A DNA stretch of 64,000 bases from Streptomyces albofaciens JCM 4342 (lineage in GTDB: Bacteria; Actinomycetota; Actinomycetes; Streptomycetales; Streptomycetaceae): assembly GCF_008634025.1 (NCBI RefSeq), contig NZ_PDCM01000002.1, forward strand, positions 3,125,001 through 3,189,000. The letters are read 5' to 3'. The translations under genes and the position numbers were made by a program. The notes under the pieces were generated by a model. That model was given only the letters and a program-made list of their open reading frames with translations, did no database searches and was not told the DNA's origin. This document shows positions 1 through 64,000 of this stretch, one piece after another; the first letter of the stretch is position 1; every line of letters starts with the position of its first letter.

Positions 1-26
1 CCGGGAGCGCTGCCTACGCTCACCGC

Positions 27-449
27 ATGAGCAACGAAACGCACTCCACCGCCACCACCACACCGCGCTTCGCGGCGATCGGCATGGTCGTCGCCGACAT
101 GGCGGCCTCGCTCGCCTTCTACCGCCGCCTCGGCCTCGCGGTCCCGGCGGAGGCCGACACCGCCCCGCACGCCGAGGCGACGCTGCCCGGCGGGCTGCGC
201 CTGATGTGGGACACGTACGAGACCGCGCGCTCCATCGACCCCGGGTGGACGCCGCCGGCCGGCGGCACCCCGACGGGCCTGGCGTTCGAGTGCGCGGACC
301 CGGCGGAGGTCGACAAGGTCTACGCGGAGCTGGTCGGCGCCGGGTACACCGGGGAGAAGGAACCGTGGGACGCGGACTGGGGGCAGCGGTACGCGGTGGT
401 GCGGGACCCGGACGGGCACGGGGTGGATCTGTTCGCGGCGCGGGCGTAG
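27..449 (+). CDS. VOC family (glyoxalase/bleomycin-resistance fold) protein
   Basis: A 140-residue protein with the layout of a single vicinal-oxygen-chelate domain. It opens with FAAIGMVVADMAASLAFYRRLG, the usual first strand and helix, and ends with VVRDPDGHGVDLFA, the typical last strand of the fold. VOC proteins act as metal-dependent isomerases, dioxygenases or drug-binding proteins, and nothing here fixes the substrate. The ATG at 27 is the only good start. The gene stands alone and is followed directly by a tandem repeat. The family call is secure; the function is unknown. Confidence 0.85.
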   Translation: MSNETHSTATTTPRFAAIGMVVADMAASLAFYRRLGLAVPAEADTAPHAEATLPGGLRLMWDTYETARSIDPGWTPPAGGTPTGLAFECADPAEVDKVYAELVGAGYTGEKEPWDADWGQRYAVVRDPDGHGVDLFAARA

Positions 450-450
450 A

Positions 451-650
451 ACCCGGACGTGGGAGTACGGGGGCGGAAGCGGCCGTGACACCCAGACGCG
501 GGAGTACGGGGGCGGAAGCGGCCGTGACACCCGGACGTGGGGGTACGGGGGGGCGGAAGCGGCCGTGGCGCCCGGACGTGGGGGTACGGGGGGGGCGGAA
601 GCGGCCGTGGCGCCCGGACGTGGGAGTACGCGAGCGGGAGCGGCCGTGGC
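451..650. repeat. five tandem copies of a 39-42 bp unit
   Basis: Five head-to-tail units lie at 451-489, 490-528, 529-569, 570-611 and 612-650. Each contains GGACGTGGGAGTACGG followed by a G-run and GCGGAAGCGGCCGTG. The copies differ mainly in G-run length, as expected from replication slippage. The array starts just after the VOC stop codon. No gene is visible in it. Confidence 0.9.
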
Positions 651-684
651 GCGCCGGGCCGTCCCCGTGGCCGGGCCGCCCCCG

Positions 685-909
685 CTACGGCACTTCCCGC
701 AGATACATCGCCCCGCATGAGTGACAGAAGGGTTCGGCCGCGGACGTGCCCCAGGCGTCCGCGGACTGCACCGCCGCGTCCGGTTGCAGTTCACGTCCGC
801 ACATGGACAGGGTGCTGTCCAGCCGCACCATGTGCCACATCCTGACCGGCGCGTCCGGCTTCCGCGGCGAGCCGCCGTCCGCGTACTCCGCGCGCATCTC
901 GTGCTCCAT
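685..909 (-). CDS. small conserved hypothetical protein with CxxC
   Basis: A 74-residue protein starting MEHEMRAEYADG. It holds one early cysteine (SMCGREL) and a C-terminal FCHSCGAMYLREVP, so three or four Cys/His residues could bind zinc. I chose the ATG at 909 over a GTG eight codons upstream because the extension is low complexity. I do not recognise a named family. It resembles the small zinc-ribbon-like hypothetical proteins common in Streptomyces. Function unknown. Confidence 0.6.
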   Translation of the reverse strand: MEHEMRAEYADGGSPRKPDAPVRMWHMVRLDSTLSMCGRELQPDAAVQSADAWGTSAAEPFCHSCGAMYLREVP

Positions 910-977
910 GGCGCCACACCTCCTCGCCCCCACGATGCGCCGCGCGGGGGCCGCCCGCTACCCGGCGGCGGGCCCGC

Positions 978-1889
978 TCAGAACACCGACCAGCCGGTCA
1001 GCGTCGTGAAGTGGTCCAGCGCCGCCGCGCCCGCCACCGAGTTGCCCCGGCTGTCCAGCCCGGGGCTCCACACGCACAGAGTGCAGCGCCCCGGCACGAC
1101 CGCCACGATGCCGCCGCCGACGCCGCTCTTGGCGGGCAGTCCGACCCGGTAGGCGAATTCGCCGGCCGCGTCGTACGTGCCGCAGGTCAGCATCACCGCG
1201 TTGATCCGCTTGGCCTCGCGCGCCTCCAGCAGGCGGCTGCCGTCCGCGCGCAGCCCGTGCCGGGCCAGGAATCCGCCGGCCGCCGCCAGGTCGCGGCAGC
1301 TCATCTCGATGGAGCACTGCCAGAAGTAGTGCTCGATGACGCTGGGGACCGGGTTCTCCAGGTTGCCGAAGCTCGCCATGAAGTGCGCGAGCGCCGCGTT
1401 GCGGTCGCCGTGGTCGGCCTCGGAGTCGGCCACCGCCTGGTCGAAGGCGAGGTCCGGGTTGCCGCTCTCCTCGCGCAGGAAGTGCAGCATCGTGGTGCTG
1501 GCGTCGCCGGTCAGCGTCTGGAGGCGGTCGGTGACGACCAGCGCGCCCGCGTTGATGAAGGGGTTGCGCGGTACGCCGTTCTCCCACTCCAGTTGCACGA
1601 GCGAATTGAACGGGGTGCCCGACGGTTCGCGGCCGACCCGCTTCCAGATGTCGTCGTTGTCGTTGGCCATGACCAGCGCCAGCGAGAACGTCTTCGAGAT
1701 GGACTGCACGGAGAACGGGACCTCCCAGTCCCCCACCCCGTAGACCTCGCCGTTGATGTCGGCGACCGCTATGCCGAAGCGGTCCATCGGCACCTTTTCC
1801 AGCGCCGGTATGTAATCGGCAACCTGCCCATGTCCGACATACGGCCTCGCAAAGGCCGCTACCTCCTCAAGAACGGCCTGGTAGTCCAT
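978..1889 (-). CDS. glsA: glutaminase A
   Basis: Hydrolyses L-glutamine to glutamate and ammonia in the cytoplasm. The 303-residue product has the serine-dependent, beta-lactamase-like fold of the family: the Ser-x-x-Lys pair is in VQSISKTF (residues about 63-66), followed by NAGALVVTD, ENPVPSVIEHYF and YRVGLPAKSGVGGGI near the C-terminus. The length is normal for glutaminase A. An in-frame GTG at 1898 would add three residues. The gene lies about 10 bp downstream of the regulator at 1900-2655 on the same strand, so the two are probably co-transcribed. Confidence 0.93.
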   Translation of the reverse strand: MDYQAVLEEVAAFARPYVGHGQVADYIPALEKVPMDRFGIAVADINGEVYGVGDWEVPFSVQSISKTFSLALVMANDNDDIWKRVGREPSGTPFNSLVQLEWENGVPRNPFINAGALVVTDRLQTLTGDASTTMLHFLREESGNPDLAFDQAVADSEADHGDRNAALAHFMASFGNLENPVPSVIEHYFWQCSIEMSCRDLAAAGGFLARHGLRADGSRLLEAREAKRINAVMLTCGTYDAAGEFAYRVGLPAKSGVGGGIVAVVPGRCTLCVWSPGLDSRGNSVAGAAALDHFTTLTGWSVF

Positions 1890-1899
1890 GACGGACACG

Positions 1900-2655
1900 C
1901 TAACCCGAGGCCACCAGCACCCCCAGCGGGACCCCTGCCAGCGCCTTCACCTCGCGTGCCAGGTGTGCCTGGTCCGCGTACCCGGCGCGGGCCGCCACGT
2001 CCGCGTACGGCAGGCCGCCACGGGCCAGCTCCAGCGCGCGCACCAGGCGCAGCACCCTGCCCAGCGTCTTGGGGCCGTAGCCGAACGCCGCCAGGCACCG
2101 GCGGTGCAGCTGCCGCTCGCCGACGCCGACGGACCGGGCGACCTCCGCCACCGGACGGCCGTCGGCGAGCGCGGCGGCGATCAGGCCGCGCGCCGGGTCG
2201 GGCGGGTCGTCCGCCGCCCGCAGCCGGTCCACGGCGATCTCCTCCAGCACTCTTCCGGGTGATCCGGTCCCGGCCAGTGCCCCGGCCAGCCGCGCCACCC
2301 GGTCGCGGGGCCACAGCTCCTCCAGCGGCACCCGCCGGTCGCGCAGTACGTGGGCCGGTACGCCGACGACGGCGGGCCCCTGACCGGGGGCGAAGCGCAG
2401 CCCGACGACGAGGGAGCCGGGCCGGACGGCCGGGGTGTGGGCGGTGGTGTCGGGTCCGGCCACGGTCAGGCGGCCGTCCATCCACAGCAGGTCCGTACAG
2501 CCGTCGGGCAGCACCCGCTGCGGCGCCGCCGGCACGCCGCCGGGCACCCGTTTCGCCCAGACGACCGCGCCGGGCAGCCGCGAGGCCCGCTCGCGGTACC
2601 CGCCGCGCTCCGCGTCCGCGCCCCGGCGCACGCCGTCGTCCCCCTTCGCGCTCAT
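1900..2655 (-). CDS. AraC-family transcriptional regulator
   Basis: A 251-residue regulator. The C-terminal third carries the two helix-turn-helix units of the AraC/XylS family (VAEVARSVGVGERQLHRRC, then LPYADVAARAGYADQAHLAREVK). The N-terminal part (LPDGCTDLLWMDGRLTVAGPD) matches the effector-type domain found in many actinobacterial AraC proteins (DUF6597 type). I chose the ATG at 2655 (MSAKGDD) because the upstream in-frame extension overlaps the divergent intergenic region. It precedes glsA by about 10 bp and may control it; that is inference from position only. Confidence 0.85.
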   Translation of the reverse strand: MSAKGDDGVRRGADAERGGYRERASRLPGAVVWAKRVPGGVPAAPQRVLPDGCTDLLWMDGRLTVAGPDTTAHTPAVRPGSLVVGLRFAPGQGPAVVGVPAHVLRDRRVPLEELWPRDRVARLAGALAGTGSPGRVLEEIAVDRLRAADDPPDPARGLIAAALADGRPVAEVARSVGVGERQLHRRCLAAFGYGPKTLGRVLRLVRALELARGGLPYADVAARAGYADQAHLAREVKALAGVPLGVLVASG

Positions 2656-2761
2656 ATCCCCAGCCTGGCACGGGAACGCGGGTAACGTCCGGTCCGTTGA
2701 TCGGGTACGGCCCGTGACCAGCGGGCCGTACGCCCCTCCCCCGACCCTCACGGAGGCAGCA

Positions 2762-2995
2762 ATGGCAGGCTTTCTCGACCGCGCCAAGGAGCAGGCCCAG
2801 AGCGCGCTGAATCAGGGCAAGCAGAAGGTCGACGAGGTCCAGCAGCAGCGGGCGGGCAACGACCTGCTGAAGAAGCTGGGCGCGGCCTATTACGCCGAGC
2901 GCCGCGGCAGCGGCTCCGCCCAGGCCACCCAGGAAGCGCTGAGCGCGCTGGAAGCCCATATCGCCACCCATGGCGACGGCTTCCTGCGCGGCTGA
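2762..2995 (+). CDS. small conserved hypothetical protein
   Basis: A 77-residue, soluble, charged protein (MAGFLDRAKEQAQSALNQGK...) with amphipathic helical character through residues 3-60 and no membrane segment or cysteines. ATG at 2762 follows GGAGGCAGCA, a good ribosome binding site. Similar short proteins are common in Streptomyces genomes, without an assigned role. It is divergent from the AraC/glsA pair and is followed by the amidase gene. Confidence 0.7.
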   Translation: MAGFLDRAKEQAQSALNQGKQKVDEVQQQRAGNDLLKKLGAAYYAERRGSGSAQATQEALSALEAHIATHGDGFLRG

Positions 2996-3151
2996 AAAAG
3001 GAGGGGAAAAAGTGGTGGAAAGCGGCTGAAACCGCTCGCTCACCCGCTCGCACACGCGACGAACGGCTGGCCTGGGACCTGACGTTCCAGTACAAGCGTT
3101 TTACGAGGCGGTGCGCGGTCGGCGGCCGCCGCGCACCGAACGGAGTCGGCC

Positions 3152-3745
3152 ATGGCCCCACCCATGTCCGCGAACACCTTCCTCAAGGCCCTCAGAGACG
3201 AAGGCCTGGAGGTCGTCGAGGTCGGCGAGTGGCGCACCCACAACCGCAACGGCCACGGCGCCTGGGGACCGGTGCACGGTGTGGTGATCCACCACACCGT
3301 CACGTCCGGCACCGACGAGACGGTCCGCCTGTGCTACGACGGCACCTCCGCGCTGCCCGGCCCGCTGTGCCACGGCGTGATCACCAAGGACGGCCGGGTC
3401 CACCTGGTCGGCTGCGGCCGCAGCAACCACGCGGGCAGCGGCGACCGGGACGTCCTGAACGCCGTGATCGCCGAGAAGAAGCAGCTGCCCCCCACCAACC
3501 AGTACAACGCCGACGGCAACGTCCACTTCTACGGCTTCGAGTGCGAGAACCTGGGTGACGGCCGGGACCCCTGGCCCGAGGCCCAGCTGGAGGCCGTCGA
3601 GAAGGCCGCGGCCGCGCTGTGCCGCGTCCACGGCTGGAACGAGTACTCCGTCATCGGCCACCTGGAGTGGCGCGCCGACAAGATAGACCCCAAGGGCTTC
3701 ACGATGAAGGACATGCGCGCCCGCATCGGTGCCCGGCTGAAGTAG
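3152..3745 (+). CDS. N-acetylmuramoyl-L-alanine amidase (amidase_2/PGRP fold)
   Basis: A 197-residue zinc amidase of the T7-lysozyme/peptidoglycan-recognition type, which cuts the bond between muramic acid and L-alanine. Zinc ligands fit VVIHHTVTSG (first His pair) and SVIGHLEWRADKIDPKG (late His, with the K/D of the family). The middle section YGFECENLGDG is also typical. No signal peptide is seen, so either it acts after lysis, in spores, or it is exported in another way. It may be a cryptic phage-type endolysin; the GC content is like the host. Confidence 0.85.
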   Translation: MAPPMSANTFLKALRDEGLEVVEVGEWRTHNRNGHGAWGPVHGVVIHHTVTSGTDETVRLCYDGTSALPGPLCHGVITKDGRVHLVGCGRSNHAGSGDRDVLNAVIAEKKQLPPTNQYNADGNVHFYGFECENLGDGRDPWPEAQLEAVEKAAAALCRVHGWNEYSVIGHLEWRADKIDPKGFTMKDMRARIGARLK

Positions 3746-3764
3746 CCCCCGCCGGCACGCGACA

Positions 3765-4715
3765 ATGGGTCGCGTGACCACCCCCGCCCCCGGGCTCGCC
3801 GCACTGCGGCCGCGGCTGCCGTCCCCGCTCCAGCGGATCGAGGACGAGCGGTTCGCGCGCCGCGGTGTGCGGCTGCTCCTCAAGCGGGACGACCTGATAC
3901 ATCCCGAGCTGCCCGGCAACAAGTGGCGCAAGCTGGAGCCCAACCTGCGGGCGGCCGCCGCGGCCGGGGAGCGCACCCTGCTCACGTTCGGCGGCGCCTA
4001 TTCGAACCACCTGCGGGCCACCGCCGCGGCCGGCCGTCTGCTGGGCTTCGCGACGATCGGCGTCATACGGGGCGCGGAGCTGGCCGGCAAGCCGCTCAAC
4101 CCGTTCCTGGCGCGCTGCGCCGCCGACGGCATGCGGCTGCACTTCGTCGACCGTGCCACCTACCGCCGCAAGGCCGAACCGGAGGTCGCCGCGGAGCTGC
4201 GCGAACGTTTCGGCCCGCACTACGTGGTCCCGGAGGGCGGCAGCAACGCGCTCGCCGCCCAGGGCTGTACGGCCCTCGGCCGGGAACTGCGCGGCGAGAC
4301 CGACGTGGCCGCCGTCGCCTGCGGGACCGGCGGCACCCTGGCGGGCCTGGCCGCGGGGCTGGCGCCGGAGCAGCGGGCCCTCGGCATCCCCGTACTCAAG
4401 GGCGGCAGCCCGCACTTCCTCGTCGCCGACACCGAACGCCTCCAGCACGCGGCCTTCGGCGGCCGGCGCGGCACCTGGGACCTGGACGCCCGCTTCCACT
4501 GCGGCGGCTACGCCCGCCGCACCCCCGAACTGGACGCCTTCGCAGCGGACTTCGAGTCCCGGCACGGCGTCCCCGTGGAGCGCCTCTACGTGGCGAAGCT
4601 CCTCCTGGGCTTGACCACCCTGGCCGAGGAGGGGGCCTTCGCCCCCGGTACGACGGTCACCGCCGTCGTCACGGGCGCGCCCTGGGAGAAGCCCCCTGAC
4701 AGGCGCGCCCGGTAA
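3765..4715 (+). CDS. PLP-dependent ACC deaminase / D-cysteine desulfhydrase family enzyme
   Basis: A 316-residue fold-type II PLP enzyme. The lysine that binds PLP is in LPGNKWRKLEPNL, followed by LLTFGGAYSNHLRATAAA, the signature of 1-aminocyclopropane-1-carboxylate deaminase and D-cysteine desulfhydrase. VPEGGSNALAAQG and ACGTGGTLAGLAAG form the phosphate-binding part. Sequence alone does not separate ACC deaminase from D-cysteine desulfhydrase. The start may be ATG 3765 or GTG 3774. It follows the amidase by 19 bp. Confidence 0.85.
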   Translation: MGRVTTPAPGLAALRPRLPSPLQRIEDERFARRGVRLLLKRDDLIHPELPGNKWRKLEPNLRAAAAAGERTLLTFGGAYSNHLRATAAAGRLLGFATIGVIRGAELAGKPLNPFLARCAADGMRLHFVDRATYRRKAEPEVAAELRERFGPHYVVPEGGSNALAAQGCTALGRELRGETDVAAVACGTGGTLAGLAAGLAPEQRALGIPVLKGGSPHFLVADTERLQHAAFGGRRGTWDLDARFHCGGYARRTPELDAFAADFESRHGVPVERLYVAKLLLGLTTLAEEGAFAPGTTVTAVVTGAPWEKPPDRRAR

Positions 4716-4741
4716 GGCCATGCGGCGCTCGGACGAGCCCG

Positions 4742-6346
4742 CTAATCGGCCCCCTCCCGGTACGCCGCCGCCTCTTCCAGGTCCAGCCGCTTCAGCAGCG
4801 TCCGCATCATCTCGTCGTCGATCCGCCGCTCGTCCCGCATCCGGACGAACACCTTCCGCTCGGCGTCGATCATTTCCCGCGCCAGCCGCCGGTACGTGTC
4901 GTCCGCCGACTCCCCCGTCACCTCGTTGACCGTCCCCAGCCGCTCCCACACGGCGTTGCGCCGCCGTTCCAGGACCGTACGCAGCCGGTCGGCCAGCGGG
5001 CCCGGGAGCGCGTTGCGCGGGTCCTCCAGCAGCGCGTCGAGCCGCTGTTCCGCGGCCCGCGACGCCTCGTTCTGCACCTGCGCCTCGGCGAGCGTCTCGC
5101 CCCGTACGTCCCGCTGCGGCAGCCGCAGCGCGCGGATCAGCGGCGGCAGCGTGAGCCCCTGGACGACGAGCGTGCCGATGACCGTCGTGAAGGTCAGGAA
5201 GAGCACCAGGTTGCGGGCCGGGAACCCCTCGTCGGAGCCGTGCAGGGTCATCGGGATGGAGAACGCGATCGCCAGCGACACCACACCCCGCATGCCGGCC
5301 CAGCCGACGATCACGGGCGCCTTCCAGTTCGTGGCGGGCTCGCGGGTGCGGATGCGTTCCGAGAGCACCCGCGGCACGAACGTCGCGGGGAACACCCACA
5401 CGAAGCGCGCGAGGACCACCACCACGAACACCATGACCGCGTACCAGGCCGCCTCCCCGCCGCCGAACTCGCCCAGCCCGCGCAGCACCACCGGCAGTTG
5501 CAGGCCGATGAGCGCGAACACCGACGACTCCAGTACGAAGGAGACCATCTTCCACACGGCCTCCTCCTGGAGCCGCGTCTCGAAGTCGACCTGCCAGGAC
5601 CGGTGCCCCAGATAGAGGGCGACCACGACGACCGCCAGCACTCCGGACGCCCCGAACTCCTCGGCCACCTGATAGGCCACGAACGGGATGAGCAGCGACA
5701 GGGTGTTCTCCAGCAGCGGCGCGTCCCGCAGCCGGCAGCGCAGCCAGTGCAGCGGGATCATCAGCACCACCCCGACCCCGATGCCGCCCAGCGCGGCGAC
5801 CGCGAACTCCCGGATGCCGTCGGTCCAGGTCGCGCCCACCCCGGCGGCCGCGGCCACCGCCACCTTGTACGCGGTGATCGCGGTCGCGTCGTTGACCAGC
5901 GACTCGCCCTGGAGGATCGTCGTGATCCGGTTCGGCAGGCCCAGTCTGCGGGCGATGGCGGTGGCGGCCACCGCGTCCGGCGGCGCGACCACCGCGCCCA
6001 GCACGAGCGCCGCCGCCAGCGGCAGGTCCGGGATCATCAGGTACGCGACGTACCCGACGACGACCGTCGCGAAGAGCACATAGCCGACCGACAGCAGCGC
6101 CACCGGCCGCAGGTTGGCCCGCAGGTCCAGGTAGGAGCTCTCCAGCGCGGCGGTGTGCAGCAGCGGGGGCAGCAGCAGCGGCAGCACGATGTGCGGGTCG
6201 AGGGTGTAGTCCGGTACGCCCGGGATGTACGAGGCGGCCAGCCCTGCGGCGACCAGCAGCAGCGGCACGGGCACGGGCGTGCGCCGGGCGGCCCCGGCGA
6301 CCGCCGCGCTTCCCGCGACCAGCAGCAGAAGTGGCATCACGTCCAT
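4742..6346 (-). CDS. CPA1-family Na+/H+ antiporter
   Basis: A membrane protein of about 534 residues beginning MDVMPLLLLVAGSAAV, with around twelve hydrophobic segments in the first 390 residues and a hydrophilic C-terminal tail rich in Glu and Arg. The motif VAPPDAVAATAIARRLGLP followed by GESLVNDATAITAY is the ion-binding core of the CPA1 (NhaP/YjcE) family. These proteins exchange cytoplasmic Na+ for protons to control pH and salt stress. The ATG at 6346 is preferred to one 24 codons upstream because the extension is repetitive sequence. The gene converges on the PLP enzyme. Confidence 0.9.
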   Translation of the reverse strand: MDVMPLLLLVAGSAAVAGAARRTPVPVPLLLVAAGLAASYIPGVPDYTLDPHIVLPLLLPPLLHTAALESSYLDLRANLRPVALLSVGYVLFATVVVGYVAYLMIPDLPLAAALVLGAVVAPPDAVAATAIARRLGLPNRITTILQGESLVNDATAITAYKVAVAAAAGVGATWTDGIREFAVAALGGIGVGVVLMIPLHWLRCRLRDAPLLENTLSLLIPFVAYQVAEEFGASGVLAVVVVALYLGHRSWQVDFETRLQEEAVWKMVSFVLESSVFALIGLQLPVVLRGLGEFGGGEAAWYAVMVFVVVVLARFVWVFPATFVPRVLSERIRTREPATNWKAPVIVGWAGMRGVVSLAIAFSIPMTLHGSDEGFPARNLVLFLTFTTVIGTLVVQGLTLPPLIRALRLPQRDVRGETLAEAQVQNEASRAAEQRLDALLEDPRNALPGPLADRLRTVLERRRNAVWERLGTVNEVTGESADDTYRRLAREMIDAERKVFVRMRDERRIDDEMMRTLLKRLDLEEAAAYREGAD

Positions 6347-6456
6347 CGGCCTCGCCCGTCCCGTCCCGTCCCGTCCCGCCGGGCCGGCCCGTGCCGTCCC
6401 GGTCACCGTGGCGGCCATCCGTGCCGTACCCGCCGGTGCGATCTAACCTGGCAATC

Positions 6457-6717
6457 ATGAGCGAGTGCCCGCACGTTCCCGAACTGCCGCGCCCCGAGCC
6501 GGCCCCGCTGACCGACACCTGCCCCGAGTGCCGGGCGGTCGGCAGCCATCCCGTACAGCTGCGGCTGTGCCTGGAGTGCGGACACGTCGGCTGCTGCGAC
6601 TCCTCGCCGTTCCGGCACGCCACGGCCCACTACGCGGCGACCGGCCACGCGGTGATGCGCTCGTACGAGCCGGGCGAGTCCTGGCGGTGGTGCTTCGTCG
6701 ACGAGATGCTCGTCTGA
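6457..6717 (+). CDS. UBP-type zinc finger protein
   Basis: An 86-residue protein that is essentially a single ZnF-UBP domain: CPHVP at the start, then TCPECRAVGSHPVQLRLCLECGHVGCCDSS, then HATAHYAATGHAVM and a final SWRWCFVDEMLV. In eukaryotes this fold binds free ubiquitin C-termini. Bacterial single-domain forms are widespread in actinobacteria, with no established partner. It is divergent from the antiporter; about 110 bp separates the starts, and that gap holds a short CGTCC tandem run (about 6357-6379). Confidence 0.88.
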   Translation: MSECPHVPELPRPEPAPLTDTCPECRAVGSHPVQLRLCLECGHVGCCDSSPFRHATAHYAATGHAVMRSYEPGESWRWCFVDEMLV

Positions 6718-6843
6718 CGAAGGCGCCGGAAGCCGAACAAAAGGGGCGCCCGGAAAGGGGGGCCGGAAGGGCGCCCGACCGGCCTCCGGGCCGAATCCCG
6801 GACCCCGCGGCCGATTGTCGGTGCCGCCCGCTAGCCTTCAGGC

Positions 6844-7332
6844 ATGATCCGCACCGCGACGGTCGACGACGTTCCCGTCATCCACACGATGATCCGCGAG
6901 CTGGCCGCGTACGAACGGGAGCCGGACGCCGCGAAGGCCACCGAGGCGCAGCTGCGCGAGGCCCTCTTCGGCGAGCACCCGGCCGTCTTCGCGCTCCTGG
7001 CCGAGGACGCCGGGAGCCCCGTCGGCTTCGCTCTGTGGTTCCGCAACTTCTCGACGTGGACGGGCACGCACGGTGTCTATCTGGAGGATCTCTACGTCCG
7101 CCCCGAGGCCCGCGGCGGCGGCCACGGCAAGGCGCTGCTGGCGGCCCTCGCGGAGATATGCGTGGAGCGCGGCTACGCACGTTTCGAGTGGTCAGTCCTG
7201 GATTGGAACGAACCGTCCATCGGTTTTTACCGGTCGATCGGCGCGGAACCCATGGACGAATGGACCGTCTTCCGGCTCACTGGAGATGCACTGCGCAACC
7301 TTGCGGGCGTCTCGAACGTCAACGCAGCGTAA
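6844..7332 (+). CDS. GNAT-family N-acetyltransferase
   Basis: A 162-residue acetyl-CoA-dependent acetyltransferase. The acetyl-CoA site is YVRPEARGGGHGKALLAALAE, and the family strands GVYLEDLYV and ARFEWSVLDWNEPSIGFYRSIGA follow the order typical of diamine (spermidine/spermine-like) acetyltransferases. The substrate is inferred only at family level. The gene lies upstream of the sigH locus and is separated from it by about 270 bp of regulatory DNA. Confidence 0.88.
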   Translation: MIRTATVDDVPVIHTMIRELAAYEREPDAAKATEAQLREALFGEHPAVFALLAEDAGSPVGFALWFRNFSTWTGTHGVYLEDLYVRPEARGGGHGKALLAALAEICVERGYARFEWSVLDWNEPSIGFYRSIGAEPMDEWTVFRLTGDALRNLAGVSNVNAA

Positions 7333-7602
7333 TCAGCTTCGATTTGGCAGTGCAGACCCCTAGCCACTGTCCGTACCCGTAGGCTTACAATGAGTGACAG
7401 TCGTAGGACTGCGGGACGCTGCGGGACAAGCCGTCGCGCCGGAGGTCGGCCCTGCCTCTTCCGGGCGACATCGCCCCGCAGATCGCGATAGCGTCGCAGG
7501 CGAACCACGTGCCGCGCCGGAGCGTTCCCCTCTTGTTCGCGAGAGGGGCCGCGACCGGCGCGAATATCAGCTCAACCAGCTTGTGTCACCTTGGAGGTGA
7601 GG

Positions 7603-8016
7603 GTGTCCCAGATCGCAGGCGAGCCCGGGACCCAGGACTTCGTGGAAGTCCGGTTGCCCGCTGCGGGTGCCTACCTGTCGGTGCTGCGTACGGCCACGGC
7701 CGGCCTCGCAGCCCGCTTGGACTTCACCCTCGACGAGATCGAGGATCTGCGCATCGCCGTGGACGAGGCGTGCGCGATTCTTCTGCAACAGGCCGTGCCG
7801 GGCTCCGTGCTGAGCTGCGTCTTCCGCCTGATCGACGACGCGCTGCAGGTGACCGTCTCGGCCCCGACGACCGACGGCCGCGCCCCCGAGCGCGACACCT
7901 TCGCCTGGACGGTGCTCTCCGCGCTGGCCGGCAAGGTCGACTCCACCGTCGCGGAGGACCGTACGGTCACGATCAGCCTGTACAAGGAGCGCGGCGCCGG
8001 TCCCGGACCGTCATGA
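7603..8016 (+). CDS. prsH: anti-sigma factor, RsbW/SpoIIAB-like (UshX/PrsH type)
   Basis: A serine-kinase-like anti-sigma factor of 137 residues that would bind and inactivate the sigma factor encoded 17 bp downstream. The GHKL ATPase fold is seen as DFTLDEIEDLRIAVDEACAILLQQA (N-box region) and ISLYKERGAG at the end. The GTG at 7603 fits a GGAGGTGAG ribosome binding site at 7593-7601; more upstream in-frame TTG/GTG codons lie inside that site. In S. coelicolor the equivalent protein inhibits SigH and is countered by BldG. The GNAT-prsH gap of about 270 bp probably holds several promoters; I could not define one with confidence. Confidence 0.88.
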   Translation: MSQIAGEPGTQDFVEVRLPAAGAYLSVLRTATAGLAARLDFTLDEIEDLRIAVDEACAILLQQAVPGSVLSCVFRLIDDALQVTVSAPTTDGRAPERDTFAWTVLSALAGKVDSTVAEDRTVTISLYKERGAGPGPS

Positions 8017-8032
8017 CCGAACAGGGGGCCCC

Positions 8033-8995
8033 GTGAAGGATCTCGAACGCGGCACGCGGATGGCGCCCGGTGTGGCCATCCCCGAGCAGCATGCCCGGCC
8101 GCAACCGGTGGGCGCGGATGACCACGGCGGCCGGTTGGACGCGGAGCAGGCAGAGCGGGCGGACCACATGGACCACAGCGAGCACAGGCGGAACGAGCGC
8201 GATCCGCACACCCCGCACCACCCTCATGACCCTCACGACCCCCATGACCGGAGCGGCGCGCGGGCGATGTTCTACGAGCTGCGCAAGCTGCCCGACGGCT
8301 CGGCGGAGCGCGCCGAACTGCGCAACGCGCTCGTGCGCATGCACCTGCCGCTGGTCGAGCACCTGGCCCGGCGCTTCCGCAACCGCGGCGAGCCGCTGGA
8401 CGATCTGACGCAGGTCGCCACCATCGGCCTGATCAAGTCCGTGGACCGCTTCGACCCGGACCGCGGCGTGGAGTTCTCCACGTACGCCACGCCCACCGTC
8501 GTCGGCGAGATCAAGCGGCACTTCCGCGACAAGGGCTGGGCGGTCCGGGTGCCCCGCCGCCTCCAGGAGCTGCGGCTGTCGCTGACCACCGCGACCGCCG
8601 AGCTCTCCCAGCGCCACGGCCGCGCCCCCACGGTCCACGAGCTCGCCGAGCACCTCGCGATCTCCGAGGAAGAGGTCCTGGAGGGCCTGGAGTCGGCGAA
8701 CGCGTACAGCACCCTGTCCCTGGACGTGCCGGACACCGACGACGAGTCGCCTGCCGTCGCCGACACCCTCGGCGCCGAGGACGAGGCGCTGGAGGGTGTC
8801 GAGTACCGCGAATCCCTCAAGCCGCTGCTGGAGGACCTGCCGCCGCGCGAGAAGAAGATCCTGCTGCTGCGCTTCTTCGGCAACATGACCCAGTCGCAGA
8901 TCGCCCAGGAGGTCGGCATCTCGCAGATGCACGTCTCCCGTCTGCTGGCCCGCACCCTGGCCCAGCTCCGCGACAAGCTCCTCGTGGAGGAGTGA
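8033..8995 (+). CDS. sigH: RNA polymerase sigma factor SigH (SigB/SigF family)
   Basis: A 320-residue group 3 sigma factor for osmotic and general stress and development. Region 2 is LVRMHLPLVEHLARRFRNRGEPLDDLTQVATIGLIKSVDRFDPDRG (written in two parts: ending GVEFSTYATPTVVGEIKRHF), region 3 is VRVPRRLQELR onward, and region 4 ends with FFGNMTQSQIAQEVGISQMHVSRLL. About 80 residues precede region 2, and this extension has a His-Pro-Asp repeat (HTPHHPHDPHDPHD). Internal ATG codons before region 2 could give shorter forms, as reported for S. coelicolor SigH. The GTG start lies 17 bp after prsH. Confidence 0.92.
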   Translation: MKDLERGTRMAPGVAIPEQHARPQPVGADDHGGRLDAEQAERADHMDHSEHRRNERDPHTPHHPHDPHDPHDRSGARAMFYELRKLPDGSAERAELRNALVRMHLPLVEHLARRFRNRGEPLDDLTQVATIGLIKSVDRFDPDRGVEFSTYATPTVVGEIKRHFRDKGWAVRVPRRLQELRLSLTTATAELSQRHGRAPTVHELAEHLAISEEEVLEGLESANAYSTLSLDVPDTDDESPAVADTLGAEDEALEGVEYRESLKPLLEDLPPREKKILLLRFFGNMTQSQIAQEVGISQMHVSRLLARTLAQLRDKLLVEE

Positions 8996-9191
8996 GCCCA
9001 CCCCTTCCGTCGTCGGCCACCGCCCCGGTCTCACCAGGAGCCCGGGGCGCCGTACGTCGGCCGCCCGACGGCGGCCCGGCGGCGTGCGTACCGCCCGTAC
9101 GGCCACGGCCCGCCCGTACGGCCGCCGCGCGCCGCCATCGCGCCCGGTACGGATGAGGTACGGACGGGCCACCGCCCTGGGGCACGGGCGC

Positions 9192-9791
9192 TCAGTCGCG
9201 GGGCGCGATCCCCAGCGCCTCCGTGGCGGTCGGGTTCACCAGCAGGGCGAGCACCGCGACGGCGACCACCGCCAGGCCGATGCCGGCCGCGATCAGCGCG
9301 CCGCCGCCGTTCACCAGCGTCCAGGCCACCGGGAACGCCACGATCTGGGTGATCAGCGAGGGCCCGCGGCTCCAGCGGCGGCGCAGCCACAGCCCGCGCG
9401 CCGCGACCAGCGGCAGCGCCGCCAGCGCCAGCACGGTCAGGCCGCCCATCTCCGCCTGCCGGGGGCTGTCGGGCGAGCCGGCCAGGCCCATGACGAGCAT
9501 GTAGACGCCGAGCGCGGCCAGCGCCAGGCCCTCGACGGCGGTGAGCACCGCGGCGGCGGCGATCCGGCCCGGCCGGGGTCCGCTCGGCCCGGCAGCGGCG
9601 TCGGCGGCCTTGCCGGACCCGGTCGCGGCCTTCTTCCCGCCGTCGCCCGTCCGGGCGCCCTTGGCGGACGAGGCGCCCTTCGCGCCCGCGGCCCGTGCGT
9701 CCGTTCCGTCCGGCTTGCCGCCCCGCGTCGCCTCGGCCGGCCGGGTGGGCCGGGCCGCCTTGGCCGCGGGGCGCTTCTGCTTGCTGCTCAC
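9192..9791 (-). CDS. membrane protein with Ala/Lys-rich N-terminal tail
   Basis: A protein of 199 residues. The first 85 or so are a low-complexity Ala/Lys/Gly tail (SSKQKRPAAKAARPTRPAEA...), followed by four predicted membrane helices (IAAAAVLTAVEGLALAALGV; GLTVLALAALPLVAARGLW; LITQIVAFPVAWTLVNGGGA; GIGLAVVAVAVLALLV). The GTG at 9791 is the likely start; an upstream ATG adds eleven atypical residues. The equivalent gene lies beside sigH and wblE in other Streptomyces, without known function. Between it and sigH (8996-9191) there are several CCGTACGG-containing hairpins but no gene. Confidence 0.75.
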   Translation of the reverse strand: MSSKQKRPAAKAARPTRPAEATRGGKPDGTDARAAGAKGASSAKGARTGDGGKKAATGSGKAADAAAGPSGPRPGRIAAAAVLTAVEGLALAALGVYMLVMGLAGSPDSPRQAEMGGLTVLALAALPLVAARGLWLRRRWSRGPSLITQIVAFPVAWTLVNGGGALIAAGIGLAVVAVAVLALLVNPTATEALGIAPRD

Positions 9792-9873
9792 CCCAGCAGG
9801 GTAGCCCCGGGGTGCCCTCCGCACGGCGGGCAGGGAGTGGGTCGGGTACCGGCAAGTAGGTACCCTGCATCAC

Positions 9874-10842
9874 ATGCGCGCACTTCTCGTGGTCAATCCC
9901 GCAGCTACCACCACCAGTGCGCGTACGCGTGAAGTGCTCACCCACGCGCTGGCCAGCGACCTGAAGCTGGAGGTCGCCGAGACGCAGTACCGGGGGCACG
10001 CCCGCGACCTGGCCCGGCAGGCCGCGGAGGGCGGTCAGATCGAGCTGGTCGTGGCGCTCGGCGGCGACGGCACGGTCAACGAGGTCGTCAACGGTCTGCT
10101 GACCCACGGCCCCGACCCCGAGGCGCTGCCCCGCCTCGCCGTCGTCCCCGGCGGCTCCACCAATGTCTTCGCCCGCGCCCTGGGTCTGCCGAACGACGTG
10201 GTCGAGGCGACCGGTGCCCTCCTGGACGCGCTGCGTGACGGCAGCGAGCGCACGGTCGGCCTGGGGCTGGCGGCGGGCACCCCGGGCAGCGACGACGAGG
10301 GCGTGCCGGCCCGCTGGTTCACCTTCTGCGCGGGCTTCGGCTTCGACGCCGGGGTGGTCGGCCGGGTCGAACAGCAGCGGGAGCGCGGCAAGCGATCGAC
10401 GCACTCGCTCTACATGCGGCAGGTGCTGCGGCAGTACGCCGGCGAGTCGAACCGCCGGCACGGCACGATCACCCTGGAGCGGCCGGGCGAGGACCCGGTG
10501 GAACACCTGGTCATGTCGATAATCTGCAACACCGCCCCCTGGACCTACTTGGGCAACCGTCCGGTCTACCCGGCGCCCGCGGCGTCCTTCGACACGGCCC
10601 TGGACGTCTTCGCCCTGTCGAAACTCTCCGCGACCGCGGTGACGCGCTACGCGACGCAGCTCCTGACGTCAACACCGGAGCGCGGCCCCCGTGGCAAGCA
10701 TGTGGTCTCGCTCCATGACTTGACGGACTTCACCTTGCATTCGCAGGCGCCACTGCCCTTCCAGATGGACGGCGACCACCTGGGACTCCGTACGAGCGTG
10801 ACGTTCACAGGCGTTCGCCGTGCACTGCGTGTGATTGTGTGA
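9874..10842 (+). CDS. diacylglycerol kinase / lipid kinase family protein
   Basis: A 322-residue member of the DAGK catalytic family. RALLVVNPAATTTS begins the fold, VALGGDGTVNEVVNGL is the nucleotide-binding GGDGT motif, and VVPGGSTNVFARALGLP is the second conserved block. Such enzymes phosphorylate diacylglycerol or sphingoid-like lipids at the membrane. The start ATG 9874 follows GTACCCTGCATCAC and may belong to a very short leader. The gene is divergent from the membrane protein and upstream of wblE. Confidence 0.88.
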   Translation: MRALLVVNPAATTTSARTREVLTHALASDLKLEVAETQYRGHARDLARQAAEGGQIELVVALGGDGTVNEVVNGLLTHGPDPEALPRLAVVPGGSTNVFARALGLPNDVVEATGALLDALRDGSERTVGLGLAAGTPGSDDEGVPARWFTFCAGFGFDAGVVGRVEQQRERGKRSTHSLYMRQVLRQYAGESNRRHGTITLERPGEDPVEHLVMSIICNTAPWTYLGNRPVYPAPAASFDTALDVFALSKLSATAVTRYATQLLTSTPERGPRGKHVVSLHDLTDFTLHSQAPLPFQMDGDHLGLRTSVTFTGVRRALRVIV

Positions 10843-11162
10843 GCAGTAGGGCCTAAAGTCCTTTCAGTCGAACGTTTAGGCTGACTTCCACCCCCTAGAA
10901 GTACGGCTGTGACCTAGGCGACACCAAGGAATCAAAAAAAAGTTTCCGGAAGGGGTTGTATCCGCCGCCGAGGTTTGCGACTCTCTTCATGGCGATCGGG
11001 ACGGCCGTTTCTACCGGCCCCCTTGAGAGCCCGAATCCCCCTCCTCATTCTCAGGACCGCACCAGTTCTCAACTGGGGTTCGGCCCTTCCCTTGTGGAGG
11101 GATTCGTGAAAGCGTTCACATTCACAAGCAACGATCCCGTCACACGAGGAGATGGAGCAGCC
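10843..11162 (+). promoter_or_regulatory. long leader/promoter region of wblE
   Basis: A 320-bp stretch without a convincing gene, in front of wblE. It contains an A-rich run (AATCAAAAAAAAG at about 10931-10943) and a GAGG-type ribosome binding site shortly before the ATG (ACGAGGAGATGG, 11145-11156). The length suggests a long 5' leader. I could not assign a promoter. Confidence 0.4.
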
Positions 11163-11420
11163 ATGGACTGGCGTCACCGCGCCGTTTGCCGCGAGGAAGA
11201 CCCCGAGCTCTTCTTCCCCATCGGCAACACCGGTCCTGCGCTGCTGCAGATCGAGGAAGCCAAGGCCGTCTGCCGCCGCTGCCCCGTCATGGAGCAGTGC
11301 CTGCAGTGGGCGCTGGAGTCCGGCCAGGACTCCGGTGTCTGGGGTGGCCTCAGCGAGGACGAGCGCCGCGCCATGAAGCGCCGTGCAGCTCGCAACCGGG
11401 CGCGCAACGCCAGCGCCTGA
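11163..11420 (+). CDS. wblE: WhiB-family iron-sulfur regulator WblE
   Basis: An 85-residue WhiB-like protein. Cysteines 9, 37, 40 and 46 fit the C-Xn-CxxC-x5-C pattern that binds a 4Fe-4S cluster; SGVWGGLSEDER is the conserved turn, and KRRAARNRARNASA is the basic DNA-contacting tail. WblE is the Streptomyces counterpart of mycobacterial WhiB1, which binds the housekeeping sigma factor and is nitric-oxide sensitive. That role is known for the family, not shown here. The ATG at 11163 gives the standard length. Confidence 0.95.
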   Translation: MDWRHRAVCREEDPELFFPIGNTGPALLQIEEAKAVCRRCPVMEQCLQWALESGQDSGVWGGLSEDERRAMKRRAARNRARNASA

Positions 11421-11520
11421 CCGCAGACGCCCCCCGTGGCCCCCGAGCCGCAGCGCGCAGTACCCCCACCGCTCCCCCAGCGCCCCGGGCGCCTGGGAGC
11501 CCCCCACGCAACGTGAGCTT

Positions 11521-11551
11521 TGAGCCCCGGACCAGATGGGTCCGGGGCTTA
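11521..11551 (+). terminator. terminator after wblE
   Basis: A stem of about 10 bp (GCCCCGGACC at 11524 paired with GGTCCGGGGC) with an AGAT-type loop, about 100 bp after the wblE stop. The T-run is weak. Confidence 0.7.
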
Positions 11552-11821
11552 CTGCTGTTCACACCACGGGCAGGCCGGGATTCACGGCACCGCCCCCAGG
11601 TCCGGACCGACCCGCCACCGGTCCACGCCCCGCGCCTCTCCCCGTCCGGGAATGCGCGGCACCGCCACACCGTCGTCCATTCGCCGCCGTCGCCGTCACT
11701 CTTTCGTTACGTCGATCTGCTGTACGGCGGTGGGGCGACCCGGCCGTCCGCGCGGACTTCTCTCCCGTATTCCTTCCCGAATTCCTTTCGGCTGCCGCTC
11801 ACTTGATGAGCGGCGGCTTCA
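11552..11821. other. non-coding gap between wblE and the histidine kinase
   Basis: These 270 bp between convergent genes show no ORF that looks like a gene. A short hairpin (GCCGCTCA ... TGAGCGGC, about 11793-11813) immediately after the kinase stop codon may terminate the leftward transcript. Confidence 0.5.
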
Positions 11822-13291
11822 TCAGTGCTTCTCCGCTCGTACGGGAATGTCGAGAATCACCTGAGTGCCCCGTTCGGCGCCGGGCACCATGTCGAACTTT
11901 CCCCCCAACTCACCCTCCACCAGCGTGCGTACGATTTGCAGCCCGAGGTTCCCGGCCCGGTGCGGATCGAACCCGTCCGGCAGGCCGCGGCCGTTGTCCT
12001 GGACGGTGACCAGCAGGCGGGGCTCCGTACGGCTGCCGCCGCGCACCGCGCCGACCTCGACGGACCCCTGGTCGCCCGGGACGAAGGCGTGTTCGAGGGC
12101 GTTCTGCAGGACCTCCGTGAGGACCATGGAGAGCGGGGTGGCGACCTCGGCGTCGAGTATGCCGAAGCGGCCGGTGCGGCGGGCGGTCACGGCGCCCGGC
12201 GCGATCTCCGCGACCATCGCCAGCACCCGGTCCGCGATCTCGTCGAACTCCACGCGCTCGTCGAGGTTCTGGGACAGCGTCTCGTGCACGATCGCGATCG
12301 AACCGACCCTGCGCACCGCCTCGTTGAGTGCTTCGCGCCCCTGTTCGGAGTCCATCCGGCGGGACTGGAGGCGCAGCAGCGCGGCGACGGTCTGCAGGTT
12401 GTTCTTCACCCGGTGGTGGATCTCCCGGATGGTGGCGTCCTTGGTGATCAGTTCCCGTTCGCGCCGCCGGAGTTCGGTGACGTCGCGCAGCAGGACCAGC
12501 GAACCGATGTGCGTGCCCTTGGGCTTGAGCGGGATGGCGCGCAGCTGGATCACCCCGTCGTCCCCCTCGACCTCGAACTCCCGCGGCGCCCATCCGCTGG
12601 CCAGCTTGACCAGCGCCTCGTCCACCGGGCCGCGTGCGGGGGCGAGTTCGGCGGTGGTCCGGCCCAGGTGGTGGCCGACGAGGTCGGCGGCGAGGCCCAG
12701 GCGGTGGTACGCGGACAGCGCGTTCGGGCTGGCGTACTGGACGACGCCGTCCGCGTCGAGCCGGATCAGCCCGTCGCCGGCGCGCGGCGAGGCGTCCATG
12801 TCGACCTGCTGGCCGGGGAAGGGAAAGGATCCTGCGGCGATCATCTGCGCGAGGTCCGAGGCGCTCTGGAGGTACGTGAGCTCCAGCCGGCTCGGTGTCC
12901 GCACGGTCAGCAGGTTGGTGTTCCGGGCGATCACTCCCAGTACCCGGCCCTCCCGGCGCACCGGGATCGACTCGACCCGTACAGGCACCTCCTCGCGCCA
13001 CTCGGGGTCGCCCTCGCGTACGATCCGTCCCTCGTCCAGGGCGGAGTCGAGCATCGGCCGGCGGCCACGCGGAACGAGGTGGCCGACCATGTCGTCCTGG
13101 TAGGAGGTCGGCCCGGTGTTGGGCCGCATCTGGGCGACGGACACGTACCGGGTGCCGTCGAGGGTGGGGACCCACAGGACGAGGTCGGCGAAGGAGAGGT
13201 CGGAGAGCAGCTGCCACTCCGACACCAGCAGGTGCAGCCATTCCAGGTCGGAGTCGCTGAGGGCGGTGTGCTGGCGTACGAGATCGTTCAT
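11822..13291 (-). CDS. PdtaS-like sensor histidine kinase
   Basis: A soluble 489-residue histidine kinase. An N-terminal GAF-like region (residues 1-150) is followed by a PAS domain (about 170-270) and then the HisKA_2 dimerisation helix EIHHRVKNNLQTVAALLRLQ, with the phospho-accepting His near residue 292. An HWE-like ATPase domain follows (N-box LQNALEHAF, then DNGRGLPDGF and GNLGLQIVRTLVEGEL). This is the layout of M. tuberculosis PdtaS, whose partner PdtaR is an RNA-binding ANTAR antiterminator. No response regulator is adjacent. ATG 13291 is preferred over an upstream start. A dre-like site lies 70 bp upstream. Confidence 0.9.
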   Translation of the reverse strand: MNDLVRQHTALSDSDLEWLHLLVSEWQLLSDLSFADLVLWVPTLDGTRYVSVAQMRPNTGPTSYQDDMVGHLVPRGRRPMLDSALDEGRIVREGDPEWREEVPVRVESIPVRREGRVLGVIARNTNLLTVRTPSRLELTYLQSASDLAQMIAAGSFPFPGQQVDMDASPRAGDGLIRLDADGVVQYASPNALSAYHRLGLAADLVGHHLGRTTAELAPARGPVDEALVKLASGWAPREFEVEGDDGVIQLRAIPLKPKGTHIGSLVLLRDVTELRRRERELITKDATIREIHHRVKNNLQTVAALLRLQSRRMDSEQGREALNEAVRRVGSIAIVHETLSQNLDERVEFDEIADRVLAMVAEIAPGAVTARRTGRFGILDAEVATPLSMVLTEVLQNALEHAFVPGDQGSVEVGAVRGGSRTEPRLLVTVQDNGRGLPDGFDPHRAGNLGLQIVRTLVEGELGGKFDMVPGAERGTQVILDIPVRAEKH

Positions 13292-13361
13292 GGAGGGCAC
13301 GCCCTGGAGCCTACCGGCGTACGGTGGGGGTGTTGCCCGTGCAAGGGCATGGACAGATCTA

Positions 13362-13377
13362 AATGGTCTAGTCCACA
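13362..13377 (-). promoter_or_regulatory. candidate DasR operator (dre-like) upstream of the histidine kinase
   Basis: AATGGTCTAGTCCACA matches the dre palindrome (ACTGGTCTAGACCAGT type) at most positions, with the central TGGTCTAG intact and one change in the right half. It lies 71-86 bp upstream of the kinase start. This is inference; binding is not known to me. Confidence 0.45.
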
Positions 13378-13663
13378 ATGAGTTGGGTATCGCAGCCCGC
13401 GAGGGCGGCCGTCAGGCCCGCGGTATCCCGCCAAGAACCTGCGGAACCTCCGCTCTCCCCGCACAGGAGGGCGGATAGAGGTCCGAGCGCTCTCTGCCCT
13501 GACTGCGCGACGGCCTCGAATCGACCGGCCTCCGGGCGTGCGTGCGTTCCTGCCGCACGTGGGGCGCATCGCGCCGCCGGGCCGGCCGATGAAGCTCCGG
13601 GCTGCGGTGCCGGACAGGTTGAGGGTCCTGTCCCGGCGCCGCGGCCCGCGGGTGTTTCCGCCG
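13378..13663. other. non-coding gap between histidine kinase and TetR gene
   Basis: Apart from the dre-like site just before it, I see no gene or clear element in these 286 bp. Reading frames here are shadows with poor start signals. Confidence 0.4.
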
Positions 13664-14281
13664 CTACTCGCCCTCGCTCTTCCCCGGGGGCCAGGCGGCC
13701 ATCGCCAGCTCGGCCACCCGCTCCAGCGTCGTACGGTCCGCGCCGTCCCTGGCCTGCTGGGACATGCCCTGGAGGACGGCCGCGCAGTAGGTCGCGAGCG
13801 CGTGCGCGTCGGTTCCGGCAGGCAGCTCACCGGCCGCGATGTCGCCGCGGATCCGCCCCTCGATCGTCTCCACGTTCTCGGCGCGCCGCTCCTGGAGGCC
13901 ACGCATGACGTCCTCGGACTGCGCCGTGCAGTTGGTGGCGGCCGTGATGACCATGCAGCCGCGCGGGTAGCCCGGAAGGGTGTGGAAGGCCGCCGCCTCG
14001 CGCAGCATCCGCGCCACGGCCCGGCGCGCCGTCGGCTCCTCGGCGAGGGCCCGGCCGGAGAACGCGCCGAAGTCCCGGACGTACGCCTCGATCGCCTCCT
14101 CGAAGAGCGTCCGCTTGTCACCGAACGCCGCGTACAGGCTCGGCGCCTTGATGCCCATGGCCGCGGTCAGGTCCGCGATGGAGACCGCTTCGTAGCCGTG
14201 CTCCCAGAAGGCCCGCATCGCCTGCTCCAGAGCCGTCTCCCGGTCGAAGGACCGGGGCCGCCCACGCTGTTTCGTCGCCAT
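13664..14281 (-). CDS. TetR-family regulator
   Basis: A 205-residue repressor. The N-terminal HTH is RETALEQAMRAFWEHGYEAVSIADLTAAMGIKAPSLYAAFGDK, written here in its two halves around the turn at GYEAVS; the C-terminal ligand domain has a cysteine in ATNCTAQSEDVM. The family typically binds a palindrome in the divergent promoter and is released by a small ligand. Its start is 80 bp from the divergent SDR gene, which it probably represses. Confidence 0.9.
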   Translation of the reverse strand: MATKQRGRPRSFDRETALEQAMRAFWEHGYEAVSIADLTAAMGIKAPSLYAAFGDKRTLFEEAIEAYVRDFGAFSGRALAEEPTARRAVARMLREAAAFHTLPGYPRGCMVITAATNCTAQSEDVMRGLQERRAENVETIEGRIRGDIAAGELPAGTDAHALATYCAAVLQGMSQQARDGADRTTLERVAELAMAAWPPGKSEGE

Positions 14282-14314
14282 CCCCCCATTCTATAGCGCC
14301 CACTACGAAATCTC

Positions 14315-14335
14315 TGCTAGCGTCTTTCTTTAGCA
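14315..14335. promoter_or_regulatory. candidate TetR operator in the TetR/SDR divergent promoter
   Basis: An inverted repeat TGCTA (14315-14319) and TAGCA (14331-14335) with an 11-bp centre, lying midway between the two divergent starts. Its position and spacing suit a TetR dimer. Inference only. Confidence 0.4.
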
Positions 14336-14361
14336 ACCGATACAGAAAGGGGGGCGCGGTC

Positions 14362-15117
14362 ATGGGCGTGCTCACGGGCAGGACGGCGCTGGTCACGGGC
14401 GGCAGCAGGGGCATCGGCCGGGCGATCGCCGAGCGGCTGGGCCGGGACGGCGCACGGGTCGCGGTGCATTACGGACGCGACGGGACCGCCGCGAAGGAAA
14501 CGGTGACGGCGATCGAGGAGGCCGGCGGCCGGGCCTTCGCCCTCCAGGCCGAGCTGGGCGTCCCGGGCGACGCCGCGGCCCTGTGGTCCGCGTTCGACGC
14601 GCAGGCCGACGGCCTGGACATCCTGGTGAACAACGCGGGCGTGACCGGCCGGCGCGAACCGCTCCAGCAGGCGACGGAGGAAGACTTCGACCACGTCTTC
14701 GCGGTCAACACGAAGGCCCCGTTCTTCATCACCCAGCTGGGCCTGGACCGGCTGCGCGACGGCGGCCGCGTCATCAACATATCGACGGGCCTGACCCACG
14801 GTGTCGCCGTGCCCGAACTGATCGCCTACGCGATGACCAAGGGCGCCATGGACGCCTTCACCTCCACTCTCGCCAAGGCCCTGGCTCCCCGCGGCATCAC
14901 GGTCAACGCGGTCGCCCCCGGCGTCGTCGACACCGACATGAACGCGAGCTGGCTCCGCGACGACCCCGAAGCCTGGCAGGCGTCCTCGGCCGTGTCCCCG
15001 TTCGGCCGCGTGGGCGAGCCCCGCGACATCGGCGACATCACCGCTTTTCTGGCCTCGGACGACAGCCGCTGGGTCACGGGACAGTGGATCGACGCGACCG
15101 GGGGTGCGCTGCTTTGA
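14362..15117 (+). CDS. short-chain dehydrogenase/reductase
   Basis: A 251-residue NAD(P)-dependent oxidoreductase. The cofactor motif is ALVTGGSRGIGRAIAERLG (TGxxxGIG), the family motif LVNNAGVTGR follows, and the active site is seen as ISTGLTHG...YAMTKGAMD (Ser, Tyr-x-x-x-Lys). The C-terminal DDSRWVTGQWIDATGG is typical of the classical type. The substrate is unknown. It is divergent from the TetR gene and probably its target. Confidence 0.9.
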   Translation: MGVLTGRTALVTGGSRGIGRAIAERLGRDGARVAVHYGRDGTAAKETVTAIEEAGGRAFALQAELGVPGDAAALWSAFDAQADGLDILVNNAGVTGRREPLQQATEEDFDHVFAVNTKAPFFITQLGLDRLRDGGRVINISTGLTHGVAVPELIAYAMTKGAMDAFTSTLAKALAPRGITVNAVAPGVVDTDMNASWLRDDPEAWQASSAVSPFGRVGEPRDIGDITAFLASDDSRWVTGQWIDATGGALL

Positions 15118-15420
15118 GGTGAGGCGGCGGCGCCGGGTGCGGTGGTGCGACGCGAGGGGGCGCCACTGCGGGGCGAGGGGGCACTGCCGCGACGCGAGGG
15201 GGGCGCTGCTGCGAGGCGGGGGGGGCACTGTCGCGACGCGAGGGGGGCGCTAGCGCGACGCGGGGTGCACTGCTGCGACGTGAGGGCGTGGCGCTGCCGC
15301 GACGCGACGGAGGCGCTGCCGCGACGCGAGGGGGGCGCTGCTGCGAGGCGGGAAAGGCGTCGCTTTGAGGTGGGTGGGGGTGGGGTGGGGCGGGGCGGGG
15401 GGCCGGGGAGGGAGGGCCCA
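15118..15420. repeat. degenerate GC-rich tandem repeats
   Basis: Multiple imperfect copies of a unit close to GCGACGCGAGGGGGCGCTGC (for example around 15148, 15187, 15232, 15300 and 15320) fill most of this 300-bp stretch between the SDR gene and nagB. Spacing is irregular. No gene is seen. It resembles a decayed minisatellite. Confidence 0.7.
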
Positions 15421-15519
15421 GTAACAGCTCACCCCTCCCCCGCCCCCAGCCCCCATTTCGCCCCCTGTTCAGCCCCGGGTTGCCGGATGTCTCCAGGGGT
15501 GTCGGGCGCGCTCTGGTAG

Positions 15520-15535
15520 ATTGGTCTATACCACA
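15520..15535 (+). promoter_or_regulatory. dre operator (DasR site) upstream of nagB
   Basis: ATTGGTCTATACCACA, a near-perfect dre palindrome, lies 30-45 bp before the nagB start. DasR binds such sites and is released by glucosamine-6-phosphate, the NagB substrate. Confidence 0.85.
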
Positions 15536-15564
15536 CGACCACTCTCCAGATCGGCAGGCTCAGC

Positions 15565-16347
15565 GTGGAAGTTGTCATCGTCCCGGACGCCAAGGCAGGC
15601 GGCGAGCTGATCGCGGAGGCCATCGCCGCCCTGGTCCGCCGCAAGCCCGAGGCGCTGTTGGGTGTGGCCACCGGCTCGACTCCGCTGCCCGTCTACGAAG
15701 CACTGGCGGCCAAGGTCCGCGACGGGGGCGTGGATGTCTCGCGTACCCGCATCTGCCAGCTCGACGAGTACGTGGGGCTGCCCGCCGGGCACCCCGAGTC
15801 GTACCGGTCCGTGGTGCTCCGCGAGGTCGTGGAGCCGCTGGGGCTCGGCGAGGACGCGTTCATGGGGCCCGACGGCACCGCCGAGGACGTGCAGGCGGCC
15901 TGCGAGGCGTACGACCGCGCGCTGGGCGAGGCCGGCGGCGTGGACCTCCAGCTGCTGGGCATCGGCACCGACGGGCACATCGGCTTCAACGAGCCGTGCT
16001 CCTCGCTCGCGTCCCGCACCCGGATCAAGACGCTGACGCAGCAGACCCGGGAGGACAACGCCCGGTTCTTCGACAGCCTGGACGAGGTGCCCCACCACGT
16101 CATCACCCAGGGCATCGGCACCATCCTGGAGGCCCGCCACCTGGTGCTGCTGGCCACCGGCGAGGGCAAGGCGGACGCCGTGGCGCAGTCCGTCGAGGGC
16201 CCGGTCTCGGCGCTGGTGCCGGCGTCCGCGCTTCAGCTGCACCCGCACGCCACGGTCGTCGTCGACGAGGCCGCCGCGTCCAAGCTCAAGCTGGCCGACT
16301 ACTTCCGCGCCACGTACGCCGCCAAGCCGGAGTGGCAGGGCCTGTAA
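15565..16347 (+). CDS. nagB: glucosamine-6-phosphate deaminase
   Basis: Converts glucosamine-6-phosphate to fructose-6-phosphate and ammonia, sending aminosugar carbon into glycolysis. The 260-residue protein shows LLGVATGSTPLPVYEAL, QLDEYVGLP and LLGIGTDGHIGFNEP (the catalytic Asp/His/Glu region), all diagnostic. The GTG start at 15565 is followed by MEVVIVPDAKAGGELIA, the family's usual start. A dre site precedes it, so DasR should repress it. It converges on the das operon. Confidence 0.96.
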   Translation: MEVVIVPDAKAGGELIAEAIAALVRRKPEALLGVATGSTPLPVYEALAAKVRDGGVDVSRTRICQLDEYVGLPAGHPESYRSVVLREVVEPLGLGEDAFMGPDGTAEDVQAACEAYDRALGEAGGVDLQLLGIGTDGHIGFNEPCSSLASRTRIKTLTQQTREDNARFFDSLDEVPHHVITQGIGTILEARHLVLLATGEGKADAVAQSVEGPVSALVPASALQLHPHATVVVDEAAASKLKLADYFRATYAAKPEWQGL

Positions 16348-16367
16348 GAGCCGACCACTGCCGAACG

Positions 16368-16409
16368 CGACGCGGCCGGGGCACCCACGTGGGTGCCCCG
16401 GCCGCGTCG
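16368..16409. terminator. 42-bp perfect palindrome, bidirectional terminator
   Basis: A perfect inverted repeat with two 21-nt arms and no loop nucleotides (centre CACGTG at 16389) between the nagB stop and the convergent hexosaminidase gene. It should terminate transcripts from both sides. There is no T-run, as is common in Streptomyces. Confidence 0.85.
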
Positions 16410-16470
16410 TGTCCTGCGCCGGACGTCCGGTCCGCCGGGCCGCGGCTCCCCTTCCGCGGCCCGGCGGAGT

Positions 16471-18060
16471 TCACTCACCCACGATGACCTCCGCGGCCGC
16501 GCGTCCGCAGACACGGGCCGCGCCGTGGGTGGCGATGTGCAGGGCCCCGCGCGGGGGCGCCTGCGGCAGGCCCATTTCGACGACGACCGTGTCGGGCCGG
16601 GCGTCGAGCAGGGCGTCGAGGGCGTCCGTCATCCAGGCGTGGCGATGTGCGTCTCGGACGACGGCGACGATCCGCCGCTCCCCCGCCGCCCGCAGGATCT
16701 CCTCCGTCCGGGCGGACGTGCCAGCCGCGACGGCTCCGGCGTTCCCGGACGTGCCGGCCGCGGCGGCACCGGCATCCCCGTACGCGCCGGTCTCCGTACC
16801 GGGCAGCAGCCGCCCCAGCTCCGCAGCGACCCCCCAGGGCGTCTCGTCGCCGACGGCGATATTGGCGACGGGTGTGAAGGCCGCGACGTACGCGGGCGCG
16901 CTCAGCGGCTCGTACGGGCCGTTACGGGTGATCCGCAGCGCGCGGCGGGCCGCCACCAGGCCGGCCTCGGGTGCGGGCGCGACCCCTCGCTCCCCGGGGA
17001 GGGTCCCCTGTGCCGCGCCCGCACTCCGGGTCCACCGTGCCAGGGCGCGGACCCGCGCCGCGGCGTCGGCGAGCCGCTTCTTCGACAGCTCGCCGTCGCG
17101 TACCGCCCTCACCAGGGCGTCGCGCAGTCGCAGCACGGTGGCTTCGTCGGCCAGTCCGCCGCCGACGCAGATGGCGTCGGCGCCGGCGGCGATGGCCAGG
17201 ACGCTGCCCCGTTCGATGCCGTACGTCGCGGAGATGGCCCGCATCTCCATGCCGTCGGTGACGATCAGGCCCTCGAAGCCGAGGCCGCCCTCGGCGACGG
17301 GGGCGCGCAGCAGGCCGGTGAGCACATCGCGGCTGAGGGTGGCGGGCCGGGTGCCGTCCAGGGCCGGAAGCAGGATGTGCGCGCTCATCACGGCCTTGGT
17401 GCCGGCGGTGATCGCGGCCCGGAAGGGCACCAGCTCGCGTTCCTGGAGGGTGCGCAGGTCGGCGGCGATGCGCGGCAGGTCGTGGTGGGAGTCGACGGCG
17501 GTGTCGCCGTGGCCCGGGAAGTGCTTGGCGCAGGCGGCGACGCCGGCGGACTGGAGCCCTTCGACGTACGCGGCGGTGTGCCGGGCGACCAGCTGCGGAT
17601 CGGCGCCGAAGGACCGTACGCCGATGACCGGGTTGGCCGGGTTGGAGTTGACGTCGGCGGACGGCGCCCAGTTCAGGTTGACGCCGCACTCGGCCAGCCG
17701 GCGGCCCAGTTCGCGGGCCACGTCGTGGGTGAGCCGGGTGTCGTCGACCGCGCCCAGAGCGAGGTTGCCGGGAAAGGACGAGCCGCCGCGCACTTCGAGG
17801 CGGGTGACGTCGCCGCCCTCCTCGTCGATGGCGACGAGGACGTCCTCCCGTTCGGCCCGCAGCTCGGCGGTGAGCGCCGCGAGCTGGTCCGGCGAGGCGA
17901 TGTTGCGGCCGAACAGGCCCACCGAGGTCAGCCCCTCGCCGAGCCGGCGCAGCAGCCAGTCGGGCGCCGAGGTGCCGGTGAAGCCCGGCTGGAGGACGGT
18001 GAGCGCGTCGCGGGTGAGGGTGTCGGACGGGCGTACGAGTGTCGTCATGGCGCGCGTCAT
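16471..18060 (-). CDS. NagZ-type beta-N-acetylhexosaminidase (GH3)
   Basis: A 529-residue GH3 enzyme that releases N-acetylglucosamine from chitin or muropeptide fragments. KHFPGHGDTAVDSHHDLP is the family loop with the general acid/base His, and IVTDGMEMRAI holds the catalytic Asp nucleophile. The C-terminal third (about 340-529) is an extra domain with a low-complexity Ala/Gly-rich patch. No signal peptide is seen, so it acts in the cytoplasm on sugars imported by DasABC. ATG 18060 overlaps the dasC stop by 4 bp, implying translational coupling. Confidence 0.92.
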   Translation of the reverse strand: MTRAMTTLVRPSDTLTRDALTVLQPGFTGTSAPDWLLRRLGEGLTSVGLFGRNIASPDQLAALTAELRAEREDVLVAIDEEGGDVTRLEVRGGSSFPGNLALGAVDDTRLTHDVARELGRRLAECGVNLNWAPSADVNSNPANPVIGVRSFGADPQLVARHTAAYVEGLQSAGVAACAKHFPGHGDTAVDSHHDLPRIAADLRTLQERELVPFRAAITAGTKAVMSAHILLPALDGTRPATLSRDVLTGLLRAPVAEGGLGFEGLIVTDGMEMRAISATYGIERGSVLAIAAGADAICVGGGLADEATVLRLRDALVRAVRDGELSKKRLADAAARVRALARWTRSAGAAQGTLPGERGVAPAPEAGLVAARRALRITRNGPYEPLSAPAYVAAFTPVANIAVGDETPWGVAAELGRLLPGTETGAYGDAGAAAAGTSGNAGAVAAGTSARTEEILRAAGERRIVAVVRDAHRHAWMTDALDALLDARPDTVVVEMGLPQAPPRGALHIATHGAARVCGRAAAEVIVGE

Positions 18061-18887
18061 CCCTTCACTGCGCCGGCGGTCAGTCCGCCGACCGCCTTGC
18101 GTTGCAGGAACAGGAACAGGACCAGGATGGGCAGGGCGAAGAGCGAGGCGGCGGCCATCGTGGCGCCCCAGTCGTCGCCGAACTGGCTCTGGAACTGGGA
18201 GAGCCACAGCGGCAGCGTGCCCTTGTCCGGCTCCTTGTTGAGAACCAGCACGAGCGGGAATTCGTTCCAGGCGGTGATGAAGCCGAACAGCGAGGTGGCC
18301 ATCAGGCCGGGCGCCAGCAGCGGGAAGATGACCTTCACGAACGCCTGGGTACGGGTGCAGCCGTCGACCATCGCGGACTCCTCCAGCTCCTTGGGCACGG
18401 CGGCGACGTAGCCGCGCAGCGTCAGGAGGGTGAAGGGCAGCACCATCAGCATGTAGAAGAAGGTCAGCGGGACCAGGCTGTTCAGCATGTCGGCGTCGCG
18501 CACGATCATGTAGATCGAGATGACCAGGACCTCCCAGGGCGCCATCTGGGCGACCATGAAGGTCAGGATGATCCCCTTGCGGCCCTTGAAGCGCATCCGC
18601 GCGACGGCGAAGGACCCGCACAGGGCGATCAGCAGGGAGAGCCCGACGGCGAGCACCGTGACGGTGACCGAGTTGCCCACCAGGGACCAGAAGTTGGGCG
18701 CGTTGACGGCCGTCGTGAAGTGCTCGAAGGTGCCGTTCAGCGGGAACCACACCGGGTCCTCGGTGATGATGTCGCCGTTCGGCTTGAAGGCCGTGGTGAA
18801 CATCCAGTACACGGGGAAGGCGAACCCGAGGGCGAGCACGAGCGCCGCCGCGTTGGGCCAGATGCGGCCGAGCAGGGAGCGCTTCAC
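18057..18887 (-). CDS. dasC: chitobiose/GlcNAc-oligomer ABC transporter permease DasC
   Basis: A 276-residue inner-membrane permease of the MalG type with six membrane segments. The EAA loop reads ELEESAMVDGCTRTQAFVKVIFPLLAPGL (family signature for contacting the ATPase). It works with DasB and the binding protein DasA; the ATPase (MsiK in Streptomyces) is encoded elsewhere. The GTG at 18887 overlaps the dasB stop as GTGA, and its own stop overlaps the hexosaminidase start, so dasB-dasC-hexosaminidase form a coupled operon. Confidence 0.93.
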   Translation of the reverse strand: MKRSLLGRIWPNAAALVLALGFAFPVYWMFTTAFKPNGDIITEDPVWFPLNGTFEHFTTAVNAPNFWSLVGNSVTVTVLAVGLSLLIALCGSFAVARMRFKGRKGIILTFMVAQMAPWEVLVISIYMIVRDADMLNSLVPLTFFYMLMVLPFTLLTLRGYVAAVPKELEESAMVDGCTRTQAFVKVIFPLLAPGLMATSLFGFITAWNEFPLVLVLNKEPDKGTLPLWLSQFQSQFGDDWGATMAAASLFALPILVLFLFLQRKAVGGLTAGAVKG

Positions 18888-19867
18888 GCCTCGTCCTCCT
18901 CTTGCTTGAGGGTCAGTCGCAGGTAGTACGCGGTCATGGCGAGCAGCACGACGATCGTCAGCAGCGAGATGGCCGCGCCCATGCCGAAGTGGAGGTTGCC
19001 GACGCCCTCGGTGAAGGCGTAGATCGGCAGGGTCTCGGTGAGCCTGTCCGGGCCGCCCTCGTTGATCGCGAAGATCTGCGGGAACGCCTTGAAGACCCAG
19101 ATGATCTCCAGGAACGTGGTCGCCAGGAGGAACGGCTTGAGGAACGGGAAGGTGACGCTGGTGAAGACCTTCCAGGTGCCGGCGCCGTCCATCCGGGCCG
19201 CCTCGTACAGCTCCTTGGGGATGGTGGTGGTCGCGGCGTAGAGGTTCAGCGCCACGAACGGCAGCGACTGCCACACGATCAGCACGGTGATGACGAAGAA
19301 CGTGGACAGCTGGCTGCCGACCCAGTCGTAGTGGGCCATCGAGTGCCAGCCCAGCTTGTCCAGGACCCAGTTGACGACGCCGTAGCGGGCGTCGAAGAGC
19401 CACTGGAAGACGGTGGTGGCGGCGATCGCGGGCATCGCCCAGGCCAGCACCAGTGCGACGGACAGCACCAGGCGCATCTTCTTGCCGAGCCGGGCCAGCA
19501 GCAGGCCGATCAGCACACCCAGCACCATGATCAGGGTGACGTTGACGGCGGTGAAGACGATGGTGCGGACGGTGACCCGCCAGAACTGCTCGCCGCCCAG
19601 AATGTCCTGGTAGTTGCCGATCCCGCGCCACTCGGTGAGGTGCTGGATCAGCTGCTTCATGTTCAGGTTCTGGAACGAGAGGATCAGGTTCCGCACCATG
19701 GGCCAGCCCAGGAAGACCGCGGTGGCGGCCAGGGCCGGGATCAGCAGCAGGTAGGGGGCCTTCCCGGCGGCCCGGCCGGTCCCGCGGCGGCGACCGGGCG
19801 GCGGGGCGCCGCCCTTGCCGATCCGTGGCGCGGGATTCTGCACCGCGTCCTCGATCTGCACTGACAT
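18884..19867 (-). CDS. dasB: chitobiose ABC transporter permease DasB
   Basis: A 327-residue MalF-type permease. A hydrophilic N-terminal tail (to about residue 35) is followed by six membrane segments, and the EAA loop is ELYEAARMDGAGTWKVFTSVTFP. It pairs with DasC to move (GlcNAc)2 and related sugars. It lies 190 bp downstream of dasA, and that gap carries strong hairpins, so dasBC are probably transcribed at lower level than dasA. Confidence 0.93.
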   Translation of the reverse strand: MSVQIEDAVQNPAPRIGKGGAPPPGRRRGTGRAAGKAPYLLLIPALAATAVFLGWPMVRNLILSFQNLNMKQLIQHLTEWRGIGNYQDILGGEQFWRVTVRTIVFTAVNVTLIMVLGVLIGLLLARLGKKMRLVLSVALVLAWAMPAIAATTVFQWLFDARYGVVNWVLDKLGWHSMAHYDWVGSQLSTFFVITVLIVWQSLPFVALNLYAATTTIPKELYEAARMDGAGTWKVFTSVTFPFLKPFLLATTFLEIIWVFKAFPQIFAINEGGPDRLTETLPIYAFTEGVGNLHFGMGAAISLLTIVVLLAMTAYYLRLTLKQEEDEA

Positions 19868-19908
19868 GTCCCGCTTCTCCCCATCACCCGGTCGTGCTCG
19901 TGCTGGTG

Positions 19909-20034
19909 GTTCCGTACGGGGGCCGGGACGGCCGGCTCCCGTACGGAACGTTGGTGGCGGTCCCCGCGGCCGGCGCCGCCGCGGGGACCGCGGTCACTGG
20001 TTCCGGGGCGCGTCGCGCGGGTCCGTACGGACCG
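19909..20034 (-). terminator. three hairpins between dasA and dasB (attenuator)
   Basis: Three inverted repeats in 126 bp: arms GTTCCGTACGGG and CCCGTACGGAAC (19909-19949), a perfect 12-bp stem GGTCCCCGCGGC with its complement (19959-19988), and GGTCCGTACGGACC (about 20020-20034). They lie just after the dasA stop on the transcribed strand. Partial termination or mRNA protection would raise binding protein over permease, a common arrangement in ABC importers. Confidence 0.65.
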
Positions 20035-20057
20035 GACCGCCGGACGCGCCGCCGGGG

Positions 20058-21329
20058 TCACTGCTTCTGCGCCAGCCGCTTGTTGATCTCGGCCTCGACG
20101 TCCTTGGCGGCGTCCGCGGGGGCCTTGCCGTTGAGAACCGCGGTCATGTAGTTCTTGATCGGGTTCGGGGTGTTCTCGACCTGGGCCCACTCGGGGATCA
20201 GCGGCGTGGTGCCGCTGGACTTGGCGGCGCCGGGCGCGGCGGCCTCGGCGGCCGGGTTGCCCTTGGCGGCGTCCGCGAGGTCGGGGGACTTCGGGCTCCA
20301 GCCGACCTCCTTGACCATCTGTCCGTCGTTCTTCTTGGACAGCGCGACCTTCAGGAACTCCTTGGCGAGCTCCTGGTTCTGGCCGCCGCCGGCGACGGCG
20401 AAGTTGGAGCCGCCGAGGAAGACGCCCTCGGGCTTGTCGGCGGTCTCGCCCGGAATGGGGAAGAAGCCGATGTCGTCCTTGATGGCCGGGTTGGCCTTGA
20501 CTGCGGTGGGGCCCTCGTAACCCATGGCGATGATGGCGCCGGTCTTGCCCTTGGAGAAGATCTCCGCCTGCTGCGGGGTGGCCTCGTCCTTGTTCTTCGG
20601 GGCGGTGCTGAAGGCCTGGTACTGCTTGTAGATGTCCATGGCCTTGGAGACCTTGGGGTCACCGAGGTTGGAGACCCACTTGCCGCCTTCCTTCTTCACC
20701 AGGTCGGCGCCGGTGCCGATGGTCAGGCCGTCGAAGAAGTACCAGTTCTGGCCGGGCAGGTAGAGCGGCTCGGCGTCGGTCTTCTGCTTGATGGTGTCGA
20801 ACGCCTTGAAGAGCTCCGAGCGGGTCTTGGGCAGTTCCTTGATGCCCGCCTGCGCCCAGATCTTCTTGTTGTACATCACCACGCGGTTGCCCGCGTACCA
20901 GGGGAGCGCGTACTGCTTGCCGTCGACGAGGGAGGCCTTGTTGAAGGAGTCGTTCCAGTCCTTGCCGATTTCCTTCTTCAGGTCGCCCAGCTCCGCGAGC
21001 GCGCCGGCCTTGGCGTACGCGGCGGTCTGGGTGTTGCCGATCTCGACGACGTCCGGCGGGTTCTCCTCCGACAGGGCGGTGGTCAGCTTCTGCTGGATGC
21101 CGTTCCACTGCTGGACGCGGAATTCGACCGTGGCGCCGGTCTTCGCCTTGAAGTCCTCGGCGACCTGCTTGGTCCACTGCGTCGGGTTGGAGCCGTCCAT
21201 CACCCAGACGATGAGCTTCTTGCCCTTGAAGCCGTCGGCTCCCGCCGACCCGCTGCCGCTGGACCCACAGGCAGCGACACTCACCATCATTCCCGCGACT
21301 GCCGTCGCCGCTATGAGCCCACGCTTCAT
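20058..21329 (-). CDS. dasA: sugar-binding lipoprotein DasA
   Basis: A 423-residue extracellular solute-binding protein (SBP family 1) for chitobiose/GlcNAc oligomers. The signal peptide ends in a lipobox (VSVAACGSSG), so the mature protein starts at Cys21 and is anchored to the membrane. The body has IVWVMDGSNPTQWTKQVAEDFKAKTG and later PTAVKANPAIKDDIGFFPIPG, typical of the family. It is the first gene of the das transport operon and divergent from dasR. Two dre sites lie upstream. Confidence 0.95.
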   Translation of the reverse strand: MKRGLIAATAVAGMMVSVAACGSSGSGSAGADGFKGKKLIVWVMDGSNPTQWTKQVAEDFKAKTGATVEFRVQQWNGIQQKLTTALSEENPPDVVEIGNTQTAAYAKAGALAELGDLKKEIGKDWNDSFNKASLVDGKQYALPWYAGNRVVMYNKKIWAQAGIKELPKTRSELFKAFDTIKQKTDAEPLYLPGQNWYFFDGLTIGTGADLVKKEGGKWVSNLGDPKVSKAMDIYKQYQAFSTAPKNKDEATPQQAEIFSKGKTGAIIAMGYEGPTAVKANPAIKDDIGFFPIPGETADKPEGVFLGGSNFAVAGGGQNQELAKEFLKVALSKKNDGQMVKEVGWSPKSPDLADAAKGNPAAEAAAPGAAKSSGTTPLIPEWAQVENTPNPIKNYMTAVLNGKAPADAAKDVEAEINKRLAQKQ

Positions 21330-21364
21330 TGCGTTCTCCCCTAAAGGCTGGCTGGTGGTCTTTA

Positions 21365-21380
21365 ATGGTTTAGACCAGTG
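21365..21380 (-). promoter_or_regulatory. dre operator 1 upstream of dasA
   Basis: ATGGTTTAGACCAGTG, close to the dre consensus, 36-51 bp before the dasA start codon. It is probably the main repressor site for DasR at this operon. Confidence 0.8.
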
Positions 21381-21388
21381 CCCGCAGC

Positions 21389-21404
21389 TTGGCCTAGACC
21401 TTTT
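21389..21404 (-). promoter_or_regulatory. dre operator 2 upstream of dasA, next to a -35-like element
   Basis: TTGGCCTAGACCTTTT is a second dre-like sequence, centred 24 bp from the first. On the minus strand a TTGACA (plus-strand 21409-21414) lies just upstream, so this site covers the promoter spacer. A good -10 was not identified. Confidence 0.65.
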
Positions 21405-21638
21405 GGGGTGTCAAGGGTGTATAAGAGTCGCTGTCAGGTCCGTTACCGGACCGACATCTCGGGCCTGTCGCCGCGGTAGCGGCGTGTGCCCGCGAGGCAG
21501 ACGCTACGTTGGCGTCAGGCCCCGCGAGCGGGCACGGACCAGCAAGGGAGCATCGGGACCCCACCCGTGCCACGATGTGAGCCGCTACGTACGGAGGAGC
21601 CGGTGACGGCAGCGCGACAGGAGTCGGAGAGGCGGGCC

Positions 21639-22397
21639 ATGGAGACCGACGGGGGCAGTGCGGACAACGGCGGCGGCGCACGCACCGCCCGCGTACCGAA
21701 GTACTACCGCCTCAAGCGCCACTTGCTGGAGATCACCGAAACACTGCCGCCGGGCACCCCGGTCCCGCCCGAGCGGACCCTGGCCGCGGAGTTCGACACC
21801 TCCCGCACGACCGTACGCCAGGCCCTCCAGGAACTGGTCGTCGAAGGACGGCTGGAACGCATCCAGGGCAAGGGCACGTTCGTCGCCAAGCCCAAGGTCT
21901 CGCAGGCCCTGCAACTCACCTCCTACACCGAGGACATGCGGGCCCAGGGCCTGGAGCCCGCCTCACAGCTGCTGGACATCGGCTACGTCACCGCCGACGA
22001 CCGGCTGGCCGGACTGCTGGACATCGCGGCCGGCGGCCGGGTGCTGCGCATCGAGCGGCTGCGGCTGGCCAGCGGGGAGCCGATGGCCATCGAGACGACC
22101 CACCTGTCCGCGAAGCGGTTTCCCGCGCTGCGCCGCAACCTGGTCAAGTACACCTCGCTGTACACGGCACTGTCCGAGGTCTACGACGTCCGCCCGGCGG
22201 AGGCCGAGGAGACCATCGAGACCTCGCTGGCCACCCCGCGCGAGGCCGGGCTGCTCGGTACGGACGTGGGCCTGCCGATGCTGATGCTCTCCCGGCACTC
22301 GCTCGACGCCGAGGGCGCGCCGGTGGAGTGGGTGCGCTCGGTCTACCGCGGCGACCGCTACAAGTTCGTCGCCCGGCTGCGGCGTCCGGCGGACTGA
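21639..22397 (+). CDS. dasR: GntR/HutC-family regulator DasR
   Basis: Global repressor of aminosugar use, chitinases and, indirectly, development and antibiotics in Streptomyces. It has 252 residues, with an N-terminal winged helix ([30 protein letters not shown]) and a C-terminal UTRA domain that binds glucosamine-6-phosphate (from [15 protein letters not shown] to the end). ATG 21639 gives the length known for S. coelicolor DasR (254) and has GGAGAGG upstream; a GTG at 21603 with its own GGAGG is an alternative that adds 12 residues. It is divergent from dasA. Confidence 0.95.
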
Positions 22398-22548
22398 GGA
22401 CCCCGACGGCGGGCCGGGTCCGTTTCCGCGCCCGGTAGCGGGGCCGCCCCTTCCCGCGCCCCGCCGCCCGGTCGCGTCGCGGTATGGCGCGATCCGCCCC
22501 GCTGCCTCTACGGTCCTTCCGTCGTCGCGTCGACGGGAGGACGTACCG

Positions 22549-24705
22549 GTGCGCCCAGCAGGCCAGCCCCGAACTGCCGCCAGCCCCCGCAAGATCGCCG
22601 TATGGACGGCCGTGGCGCTGGTCGGCGCCGCCGGCTGGACGCTGCTCGCGCTGTCCCGCGGGGAGGAGGTCTCGGCCGCCTGGATGGTCGCCGCCGCGCT
22701 CGGTTCGTACGCCATCGGCTACCGCTTCTACGCGCGCTTCATCGCCACCCGCGTACTGCGCGTCGACCGGACCCGGGCCACCCCCGCCGAACGCCTCAAC
22801 GACGGCGTGGACTTCCACCCCACCGACCGCCGGGTGCTGCTCGGCCACCACTTCGCGGCCATCGCGGGCGCCGGGCCGCTGGTCGGGCCGGTGCTCGCCG
22901 CCCAGATGGGGTATCTGCCCGGCACCATCTGGATCATCGTCGGCGTCGTCTTCGCGGGCGCCGTGCAGGACATGGTCGTGCTGTTCTTCTCCACCCGGCG
23001 CGACGGCCGGTCGCTGGGGCAGATGGCCCGCGAGGAGATCGGCGTGTTCGGCGGGGCCGCCGCGCTGCTCGCCGCCTTCGCCATCATGATCATCCTGCTC
23101 GGCGTACTGGCGCTGATCATCGTCAACGCGCTGGCCCAGTCCCCCTGGGGCACCTTCTCCATCGGCATGACCATCCCCATCGCCCTGCTGATGGGCTTCT
23201 ACCTGCGGGTACTGCGCCCGGGACGGGTCACCGAGGTCTCCCTGATCGGTGTCGCGCTGCTGGTGCTCGCGCTGGTGGCGGGCCGCTGGGTCGCCGACTC
23301 CCCGTGGGCCGGCACCTTCACGCTGGAGCCGAAGACGCTGGTCGTCTGGCTGGTGGCGTACGGGTTCATCGCGTCCGTGCTGCCGGTGTGGACGCTGCTG
23401 GCGCCGCGCGACTACCTCTCCACCTTCATGAAGATCGGCACGATCGCGCTGCTGGCGGTCGGTGTGCTGGTCACGCTGCCGAACCTGAAGATGGACGCGG
23501 TCACCCGCTTCGCCGGGCGCGGTGACGGCCCGGTCTTCGCGGGCTCGCTCTTCCCGTTCGTCTTCATCACCATCGCCTGCGGCGCGCTCTCCGGCTTCCA
23601 CGCCCTGATCTCCTCCGGCACCACGCCCAAGATGGTGCAGAAGGAGACCCAGATCCGCATGATCGGCTACGGCTCGATGCTCATGGAGTCGTTCGTCGCG
23701 GTGATGGCGCTGGTCGCGGCGTCGATCATCGACCCGGGGCTGTACTTCGCGATGAACGCGCCGGCCGGCGTCATCGGCGACACCGTCCGGTCGGCCTCGC
23801 AGGCCGTCGCGCACTTCGGATACAGCATCTCCCCCGACCAGTTGGCGGCCGCGGCCAAGGCCGTCGAGGAGCAGACGCTGCTGTCCCGTACGGGCGGCGC
23901 GCCCACCCTCGCCGTGGGGGTGGCGGACATCTTCTCGCAGGTGTTCGGTGGGGCCGGGATGAAGGCGTTCTGGTACCACTTCGCGATCATGTTCGAGGCG
24001 CTGTTCATCCTCACCGCGCTGGACGCGGGCACCCGGGTGGGCCGCTTCATGCTCCAGGACATGCTGGGCAACGTCTACAAGCCGTTCCGCAGGGTGGGTT
24101 GGAAGCCGGGGCTGGTGCTGTGCAGCGCGGCCGTGGTCGCGCTGTGGGGGTACTTCCTGTGGGTCGGCGTGCACGAACCGCTGGGCGGCATCAACCAGCT
24201 CTTCCCGGTCTTCGGCATCGCCAACCAGCTGCTGGCGGCGGTGGCGCTGACCGTCTGCACGACCCTGCTGGTCAAGTCCGGGCGCCTGAAGTGGGCCTGG
24301 ATCACGGGTGTTCCGCTCGTCTGGGACGCCGTCGTCACCCTCACCGCGAGCTGGCAGAAGGTCTTCTCCGGGGACCCCAAGGTCGGTTTCTTCACCCAGC
24401 GTTCGGTCTACCAGGACGCCATCGACGCCGGGAAGGTGCTGCCGCCCGCCAAGACCATGGACGACATGCACACCGTGGTCACCAACTCGACGGTGGACGG
24501 CGTGCTGTCGGCGGTCCTCGCGCTGCTGATCGTGGTGGTGATCGCGGACGCGGCCCGGGTGTGCGTGCGCCATCTGCGCGACCCGTCCGCGACCCGGCTC
24601 AGCGAGGCCCCGTACGTGGAGTCGGCGATCGTCGCGCCCGCCGGGCTGGTGGCCTCCAAGGAGGAGAAGGCGGAGCTGGCGGCGGCGGAGCGGAGCGGGC
24701 CGTGA
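22549..24705 (+). CDS. cstA: carbon starvation protein CstA (peptide/pyruvate transporter)
   Basis: A 718-residue integral membrane protein with about 16-18 membrane segments. Family hallmarks include YRFYARFIATRVLRVD, GHHFAAIAGAGPLVGPVLAAQMGYLPG (split here by its glycine-rich centre), and FEALFILTALDAGTRVGRFMLQD. E. coli CstA and BtsT import peptides or pyruvate under carbon limitation. GTG 22549 follows GGAGGACGTACC. The stop overlaps the start of the YbdD-type gene, which is the standard partner. Confidence 0.93.
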   Translation: MRPAGQPRTAASPRKIAVWTAVALVGAAGWTLLALSRGEEVSAAWMVAAALGSYAIGYRFYARFIATRVLRVDRTRATPAERLNDGVDFHPTDRRVLLGHHFAAIAGAGPLVGPVLAAQMGYLPGTIWIIVGVVFAGAVQDMVVLFFSTRRDGRSLGQMAREEIGVFGGAAALLAAFAIMIILLGVLALIIVNALAQSPWGTFSIGMTIPIALLMGFYLRVLRPGRVTEVSLIGVALLVLALVAGRWVADSPWAGTFTLEPKTLVVWLVAYGFIASVLPVWTLLAPRDYLSTFMKIGTIALLAVGVLVTLPNLKMDAVTRFAGRGDGPVFAGSLFPFVFITIACGALSGFHALISSGTTPKMVQKETQIRMIGYGSMLMESFVAVMALVAASIIDPGLYFAMNAPAGVIGDTVRSASQAVAHFGYSISPDQLAAAAKAVEEQTLLSRTGGAPTLAVGVADIFSQVFGGAGMKAFWYHFAIMFEALFILTALDAGTRVGRFMLQDMLGNVYKPFRRVGWKPGLVLCSAAVVALWGYFLWVGVHEPLGGINQLFPVFGIANQLLAAVALTVCTTLLVKSGRLKWAWITGVPLVWDAVVTLTASWQKVFSGDPKVGFFTQRSVYQDAIDAGKVLPPAKTMDDMHTVVTNSTVDGVLSAVLALLIVVVIADAARVCVRHLRDPSATRLSEAPYVESAIVAPAGLVASKEEKAELAAAERSGP

Positions 24706-24899
24706 GGGCGGCCGGGCGCGCGCTGCGCTGGATCCGGTGGTACGTACGGGAATTGACGGGCGAGAGCGCGTACGAGCACTACGTCGCTCATGTCCGGCAG
24801 CACCAGCCGGACGCGCCGGTCCCCAGCCGCCGGGAATTCGAGCGGCGGCGTGCCGCGGCGCGCGAGGGAGATCCCCGCTCGGGCTTCCGCTGCTGCTGA
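24702..24899 (+). CDS. YbdD/YjiX-family small protein, CstA partner
   Basis: A 65-residue protein read from GTG 24702, which overlaps the cstA stop as GTGA. It begins RAAGRALRWIRWYVRELTGESAYEHYVAHVRQHQPDAPV, with the conserved YEHY and the ...SREFERRR element of the family, and ends GFRCC. YbdD-like proteins are encoded directly after CstA in many bacteria and are thought to help its activity. The tight coupling supports a shared role. Confidence 0.88.
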   Translation: MRAAGRALRWIRWYVRELTGESAYEHYVAHVRQHQPDAPVPSRREFERRRAAAREGDPRSGFRCC

Positions 24900-25066
24900 A
24901 AGTCCGCGCTCACAGCCGAGTAGGCCCGCGTTCACAAGTGCGACGGCGCGCACCGTTGCCGTACCGATATGCGGACAGGTAGTGACGCGTACAACTTCCG
25001 TGGCTTAAATTTCCTGCCCACCACCCGCGTGATCACCGGGGACCGCCAGGGAACGGAGCCGCGCCC

Positions 25067-25342
25067 ATGCCAGAGCCGTCCGCATCAGCCGGAACACCAG
25101 CGGGCAGAGCCGCGCCGGTCATCACCCCCACCCGCGTGATCGCCGGGCTCTGCCTGGTCGCGCCCTTCGTGGCGATGCTGTGGGTGAGCTCGTACGCCAA
25201 GGTGGAGCCGACGCTCATCGGCATCCCGTTCTTCTACTGGTACCAGATGCTGTGGGTGCTGATCTCGACGGCGCTCACCACGGTCGCCTACAAGCTGGTC
25301 CAGCGTGAGCGGCGGCTGCGCAAGGGGGGTGCGGCGCGGTGA
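25067..25342 (+). CDS. DUF3311 small membrane protein
   Basis: A 91-residue protein with two membrane helices (VIAGLCLVAPFVAMLWVSSY and YWYQMLWVLISTALTTVAYK) separated by IGIPFFYW, the pattern of DUF3311. Such proteins are encoded just upstream of sodium:solute symporters, as here, where the stop overlaps the next start by 4 bp. It is probably a small subunit or assembly partner of the transporter. About 170 bp of DNA with no recognisable element separates it from the cstA unit. Confidence 0.88.
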   Translation: MPEPSASAGTPAGRAAPVITPTRVIAGLCLVAPFVAMLWVSSYAKVEPTLIGIPFFYWYQMLWVLISTALTTVAYKLVQRERRLRKGGAAR

Positions 25343-26973
25343 AGGACGGCGTGAACGGCGTCGCGCTCGCCGTCTTCATCTTCTTCTTCGTGGCCGTGAC
25401 GGTCATGGGCTTCCTGGCGGCCCGCTGGCGCAAGGCCGAGCAGTCCGCCAACCTCGACGAATGGGGGCTGGGCGGGCGCAGTTTCGGCACCTGGGTGACC
25501 TGGTTCCTGCTGGGCGGCGACCTCTACACGGCGTACACCTTCGTGGCGGTGCCGGCGGCGATCTACGCGGCGGGCGCGGCCGGATTCTTCGCCGTCCCGT
25601 ACACGATCCTCGTCTACCCGCTGATCTTCACCTTCCTGCCCCGCCTGTGGTCGGTCTCGCACAAGCACGGGTACGTGACCACCTCGGACTTCGTGCGCGG
25701 CCGGTTCGGCTCCAAGGGCCTGTCGCTGGCCGTGGCGCTCACCGGCATCCTCGCCACGATGCCGTACATCGCGCTGCAACTCGTCGGCATCCAGGCGGTG
25801 CTGGACGTGATGGGCGTCGGCGGCGGCGAGGACACGAACTGGTTCGTCAAGGACCTGCCGCTGCTGATCGCCTTCGGTGTGCTGGCGGCGTACACCTACA
25901 GCTCCGGGCTGCGGGCGCCCGCGCTGATCGCGTTCGTCAAGGACGGGCTGATCTACCTGGTCATCGCCGTCGCGATCGTCTACATCCCGATCAAGCTGGG
26001 CGGCTTCGACCACATCTTCGCGGTGGCGAAGGACGCCTTCGCGCAGAAGAATCCGGCGACCGGCAAACCGCGCGGGGAACTGGCCAGCGGCCCGAACGCG
26101 CAGTGGGCGTACGCGACGCTCGCGCTCGGCTCGGCGCTCGCGCTGTTCATGTACCCGCACTCGATCACCGCGACGCTCTCCTCGCGCAACCGCAATGTGA
26201 TCCGCCGCAACACCACCATCCTGCCGCTGTACTCCCTGATGCTGGGGCTGCTCGCGCTGCTCGGGTTCATGGCGGTGGCGGCCGGGATCAAGGTGCAGAA
26301 CGGGCAGCTGGCGATTCCGCAGCTGTTCGAGAACATGTTCCCGGACTGGTTCACGGGGGTGGCGTTCGCCGCGATCGGCATCGGCGCGCTGGTGCCCGCC
26401 GCGATCATGTCCATCGCCGCGGCGAACCTTTTCACCCGCAACATCTACAAGGACTTCCTCAAGCCGGGCGCCACGCCCGCCCAGGAACACAAGGTCGCCA
26501 AGCTGGTGTCGCTGCTGGTGAAGGTCGGCGCGCTGGTCTTCGTCCTGACGATGGACAAGACCGTCGCCATCAACTTCCAGCTGCTGGGCGGCATCTGGAT
26601 CCTCCAGACCATGCCGGCCCTGGTGGGCGGCCTGTTCACCCGCTGGTTCCACCGGTGGGCACTGCTGGCCGGCTGGGCGGCGGGCATGATCTACGGGACG
26701 CTCGCGGCGTACGGGGTGGCCAGCCCCACGCAGCAGCACTTCGGCGGCTCCAGCGCGGAGATCCCCGGCATCGGCGAGATCGGCTACATCGGCCTGACCG
26801 CGTTCGTGCTGAACGTCCTGGTCACGGTCGTCCTGACGGTGGTGCTGCGCGCGGTCAAGGCCCCCGACGGCGTGGACGAGACGTCCCCCGAGGACTACAC
26901 GGCGGACGCCGGTGACAAGGGCGTCCAGGTCGAGCTGCCGCCTGCCGCGGCGGGGGTGCCGGCGGGGCACTGA
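25339..26973 (+). CDS. sodium:solute symporter, MctC-type monocarboxylate permease
   Basis: A 544-residue SSS-family transporter with 13 membrane segments. GGRSFGTWVTWFLLGGDLYTAYTF near the start and LVPAAIMSIAAANLFTRNIYKDF in helix 8-9 are typical of the sodium-site region. It is closest in style to MctC, which takes up acetate, propionate and pyruvate in Corynebacterium. GTG 25339 overlaps the DUF3311 stop. Together with cstA just upstream it suggests a locus for scavenging organic acids and peptides when carbon is short. Confidence 0.88.
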   Translation: MKDGVNGVALAVFIFFFVAVTVMGFLAARWRKAEQSANLDEWGLGGRSFGTWVTWFLLGGDLYTAYTFVAVPAAIYAAGAAGFFAVPYTILVYPLIFTFLPRLWSVSHKHGYVTTSDFVRGRFGSKGLSLAVALTGILATMPYIALQLVGIQAVLDVMGVGGGEDTNWFVKDLPLLIAFGVLAAYTYSSGLRAPALIAFVKDGLIYLVIAVAIVYIPIKLGGFDHIFAVAKDAFAQKNPATGKPRGELASGPNAQWAYATLALGSALALFMYPHSITATLSSRNRNVIRRNTTILPLYSLMLGLLALLGFMAVAAGIKVQNGQLAIPQLFENMFPDWFTGVAFAAIGIGALVPAAIMSIAAANLFTRNIYKDFLKPGATPAQEHKVAKLVSLLVKVGALVFVLTMDKTVAINFQLLGGIWILQTMPALVGGLFTRWFHRWALLAGWAAGMIYGTLAAYGVASPTQQHFGGSSAEIPGIGEIGYIGLTAFVLNVLVTVVLTVVLRAVKAPDGVDETSPEDYTADAGDKGVQVELPPAAAGVPAGH

Positions 26974-27016
26974 GGGGGCGGGGACGGTTGTCAGACCCCC
27001 GGTGCACACTGGGCCC

Positions 27017-27526
27017 ATGGACATCACGATCAGGCCCGCGCGGCAGGAGGAGTTCGAGGAGATCGGCGAACTCCTCGTGGCCGCCTACGCGGCGGACGGA
27101 CTGCTGGCCCTCGGGGCCGACGACCCGTATACGGACCAACTGCGCGCGGTCGCGGAGCGGGCCGAGAGCGCCGAGGTGCTGACGGCGGTCGACGCCGACG
27201 GCACGGTGCTGGGGGCGGTGACCTTCGCCGCCCCCGGCAGTCCGTACGCCGAGATAGCCGGGCCCGACGAGGGCGAGTTCCGGATGCTGGCCGTCGCCCC
27301 CGCCGGCCGCGGGCGCGGCATCGGCGAGGCGCTGGTGCGCGCCTGCATGGACCGCGCCCGCTCCCTGGGCCTGCCCCGCATGGTGCTCTCCGCCCTGCCG
27401 CACATAAAGAACGCCCACCGCGTGTATGAGCGCATCGGTTTCACGCGCACACCTGAGCGGGACTGGGAGCCCGTGCCGGACATCACGCTGCTGGCGTTCA
27501 CCTGCGACCTCGGCGAGGCGGCATAG
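27017..27526 (+). CDS. GNAT-family N-acetyltransferase
   Basis: A 169-residue acetyltransferase. MDITIRPARQEEFEEIGELLVAAY starts the fold, and MLAVAPAGRGRGIGEALVRACMDRARS is the acetyl-CoA loop (RGRGIG). HRVYERIGFTRTPERDW ends the domain. The substrate is unknown. ATG 27017 is chosen; the in-frame sequence upstream lies inside the transporter gene. Confidence 0.88.
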   Translation: MDITIRPARQEEFEEIGELLVAAYAADGLLALGADDPYTDQLRAVAERAESAEVLTAVDADGTVLGAVTFAAPGSPYAEIAGPDEGEFRMLAVAPAGRGRGIGEALVRACMDRARSLGLPRMVLSALPHIKNAHRVYERIGFTRTPERDWEPVPDITLLAFTCDLGEAA

Positions 27527-27558
27527 CGCCGGGCCGGCCCCGTGCGCCCGGCCCGGCG
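27527..27558. terminator. hairpin between convergent genes
   Basis: An 11-bp perfect stem (CGCCGGGCCGG and its complement) with a 10-nt loop, starting directly at the acetyltransferase stop and ending 19 bp before the end of the convergent propeller gene. Probably bidirectional. Confidence 0.75.
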
Positions 27559-27576
27559 CCGGGTTACGGCATCGGG

Positions 27577-28935
27577 TTACGGCAGCATTCGCCGTACGAA
27601 CACATCCGTGACCCCATTCGTGTCCCCCGGCACCAGATTCGCCGCGTCCGAGTCGAAGGCCACGGTCAAGCCGATGGCGTCGGTGGAGACGTTGGAGGAC
27701 CAGCCCGGGTCGGGTGTGCTGTCGACGGGGCGGCTGACGCGTTCGATGACGCCGGTGCGCATGTCGCGGACGAAGACGTCCGTCGCGTTGTTGGTGTCGT
27801 CCCGTACGAGGTCCGGCGCCGAGGACTGGAAGTACAGGCGACCGTTGTCGGCGGACAGCACGCCCAGGCCGGAGGAGCCGGTCTGCGGCTGCTTGCCGTC
27901 GTAGGTGTAGGACATCTGCTCCGTCGTGCCCTTGACGAGGTCCCGTACGAACAGGTCGGCCCGGCCCGTCGGGTGGCCGGGCACCACCTCGCCGTACTGG
28001 CTGGAGAAGACCACGTAGCGGCCGTCGGGGCTGAGCGAGGCGTTCCAGGCGCCGACCGTCTCGCCGGTGGAGGAGAGGCTCCCCACGCCGGTGCGGCCGG
28101 TGTCCAGGTCGTGCACGTAGAACGGGTAGCTGTGCGGTCTGCGCAGATCGGCCCGGTCGCGGGCGGCCGCGGCGGGGGCCGGGCGCAGGTTGGCGGCCTT
28201 GGAGGTGAAGCCGACCGTACGGCCGTCGTAGGTGATCGCCGGGTTGGCGGAGGGCCCGTTGGCCTGCTCTCCGGTGGCGGTGACGCTCACCCGCTCGACC
28301 GCGCCCGTCTTCCGGTCGCGGACGAAGATGTCCTGGGCCTTGTTGGTGTCGCCGGGCACCAGGTCCTCACGACTGGAGGCGAACGCCACGTACCGGCCGT
28401 TGGCGCTGATCACGGGCATCTGGGAGCCCTGCTTGCCCTGCGGCGGCTTTCCGTCGAGGGTGACGCTCTCGGTGCGTCCGGTCCTGCGGTCGTGCACGAA
28501 GATGTCGGTGGCGGCGTTGGTGTCCCCCGGCACGAGGTTGGCGGCACCGGAGGCGAAGGCGACATACCGGCCGTCGGCGCTGATGGTGGGCGTGGACGAC
28601 CAGGAGTCGGCCTGGGTGCCGTCGCTCGCCACGTTGACGCGTTCGACGGCGCCCGTGCGCAGGTTCTTGACGAAGATGTCCGGCTGGCCGTTGGTGTCGC
28701 CGGGCACCAGGTTCGTCGCGTCGGAGCCGAACACGGCGAACCGGCCGTCGGCGCTGATCATCGAGCCGGACGAGCCGCCGTTGCCCTGTGTGCCGTCGGC
28801 GGCGACGCTGGCCCGCTCGGTGCCGGACGGCGGCGCGGACCGGGCGGCGGCCGTCGTGGCGGGCAGCAGCGCGGCGAGCGCGCACACCCCGGTGACGGCG
28901 GCGAGTCTTCGTACGGTGGTGCGGGTGGACCTCAT
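27577..28935 (-). CDS. secreted TolB-like beta-propeller protein (PD40 repeats)
   Basis: A 452-residue protein with an N-terminal signal peptide (VCALAALLPATTAAARSAP) and about seven repeats of around 50 residues built on the pattern S-A-D-G-R-Y-V-A-F-x-S followed by NLVPGDTN and D-x-F-V-R/H-D. These are PD40/TolB-type propeller blades. In TolB the propeller binds protein partners; here the ligand is unknown. It is the second of two paralogues in tandem, 42 bp from the first, and probably co-transcribed with it. Confidence 0.85.
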   Translation of the reverse strand: MRSTRTTVRRLAAVTGVCALAALLPATTAAARSAPPSGTERASVAADGTQGNGGSSGSMISADGRFAVFGSDATNLVPGDTNGQPDIFVKNLRTGAVERVNVASDGTQADSWSSTPTISADGRYVAFASGAANLVPGDTNAATDIFVHDRRTGRTESVTLDGKPPQGKQGSQMPVISANGRYVAFASSREDLVPGDTNKAQDIFVRDRKTGAVERVSVTATGEQANGPSANPAITYDGRTVGFTSKAANLRPAPAAAARDRADLRRPHSYPFYVHDLDTGRTGVGSLSSTGETVGAWNASLSPDGRYVVFSSQYGEVVPGHPTGRADLFVRDLVKGTTEQMSYTYDGKQPQTGSSGLGVLSADNGRLYFQSSAPDLVRDDTNNATDVFVRDMRTGVIERVSRPVDSTPDPGWSSNVSTDAIGLTVAFDSDAANLVPGDTNGVTDVFVRRMLP

Positions 28936-28977
28936 GGCGGATTCCCCTCCTGGTGAATGCGTGCGTCGCCGTTGACG

Positions 28978-30324
28978 TCAGTGCGTGAGCCGGCGGACGA
29001 AGACGTCGCCCGTCCCGTTCGTGTCACCGGGCACCAGCCCGTCGTCGCGCGAGTCGAAGACCGCCAGCCGCCCGGCGGCGTCGGGCACCGCGGTATTGGT
29101 CCAGGAGGACGACTGGCCGCCGTCCGCGGTGACGTTGATCCGTTCGACCCGCCCGGTGCGCAGGTCGCGGACGAAGGCGTCGACCTCGCGGTTGGTGTCG
29201 CCGGGCACCAGGTTGGTCGCCGCGGAGGTGAAGAAGAGGCGCCGGTTGTCCGCGCTGAGCCGCCCGTCGGAGGACCAGCCGTTGCCCTGGGCACCGTCGT
29301 GCGCGCGGGACGCCATCCGGGTGGTGCCCTTCCCCAGGTCGCGGACGAAGATGTCGTACGTGCCGTTGGTGTCGCCGGGCACCACGTCGTCGGCCACGGA
29401 GGCGAAGACCGCGTGCCGGCCGTCGGGGCTCAGCCGGGGGAACGGCGACACGCCGACCACGGCGCCCGTCGAGCCGAGGCTCGCCACGCTCGTCCGCCCG
29501 GTGTCCAGGTCGTGGACGTACAGGGGGTCCTGCGGCGGCGGGCGGCGGAAGCCGGGTCCGGCGGGGGTGAGGTTCGTCGCCTTGGAGGTGAACGCGACCC
29601 GACGGCCGTCGGCGCTGATCGACGGGAAGGCGGAGGGGCCGTCGGCCTGCGTGCCGTCGCTCGCCACACTGACCCGTTTCGTCGTTTCCTTCTGCACATC
29701 GTGGACGAAGATGTCCAGGCGCTCGTTGGTGTCGCCGGGCACCAGGTCCGCGCGGTACGAGCCGAAGGCGAGGTGGCGGCCGTCGCCGCTGAGGGTGAAG
29801 TTCTGCACCCCGTAGCCGTACGGGGACGTGCCCGCGCCCGCGGTGGGGCTCGTGGTGCGGCCGGTCAGCCGGTCGTGGACGAACACGTCGCCCTCGCCGT
29901 TGGTGTCGCCGGGCACCAGGTTCGACGCCGAGGAGTAGAAGGCCACGTACCGCCCGTCGGCGCTGATCTCGGGTGATCCGGACAGGGCGTTGCCGCGCGT
30001 GCCGTCACCGGCGACGCTGACCAGGTCGACCTTTCCCGTCCGTAAATCCTTGACGTACACGTCTTGTTGGCCGTTGGCGTCGGCGGGTCCCAGATTGGTG
30101 GCTTCCGAGGTGAATGCCACGAACCGCCCGTTCGCGCTGAGCGTCGGACCGCCCGAGAAACCGTTTCCCTGCGTTCCGTCCGCGGCGACGCTGACCCGTT
30201 CGGTCGCCGGGGCCGCCGGCCGTGCCGCGGTGGCCGTCGCGGACAGCACCCCCGCCACGGCACACGCTCCGGCCAGCAGCCCCACGGCTCTCGCCACGCC
30301 GCGCGCAGCACCGTTTCTTCGCAT
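28978..30324 (-). CDS. secreted TolB-like beta-propeller protein, paralogue
   Basis: A 448-residue paralogue of the downstream gene with the same plan: signal peptide (GLLAGACAVAGVLSATATAARPA) and about seven blades with the VPGDTNG motif. The two proteins share blade order as well as repeat wording (for example ATNLVPGDTN and DLVPGDTN blocks), so they arose by duplication of the whole gene. No anchor or sorting signal is visible, so both are likely free secreted proteins. Confidence 0.85.
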   Translation of the reverse strand: MRRNGAARGVARAVGLLAGACAVAGVLSATATAARPAAPATERVSVAADGTQGNGFSGGPTLSANGRFVAFTSEATNLGPADANGQQDVYVKDLRTGKVDLVSVAGDGTRGNALSGSPEISADGRYVAFYSSASNLVPGDTNGEGDVFVHDRLTGRTTSPTAGAGTSPYGYGVQNFTLSGDGRHLAFGSYRADLVPGDTNERLDIFVHDVQKETTKRVSVASDGTQADGPSAFPSISADGRRVAFTSKATNLTPAGPGFRRPPPQDPLYVHDLDTGRTSVASLGSTGAVVGVSPFPRLSPDGRHAVFASVADDVVPGDTNGTYDIFVRDLGKGTTRMASRAHDGAQGNGWSSDGRLSADNRRLFFTSAATNLVPGDTNREVDAFVRDLRTGRVERINVTADGGQSSSWTNTAVPDAAGRLAVFDSRDDGLVPGDTNGTGDVFVRRLTH

Positions 30325-30610
30325 GTCTCCCCCCTCACATCAGGCCCCCCACCCGCCCCGCCGGGCGACGGAGCAGACAAGGAGCCAATACGCTTCAGGA
30401 GTCCCGGTCAACGCATCAGGGACATTCCGCGCCACCAATACGCCCCCTGCATCAGCCCCCGTCCAGGAGGGCCGCCGGGCCCCGGCCGGAAGGCCCGGAA
30501 CGGCTTCAGGAAGCCTCCGCAGGGGCTTCTGGGCGGCCCCGCAGCGCCCGGCGAACGGCCTCGGAACGGCTGCCGAATACCACGGCTCCGGACAACCCCG
30601 CGCCAACGCG
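30325..30610. other. non-coding region upstream of the nrdAB control elements
   Basis: About 285 bp between the divergent propeller gene and the NrdR-like boxes. I see no gene with a credible start, and no defined element. Confidence 0.4.
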
Positions 30611-30657
30611 ACACAAGATATGGGGGTGGGTGCACGAGGCAGCACAAGATGTATGCT
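30611..30657 (+). promoter_or_regulatory. paired NrdR-like boxes upstream of nrdAB
   Basis: ACACAAGATATGGGGG (30611-30626) and GCACAAGATGTATGCT (30642-30657) share the left half of the NrdR box consensus (ACACWATATNTWGTGT type) and are 31 bp apart, three helical turns, as NrdR pairs usually are. The second covers TATGCT, a possible -10. NrdR is the ATP/dATP-sensing repressor of ribonucleotide reductase genes. Confidence 0.65.
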
Positions 30658-30770
30658 CGTGCTCGCTGTCGTCGCAGGGGAATCCGGTGCGAATCCGGAA
30701 CTGTCCCGCAACGGTGTACGAAGTGCGGCAATCCGCACCCGTGAGTCCGAAGACCTGCCCGCAGTACGCC
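30655..30770 (+). promoter_or_regulatory. cobalamin (B12) riboswitch of nrdAB
   Basis: The core features are present in order: GGGAATCCGGTGCGAATCCGG, the CTGTCCCGCAACGGTG segment, and the B12 box GAGTCCGAAGACCTGCCC (about 30741-30758). In Streptomyces, adenosylcobalamin binding to such an element shuts off the class Ia reductase when the B12-dependent class II enzyme can work. About 165 nt separate it from the nrdA start, so control of elongation or translation is possible. Confidence 0.92.
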
Positions 30771-30935
30771 CGCGCCATCCCGGCGCGGTCGTCGATACGT
30801 CCGGGCCTCGCGGGTTGGGCCGGTGGACGCTGCGCGGTGTGCCCGCGCGCCCCTCGCCGTGCCAGGGGTGCCGCACGCCCGTACGCGGCCCTCCGTGCCT
30901 CCCCCGGGCCCCCGCCGAGTGAGGGAGAGCAGCAC

Positions 30936-33374
30936 GTGACCATCGCGCCAACGGAGCCCGCGTCAGACCGGCAGGTCGTGCAGCCCGCGAAGGACACGAA
31001 GCCCCGGCAGGACGCCGGCGGCCGGGCCGAGGACGGCCCCGGCGCCGCGCTGCTGCGCACGCTGACCGACCTCACCGCCGACCTGGACGCCACCGACCCC
31101 GGCAAGGTCGCCGCCGCCGCGCTGCGCGGCCGCCACCCCGGCTCCGACGAGGCCGAACTGCGCTCGCTGGCCATGGAGGCCGCCGCCGGCCTGATCGGCG
31201 ACGAGCCGCAGTACTCCAAGCTGGCCGCCCGCCTGCTGACGCTCGCCATCGCGGAGGAGGCGGCCGCGGAGGGGGCGACCGCCTTCTCCGCCTCCGTCGC
31301 CGTCGGACACCGCGAGGGCCTGATCGCCGACGACACGGCGGAGTTCGTACGGACCCACGCGGCGCGCCTGGACGAGCTGGTGGAGCGCGCCCTCGCGGAC
31401 GGCGCCGACGACCGGTTCGGCTACTTCGGCCTGCGCACCCTGCACTCCCGCTACCTGCTGCGCCACCCGATCTCCCGGCAGGTCATCGAGACCCCGCAGC
31501 ACTTCCTGCTGCGGGTGGCCTGCGGCCTGGCCGAGGACCACGGCGAGCGGGCCGTGGACGACGTCGCCGAGCTGTACCGGCTGACCAGCACGCTGTCGTA
31601 CCTGCCCTCCTCCCCCACCCTCTTCAACTCCGGCACCCGGCACCCGCAGATGTCCTCCTGCTACCTGCTGGACTCCCCGCTGGACGAGCTGGACTCGATC
31701 TACGACCGCTACCACCAGGTGGCGCGCCTGTCGAAGCACGCCGGCGGCATCGGCCTGTCGTACTCCCGGGTGCGCGCCCGCGGCTCGCTGATCCGCGGCA
31801 CCAACGGCCACTCCAACGGCATCGTGCCGTTCCTGCGCACCCTGGACGCCTCGGTCGCGGCCGTGAACCAGGGCGGCCGGCGCAAGGGCGCGGCCTGTGT
31901 CTACCTGGAGACCTGGCACGCGGACCTGGAGGAGTTCCTGGAGCTGCGCGACAACACGGGCGAGGACGCCCGGCGCACCCACAACCTGAACATCGCGCAC
32001 TGGATCCCCGACGAGTTCATGCGCCGCGTCGAGGCGGACGCCGACTGGTCGCTGTTCTCCCCCAGCGACGTGCCGGAGCTGGTGGACCTGTACGGCGACG
32101 AGTTCGACGCCGCGTACCGCGAGGCGGAGGCCGCGGGCCTGGCCGTCAAGCAGGTCCCGGCGCGCATCCTGTACGCGCGGATGATGCGCACCCTCGCGCA
32201 GACCGGCAACGGCTGGATGACCTTCAAGGACGCCGCCAACCGCACCGCCAACCAGACCGCCGAGCCCGGCAAGGTGGTGCACTCCTCGAACCTGTGCACC
32301 GAGATCCTGGAGGTCACCGACGACGGCGAGACCGCGGTCTGCAACCTCGGCTCGGTCAACCTGGCCGCCCACCTGGGCGACGACGGCGAGATGGACTGGG
32401 AGCGGCTGGACGCCACGGTCCGTACGGCCGTGACCTTCCTGGACCGCGTGGTGGACATCAACTTCTACCCGACCGAGCAGGCCGGCGCCTCCAACTCGCG
32501 CTGGCGGCCGGTGGGCCTGGGCCTGATGGGACTCCAGGACGTCTTCTTCCGGCTGCGGCTCGGCTTCGACTCGCCCGAGGCGCGGGAGCTGTCCACCCGC
32601 ATCTCCGAGCGGATCATGCTCGCCGCGTACGAGGCGTCCGCCGACCTCGCCGAGCGGCACGGGCCGCACCCGGCCTGGTCCGCAACCCGTACGGCCCGGG
32701 GCGTGCTGCACCCCGACCACTACCCGAACGCCGAGCCGCGCTGGGCGGACCGGTGGGCGGCGCTGCGCACCCGTATCGCGGCGACCGGCATGCGCAACTC
32801 GCTGCTGCTGGCCATCGCGCCGACCGCGACCATCGCCTCGATCGCGGGCGTGTACGAGTGCATCGAGCCGCAGGTCTCCAACCTGTTCAAGCGCGAGACG
32901 CTGAGCGGCGAGTTCCTCCAGGTCAACGCGTACCTGATCGAGGAGCTGAAGGCGCTGGGCCTGTGGGACGAGCGCACCCGTGACGCACTGCGCGAGGGCA
33001 ACGGCTCGGTGCAGGAGCTGGACTGGATCCCCGCGGAGATCCGCGAGCTGTACCGCACGGCCTGGGAGATCCCGCAGCGTGCCCTGATCGACATGGCGGC
33101 GGACCGTACGCCCTACCTCGACCAGAGCCAGTCGCTGAACCTGTTCATGGCGTCGCCGACCATCGGCAAGCTCAGCTCGATGTACGCCTACGCCTGGAAG
33201 CGCGGCATCAAGACCACGTACTACCTGCGCTCGCGGCCGGCGACCCGGATCGCCCAGTCCGCGCGCGGCACGGGCGGGGGCGCGCAGACCGCTCCCGTAC
33301 CCGCTCAGGCGGCCGACCCCGAGGCCGTCGCCTGCTCCCTGGAAAACCCCGAGTCCTGCGAGGCATGCCAGTAA
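30936..33374 (+). CDS. nrdA: class Ia ribonucleoside-diphosphate reductase, alpha subunit
   Basis: Reduces ribonucleoside diphosphates to deoxy forms. The 812-residue protein has all catalytic residues: active-site cysteines at 242 (MSSCYLLD) and 469 (AVCNLGS), the radical cysteine at 454 within NLCTE (with Asn and Glu), the radical-transfer Tyr pair in TTYYLRSRP, and the C-terminal redox pair in ESCEACQ (808 and 811). The first 60 residues are a variable tail. GTG 30936 has GAGGGAGAG upstream. A B12 riboswitch and NrdR-like boxes precede it. Confidence 0.95.
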   Translation: MTIAPTEPASDRQVVQPAKDTKPRQDAGGRAEDGPGAALLRTLTDLTADLDATDPGKVAAAALRGRHPGSDEAELRSLAMEAAAGLIGDEPQYSKLAARLLTLAIAEEAAAEGATAFSASVAVGHREGLIADDTAEFVRTHAARLDELVERALADGADDRFGYFGLRTLHSRYLLRHPISRQVIETPQHFLLRVACGLAEDHGERAVDDVAELYRLTSTLSYLPSSPTLFNSGTRHPQMSSCYLLDSPLDELDSIYDRYHQVARLSKHAGGIGLSYSRVRARGSLIRGTNGHSNGIVPFLRTLDASVAAVNQGGRRKGAACVYLETWHADLEEFLELRDNTGEDARRTHNLNIAHWIPDEFMRRVEADADWSLFSPSDVPELVDLYGDEFDAAYREAEAAGLAVKQVPARILYARMMRTLAQTGNGWMTFKDAANRTANQTAEPGKVVHSSNLCTEILEVTDDGETAVCNLGSVNLAAHLGDDGEMDWERLDATVRTAVTFLDRVVDINFYPTEQAGASNSRWRPVGLGLMGLQDVFFRLRLGFDSPEARELSTRISERIMLAAYEASADLAERHGPHPAWSATRTARGVLHPDHYPNAEPRWADRWAALRTRIAATGMRNSLLLAIAPTATIASIAGVYECIEPQVSNLFKRETLSGEFLQVNAYLIEELKALGLWDERTRDALREGNGSVQELDWIPAEIRELYRTAWEIPQRALIDMAADRTPYLDQSQSLNLFMASPTIGKLSSMYAYAWKRGIKTTYYLRSRPATRIAQSARGTGGGAQTAPVPAQAADPEAVACSLENPESCEACQ

Positions 33375-33376
33375 CC

Positions 33377-34441
33377 ATGACCACCACCCCTGAGAAGACC
33401 GAGACGTCCGCCGCCGCCTCGCACACCGCCACCACCGGCAAGAAGAACCTGCTCGACCCGGGCTTCGAGCTGACCCTGCGTCCGATGCGCTACCCGGACT
33501 TCTACGAGCGCTACCGCGACGCGATCAAGAACACCTGGACGGTGGAGGAGGTCGACCTCCACTCCGACGTCGCCGACCTCGCCAAGCTCTCGCCGGGCGA
33601 GCAGCACCTGATCGGACGACTGGTGGCGTTCTTCGCGACCGGTGACTCGATCGTGGCGAACAACCTCGTGCTGACGCTCTACAAGCACATCAACTCCCCC
33701 GAGGCGCGGCTCTACCTGAGCCGGCAGCTGTTCGAGGAGGCCGTGCACGTCCAGTTCTATCTGACGCTGCTGGACACCTATCTGCCCGACCCGGACGACC
33801 GCGCCGCCGCGTTCGCCGCGGTGGAGAACATCCCCTCCATCCGGGAGAAGGCCGAGTTCTGCTTCAAGTGGATGGATTCGGTGGAGTCCATCGACCGTCT
33901 GGAGTCGAAGGCCGACCGCCGCCGTTTCCTGCTGAACCTGATCTGCTTCGCGGCCTGCATCGAGGGCCTGTTCTTCTACGGCGCCTTCGCCTACGTGTAC
34001 TGGTTCCGCTCGCGCGGCCTGCTGCACGGACTGGCCACCGGCACCAACTGGGTCTTCCGCGACGAGACCATGCACATGAACTTCGCGTTCTCGGTCGTGG
34101 ACACGGTGCGCGAGGAGGAGCCGGACCTCTTCGACGACGAGCTGGAGCGCCAGGTCACCGACATGCTCAAGGAGGCCGTCGAGGCGGAGCTGCAGTTCGG
34201 CCGGGACCTGTGCGGCGACGGGCTGCCGGGCATGAACACCGAGTCGATGCGCGCATACCTCCAGTGCGTGGCGGACCAGCGCCTCCAGCGCCTGGGCTTC
34301 GCGCCGGTGTACGGCTCGGAGAACCCGTTCTCGTTCATGGAGCTGCAGAACGTGCAGGAGCTGACCAACTTCTTCGAGCGGCGCGCCTCGGCCTACCAGG
34401 TCGCCGTCGAGGGCTCGGTCTCCTTCGACGACGAGTTCTGA
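33377..34441 (+). CDS. nrdB: ribonucleoside-diphosphate reductase, beta subunit
   Basis: Supplies the tyrosyl radical to NrdA. A 354-residue ferritin-like protein; di-iron ligands are visible as EEAVHVQFY and RDETMHMNFAFS plus the acidic residues in the helix pair between them, and EGLFFYGAFAYVYWF forms the core helix. ATG 33377 starts 2 bp after the nrdA stop. An ATG at 33365 would overlap nrdA by 10 bp, but its spacing to GAGG is too short. The operon ends at a strong terminator; no nrdS-type regulator gene follows. Confidence 0.94.
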   Translation: MTTTPEKTETSAAASHTATTGKKNLLDPGFELTLRPMRYPDFYERYRDAIKNTWTVEEVDLHSDVADLAKLSPGEQHLIGRLVAFFATGDSIVANNLVLTLYKHINSPEARLYLSRQLFEEAVHVQFYLTLLDTYLPDPDDRAAAFAAVENIPSIREKAEFCFKWMDSVESIDRLESKADRRRFLLNLICFAACIEGLFFYGAFAYVYWFRSRGLLHGLATGTNWVFRDETMHMNFAFSVVDTVREEEPDLFDDELERQVTDMLKEAVEAELQFGRDLCGDGLPGMNTESMRAYLQCVADQRLQRLGFAPVYGSENPFSFMELQNVQELTNFFERRASAYQVAVEGSVSFDDEF

Positions 34442-34462
34442 TCCGACGCGTCCCGAGCAGTC

Positions 34463-34505
34463 GGACGGTGCCGGTCCCGCGCGTGCGGACCGGCACCGTC
34501 CGTTT
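34463..34505 (+). terminator. Rho-independent terminator of nrdAB
   Basis: A perfect 15-bp stem (GGACGGTGCCGGTCC and its complement) with a 9-nt loop, followed by GTTTCTTTATG. It starts 21 bp after the nrdB stop. Confidence 0.9.
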
Positions 34506-34599
34506 CTTTATGTCCGACGAATCCGGACCGGATTTGATGAGTCGATGACAACGGGCGGACGACGGCAACCCTGCTCCGGCACGTCTGCTCTCCCGTTAC

Positions 34600-36510
34600 A
34601 TGAAGGGCAGCGAGCAAACGGGAAAGCGGTTCGTCGACTATCCCCGCCGGGGCCGCAGCGGCTGGCGCCGGTGGCTGCCGTCCTGGAGACAGCAGCTCGG
34701 CGTTTCGGCCGTCGGCGCGGCCGGTCTCGCCGGGCTCTTCGCCGTCGTGTACGCCCAGGTCGACATCCCGGACGAGAACGCCGCCGCGCGCCAGGAAGCC
34801 ACCGTCTATTACTGGGCGGACGGCAGCCAGATGGTGACCGAGGGCGCCGTCAACCGGCAGAACGTGAGCCTCGGCCAGGTGCCCGACCCGGTGGAACACG
34901 CCGTGATCGCGGCCGAGAACGCGAGTTTCTACTCCGATTCCGGGGTCTCGCTCTCCGGTATCGCGCGGGCCGCGGTGAACATGGCCCAGGGCCAGGACGC
35001 ACAGGGCGGCTCGACCATCACCCAGCAGTATGTGAAGAACACCTATCTCTCGCAGGACCAGACGCTCAAGCGCAAGGTGAAGGAATTCTTCATCGCGCTG
35101 AAGCTGGACAACCGCAAGTCCAAGACGGAGATCCTTCAGGGGTATCTCAACACCAGTTATTTCGGGCGGCATTCGTTCGGCATCCAGGCCGCCGCGAACG
35201 CGTACTACGGCATTCCGGCCAAGGACCTGGATCCCAGTCAGGGTGCGGCGCTGGCCGCGCTGCTCAAAGGTGCCGAACAGTACGACCCGGCACTGAGCGA
35301 GGCCAATCACCGGCGTGCGGTGGCGCGTTGGAAGTGGATTCTGGACCGCGAGGTGGAGACCGGGATGATGAGCCGGGAGGAGCGCGCCCGGTACACCCGG
35401 TTCCCCGAGCCGCGCACACCCGTCACCCCGACCAGTCAGAAGGGCCAGACCGGCTATCTCGTCGACGCCGCGAAGAAGTACCTCAAAAGCCGTACCGGCC
35501 TGACCGACCGCGATCTCGCGCGCGGCGGCTACCGCATCCACACCACCTTCGAGAAGGACCGGGTGGCCCGGCTGGCGAAAGCGGTGGAGGACGAGCAGCG
35601 CCGCGGTATCGATCCGAAGAAGCGGGCCGCCGACACGCACGTGGAATTCGGTGCCGCGTCGGTGCGGCCCCGGGACGGCGCGGTCGTCGCGCTCTACGGC
35701 GGCCCGGACGCGACGCGGCACTTCGCGAACAACGCGGACACCGCGGGCGTACCGGCCGGCTCGGCCTTCAAGCCGTTCGTGCTGGCCGCCGCCCTCCGCG
35801 ACCCCGCGCCCGAAAGTACCGAGACGCCCGAGCGGGAAGCCGCCGCGCCCGCGGACGCACCCGCTCCGGGCGTGGCCACCGTGCGGGGCGTCGTGCCGCC
35901 GGACCTGTACGAGGGTCTGGTGACCTCCGCCCATCCGCCGTTCGTCGCCGCCGGGCGGCGCCTGGGCCTGGAGAAGGTGCGCGACCTGGCGATCGAGGCG
36001 GGCCTGCACAAGGCGAGCCTGGCGCGCCTGGAGCGTACGTTCCCGCTCGGCACCTCCACGCCCAGCGCGATCCGGCTGGCCGGCGCGTACTCGCTCTTCG
36101 GCAACGACGGCAGCCGGACCGAGCCGTACTCGGTGACCAGGGTGGAGCACGACGGCCGGCCGTTGCCGGGCCTCGCGCGGCCGGCGCCGCGCCGCGTGCT
36201 GGCGCCGGAGGCGGCGCTCGTCATCAAGCAGGCGCTCCAGGCGTACGCCGGGAAGACGCTGCCCCCGGAGACCGCGGCGAAGCTGCCGCGCGGTGTCTGG
36301 GCGGGCGGCACCGGTCCGCGGGACCGTATGCGGTCGGCGTGGTTCATCGGCAACGACGGCACCGGCGGCGGCGGGCTGACCACCGCCGTCACCGTCTTCC
36401 GCGCCGAGCCCGGGGCGCCGCGGCTGCTGCCGATGGAGGGCGTGGGCGGCGACCCGCGGTTCGGCAACGGCATACCGCCCCGGATCTGGGCGGCGTACGC
36501 CGGGAAGTGA
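34600..36510 (+). CDS. class A PBP-like glycosyltransferase with a degenerate transpeptidase domain
   Basis: A 636-residue protein with one N-terminal membrane helix (QQLGVSAVGAAGLAGLFAVVYA). The GT51 glycosyltransferase domain is intact: AAENASFYSDSG with the catalytic Glu near 106, GGSTITQQYVKN, RKVKEFFIALKL, KTEILQGYLN. It polymerises lipid II into glycan strands. The transpeptidase domain keeps the Ser-x-x-Lys (SAFK, 388-391) but has SAH (443-445) where SxN is expected and GGTG (569-572) where KTG is expected, plus a Pro/Ala/Glu insert at 402-424. It probably cannot cross-link peptides. Confidence 0.85.
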   Translation: MKGSEQTGKRFVDYPRRGRSGWRRWLPSWRQQLGVSAVGAAGLAGLFAVVYAQVDIPDENAAARQEATVYYWADGSQMVTEGAVNRQNVSLGQVPDPVEHAVIAAENASFYSDSGVSLSGIARAAVNMAQGQDAQGGSTITQQYVKNTYLSQDQTLKRKVKEFFIALKLDNRKSKTEILQGYLNTSYFGRHSFGIQAAANAYYGIPAKDLDPSQGAALAALLKGAEQYDPALSEANHRRAVARWKWILDREVETGMMSREERARYTRFPEPRTPVTPTSQKGQTGYLVDAAKKYLKSRTGLTDRDLARGGYRIHTTFEKDRVARLAKAVEDEQRRGIDPKKRAADTHVEFGAASVRPRDGAVVALYGGPDATRHFANNADTAGVPAGSAFKPFVLAAALRDPAPESTETPEREAAAPADAPAPGVATVRGVVPPDLYEGLVTSAHPPFVAAGRRLGLEKVRDLAIEAGLHKASLARLERTFPLGTSTPSAIRLAGAYSLFGNDGSRTEPYSVTRVEHDGRPLPGLARPAPRRVLAPEAALVIKQALQAYAGKTLPPETAAKLPRGVWAGGTGPRDRMRSAWFIGNDGTGGGGLTTAVTVFRAEPGAPRLLPMEGVGGDPRFGNGIPPRIWAAYAGK

Positions 36511-36534
36511 GCGGCGGCCGGGCCGGGCCGGGGC

Positions 36535-37176
36535 TCAGTCGTTGGCGACGACCGGGTACCGCGGCTCGCGCTCGGCCATCTGCTTCAGCGCGTCCTTGCG
36601 GTCGCGCTTGGAGAGCCGGTCGATGTACAGGTAGCCGTACAGGTGGTCGGTCTCGTGCTGGAGGCAGCGCGCGAAGTAGCCGGTGCCCGCGACCTTGATC
36701 GGGTTGCCCTCGGCGTCCTGGCCGCGGACCACCGCGTAGTCGGGGCGGGCCAGCTCCGCGTACGCGCCGGGCACGGACAGGCAGCCCTCGTTGGAGTCGT
36801 CCAGCACCCGCCGCTCGACCGGCAGGTCCTCCAGGACCGGGTTGCAGACCGCGCCGACGTGGCGTACGCCCTCGTCGTCCAGGCAGTCGTACACGAAGAC
36901 CTTCAGGTCCACGCCGATCTGGTTGGCGGCCAGGCCCACGCCCTCGGCCGTGCGCTGGCTGGCGAACATGTCGTCGATGAGCCGGGCCAGCCCGTCGTCG
37001 AACTCGGTGACGTCCTTGCACTCCTTGTGCAGCACCGGGTTGCCGACGACGGTGATCGGACGGGACGTACCGCGCTCGCGGTGCGCCTTCTCCCGCTCGT
37101 CCGCGCCGGTGACGTCGTCGACGAAGCCCTCCGCCGCCCGCTCCTCGTTGTGGTCAAAAACAGGCTGTTGCGCCAT
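36535..37176 (-). CDS. def: peptide deformylase
   Basis: Removes the formyl group from nascent proteins, a metal-dependent essential step. The 213-residue protein has all three motifs: [19 protein letters not shown] (metal Cys) and [11 protein letters not shown] (metal His pair and catalytic Glu). It carries about 40 extra N-terminal residues before [15 protein letters not shown], common in Streptomyces versions. It converges on the glycosyltransferase and is followed by no partner such as fmt. Confidence 0.95.
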
Positions 37177-37245
37177 CTCCGCCGTACGCCTTCCTGGAAA
37201 CCCGAAATTCTTCGCCCACCAGCCTACGGGGCGCCCCGGCGGCCC

Positions 37246-38232
37246 TCAGCAGACCTCTTCAAGATCACGCCACTCCCGGGTGTCCGGGCTGTCCGCGACC
37301 CAGCCGTCCAGCAGGCCGCGCACCAGACCGGCGGGCGCCGCGATGCCGCACTCGCGCTCCGGCACCCACAGCGAGCCGGAGCCCGCGGTGCGGTGGCCCA
37401 GCGGCCCCGGGTGGCCCGGTTCGCTGTGGTCGTGCGGGTCCAGGTGCTCGCCCTCGCCCTCGTCGCTGGGCATCCGGCTCTCGGAGCACGTACGGCACAG
37501 CAGGCGGACGGAGGACGACCAGTCCTCGGCGGCAAAGCCCGCGTCGGCGGCCAGGCGCTCCAGGGCGTCCCGGTCGGCCTCCGTGGCGGCCTCCAGGAGC
37601 ACCACCCAGGTCGGTACCGGGGAGGGCGCCCAGAGCTCGATCTCGTCGAACACCGGGAAGGACGGTCCGGCGGCGGTGGTGCGCTCGCCGTTCGGGACGC
37701 CGTCGTGCAGCACGACCTCGCCCCAGCGCCGCCCGGAGGACGGCAGCGGGATGGAGAGCACTTCGATGCGGGCCGGGTCCAGCCGGCGGCCCCAGACCAC
37801 CTCGGCCTCGCCCTCGGGCGACAGGCGCACGGCGGCGCTGCCCAGCTCCATGCCGACCGGCTCCGCGGACGGCGAGCCCTCGCCGGGGACCTTGAGGCCG
37901 TACGCCTGCCAGGCGCGCCGGGCCAGCGGCCAGTCCTGGAGGGCGGTGGCGGCGATGCCCACGTTCCACCAGTCGGGGGCCCCGGCCTCGCGGTCCAGCA
38001 GGGCGACCGCGCGCAGTCCGGCGGCGCGCGCCTGCTCCCAGTCGTGCCGGAACTTGTGCAGCAGCGCGAGGTTGAACCAGGACTCCGACAGCCACGGCTC
38101 CATGTCCGCGGCCCGGGTCAGCAGCGCGCCCGCGTCCTCGTAACGGCCGTCACCGATCAGCGTGAAAGCGCGGTCGGTCGCCTGTCGCCACGAGGCGGAG
38201 GGCCGGTGCCGTACCTTGCCGAAGATCCTCAC
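37246..38232 (-). CDS. TPR-containing protein
   Basis: A 328-residue cytoplasmic protein. The N-terminal part has tetratricopeptide-like helices (RAFTLIGDGRYEDAGALLTRAADMEPWLSESW and RHDWEQARAAGLRAVALLDREAGAPDWWNVG, each a helix pair). The C-terminal half is a mixed domain with Cys pairs (LLCRTCSES, ECGIAAP). GTG 38232 gives the start MRIFGKVRHRPSASW. It is upstream of def on the same strand, with a 69-bp gap. The function is unknown; the conserved location beside def in Streptomyces is from memory. Confidence 0.75.
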   Translation of the reverse strand: MRIFGKVRHRPSASWRQATDRAFTLIGDGRYEDAGALLTRAADMEPWLSESWFNLALLHKFRHDWEQARAAGLRAVALLDREAGAPDWWNVGIAATALQDWPLARRAWQAYGLKVPGEGSPSAEPVGMELGSAAVRLSPEGEAEVVWGRRLDPARIEVLSIPLPSSGRRWGEVVLHDGVPNGERTTAAGPSFPVFDEIELWAPSPVPTWVVLLEAATEADRDALERLAADAGFAAEDWSSSVRLLCRTCSESRMPSDEGEGEHLDPHDHSEPGHPGPLGHRTAGSGSLWVPERECGIAAPAGLVRGLLDGWVADSPDTREWRDLEEVC

Positions 38233-38796
38233 GATTCCCGCCTGCTGGTTGCTTCCTGGATGCCGCCCCGGACGGAGGCCGGGGGCCGTTCGAGGGCCCA
38301 CTCGACAACCTGCCACAGATTGCCGCCGGGCTCAGCCCGGTTGCCGCGCCGGCCGCGGCCCGCCACCGACCCCCTCATCGGCTCCTTGCCTTTCGCCGAC
38401 CCCCTGAATCCCCGTTCGTGGGGGTTCCTTCGCATCCAACCATGCCCATCTCCGGGGCCGCTCATTACCCATCGGTTCCATGACCTTGCGCGGGTGTTTG
38501 TGGCGGTCTGGGTGGGGCGTGCGACACGAACGTCCGCACGAGTTGTGCCACGGGACGGCTGTCGGCGACGCGGCCGGGCCGTACATCGGAAGCGGCCCCG
38601 GGAACCGCGCGTGCTGCCCCGCTCCGGGGGGCGCGCGAGATGCGCTGTCCGGCAGGAGCCGGAACGGCGTTCGGCAATGAGGTGTTCGGGAACGCCGAAG
38701 CGCCGTGCGGGAGTTGGCGCCCGGCGGGCGGGAAAAGCGTGAAGATCGGGCGGGACGAAACGCCCCGCCCCTCACCCCTTCGGGTGATACGCCGCG
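38233..38796. other. 564-bp gap between the TPR gene and rsrA
   Basis: No reading frame here has both a good start and coding-like composition. The sequence 38480-38700 has mixed GC and could hold a leader for the TPR gene, which is transcribed leftward. I see no clear RNA or repeat. Confidence 0.4.
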
Positions 38797-39204
38797 TTAT
38801 TCGGCCCGCGCGGTCTCGCCGCGCGCGTCGAGCGTGCCGTCCGGGCCGGGCCCGGCGGCCTGCTCGGAGGCCTTGGCCGCCGCGGCGGCGCGGGCCTCCG
38901 CCTGTTCCTGCTTCGCCTGCTCCAGCACGCTCTGCTCGGGCACCGCCTCGCCCGCGCGGATCAGGTCGATCCGGCCCATGACCTTCGACCGCAGATCGGT
39001 CGGCACGTCGTCATGGCCGCAGCAGCGCTTGACGAGCTTCTTGACGGCCTGCTCCAGCCCGTACTTCTCCAGGCAGGGCGAGCACTCGTCGAAGTGCTCC
39101 TGGAACTTCTCGCATTCACCGGCCGGCATCTCACGGTCGAGATACTCGTACAGATGGTCGAGGACCTCTGAGCAGTCCTTCTCGTGCGGCTCTCCGCAGC
39201 TCAT
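38797..39204 (-). CDS. rsrA: redox-sensitive zinc anti-sigma factor RsrA
   Basis: A 135-residue ZAS-family anti-sigma factor. It has Cys3, His7, Cys11, Cys31, the H37xxxC41xxC44 motif (HFDECSPC), and the Cys61-Cys62 pair, the same positions as in S. coelicolor RsrA. In the reduced zinc form it sequesters SigR; disulfide formation under thiol stress releases it. The C-terminal third is an Ala/Glu-rich tail. The ATG overlaps the sigR stop as ATGA, giving translational coupling. Confidence 0.96.
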
Positions 39205-39899
39205 GATCCCGAGCCTTTCCGATCGTGCGGCTGCGACGACTGCCCGGTCGCAGCGCCCGCGCCGGCGGGGACCAGCCCACGCTCACGGGCGTAATCCTCC
39301 AGCATGCCGCGCAGTTGGCGCCGGCCGCGGTGCAGACGGGACATCACCGTGCCGATGGGTGTACCCATGATGTCGGCGATCTCCTTGTACGCAAAGCCCT
39401 CGACGTCCGCGAGATAGACCGCGATGCGGAATTCCTCCGGAATGGCCTGAAGGGCGGCCTTCACGTCGGAGTCCGGCAGATGGTCCAGCGCCTGCGACTC
39501 GGCGGAGCGCAGCCCGGTCGACATGTGCGACTCGGCGCGCGCCAGCTGCCAGTCCTCGATCTCCTCGGCGGCGCTGCGCTGGGGTTCGCGCTGCTTCTTG
39601 CGGTAGGAGTTGATGAAGGTGTTCGTGAGGATGCGGTACAGCCACGCCTTGAGGTTCGTTCCCTCACGGAACTGGTGGAAGGACGCATACGCCTTTGCAT
39701 ACGTCTCCTGAACCAGGTCCTCCGCATCGGCCGGGTTGCGCGTCATGCGCAGCGCGGCCGAATACATCTGGTCCAGGAAGGTGAGCGCGTCCCGCTCGAA
39801 GCGCGCGTTGCGCTCGGCGTCCGTCTCCCGCGTCCCGTTGCCGGCGTGTCCCTCCGCCGTGCCGTCGGTCCCTGCGTCGGTACCGGTGACCGGACCCAC
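39201..39899 (-). CDS. sigR: ECF sigma factor SigR (thiol-oxidative stress)
   Basis: A 232-residue ECF sigma factor controlling the disulfide-stress regulon (thioredoxin, mycothiol). Region 2 begins [27 protein letters not shown] and region 4 includes [23 protein letters not shown], both characteristic. GTG 39899 gives the classical form (starting GPVTGTDAG). The frame stays open upstream to an ATG at 40061, which would give the longer, unstable isoform with about 54 extra residues known as SigR' in S. coelicolor. The stop overlaps rsrA. Confidence 0.95.
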
Positions 39900-40208
39900 C
39901 TCCTCCAACACCGTGACGGGTCCGGATGCTGACCCGCTCGAATCGGAGAATAGACGACGATCCGGTACCGCCGCCGCTCCAGCCATGGCGGTCTGGGCGC
40001 CGCGCAGCTGTGTCCACTGCAGGTCAGCGGCCTGCGGGCGGGCTGGGCAAGCGATTCCCATGCGGCGGGCTCCCATTCTTCGAAGATTCCTTCAACGTCC
40101 TGCAACCCGCACAACAGCCGCGCCCCGCACGTCATTCCCGCACCGTGCGCGCGGGACGTGAGCATGGTCACGCGGATGTCCGGGCGCCACCGGAACACCC
40201 CCGAGCCC

Positions 40209-40243
40209 TTGACAAAAGCGCTTGCCGGTTCGGCAATGAAGAC
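40209..40243 (+). promoter_or_regulatory. promoter of the XRE-cupin regulator, probably leaderless
   Basis: TTGACA (40209-40214), a 17-bp spacer, and GGCAAT (40232-40237). The expected start of transcription, about seven bases on, coincides with the ATG at 40244, and no Shine-Dalgarno sequence is present. Confidence 0.65.
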
Positions 40244-40837
40244 ATGGACGACAAGGCGTACGAACGGGTGCTCACGGACGTGGGGCCGCGGCTGCGGCGG
40301 CTACGGCAGGAGAGAGGGGTGACACTCGCCGCGCTCTCGGAAACGACGGGCATCTCGGTGAGCACCCTCTCGCGCCTGGAGTCGGGCGGGCGCAAGGCCA
40401 CCCTGGAACTGCTGCTGCCGCTCGCCCAGGCCCATCAGGTGCCGCTGGACGAGCTGGTCGGCGCGCCCGAGGTGGGCGATCCGCGGGTACGCGCGGTGCC
40501 GCAGCGCCGCAAGCACATGACGTTCGTGCCGCTGACCCGGCAGCCCGGCGGCCTCCAGGCGTACAAGATGGTCATCGACCCGGTGCCGGGCACCCCCGAA
40601 CAGCGCACCCACGAGGGCTACGAGTGGCTGTACGTGCTCTCCGGGCGACTGCGGCTGCTGCTCTCGGACCGGGACGTGGTGCTGCGCTCCGGCGAGGCCG
40701 CGGAGTTCGACACCCGGCTGCCGCACTGGTTCGGCCCGGCGGACGACAAGCCGGTGGAGATCCTCAGCCTCTTCGGGCGGCAGGGCGAGCGGATGCATGT
40801 ACGCGCCAAGCCGCGCTCCAGGCAGGACGACGACTGA
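40244..40837 (+). CDS. XRE-family regulator with C-terminal cupin domain
   Basis: A 197-residue regulator. The N-terminal HTH is LRRLRQERGVTLAALSETTGISVSTLSRLESGGRKATLELL, split around the turn at TGIS, and the C-terminal cupin (from about residue 105) has HEGYEWLYVLSGRLRLLLSDRDVVLRSGEAAEFDTRLPHW. Such proteins sense a small molecule through the cupin barrel. It is divergent from sigR and converges on the hydrolase. The promoter suggests a leaderless mRNA. The ligand is unknown. Confidence 0.88.
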   Translation: MDDKAYERVLTDVGPRLRRLRQERGVTLAALSETTGISVSTLSRLESGGRKATLELLLPLAQAHQVPLDELVGAPEVGDPRVRAVPQRRKHMTFVPLTRQPGGLQAYKMVIDPVPGTPEQRTHEGYEWLYVLSGRLRLLLSDRDVVLRSGEAAEFDTRLPHWFGPADDKPVEILSLFGRQGERMHVRAKPRSRQDDD

Positions 40838-40867
40838 GCGGCGCACGTCCGACGGGCCGGCCGCGGT

Positions 40868-41494
40868 TCAGGCGAAGAGGCCGTCCAGCCACTCCCCCAC
40901 CGCGTCCGTGAGCAGGACCATCGCCGCCGGCTCGTCGAGGTCCGCCTTCTTCGGTACGGCGAACCCGTGGTCCCCGTGCGGCACCTCGACCACGCGGGTG
41001 CCCGCCGGGAACTCCGACGGCCGCCCGAACGGGTCACGGCCGCCCTGCACCACCAGCGTCGGCAGCCCGGCCCCGGTCAGTTCGTCCGCGCGCGACTTCT
41101 CCGGCTTGCCCGGCGGGTGCAGCGGGAAGCTCAGCGCCAGTACGGCGCGCGCGCCCAGACCGCGCGCCGTACGGCAGGCCACCCGCGCCCCCGCGCTGCG
41201 CCCGCCCGCGACCACCGGCAGCCCCGGCTTCTCCAGGGCGGGCCACAGCGCGGTCCACGCGGTGTCCAGCGTCCTGGGGGCCGGCGCGAGCTTCTTGCCG
41301 GCGACCCGCCACGGCTGCTCGACCAGCGCGACGGTGTAGCCGCGCGCGGGCAGCGCGGCGGCCAGCGCGCGCAGGTCCCGGGCCTCGATGCCGCCGCCCG
41401 CGCCATGGCCGACCGCGAGGACGGCCCGCGCGTCCTCCGCCGGGTGCCAGGTGACGCGCGCCTCACCCACGGGTGTCTCCACTGTTTCGCTCAC
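40868..41494 (-). CDS. alpha/beta hydrolase (KANL3/Tex30-like, dienelactone-hydrolase type)
   Basis: A 208-residue hydrolase. AVLAVGHGAGGGIEARDL is the oxyanion strand-turn, VVAGGRSAGARVACRTA holds the nucleophile Ser in the GxSxG-like elbow, and PTLVVQGGRDPFGRP plus VEVPHGDHGFAVPK provide the Asp and His of the triad. GTG 41494 is the likely start; an upstream ATG lies in the repetitive gap before the SRAP gene. The substrate is unknown. Confidence 0.85.
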   Translation of the reverse strand: MSETVETPVGEARVTWHPAEDARAVLAVGHGAGGGIEARDLRALAAALPARGYTVALVEQPWRVAGKKLAPAPRTLDTAWTALWPALEKPGLPVVAGGRSAGARVACRTARGLGARAVLALSFPLHPPGKPEKSRADELTGAGLPTLVVQGGRDPFGRPSEFPAGTRVVEVPHGDHGFAVPKKADLDEPAAMVLLTDAVGEWLDGLFA

Positions 41495-41580
41495 ACCCTC
41501 ATCCTGCCGCCCCGGCCCCGCGGACCGGCTCCGGGGCGCGCGTCGGAAAGGGCGCGCGTCAAAGGGCACGCGTCAGAAGG

Positions 41581-41655
41581 CGCGTCGGAAAAGGCCCGCG
41601 TCAGAAAAGGCCCGCGTCAGAAAAGGCCCGCGTCAGAAAAGGCCCGCGTCAGAAC
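41581..41655. repeat. 16-bp tandem repeat overlapping the SRAP stop codon
   Basis: Four to five copies of CGCGTCAGAAAAGGCC run from 41581; the first copy has G for A. The last copy contains the stop codon of the SRAP gene (TGA on the minus strand at 41649-41651). Each copy therefore carries a TCA stop triplet, and the array looks like expansion of the gene's own 3' end. Confidence 0.9.
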
Positions 41656-42467
41656 AGCGTCTCCTCCTCCGGCGCAGGCAGCTCCTTGACCAGCTCGGGC
41701 CCGTTGTTGCGGACGTTGCTCACGTCGGACGACACCGGGTAGGCGCGCATCAGCCCGGCGGGCGGCGGCGCGAGCAGCGGCAGCAGGTCGTCCACGTCCG
41801 TACGGGCCGGGTCGAGCCAGGCGTCCCACTTGTCGGGCGTCAGGACCAGCGGCATCCGCGGGTGGATGTCGGCGAGCGCCTGCGGGCCCGCGCCGCCGTC
41901 CGCGTTCGCCAGCGGGGTGGCCTCGGCCTCGGTGGTGACGACCGTGCAGGTCACCCACCACGCCTGCGGGTGGTCGTCGGGCAGCGTACGGTCGCGCCAG
42001 AACTCGTACAGCCCGGCCAGCGCCATCACCTGCCCGTCCGCCGGTGTGACGAAGTACGGCTGCTTGCGCGGGCGCTTGCGCTTGCCCTGCTCCTCCAGCT
42101 GCCGTTCGGCTGCCGCGGTGACCCACTCGTAGTAGCCGTCGCCGGGCAGCAGGCAGCGGCGGGCCGCGAACGCCCGCTTGAACGACGGCTTCTCGTGCAC
42201 CGTCTCCGCCCGGGCGTTGATCATCTTCACCCCGACATCGGGCGATTTCGCCCAGGACGGGACCAGTCCCCAGGTCAGTCTCCGCAGCTGGCGAACCGGA
42301 CGGCGGTCTTCCGCGTCTTTCAGGGGACGTTCGAGCACCGCGTGGACGTTCTTCGTCGGGGCGACGTTCCAGTCGGGCGCCAGGGTCTCCTCCGGTTCCC
42401 ACTTCTCGACCTCGAAGAGCCCCACCAGATCCTCGGGGCTGCGACTCGCTGCATACCGTCCGCACAT
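41649..42467 (-). CDS. SRAP/HMCES-family peptidase (YedK type)
   Basis: A 272-residue SOS-response-associated peptidase that forms a protective thiazolidine crosslink with abasic sites in single-stranded DNA. After removal of Met, Cys2 is the catalytic residue; MCGRYAASRS, WNVAPTKNVHAVL (Asn34), GDGYYEW (catalytic Glu) and DIHPRMPLVL (His) are all present. The first 16 nt of the gene are the attachment core of the adjacent element. The ATG at 42467 now has GAGGGG (plus-strand 42477-42482) 9 nt upstream, supplied by the element. Confidence 0.93.
   Translation of the reverse strand: MCGRYAASRSPEDLVGLFEVEKWEPEETLAPDWNVAPTKNVHAVLERPLKDAEDRRPVRQLRRLTWGLVPSWAKSPDVGVKMINARAETVHEKPSFKRAFAARRCLLPGDGYYEWVTAAAERQLEEQGKRKRPRKQPYFVTPADGQVMALAGLYEFWRDRTLPDDHPQAWWVTCTVVTTEAEATPLANADGGAGPQALADIHPRMPLVLTPDKWDAWLDPARTDVDDLLPLLAPPPAGLMRAYPVSSDVSNVRNNGPELVKELPAPEEETLF
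42452..42467. other. attachment core, SRAP-proximal end of the element
   Basis: CATACCGTCCGCACAT, repeated exactly at 51220-51235. It equals codons 1-5 of the SRAP gene on the minus strand. It marks the left boundary of the 42468-51219 element. Confidence 0.88.
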
Positions 42468-42482
42468 CTAGATCCACCCCTC

Positions 42483-42536
42483 TGACCTGCGGATTCCCCG
42501 AGTCAGGCCGCCGTAGTCAGCACCAAGTCAGCACGG
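42483..42536. repeat. candidate integrase arm sites, left end
   Basis: TGACCTGCGG at 42483-42492 also occurs at 51170-51179. AGTCAGCACGG at 42526-42536 also occurs at 51118-51128, with a near copy AGTCAGCAC at 42515-42523. Pairs of short direct repeats shared by both ends are what lambda-type arm sites look like. Confidence 0.6.
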
Positions 42537-43669
42537 TGCTGGGTAATCGCCACATCCATGACCGTGATGGCTCGTCCGGTCGAGTCCGGCGTGAGGTGGC
42601 CGTACGTGTCGGCCGTCTCGTTGATGGACTTGTGTCCGAGCCACCTGGACACGTCCAACAATGGCAGACCGCTGCTGAGCGCCGTCGAGGCGAACCAGTG
42701 CCGGAGGTCGTGAGGCGACCAGTCGAACCCGAGCGTCTTGATGACCTTCCGGAACGCCGTCGAGTAGTCCGTGGTGGCCACCAGCGTCCCTGTGAGCGTC
42801 TGGAACAGCTCTCCGTTCGGTCCGGTGCCGTAAGCGGCGACGTGCGCCGCTACGCCCTCCCGAAGGTGGGTCGGCAGGGGAATGTCCCGCCAATCACCTA
42901 CCTGCCGGTGCTTGAGAGGGCCGATCAGGGGACCTTGCCCCTTCTTTCCTCGCGTCACCTGCCTGCGGACCCGTACGCGGTCGCTCAGGAAGTCACCTTC
43001 CCGCAGCGCGAGCATTTCGCCGGTACGCAGACCGAGAGCAGCCATGATCCACACGGACAGGGCCCAGTCACGGCGGAACTCATCCGCGATGTCCTGCACC
43101 TGCTGACCGGACGGCAACAGCGTCTCGTCCACGGCCTTACTGGGGAGCTTGGGGAGCTTGGCCCCGATGAACGGGCTCCGGGCAATGTCGCCGTTGATGA
43201 CAGCCGCTTTGCAGACCGCCCGCAGGGGCGTCATGTAGGCGTCCACAGAATTGGCAGACAGACCGCCCACGGTCATAGACCGGCCCAGTTCTTCGATGTC
43301 TGCGGCCCGCAGGGACGACAGCAGGCGGTTCCCCAGAGCGGGGAAGATGTGGAGCCGAAACGCACGGTCGTAAGTGCCCTCTGTGTTGGGCGCCATGTGC
43401 TGACGCCCCATCCACTTCTCTGCGTAGGTTCGGACGGGAACGGCCCCGCGCTTGGGGTCGAGGTAGACCCCTTCCCGCTTGTCATTCTCCATCTTCACGC
43501 CGTAGTCGTTGGCCGCCTTCTGGGTCGGGAACGACTTCTCGCGCTGCCTACCGGCACGGCCACCAGGCTCGCGATACCGAACCGTCCAGGCGTGCTTACA
43601 GCGGCTCTGCGTGCAGGGGTACTCCTTGTGCTTCTTGTCGGTCTTGCACTTCTGGAAGGTCGTTGCCAC
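42503..43669 (-). CDS. int: tyrosine-recombinase integrase
   Basis: A 388-residue site-specific recombinase. Catalytic residues are Arg215 (LGLRTGEM), His320 and Arg323 (SPHDLRHWF), His346 (WLGHKSI) and nucleophile Tyr356 (DTYGHLTP). The N-terminus has a Cys-rich segment (KCKTDKKHKEYPCTQSRCKHAW) and an AP2-like arm-binding region, then a SAM-like core-binding domain (about 78-165). It ends 35 bp from the attachment core, as is usual. It runs in the same direction as SRAP, so read-through could express SRAP. It is 6 bp from the upstream gene. Confidence 0.95.
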   Translation of the reverse strand: MATTFQKCKTDKKHKEYPCTQSRCKHAWTVRYREPGGRAGRQREKSFPTQKAANDYGVKMENDKREGVYLDPKRGAVPVRTYAEKWMGRQHMAPNTEGTYDRAFRLHIFPALGNRLLSSLRAADIEELGRSMTVGGLSANSVDAYMTPLRAVCKAAVINGDIARSPFIGAKLPKLPSKAVDETLLPSGQQVQDIADEFRRDWALSVWIMAALGLRTGEMLALREGDFLSDRVRVRRQVTRGKKGQGPLIGPLKHRQVGDWRDIPLPTHLREGVAAHVAAYGTGPNGELFQTLTGTLVATTDYSTAFRKVIKTLGFDWSPHDLRHWFASTALSSGLPLLDVSRWLGHKSINETADTYGHLTPDSTGRAITVMDVAITQHRADLVLTTAA

Positions 43670-43675
43670 GTGAGG

Positions 43676-44233
43676 TTAGTTGCTTTCTTGGTTCATGAGG
43701 TAATCAGTCACTTTGTCGAGATAGTCGCCTGTGACGATCTCCGCCGCCTTGGGTGTGAGCCGCCCTCCGGCCTTGCCTGGCACCGTGGTCAGCAGGTCCC
43801 GTTTCCGGGCCTCTTTCAGGTGGCCCCGGATCGTCTCGGGCCGCTTGTGGGCCAGTGCGGCAAGGTGTGCGGTGACGTTGGGGACGGCCTGAGAGACAGC
43901 CCGTACGTAGGACTCGGCCAGGAAAGCCAGATACGCGTCTGAGACCCCCTCGGAGTTCAGCAGCCAGCGCAAGCCCTCTCCTTCAGGGTCCTGCCCGATC
44001 TCACGCTCCGTGCTGGTCGGCCTCACGGAACGGAACTGCTCGCCTGCCTTCTTGAAGTCGATCTGTCGCAGCACCGTGGAAGCCACGCCGCCTTGCGTGT
44101 CGGCAGGGTCAGCGTCTGGGCGCGGGGTGATCAGCACCCGGGTGGGGCCGCTGGCCGGGTCTGCGTCAGCGGCCCAGCACAGCAGTACGCGCCACGGCCC
44201 GATGTCCTGCGTGATCTCGATGTGATCCGTCAT
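43676..44233 (-). CDS. winged-helix DNA-binding protein of the element
   Basis: A 185-residue protein (MTDHIEITQDIGPW...). The C-terminal half has a helix-turn-helix shape: VPNVTAHLAALAHKRPETIRGHLKEARKRDLLTT then a GxAGGRLTPKA wing, a pattern seen in many actinobacterial prophage proteins next to integrases. It is divergent from the xis-like gene and upstream of int, the position of the master repressor in PICIs. A -10-like TAAGGT on the minus strand (plus 44240-44245) sits 6 nt before the ATG, so the mRNA may be leaderless. Repressor role is inferred. Confidence 0.65.
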   Translation of the reverse strand: MTDHIEITQDIGPWRVLLCWAADADPASGPTRVLITPRPDADPADTQGGVASTVLRQIDFKKAGEQFRSVRPTSTEREIGQDPEGEGLRWLLNSEGVSDAYLAFLAESYVRAVSQAVPNVTAHLAALAHKRPETIRGHLKEARKRDLLTTVPGKAGGRLTPKAAEIVTGDYLDKVTDYLMNQESN

Positions 44234-44270
44234 ACCCACACCTTACCACACGGGGTTGTCACACCTAGGT

Positions 44271-44300
44271 TTGCCAGACAGGGTTGACGCGGCGTAGTGT
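44271..44300 (+). promoter_or_regulatory. rightward promoter of the element
   Basis: TTGCCA (44271-44276), an 18-bp spacer and TAGTGT (44295-44300), in the 113-bp divergent region between the winged-helix gene and the xis-like gene. Confidence 0.5.
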
Positions 44301-44346
44301 GAGAGATGGGGCGAGGGCCCCGCCGGTCAGCACAGAGGAGAAGCAT

Positions 44347-44517
44347 TTGACGAAGCTGATGACCATTGACGACGTGGCCGAGGCCCTGAACGTGCCGAAG
44401 CACTGGTTGTACGACAACTGGAAGCGCGAGCAGATTCCGTTCAAGAAGATCGGGCAGAAACTCCGATGCCGCCCCAATGACCTTGATCGATGGATTGACC
44501 TACAGGCAGACGCATGA
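44347..44517 (+). CDS. xis: excisionase-like HTH protein
   Basis: A 56-residue MerR-like helix-turn-helix protein (HTH_17 type): TIDDVAEALNVPKHWLYDNWKREQIPFKKIGQKLRC, split at the turn around NVPK, then RPNDLDRWIDLQ. Such proteins are excisionases or directionality factors for tyrosine integrases. TTG 44347 is chosen because AGGAGAAG precedes it; an ATG four codons on is possible. It is the first rightward gene of the element. A terminator follows. Confidence 0.78.
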   Translation: MTKLMTIDDVAEALNVPKHWLYDNWKREQIPFKKIGQKLRCRPNDLDRWIDLQADA

Positions 44518-44540
44518 ACAACTGACAGGAAACCACCACT

Positions 44541-44570
44541 AGGCCCCGGCCCAAGAAGCCGGGGCCTTTC
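44541..44570 (+). terminator. terminator after the xis-like gene
   Basis: A perfect 10-bp stem AGGCCCCGGC with GCCGGGGCCT, loop of 7 nt and TTTC. It lies between the xis-like and replication-like genes, so expression of the latter may depend on read-through. Confidence 0.85.
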
Positions 44571-44586
44571 TCGTGACAGGAGAAAC

Positions 44587-45294
44587 ATGCTTCATGTGTT
44601 CAATCCCGCTAAGGGGAACAAATGGCTGTACCTGGAGATGATCCGGGACCAGCGCACGGAGGGCGACCTAGACATTGGTCGGAACGGCATGGAATACGTG
44701 CTCGGCGTTCTCGCCCATTTGAACAATGCGACCGGCAAGACCTTCGTTGCCGACTCGACGATTGCCAAGCAGGCAGGCTACGCCGGAAACAACCACAAGT
44801 TCGGCGCCGTACGCGAGGTGATGCAGGACGCCGGATATCTTCACGTGTGGGGCAAGAAGGGGCGAGCGTTCGAGGTGTCGCTACTCGTGCCCGCAAGGCT
44901 CCACGAGCAGTACGAGGAACTGTCGATGAGTACCAGGAAGGTGCAGACACACCCCGGAGCTTCCCCCATGGGGGAACTAACTCACAACTCAGTACCCGGT
45001 ACTCAGATCCCGGGACTCCAGACCCGGGACTCTAAATCTCAGGACTCAGTAACTCACGACCCGGAAGGTCGTGAACGTGGTGGAGATGAGACCTACTCTC
45101 ATCCTGCTGAGGGCCGTGAAAACCGGCCCTCAATGTCCATAGCCTCGCCTGCCAGCTCTGCGCTGCGCTCCGAGCCGTCAGGCTCGGGCAAGACTGCTAT
45201 TCCTGCCTCACCTAGGGTTCCCCGCAACCTGGTGTGTTGCGGGACAATCACCCACGGGCCTAGTTGCCCACACCGGGATACTCCCCCCTGGTGA
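44587..45294 (+). CDS. winged-helix replication-like protein
   Basis: A 235-residue protein. Residues 1-115 form a winged-helix domain of the kind found in phage/plasmid replication proteins (VLGVLAHLNNATGKTFVADSTIAKQAGY, then KFGAVREVMQDAGYLHVWGKKGRAFEVSLL, which reads as recognition helix and wing). The rest is a low-complexity linker and a tail with CCGTITHGPSCPHRDTPPW, a possible zinc site. Primase or helicase motifs are absent. The iteron-like repeats directly downstream support a replication role, but this is inference. The ribosome binding site AGGAG is at 44578. Confidence 0.6.
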   Translation: MLHVFNPAKGNKWLYLEMIRDQRTEGDLDIGRNGMEYVLGVLAHLNNATGKTFVADSTIAKQAGYAGNNHKFGAVREVMQDAGYLHVWGKKGRAFEVSLLVPARLHEQYEELSMSTRKVQTHPGASPMGELTHNSVPGTQIPGLQTRDSKSQDSVTHDPEGRERGGDETYSHPAEGRENRPSMSIASPASSALRSEPSGSGKTAIPASPRVPRNLVCCGTITHGPSCPHRDTPPW

Positions 45295-45384
45295 CCACCA
45301 CAGTGGTAGGGACCTTGGTCCACGCCGGCCTCGGGACTAAAGTCCCGAGTTCCAGAGGCGGTGGTTCGGAATGGCGTTTGAACC

Positions 45385-45520
45385 CACTCTATCTATGTGG
45401 GAGAGAAATTTTTTTTCCGGCTTCGTGCCGCACAAGTGACCTTGCGGCACCTCTATATAAGTGGAGGGTGTTACGAAAGCGCTGATGTAACACCTCTATA
45501 GAAGTGAGGGTTAGTTACTC
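45385..45520. repeat. iteron-like repeats, candidate replication origin
   Basis: Three related copies: CACTCTATCTATGTGGGAG (45385-45403), CACCTCTATATAAGTGGAGG (45448-45467) and CACCTCTATAGAAGTGAGGG (45491-45510), each itself partly palindromic. Between them lie GTGCCGCA/TGCGGCAC (45426-45450) and GGTGTTAC/GTAACACC (about 45467-45494) inverted repeats and an AT run at 45406-45417. Clustered iterons beside a wHTH gene suit an origin. Confidence 0.6.
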
Positions 45521-45563
45521 CGTCCTTCTCCCTTTGCCCGCTCGCTGCGAAGCGCCGGGCCAA

Positions 45564-45637
45564 GCTCAGTCAGGACGAGACCGAAACCGGTGGTGGTTGG
45601 CGGTAGAGGTCGGCGGGTTCGAATCCCGCTCTGAGCA
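45564..45637 (+). other. tRNA-like remnant or structure
   Basis: A 74-nt segment whose ends fit tRNA geometry: GCTCAGT (45564-45570) pairs 6 of 7 with TCTGAGC (45630-45636), and a perfect T-arm GCGGG-TTCGAAT-CCCGC lies at 45613-45629 with the exact spacing to the acceptor strand. The D and anticodon arms do not fold well, and the tRNA scanner-type features U8 and an anticodon stem are missing. It is not a working tRNA by eye. Confidence 0.45.
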
Positions 45638-45640
45638 CTC

Positions 45641-45699
45641 GCAGGATTCCCGCTGCTGACGATCCGATCCAGACCCGGCGGGGGTCCTGCTTTTTATTT
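45641..45699 (+). terminator. terminator before the XRE gene of the element
   Basis: GCAGGATTCCCGC pairs with GCGGGGGTCCTGC (11 of 13), followed by TTTTTATTT. It closes the replication/origin segment. Confidence 0.85.
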
Positions 45700-45749
45700 G
45701 CCCACCATCTTCGATCATCCAGAAGATGACACGAAAGGAGACCTATTCC

Positions 45750-46076
45750 ATGGTCAACCTGTCCGCCTTCCAGAAGCGCCGCAATGAGCTGAACCTGACC
45801 TATGCGCAGACGGCTAGCCGGTGCGGCCGTGCCGAGTCCACCGTTTACCGGTGGCTCACCGGCCAGAGTCAGATGTCCGTGTACGACGTGGTGGCGCTGG
45901 CTCACGCTCTCCGCATTCCCTTTCCCGATGTGGTGGAGAACCTGAAGAACGCCGTTGAGGGCCGTGCAATGGCCGCCGAGTACCGGCGGTCCGAGGCCGA
46001 GCGCTCCAGCACGCTGAAGTCCGCCTCACAGGCTGACGCACGCCACTTCGTGGATATGCGGCGTCGCGCCGCCTAA
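45750..46076 (+). CDS. XRE-family helix-turn-helix protein
   Basis: A 108-residue protein whose N-terminal 60 residues are a lambda-repressor-type HTH: LSAFQKRRNELNLTYAQTASRCGRAESTVYRWLTGQSQMS with the turn at CGRA. The C-terminal part is a charged helix. ATG 45750 is preceded by AAAGGAGACC. It lies just before the capsid gene, so it may be its activator or a regulator of late genes. Function inferred from position. Confidence 0.75.
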   Translation: MVNLSAFQKRRNELNLTYAQTASRCGRAESTVYRWLTGQSQMSVYDVVALAHALRIPFPDVVENLKNAVEGRAMAAEYRRSEAERSSTLKSASQADARHFVDMRRRAA

Positions 46077-46136
46077 CCCACCCCCGCAGCAGGAGGTATC
46101 CCACTGCACCACCCCAATCCCTAAAGGAGAAATCCA

Positions 46137-47045
46137 ATGACTTCCATGCGTGAAGCCATCAACAACAACGACATTGCCACTTCCAACATGGTGGCCGGTG
46201 CTTCTGTCGCCATGCTCGGGGCAGAACTGGTTCTCGGTAAGACCGTGTTCCGTGACGCCGAAGCCGACTTTCAGGGCGGCCACGGTTCCACCGTGCGTAT
46301 CCGTGTGCCAAAGTCCATAGCCCCGAAGAAGTTCGAAGGCTCCATGGATGCGATTGCCCAGCGCATTACCGAGCAGACCGTCAGCCTTACGCTCGACACC
46401 TATGCGGCTAACCCGGTCGATCTCACCGCAGAGGACATGACGCTAAATGTCCAGGACTTCACCACGCAGGTGGTGATGCCGCAGACCGTCGGCCTTGCCG
46501 AATACATCGAGCAGACGGTTGCCAGCGAATTCCAGAAGAAGATCGACACCACGACCACCACTGACGGGGCACTCGTCATCGATCCGGCCACCCCGCGCAA
46601 CGCAATCACTTCGGCCGGGGCCGTTCTGGACAAGGCCCGTGCGACCGGGGGTGCTCGTTGGCTTGTGGTGGACCCGGACATCAAGAAGGTGCTTCTTGAT
46701 GACCCGAACCTTTCCCAGGTTGCGGACGCCGGTGATTCCGGCGACGCACTCCGAGAGGCCACCATTGGGAAGCTGTACGGCTTCAACGTCGTGATGTCCC
46801 CCTTTATCAAGGGGGCACTGGCCTACACCGGTCACGCCTATGCCGTTGCCATTAAGGCCCCATCGGTTCCTATGGGCCTGGTCGGCAAGTCCGTGAAGGA
46901 CGAGCACGGACAGAGCTACGCCATGACGTGGCACATGTCCTATAACCCGGACTCCGACAAGGAGCGGTCTGTCTGCAAGACCTTCATTGGCGTCACGGAG
47001 ATTGACTCCGTGCGCTCGGTCGGCTTGAAGCTGAAGGCTTCCTAA
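46137..47045 (+). CDS. major capsid protein, P22 coat/HK97 fold type
   Basis: A 302-residue coat protein. The start (NNNDIATSNMVAGASVAMLG, then LVLGKTVFRDAEADFQGGHGSTVRIRVPKS with its Gly-rich break) is the N-arm and first strand pattern of the P22-coat family; the middle NPVDLTAEDMTLNVQDFTTQVVMPQTVG and the late GKLYGFNVVMSPFIKGALAYTGHAYA match the P-domain and A-domain. No fused protease or scaffold is visible. Codon use is unlike the host. It is the only structural gene in the element. RBS AAAGGAG at 46122. Confidence 0.85.
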   Translation: MTSMREAINNNDIATSNMVAGASVAMLGAELVLGKTVFRDAEADFQGGHGSTVRIRVPKSIAPKKFEGSMDAIAQRITEQTVSLTLDTYAANPVDLTAEDMTLNVQDFTTQVVMPQTVGLAEYIEQTVASEFQKKIDTTTTTDGALVIDPATPRNAITSAGAVLDKARATGGARWLVVDPDIKKVLLDDPNLSQVADAGDSGDALREATIGKLYGFNVVMSPFIKGALAYTGHAYAVAIKAPSVPMGLVGKSVKDEHGQSYAMTWHMSYNPDSDKERSVCKTFIGVTEIDSVRSVGLKLKAS

Positions 47046-47056
47046 GCCAGGCACAG

Positions 47057-47084
47057 AAGGGGGCCGCCGAGAGCGGCCCCCTTT
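47057..47084 (+). terminator. terminator after the capsid gene
   Basis: A perfect 9-bp stem GGGGGCCGC with its complement, 5-nt loop and CTTTCTTC, about 12 bp after the stop. Confidence 0.9.
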
Positions 47085-47110
47085 CTTCATTCAAGAGGAA
47101 AGAGTGAGCG

Positions 47111-47296
47111 ATGTGGCCTGACAGGCAGGACGTTATCCGTCGCGCAGTGAAGCCGGAGAAAACCATCTTGGATGTGTACTTCGGGCCGGACGCAACCACG
47201 CCAGCGATTGAAGAGGAGTTCAACCTATACACCGCCCGAGCAGTAGGCGAATCGATCGCTATGGAATATGCGGCAAGGTTGCACCGGGCAGAGTGA
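47111..47296 (+). CDS. small hypothetical protein of the element
   Basis: A 61-residue acidic/helical protein (MWPDRQDVIRRAVKPEKTIL...) ending SIAMEYAARLHRAE. AAGAGGAAAG lies upstream of the ATG. No family is recognised. It follows the capsid gene after a terminator and may be a head or packaging accessory; this rests on position alone. Confidence 0.6.
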   Translation: MWPDRQDVIRRAVKPEKTILDVYFGPDATTPAIEEEFNLYTARAVGESIAMEYAARLHRAE

Positions 47297-47299
47297 GGC

Positions 47300-47616
47300 A
47301 CACGGACTGATCGACACAGAGTGAAAGATTCAGTCGAGTTTGAATCGTTCGCTTCTTTTGATCGAGTTTCATTTCGCGTAATTCTTTTTCGGTTTCACTG
47401 AATGCTTCGTGAAAAAATTTGAAAGAAAACAAGGCGAGATGGGTGGGGGTGCCTCCCTGAACACTTTCTTCCTGACCGAGGCGTCATAGGGGTTCCGAAA
47501 CGCCGCAGGTCAGAAACCCTCTTCGGGAGTGGCGTCGGAGGCTCTATAGAGCGGCAAAACCCATTTTGGCGACGTACTCCAGGAACGTACTCAGAACGCA
47601 CAGAAGGGCGGCCGGC
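47300..47616. other. AT-rich non-coding region before terS, candidate packaging site
   Basis: About 317 bp with GC well below the rest of the window, especially 47320-47425. Features: GTGAAA and ATTCAGT near 47311-47323 mirrored by TTTCAC and ACTGAAT near 47392-47404; a repeated TCGAGTTT (about 47323 and 47364, the second as ATCGAGTTTC); ACGTACTC at 47572 and 47585. Position just before a TerS-like gene suits a pac/cos site. No gene seen. Confidence 0.45.
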
Positions 47617-47949
47617 ATGGCCCGCAGGACACCCGCTCAGCGCATCGAGGTTGAGCTACTCGACAAATACGAGACGGATGGAATTCGCCTATCCGGATTC
47701 GAGAAACGCTACGTGGAATCAGCGGCGCAGCATTTGGCACAGGCTGAACGCATGGATCGACTCGTCAAGGAACAGGGCCGCATGATCGAGGGCGGGAACC
47801 GTCGGGGCGTGTTTGTTCTTCATCCGGGAATTGCCGAGGCGCGGCAATCGCGCGCACTCGCTGACGCAATGCTGAAAATGGTGCAGAAGCCCACGATGGC
47901 GCCGAGGGTCAGGAACACGCCCTCGCGTCGAGACTTGGGGGCGGCATAG
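47617..47949 (+). CDS. small terminase subunit-like protein
   Basis: A 110-residue protein resembling phage TerS of the P27-like group: ELLDKYETDGIRLSGFEKRYVESAAQHLAQAERMDRL (helical core, split around the Gly), then KEQGRMIEGGNRRGVFVLHPGIAEARQSRALADAML. The mid-protein VxNP/VLHPGxAEAR segment is typical. TerS recognises the packaging site and guides DNA to the helper's large terminase, the standard hijack device of PICIs. ATG 47617 is chosen; an upstream ATG lacks a binding site. Moderate certainty. Confidence 0.65.
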   Translation: MARRTPAQRIEVELLDKYETDGIRLSGFEKRYVESAAQHLAQAERMDRLVKEQGRMIEGGNRRGVFVLHPGIAEARQSRALADAMLKMVQKPTMAPRVRNTPSRRDLGAA

Positions 47950-48107
47950 TGGCGGAGTGGGTCGAAGAACCCGAGGACGACCGCGACCACGTAGAAGCTG
48001 CCATGCGTCGGTACGTGCGGTACCTCGGCATGACGACAGACGAGTACCTGGCCCACGTGCGCGGACCGAGCGTCACGCCGGCCAGCACGGAGGGTGAGGG
48101 AAGCTGA
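47949..48107 (+). CDS. 52-residue hypothetical protein, overlaps terS
   Basis: A GTG start at 47949 shares its G with the TAG stop of the TerS-like gene. The product is acidic at the start (VAEWVEEPEDDRDHVEAAMRR, beginning with the initiator GTG) and ends YLAHVRGPSVTPASTEGEGS. Phage genomes often have such a short ORF coupled to terS. No family recognised. Confidence 0.6.
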   Translation: MAEWVEEPEDDRDHVEAAMRRYVRYLGMTTDEYLAHVRGPSVTPASTEGEGS

Positions 48108-48224
48108 GCCCCATGGTCGGGAGGGTGGACGCTCGGTCATTCTGCTCGGCAGGCCCCGGGCCTGCGGCCGTAGCGAAGCGATAGCCCCGGCCCGTGACGA
48201 GCCCTGGCCTCTTTGCTGAGGGGC

Positions 48225-48794
48225 CTACCGCAGCGGACACATCAGTTCCGGCTCGGCCTGGTTCGGAGAACAGCACACCAGAGCCACAGACAGGAACGAG
48301 GGGCGTTCGAGATAGAAGCCGTGCGACACGTCCCCGCCCCAGCAGAGCCGTTCGGCAGCAGAGCTGACCAGTACCGCCAGCCGCGTCGTGTCGCGGTCCG
48401 TCTCGGAGGCGAACCGGGGCGCGTACGCGGCGAGCTGGTCCCCGAGCCATTGTGCGGCCTCTTTCGGCTCGTCCCAGGTGCCCCGTACCAGCCTGCCGGG
48501 CTTGGTGAGCCAATAGGCCGTCTCCAGCGGAGGAAGGTCCACGACGGGGAACTCCGCCTTCACCAGCCGATAGCGTTCAACGAGCCGCTTGCCTGCCGTG
48601 TCGTCGTCACCGGCCGGAGCAGGGGGCGGGTCAGGGTGGGCAGGCCGCCGCAAAGCCTCCTCGTCGAACCGTGTTTTGGAGCCGGTCCACAGATAGCCGT
48701 GGTAGTGCAACTGGTGGTCCTCGTCAGGGCAGTTGAAGGCGGCCCCCGCCCTTCCCAGAGAACGGAGGCCGCCGGTCAGGGAGCGGCTGTTCAG
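48225..48794 (-). CDS. hypothetical protein with uncertain start
   Basis: A frame of about 190 residues containing RAGAAFNCPDEDHQLHYHGYLW, AYWLTKPGRLVRGTWDEP and DVSHGFYLERPSFLSVALVCCS. Composition looks coding. The end overlaps nothing, and the start is unclear: no ATG is available. CTG 48794 overlaps the upstream DUF397 stop as CTGA; a GTG at 48899 would lie deep inside that gene. Function unknown. It is the last gene of the leftward cluster. Confidence 0.5.
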   Translation of the reverse strand: MNSRSLTGGLRSLGRAGAAFNCPDEDHQLHYHGYLWTGSKTRFDEEALRRPAHPDPPPAPAGDDDTAGKRLVERYRLVKAEFPVVDLPPLETAYWLTKPGRLVRGTWDEPKEAAQWLGDQLAAYAPRFASETDRDTTRLAVLVSSAAERLCWGGDVSHGFYLERPSFLSVALVCCSPNQAEPELMCPLR

Positions 48795-49021
48795 GCCGAG
48801 AGGCCGAAGCGGGCCGGGTCGATACCGGCCGCGTCCAGTTCGGCGGTGGTGAACCTCAGCGGCTCCGCGCTGGGCCGCTTGCTGTCGCCCAGCGCCCACG
48901 CATCGGGGCCGATCTTCGCGAGGGTCGCGCAGGACTCGCCGTCCGGGTGCGTGTTACCCCCGCACGCCTTGAGGAACGTGGCTCCGTCGATGGGCAGGCT
49001 GTAGAGATCGGTTCGGGACAT
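48791..49021 (-). CDS. DUF397 protein
   Basis: A 76-residue protein of the DUF397 family: FLKACGGNTHPDGESCATLAKIGPDAWALGDSKRPSAEPLRFTTAELDAAG reads as its core, in shorter form here (FLKACGG ... WALGDSKRP ... LRFTTAELDA). In Streptomyces DUF397 proteins pair with XRE/DUF5753 regulators such as WhiJ/BldB-type and may act as antitoxin-like partners. The partner XRE gene is two genes upstream. Confidence 0.85.
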   Translation of the reverse strand: MSRTDLYSLPIDGATFLKACGGNTHPDGESCATLAKIGPDAWALGDSKRPSAEPLRFTTAELDAAGIDPARFGLSA

Positions 49022-49061
49022 GGGTGCGCCTTCCTGCGGGGAGATCAGTGAAGGGGCAGGC

Positions 49062-49376
49062 TCAGAACGGGTACTGCTCCGGCTTCTGCACGTACACAAC
49101 CCCAGGGGCAAGAGCCGTCGCGGACTCCCGAAAGAGTTCGTCCAGCATCGACCTGGGACCGTCCCGCATGGCATTGGTCAGACTCTCGGCCAATAGAGCG
49201 GCCTCCGACGGAAGCAGGACCATTTCTGTGTCTGCCATGTGCCGACCGTTCTTCGTCAACCACATCGGGACACGAATGTTCCCCTCATCATCCCGGTACG
49301 CCTTACGGCTCGGGATCGGGTCCATCCGCCAACCCCGTGGGATGCCCTGCCTGTGGTTCTTCGGTTCGGTCGGCAT
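49062..49376 (-). CDS. hypothetical protein of the element
   Basis: A 104-residue protein (MPTEPKNHRQGIPRGWRMDP...) with VPMWLTKNGRHMADTEMVLLPSEAALLAESL in its centre. It is soluble, without Cys. No family recognised. It lies between the XRE(DUF5753) and DUF397 genes in one leftward cluster, with about 40 bp gaps. Confidence 0.65.
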   Translation of the reverse strand: MPTEPKNHRQGIPRGWRMDPIPSRKAYRDDEGNIRVPMWLTKNGRHMADTEMVLLPSEAALLAESLTNAMRDGPRSMLDELFRESATALAPGVVYVQKPEQYPF

Positions 49377-49408
49377 GGGTACATCCTCGGGCCGCAGAGG
49401 CGAAACCT

Positions 49409-50239
49409 CTAGTCCGTTTCCTGTTGCCTCAAGAAGTCATTCCGAATGCCTGCCACGAGGTCCCGCATGCCGTCGCCGGTAACAGCCACTCGCTCGAATT
49501 TCCGGAACTTGTTCAAATACAGTTCGATATCTGGAATTTCGGTGGTGGTGATCTCAGCGTGTGGGACTTCGATGGTGGCTAGCCGGGTATCGAAAAGAAC
49601 GAATGCCGATGTAGGCAATCCTGGCTTGGCTCCCCGTTGTGGGATCACGCCGATGTTGATGTTAGGGAATCTCGACATGCTGATGATCTTGTCTAGCTGC
49701 ATTGCCATCGGCCGCGCCCCGATGATCTCCCAGCGGAGCACTGATTCGGTAATCAGAAAATGGAAGCTTCGCCCCTCGTCGTGCAACACATCGTGCCGCT
49801 TGAGTCGAGCGCCGACCATCTTCTCCAGTGCTTCCTCGGTAAGATCCCAGTCTTTGAGGATTCCCCTCACATATTCGGGGGTCTGGAGTAGCCCGGGAAC
49901 GCAAGACGGCTGAAATAGCCTGAGTAGCGTGGTGCTGGCCTCAATGGCCCTGATCTCTTCCTGGTGCTTGTGGAGTCCCGAGCGTCGGTAGATACGCCAC
50001 GCAGTGGCTTCTGTGGCTACCTGCCGGGCAATCTCCACGAGCCGGGCCTTCATCTCCCCGGAAACGTCCAAGGCCGTCAGGATGCGTTCTGCGTCGATGA
50101 CGCTAGGTGCAAGGGCCCCGTTCTCAATCTTGCTGAGTTTGCTTGGTGACATGGCAGCGCCACGGGCCACGACTTTGGCCTGCTTCCCGCTGGCCTCTCG
50201 TAGTTCCCGCAGCGCCTGCCCGATGTCAACGTTGTTCAC
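49409..50239 (-). CDS. XRE-family regulator with DUF5753 domain
   Basis: A 276-residue regulator. An N-terminal HTH (LRELREASGKQAKVVARGAAMSPSKLSKIENG, turn at GAAM) is followed by the DUF5753 domain: IRAIEASTTLLRLFQPSCVPGLLQTPEYVR, then LHFLITESVLR-like FHFLITESVLRWEI, and SAFVLFDT. These proteins pair with DUF397 partners in Streptomyces development (WhiJ type). GTG 50239 overlaps the DUF6879 stop as GTGA, so translation is coupled. Confidence 0.9.
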   Translation of the reverse strand: MNNVDIGQALRELREASGKQAKVVARGAAMSPSKLSKIENGALAPSVIDAERILTALDVSGEMKARLVEIARQVATEATAWRIYRRSGLHKHQEEIRAIEASTTLLRLFQPSCVPGLLQTPEYVRGILKDWDLTEEALEKMVGARLKRHDVLHDEGRSFHFLITESVLRWEIIGARPMAMQLDKIISMSRFPNINIGVIPQRGAKPGLPTSAFVLFDTRLATIEVPHAEITTTEIPDIELYLNKFRKFERVAVTGDGMRDLVAGIRNDFLRQQETD

Positions 50240-50754
50240 TCGCCGTGCTGTGCCCACCAGTCGGAGAACGGCACGGAATGTCGCATCGCGACATCCCGAA
50301 TTCCGTGCCATTCGGATGCGTCGGACTGTAGTTCAGCCCCGAGGAACTTCCCATTCTCAACGTAGTTCATCGAGGCGACCTGAGATTCGTCGAACATCCA
50401 GAAATCCGGTACGCCGGAAACCGGGTTCTCCTGGTCGGTGGTGTCGAGAATGAAGAACTCTTCCCCTGCCGTCTGATTTTTGACGTAACCCCATCCGAGT
50501 TCGAAGCGGAGATAATCCGTGAGCGGTCGCGAGACCACGTGGACGCGATAGATCCGCTTGCCCGCTTCAGTGTGTGCGCGCACGTCGTCAACCCACTGCT
50601 GATTGTACTCGGCAGGCTGAGGGTCACCGGCGAGGAAAGCACGGATCATTTCCGGGTTGGATGAACCGCTGTAATCGTCCAGCGTTTCCAGCCGGAACGC
50701 TTCCCGCTCGAAGGTGGTGAAGAGTTTTCCGAACTCATCCGTTGAGATATTCAC
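50236..50754 (-). CDS. DUF6879 protein
   Basis: A 172-residue protein. FTTFEREAFRLETLDDYSG opens it, RVHVVSRPLTDYLRFELGWGY is the central conserved block, and DFWMFDESQVASMNYVENG ends the conserved region, as in the DUF6879 family. Members are encoded beside XRE/DUF5753 genes on actinobacterial mobile elements. Function unknown. It overlaps both neighbours slightly. Confidence 0.82.
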   Translation of the reverse strand: MNISTDEFGKLFTTFEREAFRLETLDDYSGSSNPEMIRAFLAGDPQPAEYNQQWVDDVRAHTEAGKRIYRVHVVSRPLTDYLRFELGWGYVKNQTAGEEFFILDTTDQENPVSGVPDFWMFDESQVASMNYVENGKFLGAELQSDASEWHGIRDVAMRHSVPFSDWWAQHGE

Positions 50755-50941
50755 GGGCGTACCTCTCGATGATGTGGGCGGGGATGCGGACTACGGATTC
50801 CCCCGCCGGAACGTCGATTCCGGCCGTCTCCGCCTCGCTGGTGTTGTACCCCTGGACGAGTAAGTCACCGGTGCCGTCAACGGCGTACAGGGTGGCGCAG
50901 GTGCCGCCCTCGCATTCGCCGACGAGTCGCCTAGCGGGCAT
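50735..50941 (-). CDS. small hypothetical partner of DUF6879
   Basis: A 68-residue protein (MPARRLVGECEGGTCATLYAVDGTGDLLVQGYN...) with two cysteines five residues apart and a hydrophobic C-terminal half. It overlaps DUF6879 by 20 bp. CAGGGGGAAG lies before the ATG. It begins the leftward cluster; a TTGACC on the minus strand (plus 50997-51002) might be its -35. Confidence 0.65.
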   Translation of the reverse strand: MPARRLVGECEGGTCATLYAVDGTGDLLVQGYNTSEAETAGIDVPAGESVVRIPAHIIERYAREYLNG

Positions 50942-51136
50942 GTCTTCCCCCTGGTGTGAGGTTGTGTGTCCGATGCTCCCGAGCGCGTGACAGGGGGTCA
51001 AGGTGTGCCAGTTGAGAGAACAGGAAACCGCGCTCCCCGGCAGAGCGTCTTGGTCAGCACGACACCATCGCAGTGCCCCCAACCACTCCGAAACGGACTC
51101 CACCAGACCCAGCACGGAGTCAGCACGGGTACGCAA
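50942..51136. other. non-coding right-end region of the element
   Basis: No gene seen. It holds the leftward promoter region and candidate arm sites GGTCAGCACG (51052-51061) and AGTCAGCACGG (51118-51128). Confidence 0.5.
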
Positions 51137-51162
51137 AGAGCCCCGGAACGAACCGGGGCTCT
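51137..51162. terminator. hairpin at the right end of the element
   Basis: AGAGCCCCGG and CCGGGGCTCT, a perfect 10-bp stem with a 6-nt loop, 58 bp before the right core. It insulates the element from the host. Confidence 0.85.
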
Positions 51163-51219
51163 AAGCCTGTGACCTGCGGGTTTGGTGTCACAGGGGAGTC
51201 GTGTTAGCTGCGCGGCTTC

Positions 51220-51235
51220 CATACCGTCCGCACAT
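51220..51235. other. attachment core, M50-proximal end of the element
   Basis: CATACCGTCCGCACAT, identical to 42452-42467. To its right is the original upstream DNA of the SRAP gene. TGACCTGCGG (51170-51179) is a candidate arm site. Confidence 0.88.
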
Positions 51236-51270
51236 GCATGCCACAGTGCCACGCCAGACCAAGGGGAGAG

Positions 51271-51984
51271 ATGGACACCGGTCATATCACCGACGTATGG
51301 GACAGGGTTTTCGGCATCCAGCCCGACCCGCCGCCCTGGCTCGTCGTCGTCACGGCGGTGGTCGCGCTGGCCGTGATCACCCCGTACCGCGCCTGGCGGC
51401 TGTCCCGCAACGCCATCACCATCGCCCACGAGGGCGGGCACGGCCTGGTCGCGCTGCTCAGCGGGCGCCGGCTGTCCGGCATCCGGCTGCACTCCGACAC
51501 CTCGGGGCTGACGGTCTCGCGCGGCAAGCCGACCGGCCTCGGCATGATCCTCACCGCCGCCGCGGGCTACGTCACACCGTCGCTGCTCGGGCTCCTCGGC
51601 GCCTGGCTGCTGGCCTCCGGGCACATCACGGCGCTGCTGTGGGGCGCCACCGCGCTGCTCGCCGCGATGCTGCTGATGATCCGCAACGCGTACGGCGTGC
51701 TGACCGTCGTGCTGGCCGGCGCCGCCTTCTTCCTCGTCTCCTGGCTGACCGCTCCGGAGGTGCAGGCGGCGTTCGCGTACGCGGTCGTCTGGTTCCTGCT
51801 GCTGGGCGGCGTACGGCCGCCCTTCGAGCTCCAGGGCAAGCGGCGCCGCGGCCGGGCCGGGGACTCCGACCCCGACCAGCTGGCCCGGCTCACCCGTGTA
51901 CCGGCGGCCGTCTGGCTGGGCCTCTTCCACGTGGTGACGCTGTGCTCGCTGGCGGGCGGCGGGCGCTGGCTGCTGGACGTCTGA
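51271..51984 (+). CDS. M50-like membrane metalloprotease (site-2 protease type)
   Basis: A 237-residue membrane protein with about six hydrophobic segments. HEGGH (in [16 protein letters not shown]) is the zinc-binding HExxH-type motif of M50 peptidases; NAYGV in a later helix stands where the NPxxD-like third-ligand motif would be, but without the Asp. Length is short for S2P. ATG 51271 follows GGGGAGAG. In related genomes it presumably lies directly divergent from SRAP, now separated by the element. Confidence 0.78.
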
Positions 51985-52161
51985 GCCCGTACGGTCGCAC
52001 GTCCGCGCCGGCACGGCCCGCGCACCGGCGTCCGCCGGGCGCGCTCCGGAGCGCACCGCCGGGAGCGCGGCTCCGCACAGTGACCCCGCCCGCACTATCA
52101 GTGCCGTGTTTCCCGCAGGTTGCGCCGCTTTTGATCAAGATCTGCACACCGGTCGAGCCAT

Positions 52162-52174
52162 TAAAGTGAAGGGC
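52162..52174 (+). promoter_or_regulatory. -10-like element of aroA, leaderless candidate
   Basis: TAAAGT at 52162-52167 is 7 nt before the aroA ATG, and no Shine-Dalgarno sequence is present. No good -35 at normal spacing. Confidence 0.4.
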
Positions 52175-53542
52175 ATGACCGAGAGCCCCGTGCAATCCGC
52201 CCTCTGGCCCGCCCCCGTAGCTGCCGGGGCGGTCGACGCGACCGTCACCGTGCCCGGCTCCAAATCGGTCACCAACCGTGGCCTCGTCCTCGCCGCCCTG
52301 TCCTCCGAACCCGGCTGGCTGCGCCGTCCGCTGCGCTCCCGGGACACCCTGCTGATGGCCGAGGCGCTGCGCACGATGGGCGTCGGCATCGAGGAGACCG
52401 CCCCCTCCAGCGCCGCCTCGGCGGCCGGCGCGGACGGCGGTGGCGGCGAGGCCTGGCGGGTGATCCCCGCCGGACTGCACGGCCCGGCCACCGTCGACGT
52501 CGGCAACGCCGGCACGGTCATGCGCTTCCTCCCCCCGGTCGCGGCCCTCGCCGACGGCCCCATCCGCTTCGACGGCGACCCGCGCTCCTACGAGCGCCCG
52601 CTCGACGGCGTGATCAACGCGCTGCGCTCGCTCGGCGCCCGGATCGACGACGACGGCCGCGGCGCGCTGCCGATGACCGTGTTCGGCGGCGGCGCGCTGG
52701 AGGGCGGCGCCGTGGAGATCGACGCCTCCTCCTCGTCGCAGTTCGTCAGCGCGCTGCTGCTGTCGGCGCCGCGCTTCAACCAGGGCGTCGAGGTACGGCA
52801 CGTCGGCGCGGCGCTGCCTTCGATGCCGCACATCCGGATGACCGTCGACATGCTGCGCAGCGTCGGCGCGCAGGTGGACACCCCCGAGTCGGGCGGTGAG
52901 CCGAACGTCTGGCGGGTCACCCCCGGCGCCCTGCTGGGCCGCGACCTGATCGTCGAGCCGGACCTGTCCAACGCCCAGCCGTTCCTCGCGGCGGCGCTGG
53001 TCACCGGCGGCCGGGTGACCATCCCCGACTGGCCCGAGCGCACCACCCAGCCCGGTGACGCGCTGCGCGAGATCTTCACCGACATGGGCGGTTCCTGCGA
53101 GCTGACCGAGCAGGGGCTGACCTTCACCGGCAGCGGCCGCATCCACGGCATCGACGTCGACCTGGGCGAGGTCGGCGAGCTGACCCCGGGCATCGCCGCG
53201 GTGGCCGCCCTCGCCGACTCCCCGTCCACCCTGCGCGGCGTCGCCCACCTGCGGCTCCACGAGACCGACCGGCTGGCGGCGCTCACCAAGGAGATCAACG
53301 AGCTGGGCGGCGACGTCACGGAGACCGAGGACGGCCTGCACATCCGGCCGCGCGCGCTGCACGGCGGCATCTTCCACACGTACGAGGACCACCGGCTGGC
53401 CACCGCCGCCGCGGTCATCGGGCTGGCCGTGCCGGGCGTACAGGTCGAGAACGTGGCGACCACCGCCAAGACGCTCCCCGACTTCCCCGCCCTGTGGACC
53501 GGGATGCTCGGCGAGGCGGCGGCCCCCGCCCGGAGAGGCTGA
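52175..53542 (+). CDS. aroA: 3-phosphoshikimate 1-carboxyvinyltransferase (EPSP synthase)
   Basis: Sixth step of the shikimate pathway, joining shikimate-3-phosphate and PEP. The 455-residue enzyme has [36 protein letters not shown], the [15 protein letters not shown] block, the [12 protein letters not shown] sequence and the [19 protein letters not shown] signatures. A Gly-rich insert ([13 protein letters not shown]) occurs near residue 87. ATG 52175 is preferred over an upstream one. It overlaps operon-like spacing with rsgA (13 bp). Confidence 0.96.
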
Positions 53543-53555
53543 GGCCCGTACGACC

Positions 53556-54563
53556 ATGCGCCGCTACGGCAAGAACCCCGACGAGGACGACGTCCGCGTC
53601 CGTCCCAACCGCAAGGGCAACCGCCCCCGTACGAACATCCGCCCCAAGCACGAGGACGCCAGCGAGGGCCTGGTCCTGACCGTCGACCGCGGCCGGATCA
53701 CCTGCCTGATCGAGGACCGCACGGTCATCGCGATGAAGGCCCGCGAACTGGGCCGCAAGTCCGTCGTGGTCGGCGACCGGGTCGCGGTCGTCGGCGACCT
53801 GTCCGGCGCCAAGGACACCCTCGCGCGGATCGTCCGGGTCGAGCCGCGCAGTTCCACCCTGCGGCGCACGGCGGACGACGACGACCCGTTCGAGCGGGTG
53901 GTCGTCGCCAACGCCGACCAACTCGCGATCGTCACCGCGCTGGCCGACCCGGAGCCGCGGCCGCGGCTGATCGACCGCTGCCTGGTCGCCGCGTACGACG
54001 CCGGGCTCGACCCGCTGCTGGTCCTCACCAAGTCCGACCTGGCCTCCCCCGACTCGCTCCTGGAGTCGTACGGCACGATCGGCGTCCCGTACGTCGTCAC
54101 CAACCGCGTCGAACTGACCGACGGCACCGCCGCCGAGCGGGTGCGCGAGCGGCTGCGCGGGCACATGACCGCCTTCGTGGGGCACTCCGGCGTCGGGAAG
54201 ACCACCCTCGTCAACGCGCTGGTGCCGGACCGCAAGCGGGCCACCGGGCACGTCAACGCGGTGACCGGACGCGGCCGGCACACCACGACCTCCGCCCTCG
54301 CGCTCCCCCTGCCCGACGACTCGGGCTGGGTCATCGACACCCCGGGCGTGCGCTCCTTCGGCCTGCACCACGTGGACCCGTCCCGGGTCGTCCTCGCCTT
54401 CCCCGACCTGGTGCCCGGCACCGCCGACTGCCCGCGCGCGTGCAGCCACGACGAGCCCGACTGCGCCCTGGACCAGTGGGTCGCCGACGGCCACGCGGAC
54501 CCGGCGCGCCTGTACTCGCTGCGCCGGCTGCTGGCCACCCGCGAGCGACGCGAAGGGGACTGA
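53556..54563 (+). CDS. rsgA: ribosome small subunit-dependent GTPase A
   Basis: A 335-residue GTPase that helps mature the 30S subunit. The circularly permuted order is visible: NADQLAIVTAL and VLTKSDLAS (G4) come first, then VGHSGVGKTTLVNAL (G1, around residue 211) and VIDTPGVRSFG (G3). The C-terminal zinc site is ADCPRACSHDEPDCAL. The N-terminal basic tail and OB-fold segment (VVVGDRVAVVGDLSG) bind rRNA. It follows aroA by 13 bp and is probably co-transcribed. Confidence 0.95.
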   Translation: MRRYGKNPDEDDVRVRPNRKGNRPRTNIRPKHEDASEGLVLTVDRGRITCLIEDRTVIAMKARELGRKSVVVGDRVAVVGDLSGAKDTLARIVRVEPRSSTLRRTADDDDPFERVVVANADQLAIVTALADPEPRPRLIDRCLVAAYDAGLDPLLVLTKSDLASPDSLLESYGTIGVPYVVTNRVELTDGTAAERVRERLRGHMTAFVGHSGVGKTTLVNALVPDRKRATGHVNAVTGRGRHTTTSALALPLPDDSGWVIDTPGVRSFGLHHVDPSRVVLAFPDLVPGTADCPRACSHDEPDCALDQWVADGHADPARLYSLRRLLATRERREGD

Positions 54564-54655
54564 TCGCTCAAGTTTGCTGCCCCAGCGCCGAGGTTAAATG
54601 CATAATCACACCAAGGCTGGCGAAGCGGTCACGGACCGTAACGGAGGCAATGGAC

Positions 54656-54979
54656 ATGGCGTGGCTGCTCGTCGTGGTGGCAGGGCTCCTGGAGACGGGG
54701 TTTGCGGTCTGCCTGAAGCTCTCCCACGGTTTCACCCGGCTCTGGCCCACCATCGCCTTCGCCTGCTTCGCGCTCGGCAGCTTCGGCCTGCTGACCCTCT
54801 CGCTGAAGAAGCTCGACGTCGGTCCGGCCTACGCGGTGTGGACCGGCATCGGCGCCGCCGGCACCGCCGTCTACGGCATGGTCTTCCTCGGCGACATCAC
54901 CTCGGTCCTCAAGATCGTCTCGATCTCGCTGGTGATCATAGGGGTCATCGGGCTGCAGTTGTCGGGGTCGGCGCACTAG
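54656..54979 (+). CDS. SMR-family exporter, SugE/Gdx type
   Basis: A 107-residue protein with four membrane helices. The catalytic Glu is in GLLETGFAVCLKLSHGFTRLWPT; the K-x-S-x-G-F-T-R-L-x-P run right after it is the hallmark of the Gdx (guanidinium) branch rather than EmrE drug pumps. It would work as a dual-topology dimer. ATG 54656 fits GGAGG at 54642 better than an ATG two codons earlier. I looked for a guanidine riboswitch upstream and do not see a full one. Confidence 0.85.
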   Translation: MAWLLVVVAGLLETGFAVCLKLSHGFTRLWPTIAFACFALGSFGLLTLSLKKLDVGPAYAVWTGIGAAGTAVYGMVFLGDITSVLKIVSISLVIIGVIGLQLSGSAH

Positions 54980-55006
54980 CGCTAGGCGCGACCGCGTCCG
55001 CACGGC

Positions 55007-55636
55007 TCACGGGCGGTGCGCGGCGTGCGCGAACGCGGTGTGGAGCTGGCGGGTCAGGTCTTCCGGTTCGGCGGGGGCCACGACGTACGACAGGGTGAGG
55101 CGGGCCGCCGTCGCGCAGGCGGTGCCCAGTTCGGGGAGGTCCTCCTTGGGCCAGTCGGCCTCCAGCGCGGCCATCGCGCGGTCGCAGAAGCGGCCCACCA
55201 GCTCCGTCGGGCCCGGTGGCGGCCCGTCCATGTGCGCCCCCGCGCCCCCGGAGCGCACCCCGCGCCGGTCCGGCACCCCACCCGCCGGCGTGGGCAGGCG
55301 CTCGCTCCAGCAGCCCGTCAGCGCGGCCCGTATCAGCGGATTGGTCCGCGCGGCCCGTACGGTCCACGCGGCCGCCGCCACGACCCGTCCTTCCACGCCG
55401 CCGCCCGCCGCCGGCCCCGGTTCCTCCAGGGCCCGGGTCACCCCGGCGAGATAGCCCTCCGTCTCCCGGCGCACCAGGGCCCGCGCCAGCCCTTCCTTGC
55501 TGCCGAACTCGTTGTAGAGGGTCTGCCGGGACACCCCGGCCTCGGCCGCGACATCGACCATCCGGACGCCTGCCCACGGCCTGGCCGCGAGCGCCGCGTA
55601 GGCGGCGTCCAGCAGGGACTCACGCGCTGTAGGCAT
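55007..55636 (-). CDS. TetR-family regulator
   Basis: A 209-residue repressor with N-terminal HTH (RESLLDAAYAALAARPWAGVRMVDVAAEAGVSRQTLYNEFGSKEG, turn at AGVS). The C-terminal ligand domain is long and Gly/Pro-rich in the middle (PAGGVPDRRGVRSGGAGAHMDGPPPG). It is divergent from hisN; GTAT (55753) and ATAC (55765) form a weak dyad in the gap that could be its site. The target is unknown. Confidence 0.85.
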   Translation of the reverse strand: MPTARESLLDAAYAALAARPWAGVRMVDVAAEAGVSRQTLYNEFGSKEGLARALVRRETEGYLAGVTRALEEPGPAAGGGVEGRVVAAAAWTVRAARTNPLIRAALTGCWSERLPTPAGGVPDRRGVRSGGAGAHMDGPPPGPTELVGRFCDRAMAALEADWPKEDLPELGTACATAARLTLSYVVAPAEPEDLTRQLHTAFAHAAHRP

Positions 55637-55777
55637 CGTCGCCTCCCAGGCCGCCCGGCCCAGATGGCCGGTGTGCGCACAGGATTGACTCACCACCAGG
55701 GGCTGTCAAGGGTCCGTACGCGCCGGGGAACCGTGGTCATGTGGCTCGTCCCGTATACCAATCGATACTGTTCGCAC

Positions 55778-56581
55778 ATGCCCGACTATCACGATGACCT
55801 CCGCCTCGGCCACGTCCTGGCGGACGCCGCCGACGCCGCGACCATGGAGCGGTTCAAGGCACTCGACCTCAAGGTCGAGACCAAACCGGACATGACTCCG
55901 GTGAGCGAGGCCGACAAGGCGGCCGAGGAACTGATCCGTGGTCATCTGCAGCGCGCCCGCCCGCGGGACGCCGTTCTGGGCGAGGAGTTCGGCAGCGAGG
56001 GCTCCGGCCCGCGCCGCTGGATCGTCGACCCCATCGACGGTACGAAGAACTATGTGCGCGGGGTACCGGTCTGGGCCACGCTCATCGCCCTGATGGAGCG
56101 CGGCGAGGGCGGCGACCGGCCGGTGGTCGGCGTCGTCTCCGCGCCCGCGCTCAACCGCCGCTGGTGGGCGGCGGAGGGCCTGGGCGCGTACACGGGCCGC
56201 AGCCTGACCTCCGCGAGCCGCCTCCAGGTGTCGCAGGTGGGCCGCGTCCAGGACGCGTCGTTCGCGTACTCCTCGCTCACCGGCTGGGAGGAGCAGGGCC
56301 GCCTCCCGGGCTTCCTGGAGCTGTCCCGGGACTGCTGGCGCACCCGCGGCTACGGCGACTTCTGGCCGTACATGATGGTCGCCGAGGGCTCGGTGGACAT
56401 GTGCGCGGAGCCGGAGCTGTCGCTGTGGGACATGGCGGCCTGCGCCGTCGTGGTGCAGGAGGCGGGCGGCCGGTTCACCGGGCTGGACGGCGTGCCGGGC
56501 CCCCACAGCGGCAACGCCGCGGCCTCGAACGGCCTGCTGCACGAGGAGCTGCTCAACTACATCGGTGACGGGCGCCGCTGA
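55778..56581 (+). CDS. hisN: histidinol-phosphatase, inositol monophosphatase family
   Basis: A 267-residue Mg-dependent phosphatase. Metal ligands are in VLGEEFG (Glu), WIVDPIDGTKNYVRG (Asp-x-x-Asp-Gly-Thr) and WDMAACAVVVQEAGG (Asp). In actinobacteria this type completes histidine synthesis as HisN, dephosphorylating histidinol-phosphate; an inositol phosphatase role is the alternative. The start MPDYHDDLRLGHVLADAAD agrees with the HisN group. Divergent from the TetR gene. Confidence 0.88.
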   Translation: MPDYHDDLRLGHVLADAADAATMERFKALDLKVETKPDMTPVSEADKAAEELIRGHLQRARPRDAVLGEEFGSEGSGPRRWIVDPIDGTKNYVRGVPVWATLIALMERGEGGDRPVVGVVSAPALNRRWWAAEGLGAYTGRSLTSASRLQVSQVGRVQDASFAYSSLTGWEEQGRLPGFLELSRDCWRTRGYGDFWPYMMVAEGSVDMCAEPELSLWDMAACAVVVQEAGGRFTGLDGVPGPHSGNAAASNGLLHEELLNYIGDGRR

Positions 56582-56763
56582 GGCACCGTCCGGGCCGTAC
56601 GCGCGTACGAGCCCGCACCCGGGGGCGTGGAAACGGTGATCGTCCGTTCCGCGCCCCTTGTTGCCTTCCCGGGCGCATGTGAACATGAGAACACCGAAGC
56701 TTGTGAACTTGTGAAATCCTTCGCAAGGTGCCCTCGCAAGCCTCAAGGAGGTGGCTCCATCCC

Positions 56764-57207
56764 ATGCCCATGTACGTGCGCAACGCCATGAGCACGGTGG
56801 TCCTCACCATCGGGCCCGCCCACACACTGCGCCAGGCGGCCCGTCTGATGTCGGCCCGCCGTGTCGGCGCGGCCGTCGTCCTCGACACCGACACCAGCGG
56901 GCTCGGCATCCTCACCGAGCGCGACATCCTCAACTCCCTGGGCGCGGGCGAGGACCCGGACCGGGAGACCGCGCAGGCCCATACGACCTCGGACGTGGTC
57001 TTCGCCGCGCCCGGGTGGACGCTCGACGAGGCCGCCTGCGCCATGGTGCACGGCGGCTTCCGCCACCTCATCGTGCTCGACGGCCCGGAGCCGGAGCCGG
57101 TGGGGATCGTGTCGGTCCGCGACATCATCCGGTGCCGCACCACGGTCCCGGAGCAGCGCGTGGGCCCGGAACGGCGCGCGGGGCGGGCCGACGCCGTACC
57201 GGCGTGA
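56764..57207 (+). CDS. tandem CBS-domain protein
   Basis: A 147-residue protein consisting of two CBS motifs: VRNAMSTVVLTIGPAHTLRQAARLMSARRVGAAVVLD with GILTERDILNSL, then AAPGWTLDEAACAMVHGGFRHLIVLDG with GIVSVRDII. Such pairs bind adenine nucleotides and act as energy sensors or subunits of other enzymes. A free-standing pair has no known partner here. The start is chosen at ATG 56764, after AAGGAGGTGG at 56745; ATG 56770 is possible. Confidence 0.85.
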   Translation: MPMYVRNAMSTVVLTIGPAHTLRQAARLMSARRVGAAVVLDTDTSGLGILTERDILNSLGAGEDPDRETAQAHTTSDVVFAAPGWTLDEAACAMVHGGFRHLIVLDGPEPEPVGIVSVRDIIRCRTTVPEQRVGPERRAGRADAVPA

Positions 57208-57230
57208 GCGCACCCGCGCCACGCGTACGC

Positions 57231-57265
57231 GAAGAGGCCGGAGCCCATTGGCGTCCGGCCTCTTC
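57231..57265. terminator. bidirectional terminator between CBS gene and catalase
   Basis: GAAGAGGCCGGA (57231-57242) pairs perfectly with TCCGGCCTCTTC (57254-57265), 11-nt loop, in the gap of two convergent genes. Confidence 0.88.
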
Positions 57266-57286
57266 GGTGTTACGGCAAGGGATGGG

Positions 57287-58768
57287 TCAGCCGCGCAGGG
57301 CCTGGACCGCGGCCTCCAGCCGCTTGCCGTAGTCGGGGTCCGCCTTGCGGAAGTTCTCGATCGCGCGCTGGGCGATGTCGTCGCGCGAGACCTTCGAGAT
57401 GAAGCCCGCCAGATTGTCGATCAGGCGCTCCTTCTCCTCTTCCGTCATCAGGCGGTACAGGTTGCCGGCCTGCACGAAGTCGTTGTCCTCGGCGTGCGAG
57501 GGCGCGGGCTCCTCGCCGGTCGTCCCGGACACCGCGATCGGCTGCCACAGCGGGCGGTCGGTCTGCACCGGGCCGCCGAAGCTGTTCGGCTCGTAGTTCT
57601 TCGCGCGGCCGTGGCGGCCGTCGTAGAGGTAGCCGTCGCGGCTGTGCGAGCGGGCCTCGGTGGCGTGCGGGCGGTTGACCGGCAGGTGGTCGGCGTTGAT
57701 GCCGACGCGGTACCGGTGGGCGTCGGCGTACGCGAACAGCCGGCCCTGGAGCATCTTGTCGGGCGAGGGGCCGATGCCCGGCACGAAGTGGTGCGGGGAG
57801 AAGATCGACTGCTCGACCTCGGCGAAGATGTTCTCCGGGTTGCGGTTGAGCTCCAGCTTGCCGATCTCGATCGGCGGGTAGTCCGCGTGCGGCCAGACCT
57901 TGGTCAGGTCGAACGGGTTGAAGCGGTACGTCGCCGCCTCGGCGGCCGGCATGATCTGCACCTGGACGGTCCAGCTCGGGAACTCGCCGCGCTCGATCGC
58001 CTCGCGCAGGTCGCGCTGGTGGCTGTCCGGGTCCTCACCGGCGAGCTTGGCGGCCTCGGCCGCGGTGAGGTTCTTGATGCCCTGGTCGGTCTTGAAGTGG
58101 TACTTGACCCAGAAGACCTCGCCGGCCTCGTTGTTCCACTGGTAGGTGTGCGAGCCGAAGCCGTCCATGTGGCGGTACGAGGCCGGGATGCCGCGGTCGC
58201 CGAACAGCCAGGTCACCTGGTGGGTGGACTCGGGCGACAGGCCCCAGAAGTCCCAGACGTTGTCCGCCTCCTGGGAGCCGGTGTAGGGGTCGCGCTTCTG
58301 GGTGTGGATGAAGTCGGGGAACTTGATGGCGTCCTTGATGAAGAACACCGGGGTGTTGTTGCCGACGAGGTCGTAGTTGCCCTCTTCGGTGTAGAACTTC
58401 AGCGCGAAACCGCGCGGGTCGCGCACCGCGTCGGCGGAGCCGAGGTTGCCGGCGACCGTGGAGAACCGCAGGAAGGTCTCGGTCTGCTTGCCGGCCTCGG
58501 AGAGGAACTTGGCGCGGGTGTAGCGCGACATGTCGGCGGTGGCCGTGAAGGTGCCGTACGCGCCGGCGCCGCGGGCGTGCACCACGCGCTCCGGGATGCG
58601 CTCACGGTTGAAGTGCGCGAGCTTCTCGATCAGGAGCTGGTCCTGGATGAGTCCGGGGCCGCCGACGCCGGCCGTCTCGCTGTTCTGGTTGTCCGCGACC
58701 GGTGCCCCGGCCTCCGTGGTCAGCGGTCCGGTGCTGCTCTGTACCGACACGTGCGCCTCCTGAGTCAT
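57287..58768 (-). CDS. catA: monofunctional heme catalase
   Basis: A 493-residue clade 3-type catalase. The active-site His is in [20 protein letters not shown]; the Asn is in [28 protein letters not shown] (broken around its centre); the heme-ligand Tyr is in [13 protein letters not shown] (R-x-F-x-Y-x-D-x-x-x-R-x-x). In S. coelicolor the equivalent major catalase is repressed by the adjacent divergent CatR. ATG 58768 is the start (MTQEAHV); an upstream frame contains the operator. Confidence 0.95.
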
Positions 58769-58798
58769 GAACCTGCCCTTGGCTTGCGCCGTAACGAA

Positions 58799-58826
58799 TC
58801 CTACATTGGACATTGTCTAAGTCAAG
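58799..58826 (-). promoter_or_regulatory. catA promoter with Fur/PerR-type operator in its spacer
   Basis: On the minus strand TTGACT (plus 58821-58826), a 16-bp spacer and TAGGAT (plus 58799-58804). The spacer is filled by a 7-1-7 inverted repeat TTAGACA-A-TGTCCAA (58807-58821). A Fur-family dimer here blocks polymerase directly. Confidence 0.85.
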
Positions 58827-58907
58827 ATGATCCCGAAACTCGTACCGAATCCGGTGATGGACGGACCACTGCTACCCTTGGCCTTATCTGACTGATAGGT
58901 GATTGGC

Positions 58908-59327
58908 ATGAGTGACCTGCTGGAACGGCTCCGGGAACGCGGCTGGCGGCTGACCGCGCAGCGACGCGTCGTCGCCGAGGTCCTCGACGGGGACCACGTC
59001 CACTACACCGCCGACGAGGTGCACGCGAAGGCGACCGAGCGCCTGCCGGAGATCTCGCGCGCGACCGTCTACAACACGCTGGGCGAGCTGGTCTCGCTCG
59101 GCGAGGTGCTGGAGGTCAGCACGGACGGCCGCGCCAAGCGGTACGACCCCAACGCCCACCACGACCACCAGCACCTGGTGTGCTCGCGGTGCGGGACGAT
59201 AAGGGACGTGCACCTGGACAGCGACCCGCTCGCCGCGCTCCCGGTGCCGGAACGCTTCGGCTTCCAGGTCTCCGAGGTGTCGGTGACCTACCGCGGCATC
59301 TGCCCGAACTGCCACTCGCACAGCTGA
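58908..59327 (+). CDS. catR: Fur-family peroxide repressor (CatR/FurA type)
   Basis: A 139-residue metalloregulator. The HTH is YTADEVHAKATERLPEISRATVYNTLGEL, split at LPEIS. The DNA of catA is its expected target. The metal site 1 is HHDHQHLVCSRCG, and the C-terminal CPNC gives the structural zinc pair with the first CSRC. Position next to catA and the 7-1-7 operator indicate peroxide sensing by His oxidation as in PerR. ATG 58908 has no Shine-Dalgarno; GATAGG at 58894 suggests a leaderless mRNA. Confidence 0.93.
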   Translation: MSDLLERLRERGWRLTAQRRVVAEVLDGDHVHYTADEVHAKATERLPEISRATVYNTLGELVSLGEVLEVSTDGRAKRYDPNAHHDHQHLVCSRCGTIRDVHLDSDPLAALPVPERFGFQVSEVSVTYRGICPNCHSHS

Positions 59328-59369
59328 GCCCCGGCGACGGCCGCGCCCCGCGCCGCCGCGCCGACCGCA

Positions 59370-59401
59370 GAAGAGCCCGCCCGGGACGGCGCGGGCTCTT
59401 C
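59370..59401 (+). terminator. terminator after catR
   Basis: GAAGAGCCCGC and its complement, 11-bp stem with a 10-nt loop, 43 bp after the stop. Confidence 0.85.
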
Positions 59402-59499
59402 GGCGTGCGTGCCTTCCGTACCACCGGCACCGGGGATTACGTCCCGCACCTCGGGTACCCGGCCCGGAGCCGTATCCCGACCAGGAAGGGACCGTACTG

Positions 59500-59988
59500 A
59501 TGGTGCGCAAGAAGGTCGAAGGCGACGAGGACCAGCGCCGTGCGGCGGCCCGTGAGGCCCGCGCGGCCGGCGAGGCCCCCAGCGCCCGGCAGGCGACCAC
59601 CGGCGCCTCCAAGCAGCGCACGCGCGAGCCGGAGAAGGCGGCGCACGAAGAGCGGATCGCCACGCGGCACCGCGGCAAGCAGGACGAGCCGCACGAGCCG
59701 ACGCTCCCGCCTCCCGAGCGCGCCGCGCCGCTGCCCTCGCACGGGGACGGCGGGCGCTACACCTCGGCCCACGAGGAGACCCTCCGGGCACTCACCGAGG
59801 CACAGGCGGAACACGGCGGCGACGGCGTGTACCTCCAGGACATCGCGCGGCGCTCCGGGAGAGAGCCCGAGGAGACCCGCCTCCTGGTGCACGACCTGGT
59901 CGACAAGTTCCGGGTGGCCAGCGAGCTGCAAGGGGTCGAGGACCCGGATCTGGGGCAGCGCTACGAGGTCAAACCGCGGGGGCAGTGA
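59500..59988 (+). CDS. hypothetical hydrophilic protein with a winged-helix-like C-terminus
   Basis: A 162-residue protein. The first 90 residues are a charged, disordered tail (KKVEGDEDQRRAAAREARAA...). The C-terminal 65 residues (SAHEETLRALTEAQAEHGGDGVYLQDIARRSGREPEETRLL broken at GGDG, then HDLVDKFRVASELQG) resemble a winged helix. No family is recognised by name. It could bind DNA; that is inference. Confidence 0.65.
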   Translation: MVRKKVEGDEDQRRAAAREARAAGEAPSARQATTGASKQRTREPEKAAHEERIATRHRGKQDEPHEPTLPPPERAAPLPSHGDGGRYTSAHEETLRALTEAQAEHGGDGVYLQDIARRSGREPEETRLLVHDLVDKFRVASELQGVEDPDLGQRYEVKPRGQ

Positions 59989-60058
59989 CGCAGCGCGTCC
60001 CCTTGTTGGCGTTTTCGCCAGGATTGCCAGGGCACCCAGCGTCCAGGAGGTGGTCACC

Positions 60059-60253
60059 GTGCCCGAGCCCGGCAGCAAGGACTACGACAAGCGCCGCGCC
60101 CGGCTCCGCAAGGACGCCGAGAACAGCGGAATCAACGATCAGCAGGCCAACCAGGAGGCCAATGAGACCCTCCAGGACGACGAGGGCCTGCGCAGCAGGG
60201 GTCCGCGCACCGAGCGTGGCCGGGGCCCGAAGGGCGAACGCCGCGGCGAGTGA
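60059..60253 (+). CDS. small basic hydrophilic protein
   Basis: A 64-residue protein read from GTG 60059 with AGGAGG at 60045-60050. It starts MPEPGSKDYDKRRARLRKDAE and ends with a basic RG-rich tail (RGPRTERGRGPKGERRGE). The NQQANQEANETLQ-like centre is helical. Similar short proteins are common in Streptomyces. Function unknown. Confidence 0.7.
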   Translation: MPEPGSKDYDKRRARLRKDAENSGINDQQANQEANETLQDDEGLRSRGPRTERGRGPKGERRGE

Positions 60254-60281
60254 CAACGCCCGGGCACCGCGCCGCACCATG

Positions 60282-60316
60282 ACGAAGGCCCGGATCCTGA
60301 GGATCCGGGCCTTCGT
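60282..60316. terminator. terminator of the first initiator tRNA
   Basis: A perfect 16-bp stem (ACGAAGGCCCGGATCC and its complement) with a 3-nt loop, directly 3' of the tRNA on the minus strand. The same sequence follows the second tRNA. Confidence 0.9.
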
Positions 60317-60322
60317 CTTCAG

Positions 60323-60396
60323 TAGCGGGGACAGGATTTGAACCTGCGACCTCTGGGTTATGAGCCCAGCGAGCTACCGAGCTGCTCCACCCCGCG
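60323..60396 (-). tRNA. tRNA-fMet (CAT)
   Basis: A 74-nt cloverleaf on the minus strand with anticodon CAT in the stem-loop GGGCTCATAACCC. The three G-C pairs flanking the anticodon loop and the unpaired first base (C1 against U72) mark it as the initiator tRNA. The T-arm is CAGG-TTCAAAT-CCTG type. CCA is not encoded. Confidence 0.93.
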
Positions 60397-60538
60397 CCGT
60401 TGTGTGTCTACTGTACCCACACCGCACCGACCAGCGCAAATCACTGTCCGTCGCGCCAGGGCCGAAGGTGTCGGCAGGGGCGGCCGGACGGATCGCGCCG
60501 TACGGGGGCGCCCGGCGTGCGCCCCCGTACGTCCGGCC

Positions 60539-62395
60539 CTACGCGGTCAGCTCCTCCTGAAGCGCCTCGCGCAGCCGTGCCGCGCGCTCCGCCACCTCCG
60601 GCGGTCCCAGCTCCACCGCCCGCCGGCACCACTGGTGCCCCTCGGCGAGCGCGCCGCGCCGGGCGGCGAGCAGGGCCAGGCGCAGGGCGGCGCGCCCGTG
60701 GCCGTCCTCGGCCGCGCGGGTCCACCACAGCTTGGCCTCGGGCAGGCTGCCCTCGCGCGCGAGGAGCAGGCCGAGGTTGAAGGCGCCGTTGCGGCTGCCC
60801 GCCTCGGCCGCCGCGCGGTACCAGCGGGCGGCCTCGACCACGTCGCCCCGCGCCGCCGCGAACATGCCGACCCGGACCTGGGCGCGCCGGTGCCCCTGGT
60901 GCGCGGCGTGTTCGTACCACCGGGTGCACTCGTCGTTCCGCCGCCGCTCGACCGCGCCGCCGTCCCGGCGGTCCAGCAGGTCGGCGAGGCGGAACGCGGC
61001 CTCGGCGCTGCCGCCCTCCGCCGCGCAGCGCAGGTTCCGCTCGGCGGCCTCCGTGTCGCCTTCGCGCAGTTGGACGATGGCGACCTGGAGGGCGGCCTCG
61101 GTGTGGCCGGCCGCCGCGGCGCGCTCGTACCACTCGTGCGCCATCCGCTCCGCGCCGCGCTCCGCGTACAGGATGCCGAGGTTGAAGGCGGCGTCCACGC
61201 TGCCCGCCTCGGCGGCCTTGGAGAACCACGGCTCGGCGCCGGCCGAGTCGCCGCGCTGGAGCAGCATGATGGCGAGCGCGTTGGCGGCCTCGCGGTGCCC
61301 GGCGTAGGCGGCGCGGCGGTACCACTGCTCGCCGCGGCCGTCCCGGCCCTGCTCGGCGCAGAGCAGACCGATGTTGTACGCGCCGTTCACATCGCCGGCG
61401 TCGAGCGCGGCGCGGTACCAGCGCTCGGCGGTCTGGGTCTCGCCGCGGTCGGCGTGCAGCGCGCCCAGCGCGTTGGCGGCGTTGCCGTCGCCGTCCTGGG
61501 CGGCGCGGCGCCACCACTCGGCGGCGCTCTCCTCGTCGCCCGCGTCGCGCAGCAGGAAGCCCAGCGCGCAGGCGGCCCGCGCCTCCCCGCCCTTGGCGGC
61601 GGTCAGGTACCAGCGGCCGGCCTCCTGGGTGTCCCCGCGCTCCTCCAGGAGCGTGCCCAAGTGCAGGGCGGCGCGGCGGTGCCCGCGGGCCGCGGCCTGG
61701 CGGAACCACTGCTCGGCCTCGGCCTCTACGGCGGCGTCGCGCCCGCCCACGGCCTGCGCGCGGCCCTCCAGGAGGCGCGCCAGGCGGTACGCGGCCTCGC
61801 GGTGGCCGCGCTCGGCGGCGGCCCGGAACCAGCGCTCGGCGCCCACGTCGCCGCGGTGCTCCAGGAGGTCGGCGAGGGCGTACGCGCCCAGGCAGTGGCC
61901 CGACTCGGCGGACTGGCGCAGCCAGTACTCGGCGGCGGGCTCGTCGCCGCGCTCGCGGTAGTAGCGGCCCAGCGCGTGCGCCGCCGCGGCGGACCCGGCG
62001 ACGGCCGCGATGCGCCACCAGCCCGCCGCCTCGTCCGCGTAGCCCCGCTGGTGCAGGAGTACGCCCAGGTTGTTGGCGGCGGCGCGGTCGCCCGCCGCGG
62101 TGGCGGAGCGCAGGTACGGTTCGGCGCCGTCCAGGTCGCCGCGGCGCAGCAGCAGCGCGCCCAGCACGCTCATGGCTCCGGTGTCGCCGGCGTCGGCGGC
62201 CCGGCGGTGGTTCGCTTCGATCACGGCTTCGGACGCCTCGGCCGGGGCGTCGGCCTCGATGGCGTCGAGCGGCAACTGGTCGTCACGCTGGTCCGGAAGC
62301 ACGGTCTCCCGTCCGTCCGGCGTCCCGGATTCGCGCCCGTCGTCGGGCGCGTGCACAAACCGGCCTGTCTCCAACAACCTTGCCTTGTCCCCCAT
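60539..62395 (-). CDS. Sel1/TPR-repeat protein
   Basis: A 618-residue cytoplasmic protein made of about 14 Sel1-like/TPR repeats of 33-38 residues, each with the pattern A-x-x-x-L-G-x-L-x-x-x-R-G-D-x-x-x-A-E-x-W-Y-x-x-A-A-x-x-G-H. A charged N-terminus of about 75 residues comes first (MGDKARLLETGRFVHAP). Such solenoids bind proteins. ATG 62395 is preferred; ATG 62404 is possible. It sits between two identical tRNA genes. Confidence 0.85.
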   Translation of the reverse strand: MGDKARLLETGRFVHAPDDGRESGTPDGRETVLPDQRDDQLPLDAIEADAPAEASEAVIEANHRRAADAGDTGAMSVLGALLLRRGDLDGAEPYLRSATAAGDRAAANNLGVLLHQRGYADEAAGWWRIAAVAGSAAAAHALGRYYRERGDEPAAEYWLRQSAESGHCLGAYALADLLEHRGDVGAERWFRAAAERGHREAAYRLARLLEGRAQAVGGRDAAVEAEAEQWFRQAAARGHRRAALHLGTLLEERGDTQEAGRWYLTAAKGGEARAACALGFLLRDAGDEESAAEWWRRAAQDGDGNAANALGALHADRGETQTAERWYRAALDAGDVNGAYNIGLLCAEQGRDGRGEQWYRRAAYAGHREAANALAIMLLQRGDSAGAEPWFSKAAEAGSVDAAFNLGILYAERGAERMAHEWYERAAAAGHTEAALQVAIVQLREGDTEAAERNLRCAAEGGSAEAAFRLADLLDRRDGGAVERRRNDECTRWYEHAAHQGHRRAQVRVGMFAAARGDVVEAARWYRAAAEAGSRNGAFNLGLLLAREGSLPEAKLWWTRAAEDGHGRAALRLALLAARRGALAEGHQWCRRAVELGPPEVAERAARLREALQEELTA

Positions 62396-62604
62396 GAGGG
62401 CCATCGTCGCACCACCCGCAACCCGCGTACACCTGGTATACCGCACCCAGTGAGGTCACTACAGCGTTTTGTCGACTTCCCGACACAGAGACATGCCAAA
62501 CTCCGTTCCCTCCAGTTCCGTTCACACCTGAAGACGGCGCGACCCTCCGGGCGTGTCGCCCGGGGTGTCACCCGGAGCGCCCGCCGGGTGCCGCCCCACA
62601 CACG

Positions 62605-62639
62605 ACGAAGGCCCGGATCCCAAGGATCCGGGCCTTCGT
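62605..62639. terminator. terminator of the second initiator tRNA
   Basis: The same 16-bp stem (ACGAAGGCCCGGATCC with its complement) as at 60282-60316, loop CAA. Confidence 0.9.
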
Positions 62640-62645
62640 TTCCAG

Positions 62646-62719
62646 TAGCGGGGACAGGATTTGAACCTGCGACCTCTGGGTTATGAGCCCAGCGAGCTAC
62701 CGAGCTGCTCCACCCCGCG
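62646..62719 (-). tRNA. tRNA-fMet (CAT), second copy
   Basis: Identical in all 74 positions to the gene at 60323-60396, same strand, with the same downstream stem-loop. CCA is not encoded. Confidence 0.93.
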
Positions 62720-62786
62720 CCGTTGTGCCTCCACGGTACCACGGCACGGAGGTGGTGCCCGGCCCACGAGGGGCCGGGCCGGTGCG

Positions 62787-64000
62787 TCAGCCGCCGTTGG
62801 CGTCGCCGTTCTTGCCGGCGCCGCCCTTCTGCGCCTTCTTCTCCGCCTCGGCCGCCCGGTCCAGGGCCGCCTTCAGCTTCTTCTGGGCCTCGCCGTAGCC
62901 GCCCCAGTCGCCGTCCCTGCGGGCCTTCTCGCCTTCCTCGTACGCCTTCACGGCGTCGTCGAGGGCCTGTTGGACCGTCTGGTCGGCCGGCGGCCGCTGA
63001 CCCGTGTCACCGCCGCCCGGCGGGTTCTGGTTGCCGGAGCCCGGCGGCTTCTTGCCGAAGACGACGTCCAGCGCCTCGGCCAGGTTGTTGCCCAGCACGG
63101 GGTCGTTCTCGCCGTAGCTGACCAGCACCTTCTTCAGCAGCGGGTAGTTGGTGCCCGCGCCGCGCAGATAGACCGGTTCGACGTACAGCAGGCCGCCGTT
63201 CATCGGGACCGTGAGCAGGTTGCCGTACTCGATCTCGGAGTCGCCGAGCTTCTTCAGGATGTTCAGCTCATTGGCGATCTTCGGATCGGAGTTGAACTTC
63301 GACTGGACCTGCTGCGGTCCCGGCACCGGCGTCTGCGACGGCAGTTTCAGCACTCTGATCTTGCCGTAGTCGGCGCTGGTGGCGTTGGCGTCGACGGCCA
63401 TGAACGCGCCCAGATTGTCCCGCTTGTTGGGCGTGAACGTCGTGGTCAGCGCGAAGGTCTGGGCCTTCTGGTCGGGCATCTTCAGGCTCTGGTAGTACGG
63501 CGGCACCGAGTTGCCCGACTTGTTCGTCGGGTCGTTCGGGACCTGCCAGCGCTCGCTGCCCGTGTAGAAGGTGTTCGGGTCGGTGACGTGGTACGTCGTC
63601 AGCAGCTGGCGCTGCACCTTGAAGAGGTCCTGCGGGTAGCGCATGTGCTCCATCAGGGACTTGCTGATGGCGCTCTTCTTCTCGACCGTCCCGGGGAAGG
63701 ACTTCATCCAGGTCTTCAGGACCGGGTCCTTGGTGTCCCACTGGTAGAGCTTGACCGAACCGTCGTAGGCGTCGACCGTTGCCTTGACCGAGTTGCGGAT
63801 GTAGTTGACCTGGTTCTGCTGGGCCACGACCGCCCGCTGACCGTCGGTGAGCGAGTCGGCGGTGGTGTCGCCGAGCGTGGTGCGCGAGGCGTACGGATAG
63901 CCGTTGCTCGTCGTGTAGGCGTCCACGATCCACTTGATCCGGCCGTCGATGACCGCCGGGTAGGCGTCGCCGTCGATGGTCAGCCAGGGGGCGACCGCCT
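62787..64000 (-). CDS. UPF0182-family membrane protein (C-terminal part, cut by the window)
   Basis: A minus-strand frame open to the window end; 404 codons are visible. The part seen is the extracytoplasmic region of the family: [70 protein letters not shown] and [18 protein letters not shown], all conserved in UPF0182. The end is a Gly/Pro linker and an Ala/Lys helix. The N-terminal membrane helices lie beyond the window. Function unknown. Confidence 0.92.

Follow-up and report, generated by a model that had tools for sequence, protein, structure and literature searches.

Location and borders of the element

The sequence analysed (hereafter the window) is a stretch of 64,000 nt from Streptomyces albofaciens JCM 4342 (GCF_008634025.1, contig NZ_PDCM01000002.1, positions 3,125,001-3,189,000 of the forward strand). 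Positions 42468-51235 are almost certainly an integrated mobile element, of 8,768 bp when one copy of its terminal repeat is counted, with a G+C content of 61.7% vs 71.6% in the remainder of the window. The low-G+C block with exact 16-bp end repeats described in the original prediction was thus recovered. The start codon of a SRAP gene (PF02586) sits within the left repeat, and the element lies at the 5' end of this gene. An uninterrupted site was found in genome G063 (locus L138), where both flanks join at a single repeat copy (14 of 16 bases identical), so the match between the two 16-bp repeats is beyond chance.

A deletion remnant occupies the same site in G047: the segment from the N-terminus of the integrase through the coat gene is gone, and identity to the element is 86-90% in the right part and 95% at the left end, with flanks at 94-98%. 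On these identities, the G047 copy may also have arisen by an independent insertion.

Table 1. Features of the integrated element (window coordinates)
Feature	Position	Strand	Evidence or remark
Left attachment repeat CATACCGTCCGCACAT	42452..42467		exact 16-bp direct repeat; carries the SRAP gene start codon
Tyrosine integrase, 388 aa	42503..43669	-	PF00589 5.7e-12; phrog_1 3.8e-50
Near-end repeat CAGCACCAAGTCAGCACGG	42518..42536		repeat family D14; possible integrase arm site
HTH DNA-binding protein, 187 aa, backbone marker	43676..44239	-	phrog_11473 2.9e-35
xis/AlpA-like HTH_17 protein	44347..44517	+	PF12728 9.9e-10; homologues in L074, L080
Replication-initiator-like protein, 235 aa	44587..45294	+	putative function, from position and iterons
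Three iterons, 14-nt spacing, within rep-like gene	44987..45031		repeat family D1
HTH_31 regulator upstream of coat gene	45726..46076	+	PF13560 7.8e-8
Full-length major coat protein of P22 type, 302 aa	46137..47045	+	PF11651 2e-18; phrog_283 3.8e-37
Small ORF, 61 aa	47111..47296	+	no relatives in loci searched
A+T-rich gap before terS	47297..47616		candidate packaging site
Small terminase subunit (TerS), 110 aa	47617..47949	+	synteny and fold
52-aa ORF overlapping terS stop codon	47949..48107	+	
ORF of up to 224 aa	48225..48899	-	84% identity in G047 over the last 176 residues
DUF397-like protein (uncertain start of frame)	48791..49174	-	PF04149 0.0037, below cut-off
104-aa ORF	49062..49376	-	94% identical in G047
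HTH_31-DUF5753 protein, 300 aa	49409..50311	-	PF19054 2.5e-31; also L074, L075, L077, L078, L080
DUF6879 protein, 172 aa	50236..50754	-	PF21806 7.1e-48; also L074, L075, L077, L078, L080
133-aa ORF	50735..51136	-	95% identical in G047
Near-end repeat CAGCACGGAGTCAGCACGG	51110..51128		family D14, 89% to left copy; possible integrase arm site
Right attachment repeat	51220..51235		16 bp, exact copy of left

Gene content

The tyrosine integrase, xis gene and replication-like gene with iterons of the original prediction were all identified (Table 1). Matches to the 187-aa HTH protein, the putative winged helix of the original prediction, were found in 33 of the 392 genomes of the genus, its own genome included. 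The ORF of the xis-like gene opens at 44284, and a TTG start was placed by comparison with L074. The rep-like protein, for which the Pfam and PHROG scan gave no family below 0.2, has homologues in L080 (2.5e-12), L109 and L113. None of 100 codon shuffles of its gene produced iterons as good, but when the rep-like genes of L080, L109 and L113 and the tested stretch of L112 were searched for similar iterons, nothing better than chance came out; they are therefore not a family trait. Homologues of the HTH_31 regulator lie upstream of the coat gene in L080, L078 and L074, with weak matches (0.003-0.005) in L077 and L075.

The single coat-protein gene announced by the original prediction was confirmed by profile matches; no recognised scaffold gene is present in the element. 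The nearest fold to the predicted coat model is the mycobacteriophage Douge capsid (8zdm, 8.5e-14), with encapsulins lower down the list; since the model is weak (mean pLDDT 56), these fold matches serve as backing for the sequence result.

The start of terS is best placed at the ATG at 47617. The claim of a TerS-like gene stood: Pfam alone gives a sub-threshold match (E 0.04-0.05), yet the protein shares 41-44% identity with proteins encoded immediately before TerL in the prophages L045, L081 and L082, and its predicted model (mean pLDDT 82.5) matches TerS proteins in BFVD (best E 1e-3); a fold search against the PDB gave no clear match. The interval 47000-47499 has 53% G+C, and a search for direct repeats in the gap preceding terS found none.

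The right end carries a DUF5753/DUF6879/DUF397-like cassette (48791-50754), absent from the original prediction and retained in the G047 remnant. PADLOC, run on nine element proteins, returned generic HTH matches and no other family, and an Rfam search of the element gave one chance match only.

Missing phage functions

ORF calling gave no more than four frames of 230 aa or longer within the element (388, 235, 302 and 300 aa), none of them TerL or portal. No tail or lysis gene was found among the element proteins scanned (Pfam, PHROG), and no connector gene in the element. The portal, TerL, tail and lysis genes said to be lacking are thus indeed not found here.

Profiles for these functions were first built from proteins of five phages, then iterated with L051 and the satellite MulchRoom added, because the five-phage scan had made L051 look like a coat-only locus. 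L051 was rejected as such, since two of its products were read as a divergent TerL and portal. With 12 coat-only loci, no TerL, portal or major-tail match was obtained even at E<=1 with filters off; the same TerL, portal and tail profiles do detect those genes in full prophages. Over the estimated ranges of 15 loci, every called ORF of at least 230 aa matched some other family, apart from five that matched none, and no TerL or portal was among them.

Related loci

In each of these 15 loci from Streptomyces and its family, the window element among them, a coat gene stands without recognisable TerL or portal. Looking for the same gene set at different sites in other Streptomyces was a check suggested by the original prediction, and a similar order (int-HTH-xis-(rep)-HTH-coat-DUF5753/DUF6879) was found at other integration sites in L074 and L080. 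In L074 the gene of the 187-aa protein is reversed, and the search for a rep-like gene gave no match; in L080 an ORF with no detectable match stands in place of the 187-aa protein. L109, L112 and L113 combine the backbone of the window element with a divergent coat. The remaining 9 of the 15 have serine recombinases, and 8 of these carry scaffold, MuF and/or TerS genes. The backbone is not confined to elements with a capsid gene, as five of the eight HTH/integrase-backbone loci examined show no coat. Two variant II coat genes are followed by a small gene that was taken by eye for TerS; it matches a PHROG labelled 'minor tail protein' and is left unassigned.

The alignment-based scan of genome contigs gave two matches and the single-protein scan none. 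Among viral contigs, the coat alignment gave matches of only 28-37%, and the close-coat and TerS alignments gave none. L010 (a 14-kb viral contig, 32% G+C, with the coat alone recognised) was kept outside the tree and the coat-only count, L004 (4 kb) outside the profile scan, and L040 is the same place as L003. The helper search in the same genome covered two portal families, so that other prophages may exist; the two prophages found (L087 and L088) are not favoured as helpers, since their 20-kb stretches contain no match to the TerS or coat of the window.

Coat phylogeny, selection and the possibility of prophage decay

The coats of 12 loci and 9 database proteins form one group together with a single full prophage (L045), with moderate support (80/86) and long branches for L080, L074 and L078. 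A single clade of the 12 loci's coats was not rejected (p 0.33). Pairwise dN/dS was 0.08-0.22 for the coats of relatives (9 pairs from 7 loci, a set that does not include the window's own coat) and 0.25 for TerS (one pair of relatives); on these ratios, the relatives' coats are under purifying selection.

These results bear on the leading alternative, in which the element is what remains, with coat and terS as leftovers, of a P22-type prophage whose genes for portal, TerL, tail and lysis have decayed away. Full prophages with related coats exist, the G047 copy is a deletion remnant, the coat of a database copy (P0014) is frameshifted, and L075, where transposase genes are present and the recombinase has just 372 aa (510 in L076), may be partly broken. 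Against this, similar small gene sets recur at different sites with different recombinases, the coat group stands apart from 20 of the 21 full prophages, pieces of TerL, portal and major tail genes were sought in the 12 loci scanned and not found, and no full prophage with both the coat and the TerS of the element was met at its site. Serial decay is argued against by the grouping of the coats and the low dN/dS in relatives, and we consider decay unlikely.

Comparison with known satellites

PICIs (SaPI-like) are elements of about 8-18 kb with a terminal integrase and att repeats, a divergent regulator pair by the integrase, then a replication gene with iterons, and their own TerS without TerL; their induction, packaging and transfer depend on a helper phage. 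As a rule they are not known to carry structural genes of their own. The window element resembles them in its size, end integrase and att repeats, in the divergent regulators adjoining the integrase and followed by a rep-like gene with iterons (replication being its putative function), and in having TerS without TerL. It differs in its coat gene, although some SaPIs too have a coat homologue, Ccm (PMC8569155).

In SaPIbov5, Ccm is a homologue of the helper's coat that redirects the helper shell to a smaller one (PMC8569155). The element shares the presence of a coat gene, but SaPIbov5 has an HK97-type coat with a delta domain, lacks TerS and carries the helper's cos site, whereas the element has a P22-type coat and TerS, and its relatives have a separate scaffold gene. 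In cf-PICIs the genes comprise capsid, protease, portal, connectors, TerS, TerL and HNH (PMC10690885); the element likewise brings a capsid gene and TerS, but only these two, with neither portal nor TerL.

The Streptomyces satellites found in the literature, Mulch and Flayer, parasitise virulent phages and have a full head-and-packaging block (PMC10690885). MulchRoom and MiniFlayer share with the element the host genus and the TerS and coat genes (and scaffold, in its relatives), and MulchRoom (L059) also a tyrosine integrase; they further have TerL, portal, head-to-tail genes and terminal repeats, whereas the element lacks the TerS-TerL-portal-scaffold-coat-adaptor block. The MulchRoom coat is far removed in the coat tree (branch 6.35).

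Candidate PICIs of Mycobacterium, defined by nothing more than an integrase plus a capsid gene and some having terminase and scaffold, are proposed satellites (PMC10654092). They include elements like phiRv1 (9.3 kb) and phiRv2 (10.8 kb) (PMC10654092, PMC3986857), and some small prophage-like elements in the latter source have portal and terminase, one protease and capsid. Like the window element they are integrated, with an integrase (tyrosine or serine there) and a major capsid gene; compared by description only, the element differs in host genus and in its P22-type coat and TerS with no TerL or portal.

Satellite-borne coats are thus already known, and what is found here is a variant with a P22-type coat and TerS, and no TerL or portal, in Streptomyces. 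Given Ccm and the capsid-bearing Mycobacterium candidates, the 'undescribed type' of the original prediction was overstated; its satellite reading is well supported by the comparison (gene order, coat group, selection, TerS synteny, empty site).

Interpretation

Comparative sequence evidence makes it likely that the element is a satellite. The whole reading, in which it would depend on a helper, contribute its own coat and divert the helper's motor via its own TerS, is likely as well; packaging through this TerS is probable, and use of the satellite coat in particles somewhat probable.

A chromosomal anti-phage island, in which coat and TerS would be kept to poison phage assembly and packaging in a dominant-negative way while the element itself would rarely or never be transferred, is improbable. 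Helper interference is common among satellites (PMC10690885 and PMC12409344) and the G047 remnant keeps the DUF5753/DUF6879 cassette, but the intact integrase, xis, iterons, own TerS and use of several sites point to mobility, and the nine proteins scanned gave no defence family beyond generic HTH. The int, xis and rep genes resemble those of integrating plasmids, and encapsulins share the HK97 fold, but an AICE-type plasmid-like element, or an islet whose encapsulin-like shell would have no part in DNA packaging, is very improbable, as the coat is nearest to phage coats by sequence and fold, the coat gene of relatives is found linked with those for TerS, scaffold and MuF, and no transfer gene was found among the element proteins scanned.

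In the satellite reading, a helper phage would lift the repression that the HTH proteins impose, the element would be cut out of the chromosome by xis and integrase, and the rep-like protein would begin replication at the iterons inside its own gene. Like Ccm in SaPIbov5, the satellite coat would join the helper's shell or take its place, and the head might become smaller; TerL and portal of the helper would receive the satellite DNA from the satellite TerS, and particles would be released via helper tails and lysis. The DUF5753/DUF6879 cassette may be cargo or serve regulation.

More tentatively, and with slightly less than even confidence, the related loci may represent widespread 'shell-only' satellites of Streptomyces and its family, with a coat, often a scaffold, sometimes a MuF-like protein, TerS in several, and interchangeable integration modules. 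Such satellites would make or reshape the head themselves and take no more than portal, motor and tail from a helper. This would place them midway between classical PICIs and cf-PICIs, in a state that arose a single time and has since persisted in one lineage of coats separate from those of phages. No description of this coat-only family was found in the open-licence literature, with subscription journals mostly outside. The proposal also implies that a satellite coat with about 30% identity to known phage coats would have to work with a foreign portal. If the proposal is true, satellites can retain only a shell and the protein that chooses the DNA, and an integrated coat-plus-TerS family would help to explain small 'remnant' islands in actinobacterial genomes.

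Element boundaries, insertion site and gene content

The candidate satellite is demonstrably integrated in the 9.25-Mb genome of the strain (G000) and is bounded by an exact pair of 16-bp repeats, as originally predicted (Table). A SRAP gene (PF02586) has its ATG within the left copy, and the G+C content of the element is 61.7%, versus 71.6% in the remaining window. For the empty-site search, both flanks were joined (173 bases) and run against 120 relatives, 75 of which gave some match; in genome G063, a single-piece match covered all 173 bases with 80% identity, the flanks being joined at a single site copy (locus L138, 14 of 16 bases identical). In strain G047 (locus L137) both repeats are kept and a large internal part of the element is absent; this copy is therefore a deletion remnant from which the coat gene has gone.

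Features of the window element and of compared loci (L numbers)
Sequence	Positions	Feature
Window	42468-51235	element, 8,768 bp
Window	42452-42467	left 16-bp repeat
Window	51220-51235	right 16-bp repeat
Window	42770-47847	part absent from G047
Window	45610-45640	tRNA T-arm-like stretch
Window	48791-50754	DUF5753/DUF6879 cassette
L109	13601-14509	variant II coat
L112	7193-8104	variant II coat
L113	6792-7703	variant II coat
L075	3993-4799	ORF without family
L075	14086-14838	ORF without family
L080	11925-13007	ORF without family
L112	1370-2143	ORF without family
L112	8833-9645	ORF without family
G000:C1	~34-54 kb	prophage region L087
G000:C1	1.49-1.51 Mb	prophage region L088

The genes are, in order, a tyrosine integrase, a 187-aa HTH protein (phrog_11473), an HTH_17 xis-like protein, a 235-aa rep-like protein, an HTH_31 regulator, a P22-type coat, a 61-aa ORF, terS and a 52-aa ORF, followed on the opposite strand by an ORF of at most 224 aa, a DUF397-like ORF, and genes for a 104-aa protein, HTH-DUF5753, DUF6879 and a 133-aa protein. 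The predicted iterons were recovered inside the rep-like gene as three copies with 14-nt spacing, none of 100 codon shuffles being equally good. A tRNA T-arm-like stretch within the element (GGTTCGAATCCCGC), which was called by neither ARAGORN nor Rfam, is perhaps what remains of an earlier tRNA attachment site.

Coat and small terminase genes

The coat assignment was borne out by profile searches (PF11651, 2e-18; phrog_283, 3.8e-37). Searched against 50,697 phage records, the coat gave 414 matches, every one below 60% identity (30-34% among the 40 matches listed); the nearest structure to its low-confidence model (mean pLDDT 56) was the capsid of mycobacteriophage Douge.

The TerS assignment fared unevenly: the Pfam Terminase_4 match is weak (E 0.044-0.051), and it is synteny in three prophages and a fold match that favour it. 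In the full prophages L045, L081 and L082, a profile built from the window gene and its relatives picks out a gene that precedes TerL by 0.25-0.37 kb, placed between the HNH and TerL genes, where the TerS position was otherwise empty in the iterated-profile scan; the encoded proteins share 41-44% identity with the window protein (BLAST). The TerS model (mean pLDDT 82.5) gave BFVD matches mostly named terminase small subunit (best E 1e-3). Since the homologues lie upstream of TerL, the fold matches agree and the L045 gene is equally weak in Pfam (0.073), the window gene belongs to a divergent TerS family.

Absence of TerL, portal and tail genes

Profiles were iterated from five actinophages, the satellite MulchRoom and prophage L051. 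With these, TerL, portal or tail genes were found beside the coat in 16 full prophages fetched from genomes and in five viral contigs (L005-L009). In agreement with the original prediction, TerL, portal and major tail gave no match at E<=1, filters off, in 12 coat-only loci (window, L002, L003, L041, L042, L073-L078, L080), nor at E<=1e-3 with default filters in the three variant II loci, which carry a divergent coat. Within the element ranges, those of serine-recombinase elements being estimates from gene content, every ORF call of 230 aa or more was listed; each was assigned to a non-TerL, non-portal family by Pfam, PHROGs or profile, except five (Table). In a further viral contig (L010; 14 kb, 32% G+C) the coat alone was recognised by iterated profiles; few long open frames occur under table 11, and it perhaps uses a different genetic code or is a divergent phage.

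Distribution and relatives at other sites

In the genus Streptomyces, the coat search matched 29 of 392 genomes at 35 places; 14 of the 34 places besides the window's own were fetched (3 coat-only, 11 full), and one more, G084:C151, reached by a separate route, is coat-only. At family level (1e-20), 17 of 394 genomes matched at 19 places, three already known (window, G086, G335), and the 12 fetched comprised 7 coat-only and 5 full loci; a further search (6 of 296 genomes) returned known places only. A search with the 187-aa HTH protein matched 33 of the 392 genus genomes at 34 places. Eight of these places were fetched: three (L109, L112, L113) carry a variant II coat and five show no coat, one of these at a contig end. 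Coat-only loci total fifteen, window counted; five of them (L075-L078, L080) belong to a different genus within the family (code g14). Both L003 and L113 are in G084, which therefore holds two elements.

The gene set was recovered at different integration sites, in similar although not identical order, in L074 and L080, which have the integrase, xis, HTH, coat, DUF5753 and DUF6879 genes in common with the window. L074 also matches the 187-aa protein (gene inverted relative to the window), and the repeat that delimits it falls at the 3' terminus of a gene assigned by Pfam to acyl-CoA dehydrogenase. L080 matches the rep-like protein; its delimiting repeat, of 15 bp, falls where a ychF gene (Pfam) ends, and it has additional scaffold-like (PF14265, 0.00021, under the cut-off) and HNH (profile) genes. 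An acyl-CoA dehydrogenase gene lies beside several elements of the integrase-HTH-xis backbone and is an insertion site common to L074 and L113 (Pfam) and to L112 and L116 (gene read by eye).

The other nine variant I coat loci (L002, L003, L041, L042, L073, L075-L078) have serine recombinases, with a Resolvase match in all. L003 adjoins the C-terminal part of lon (Pfam), and its far side, without Pfam match, reads by eye like the remainder of that gene; L041 adjoins an EF-Tu gene. Scaffold and MuF-like genes follow the coat in L003, L041 and L073, and a scaffold gene does so in L002; weaker scaffold matches (1e-4 to 2e-6) lie near the coat in L075-L078. TerS is present in L002 and L075-L078, and profiles found neither TerS nor a clear scaffold in L042. 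L075, whose recombinase is short and which also has two transposase genes, may be a broken element. The DUF5753/DUF6879 cassette recurs with differing recombinases in L074, L075, L077, L078 and L080 and is retained in the G047 remnant; PADLOC gives it a generic HTH only.

Variant II coats are strongly divergent from variant I on the same integrase-HTH-xis backbone as the window (phrog_267: 6.3e-45 in L109 and 6.8e-36 in L113, the two scanned), with Lsr2-like and DUF3987 genes behind them. The same backbone without coat was observed in L114 and L115, near ORFs of 1,037 and 1,635 aa, possibly defence islands.

Coat phylogeny and selection

In the coat tree (51 rows), one group (support 80/86) united all 12 coat-only rows with the full prophage L045 and with nine proteins from databases whose context is unknown; the remaining 20 full rows and five phages fell outside. 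Forcing the 12 coat-only rows together cost 2.04 log-likelihood units (p 0.33), and their single clade is neither rejected nor proven. Values of dN/dS were 0.08-0.22 for coats (nine pairs from seven loci, all relatives of the window element), 0.21-0.36 for scaffold (two pairs), 0.14-0.22 for MuF (two pairs) and 0.25 for TerS (one pair), several pairs being near synonymous saturation and the coat starts of L076 and L077 uncertain. To judge from these sequences, the data do not look like repeated recent decay. L045, with its related TerS (44%) and a coat falling within the satellite group, is a candidate relative of a helper or ancestor.

Proposed mobilisation and relation to known satellites

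We infer that the element can be excised, replicated and packaged and that its coat is put to use. The helper may resemble L045, L081 or L082, their TerS being related. By our own scaling from a T=7 head with a 42-kb genome, 8.8 kb would fit a T=3-like head, or multiple copies a larger one. Two more portal-bearing prophage regions (L087, L088) were observed in the window's genome, with no match to the element's TerS or coat within the 20 kb read.

The original prediction of a possibly undescribed satellite type goes too far: this Streptomyces coat-only family was not found in the open-licence literature searched, and coat-bearing satellites are already a known kind. An actinobacterial prophage survey supposes that many elements below 15 kb could be satellites (PMC10023795); MulchRoom (analysed as L059) and MiniFlayer carry TerL and portal, unlike the window element (PMC10690885); Ccm of SaPIbov5, an island without TerS, is a coat homologue redirecting the helper's shell (PMC8569155); and the Mycobacterium candidate PICIs, proposed satellites that are candidates by gene content, were defined by the presence of an integrase and a capsid gene in one region, with terminase and scaffold genes in some of them (PMC10654092). 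Because of the last two precedents, the element is regarded as a known kind of satellite in variant form.
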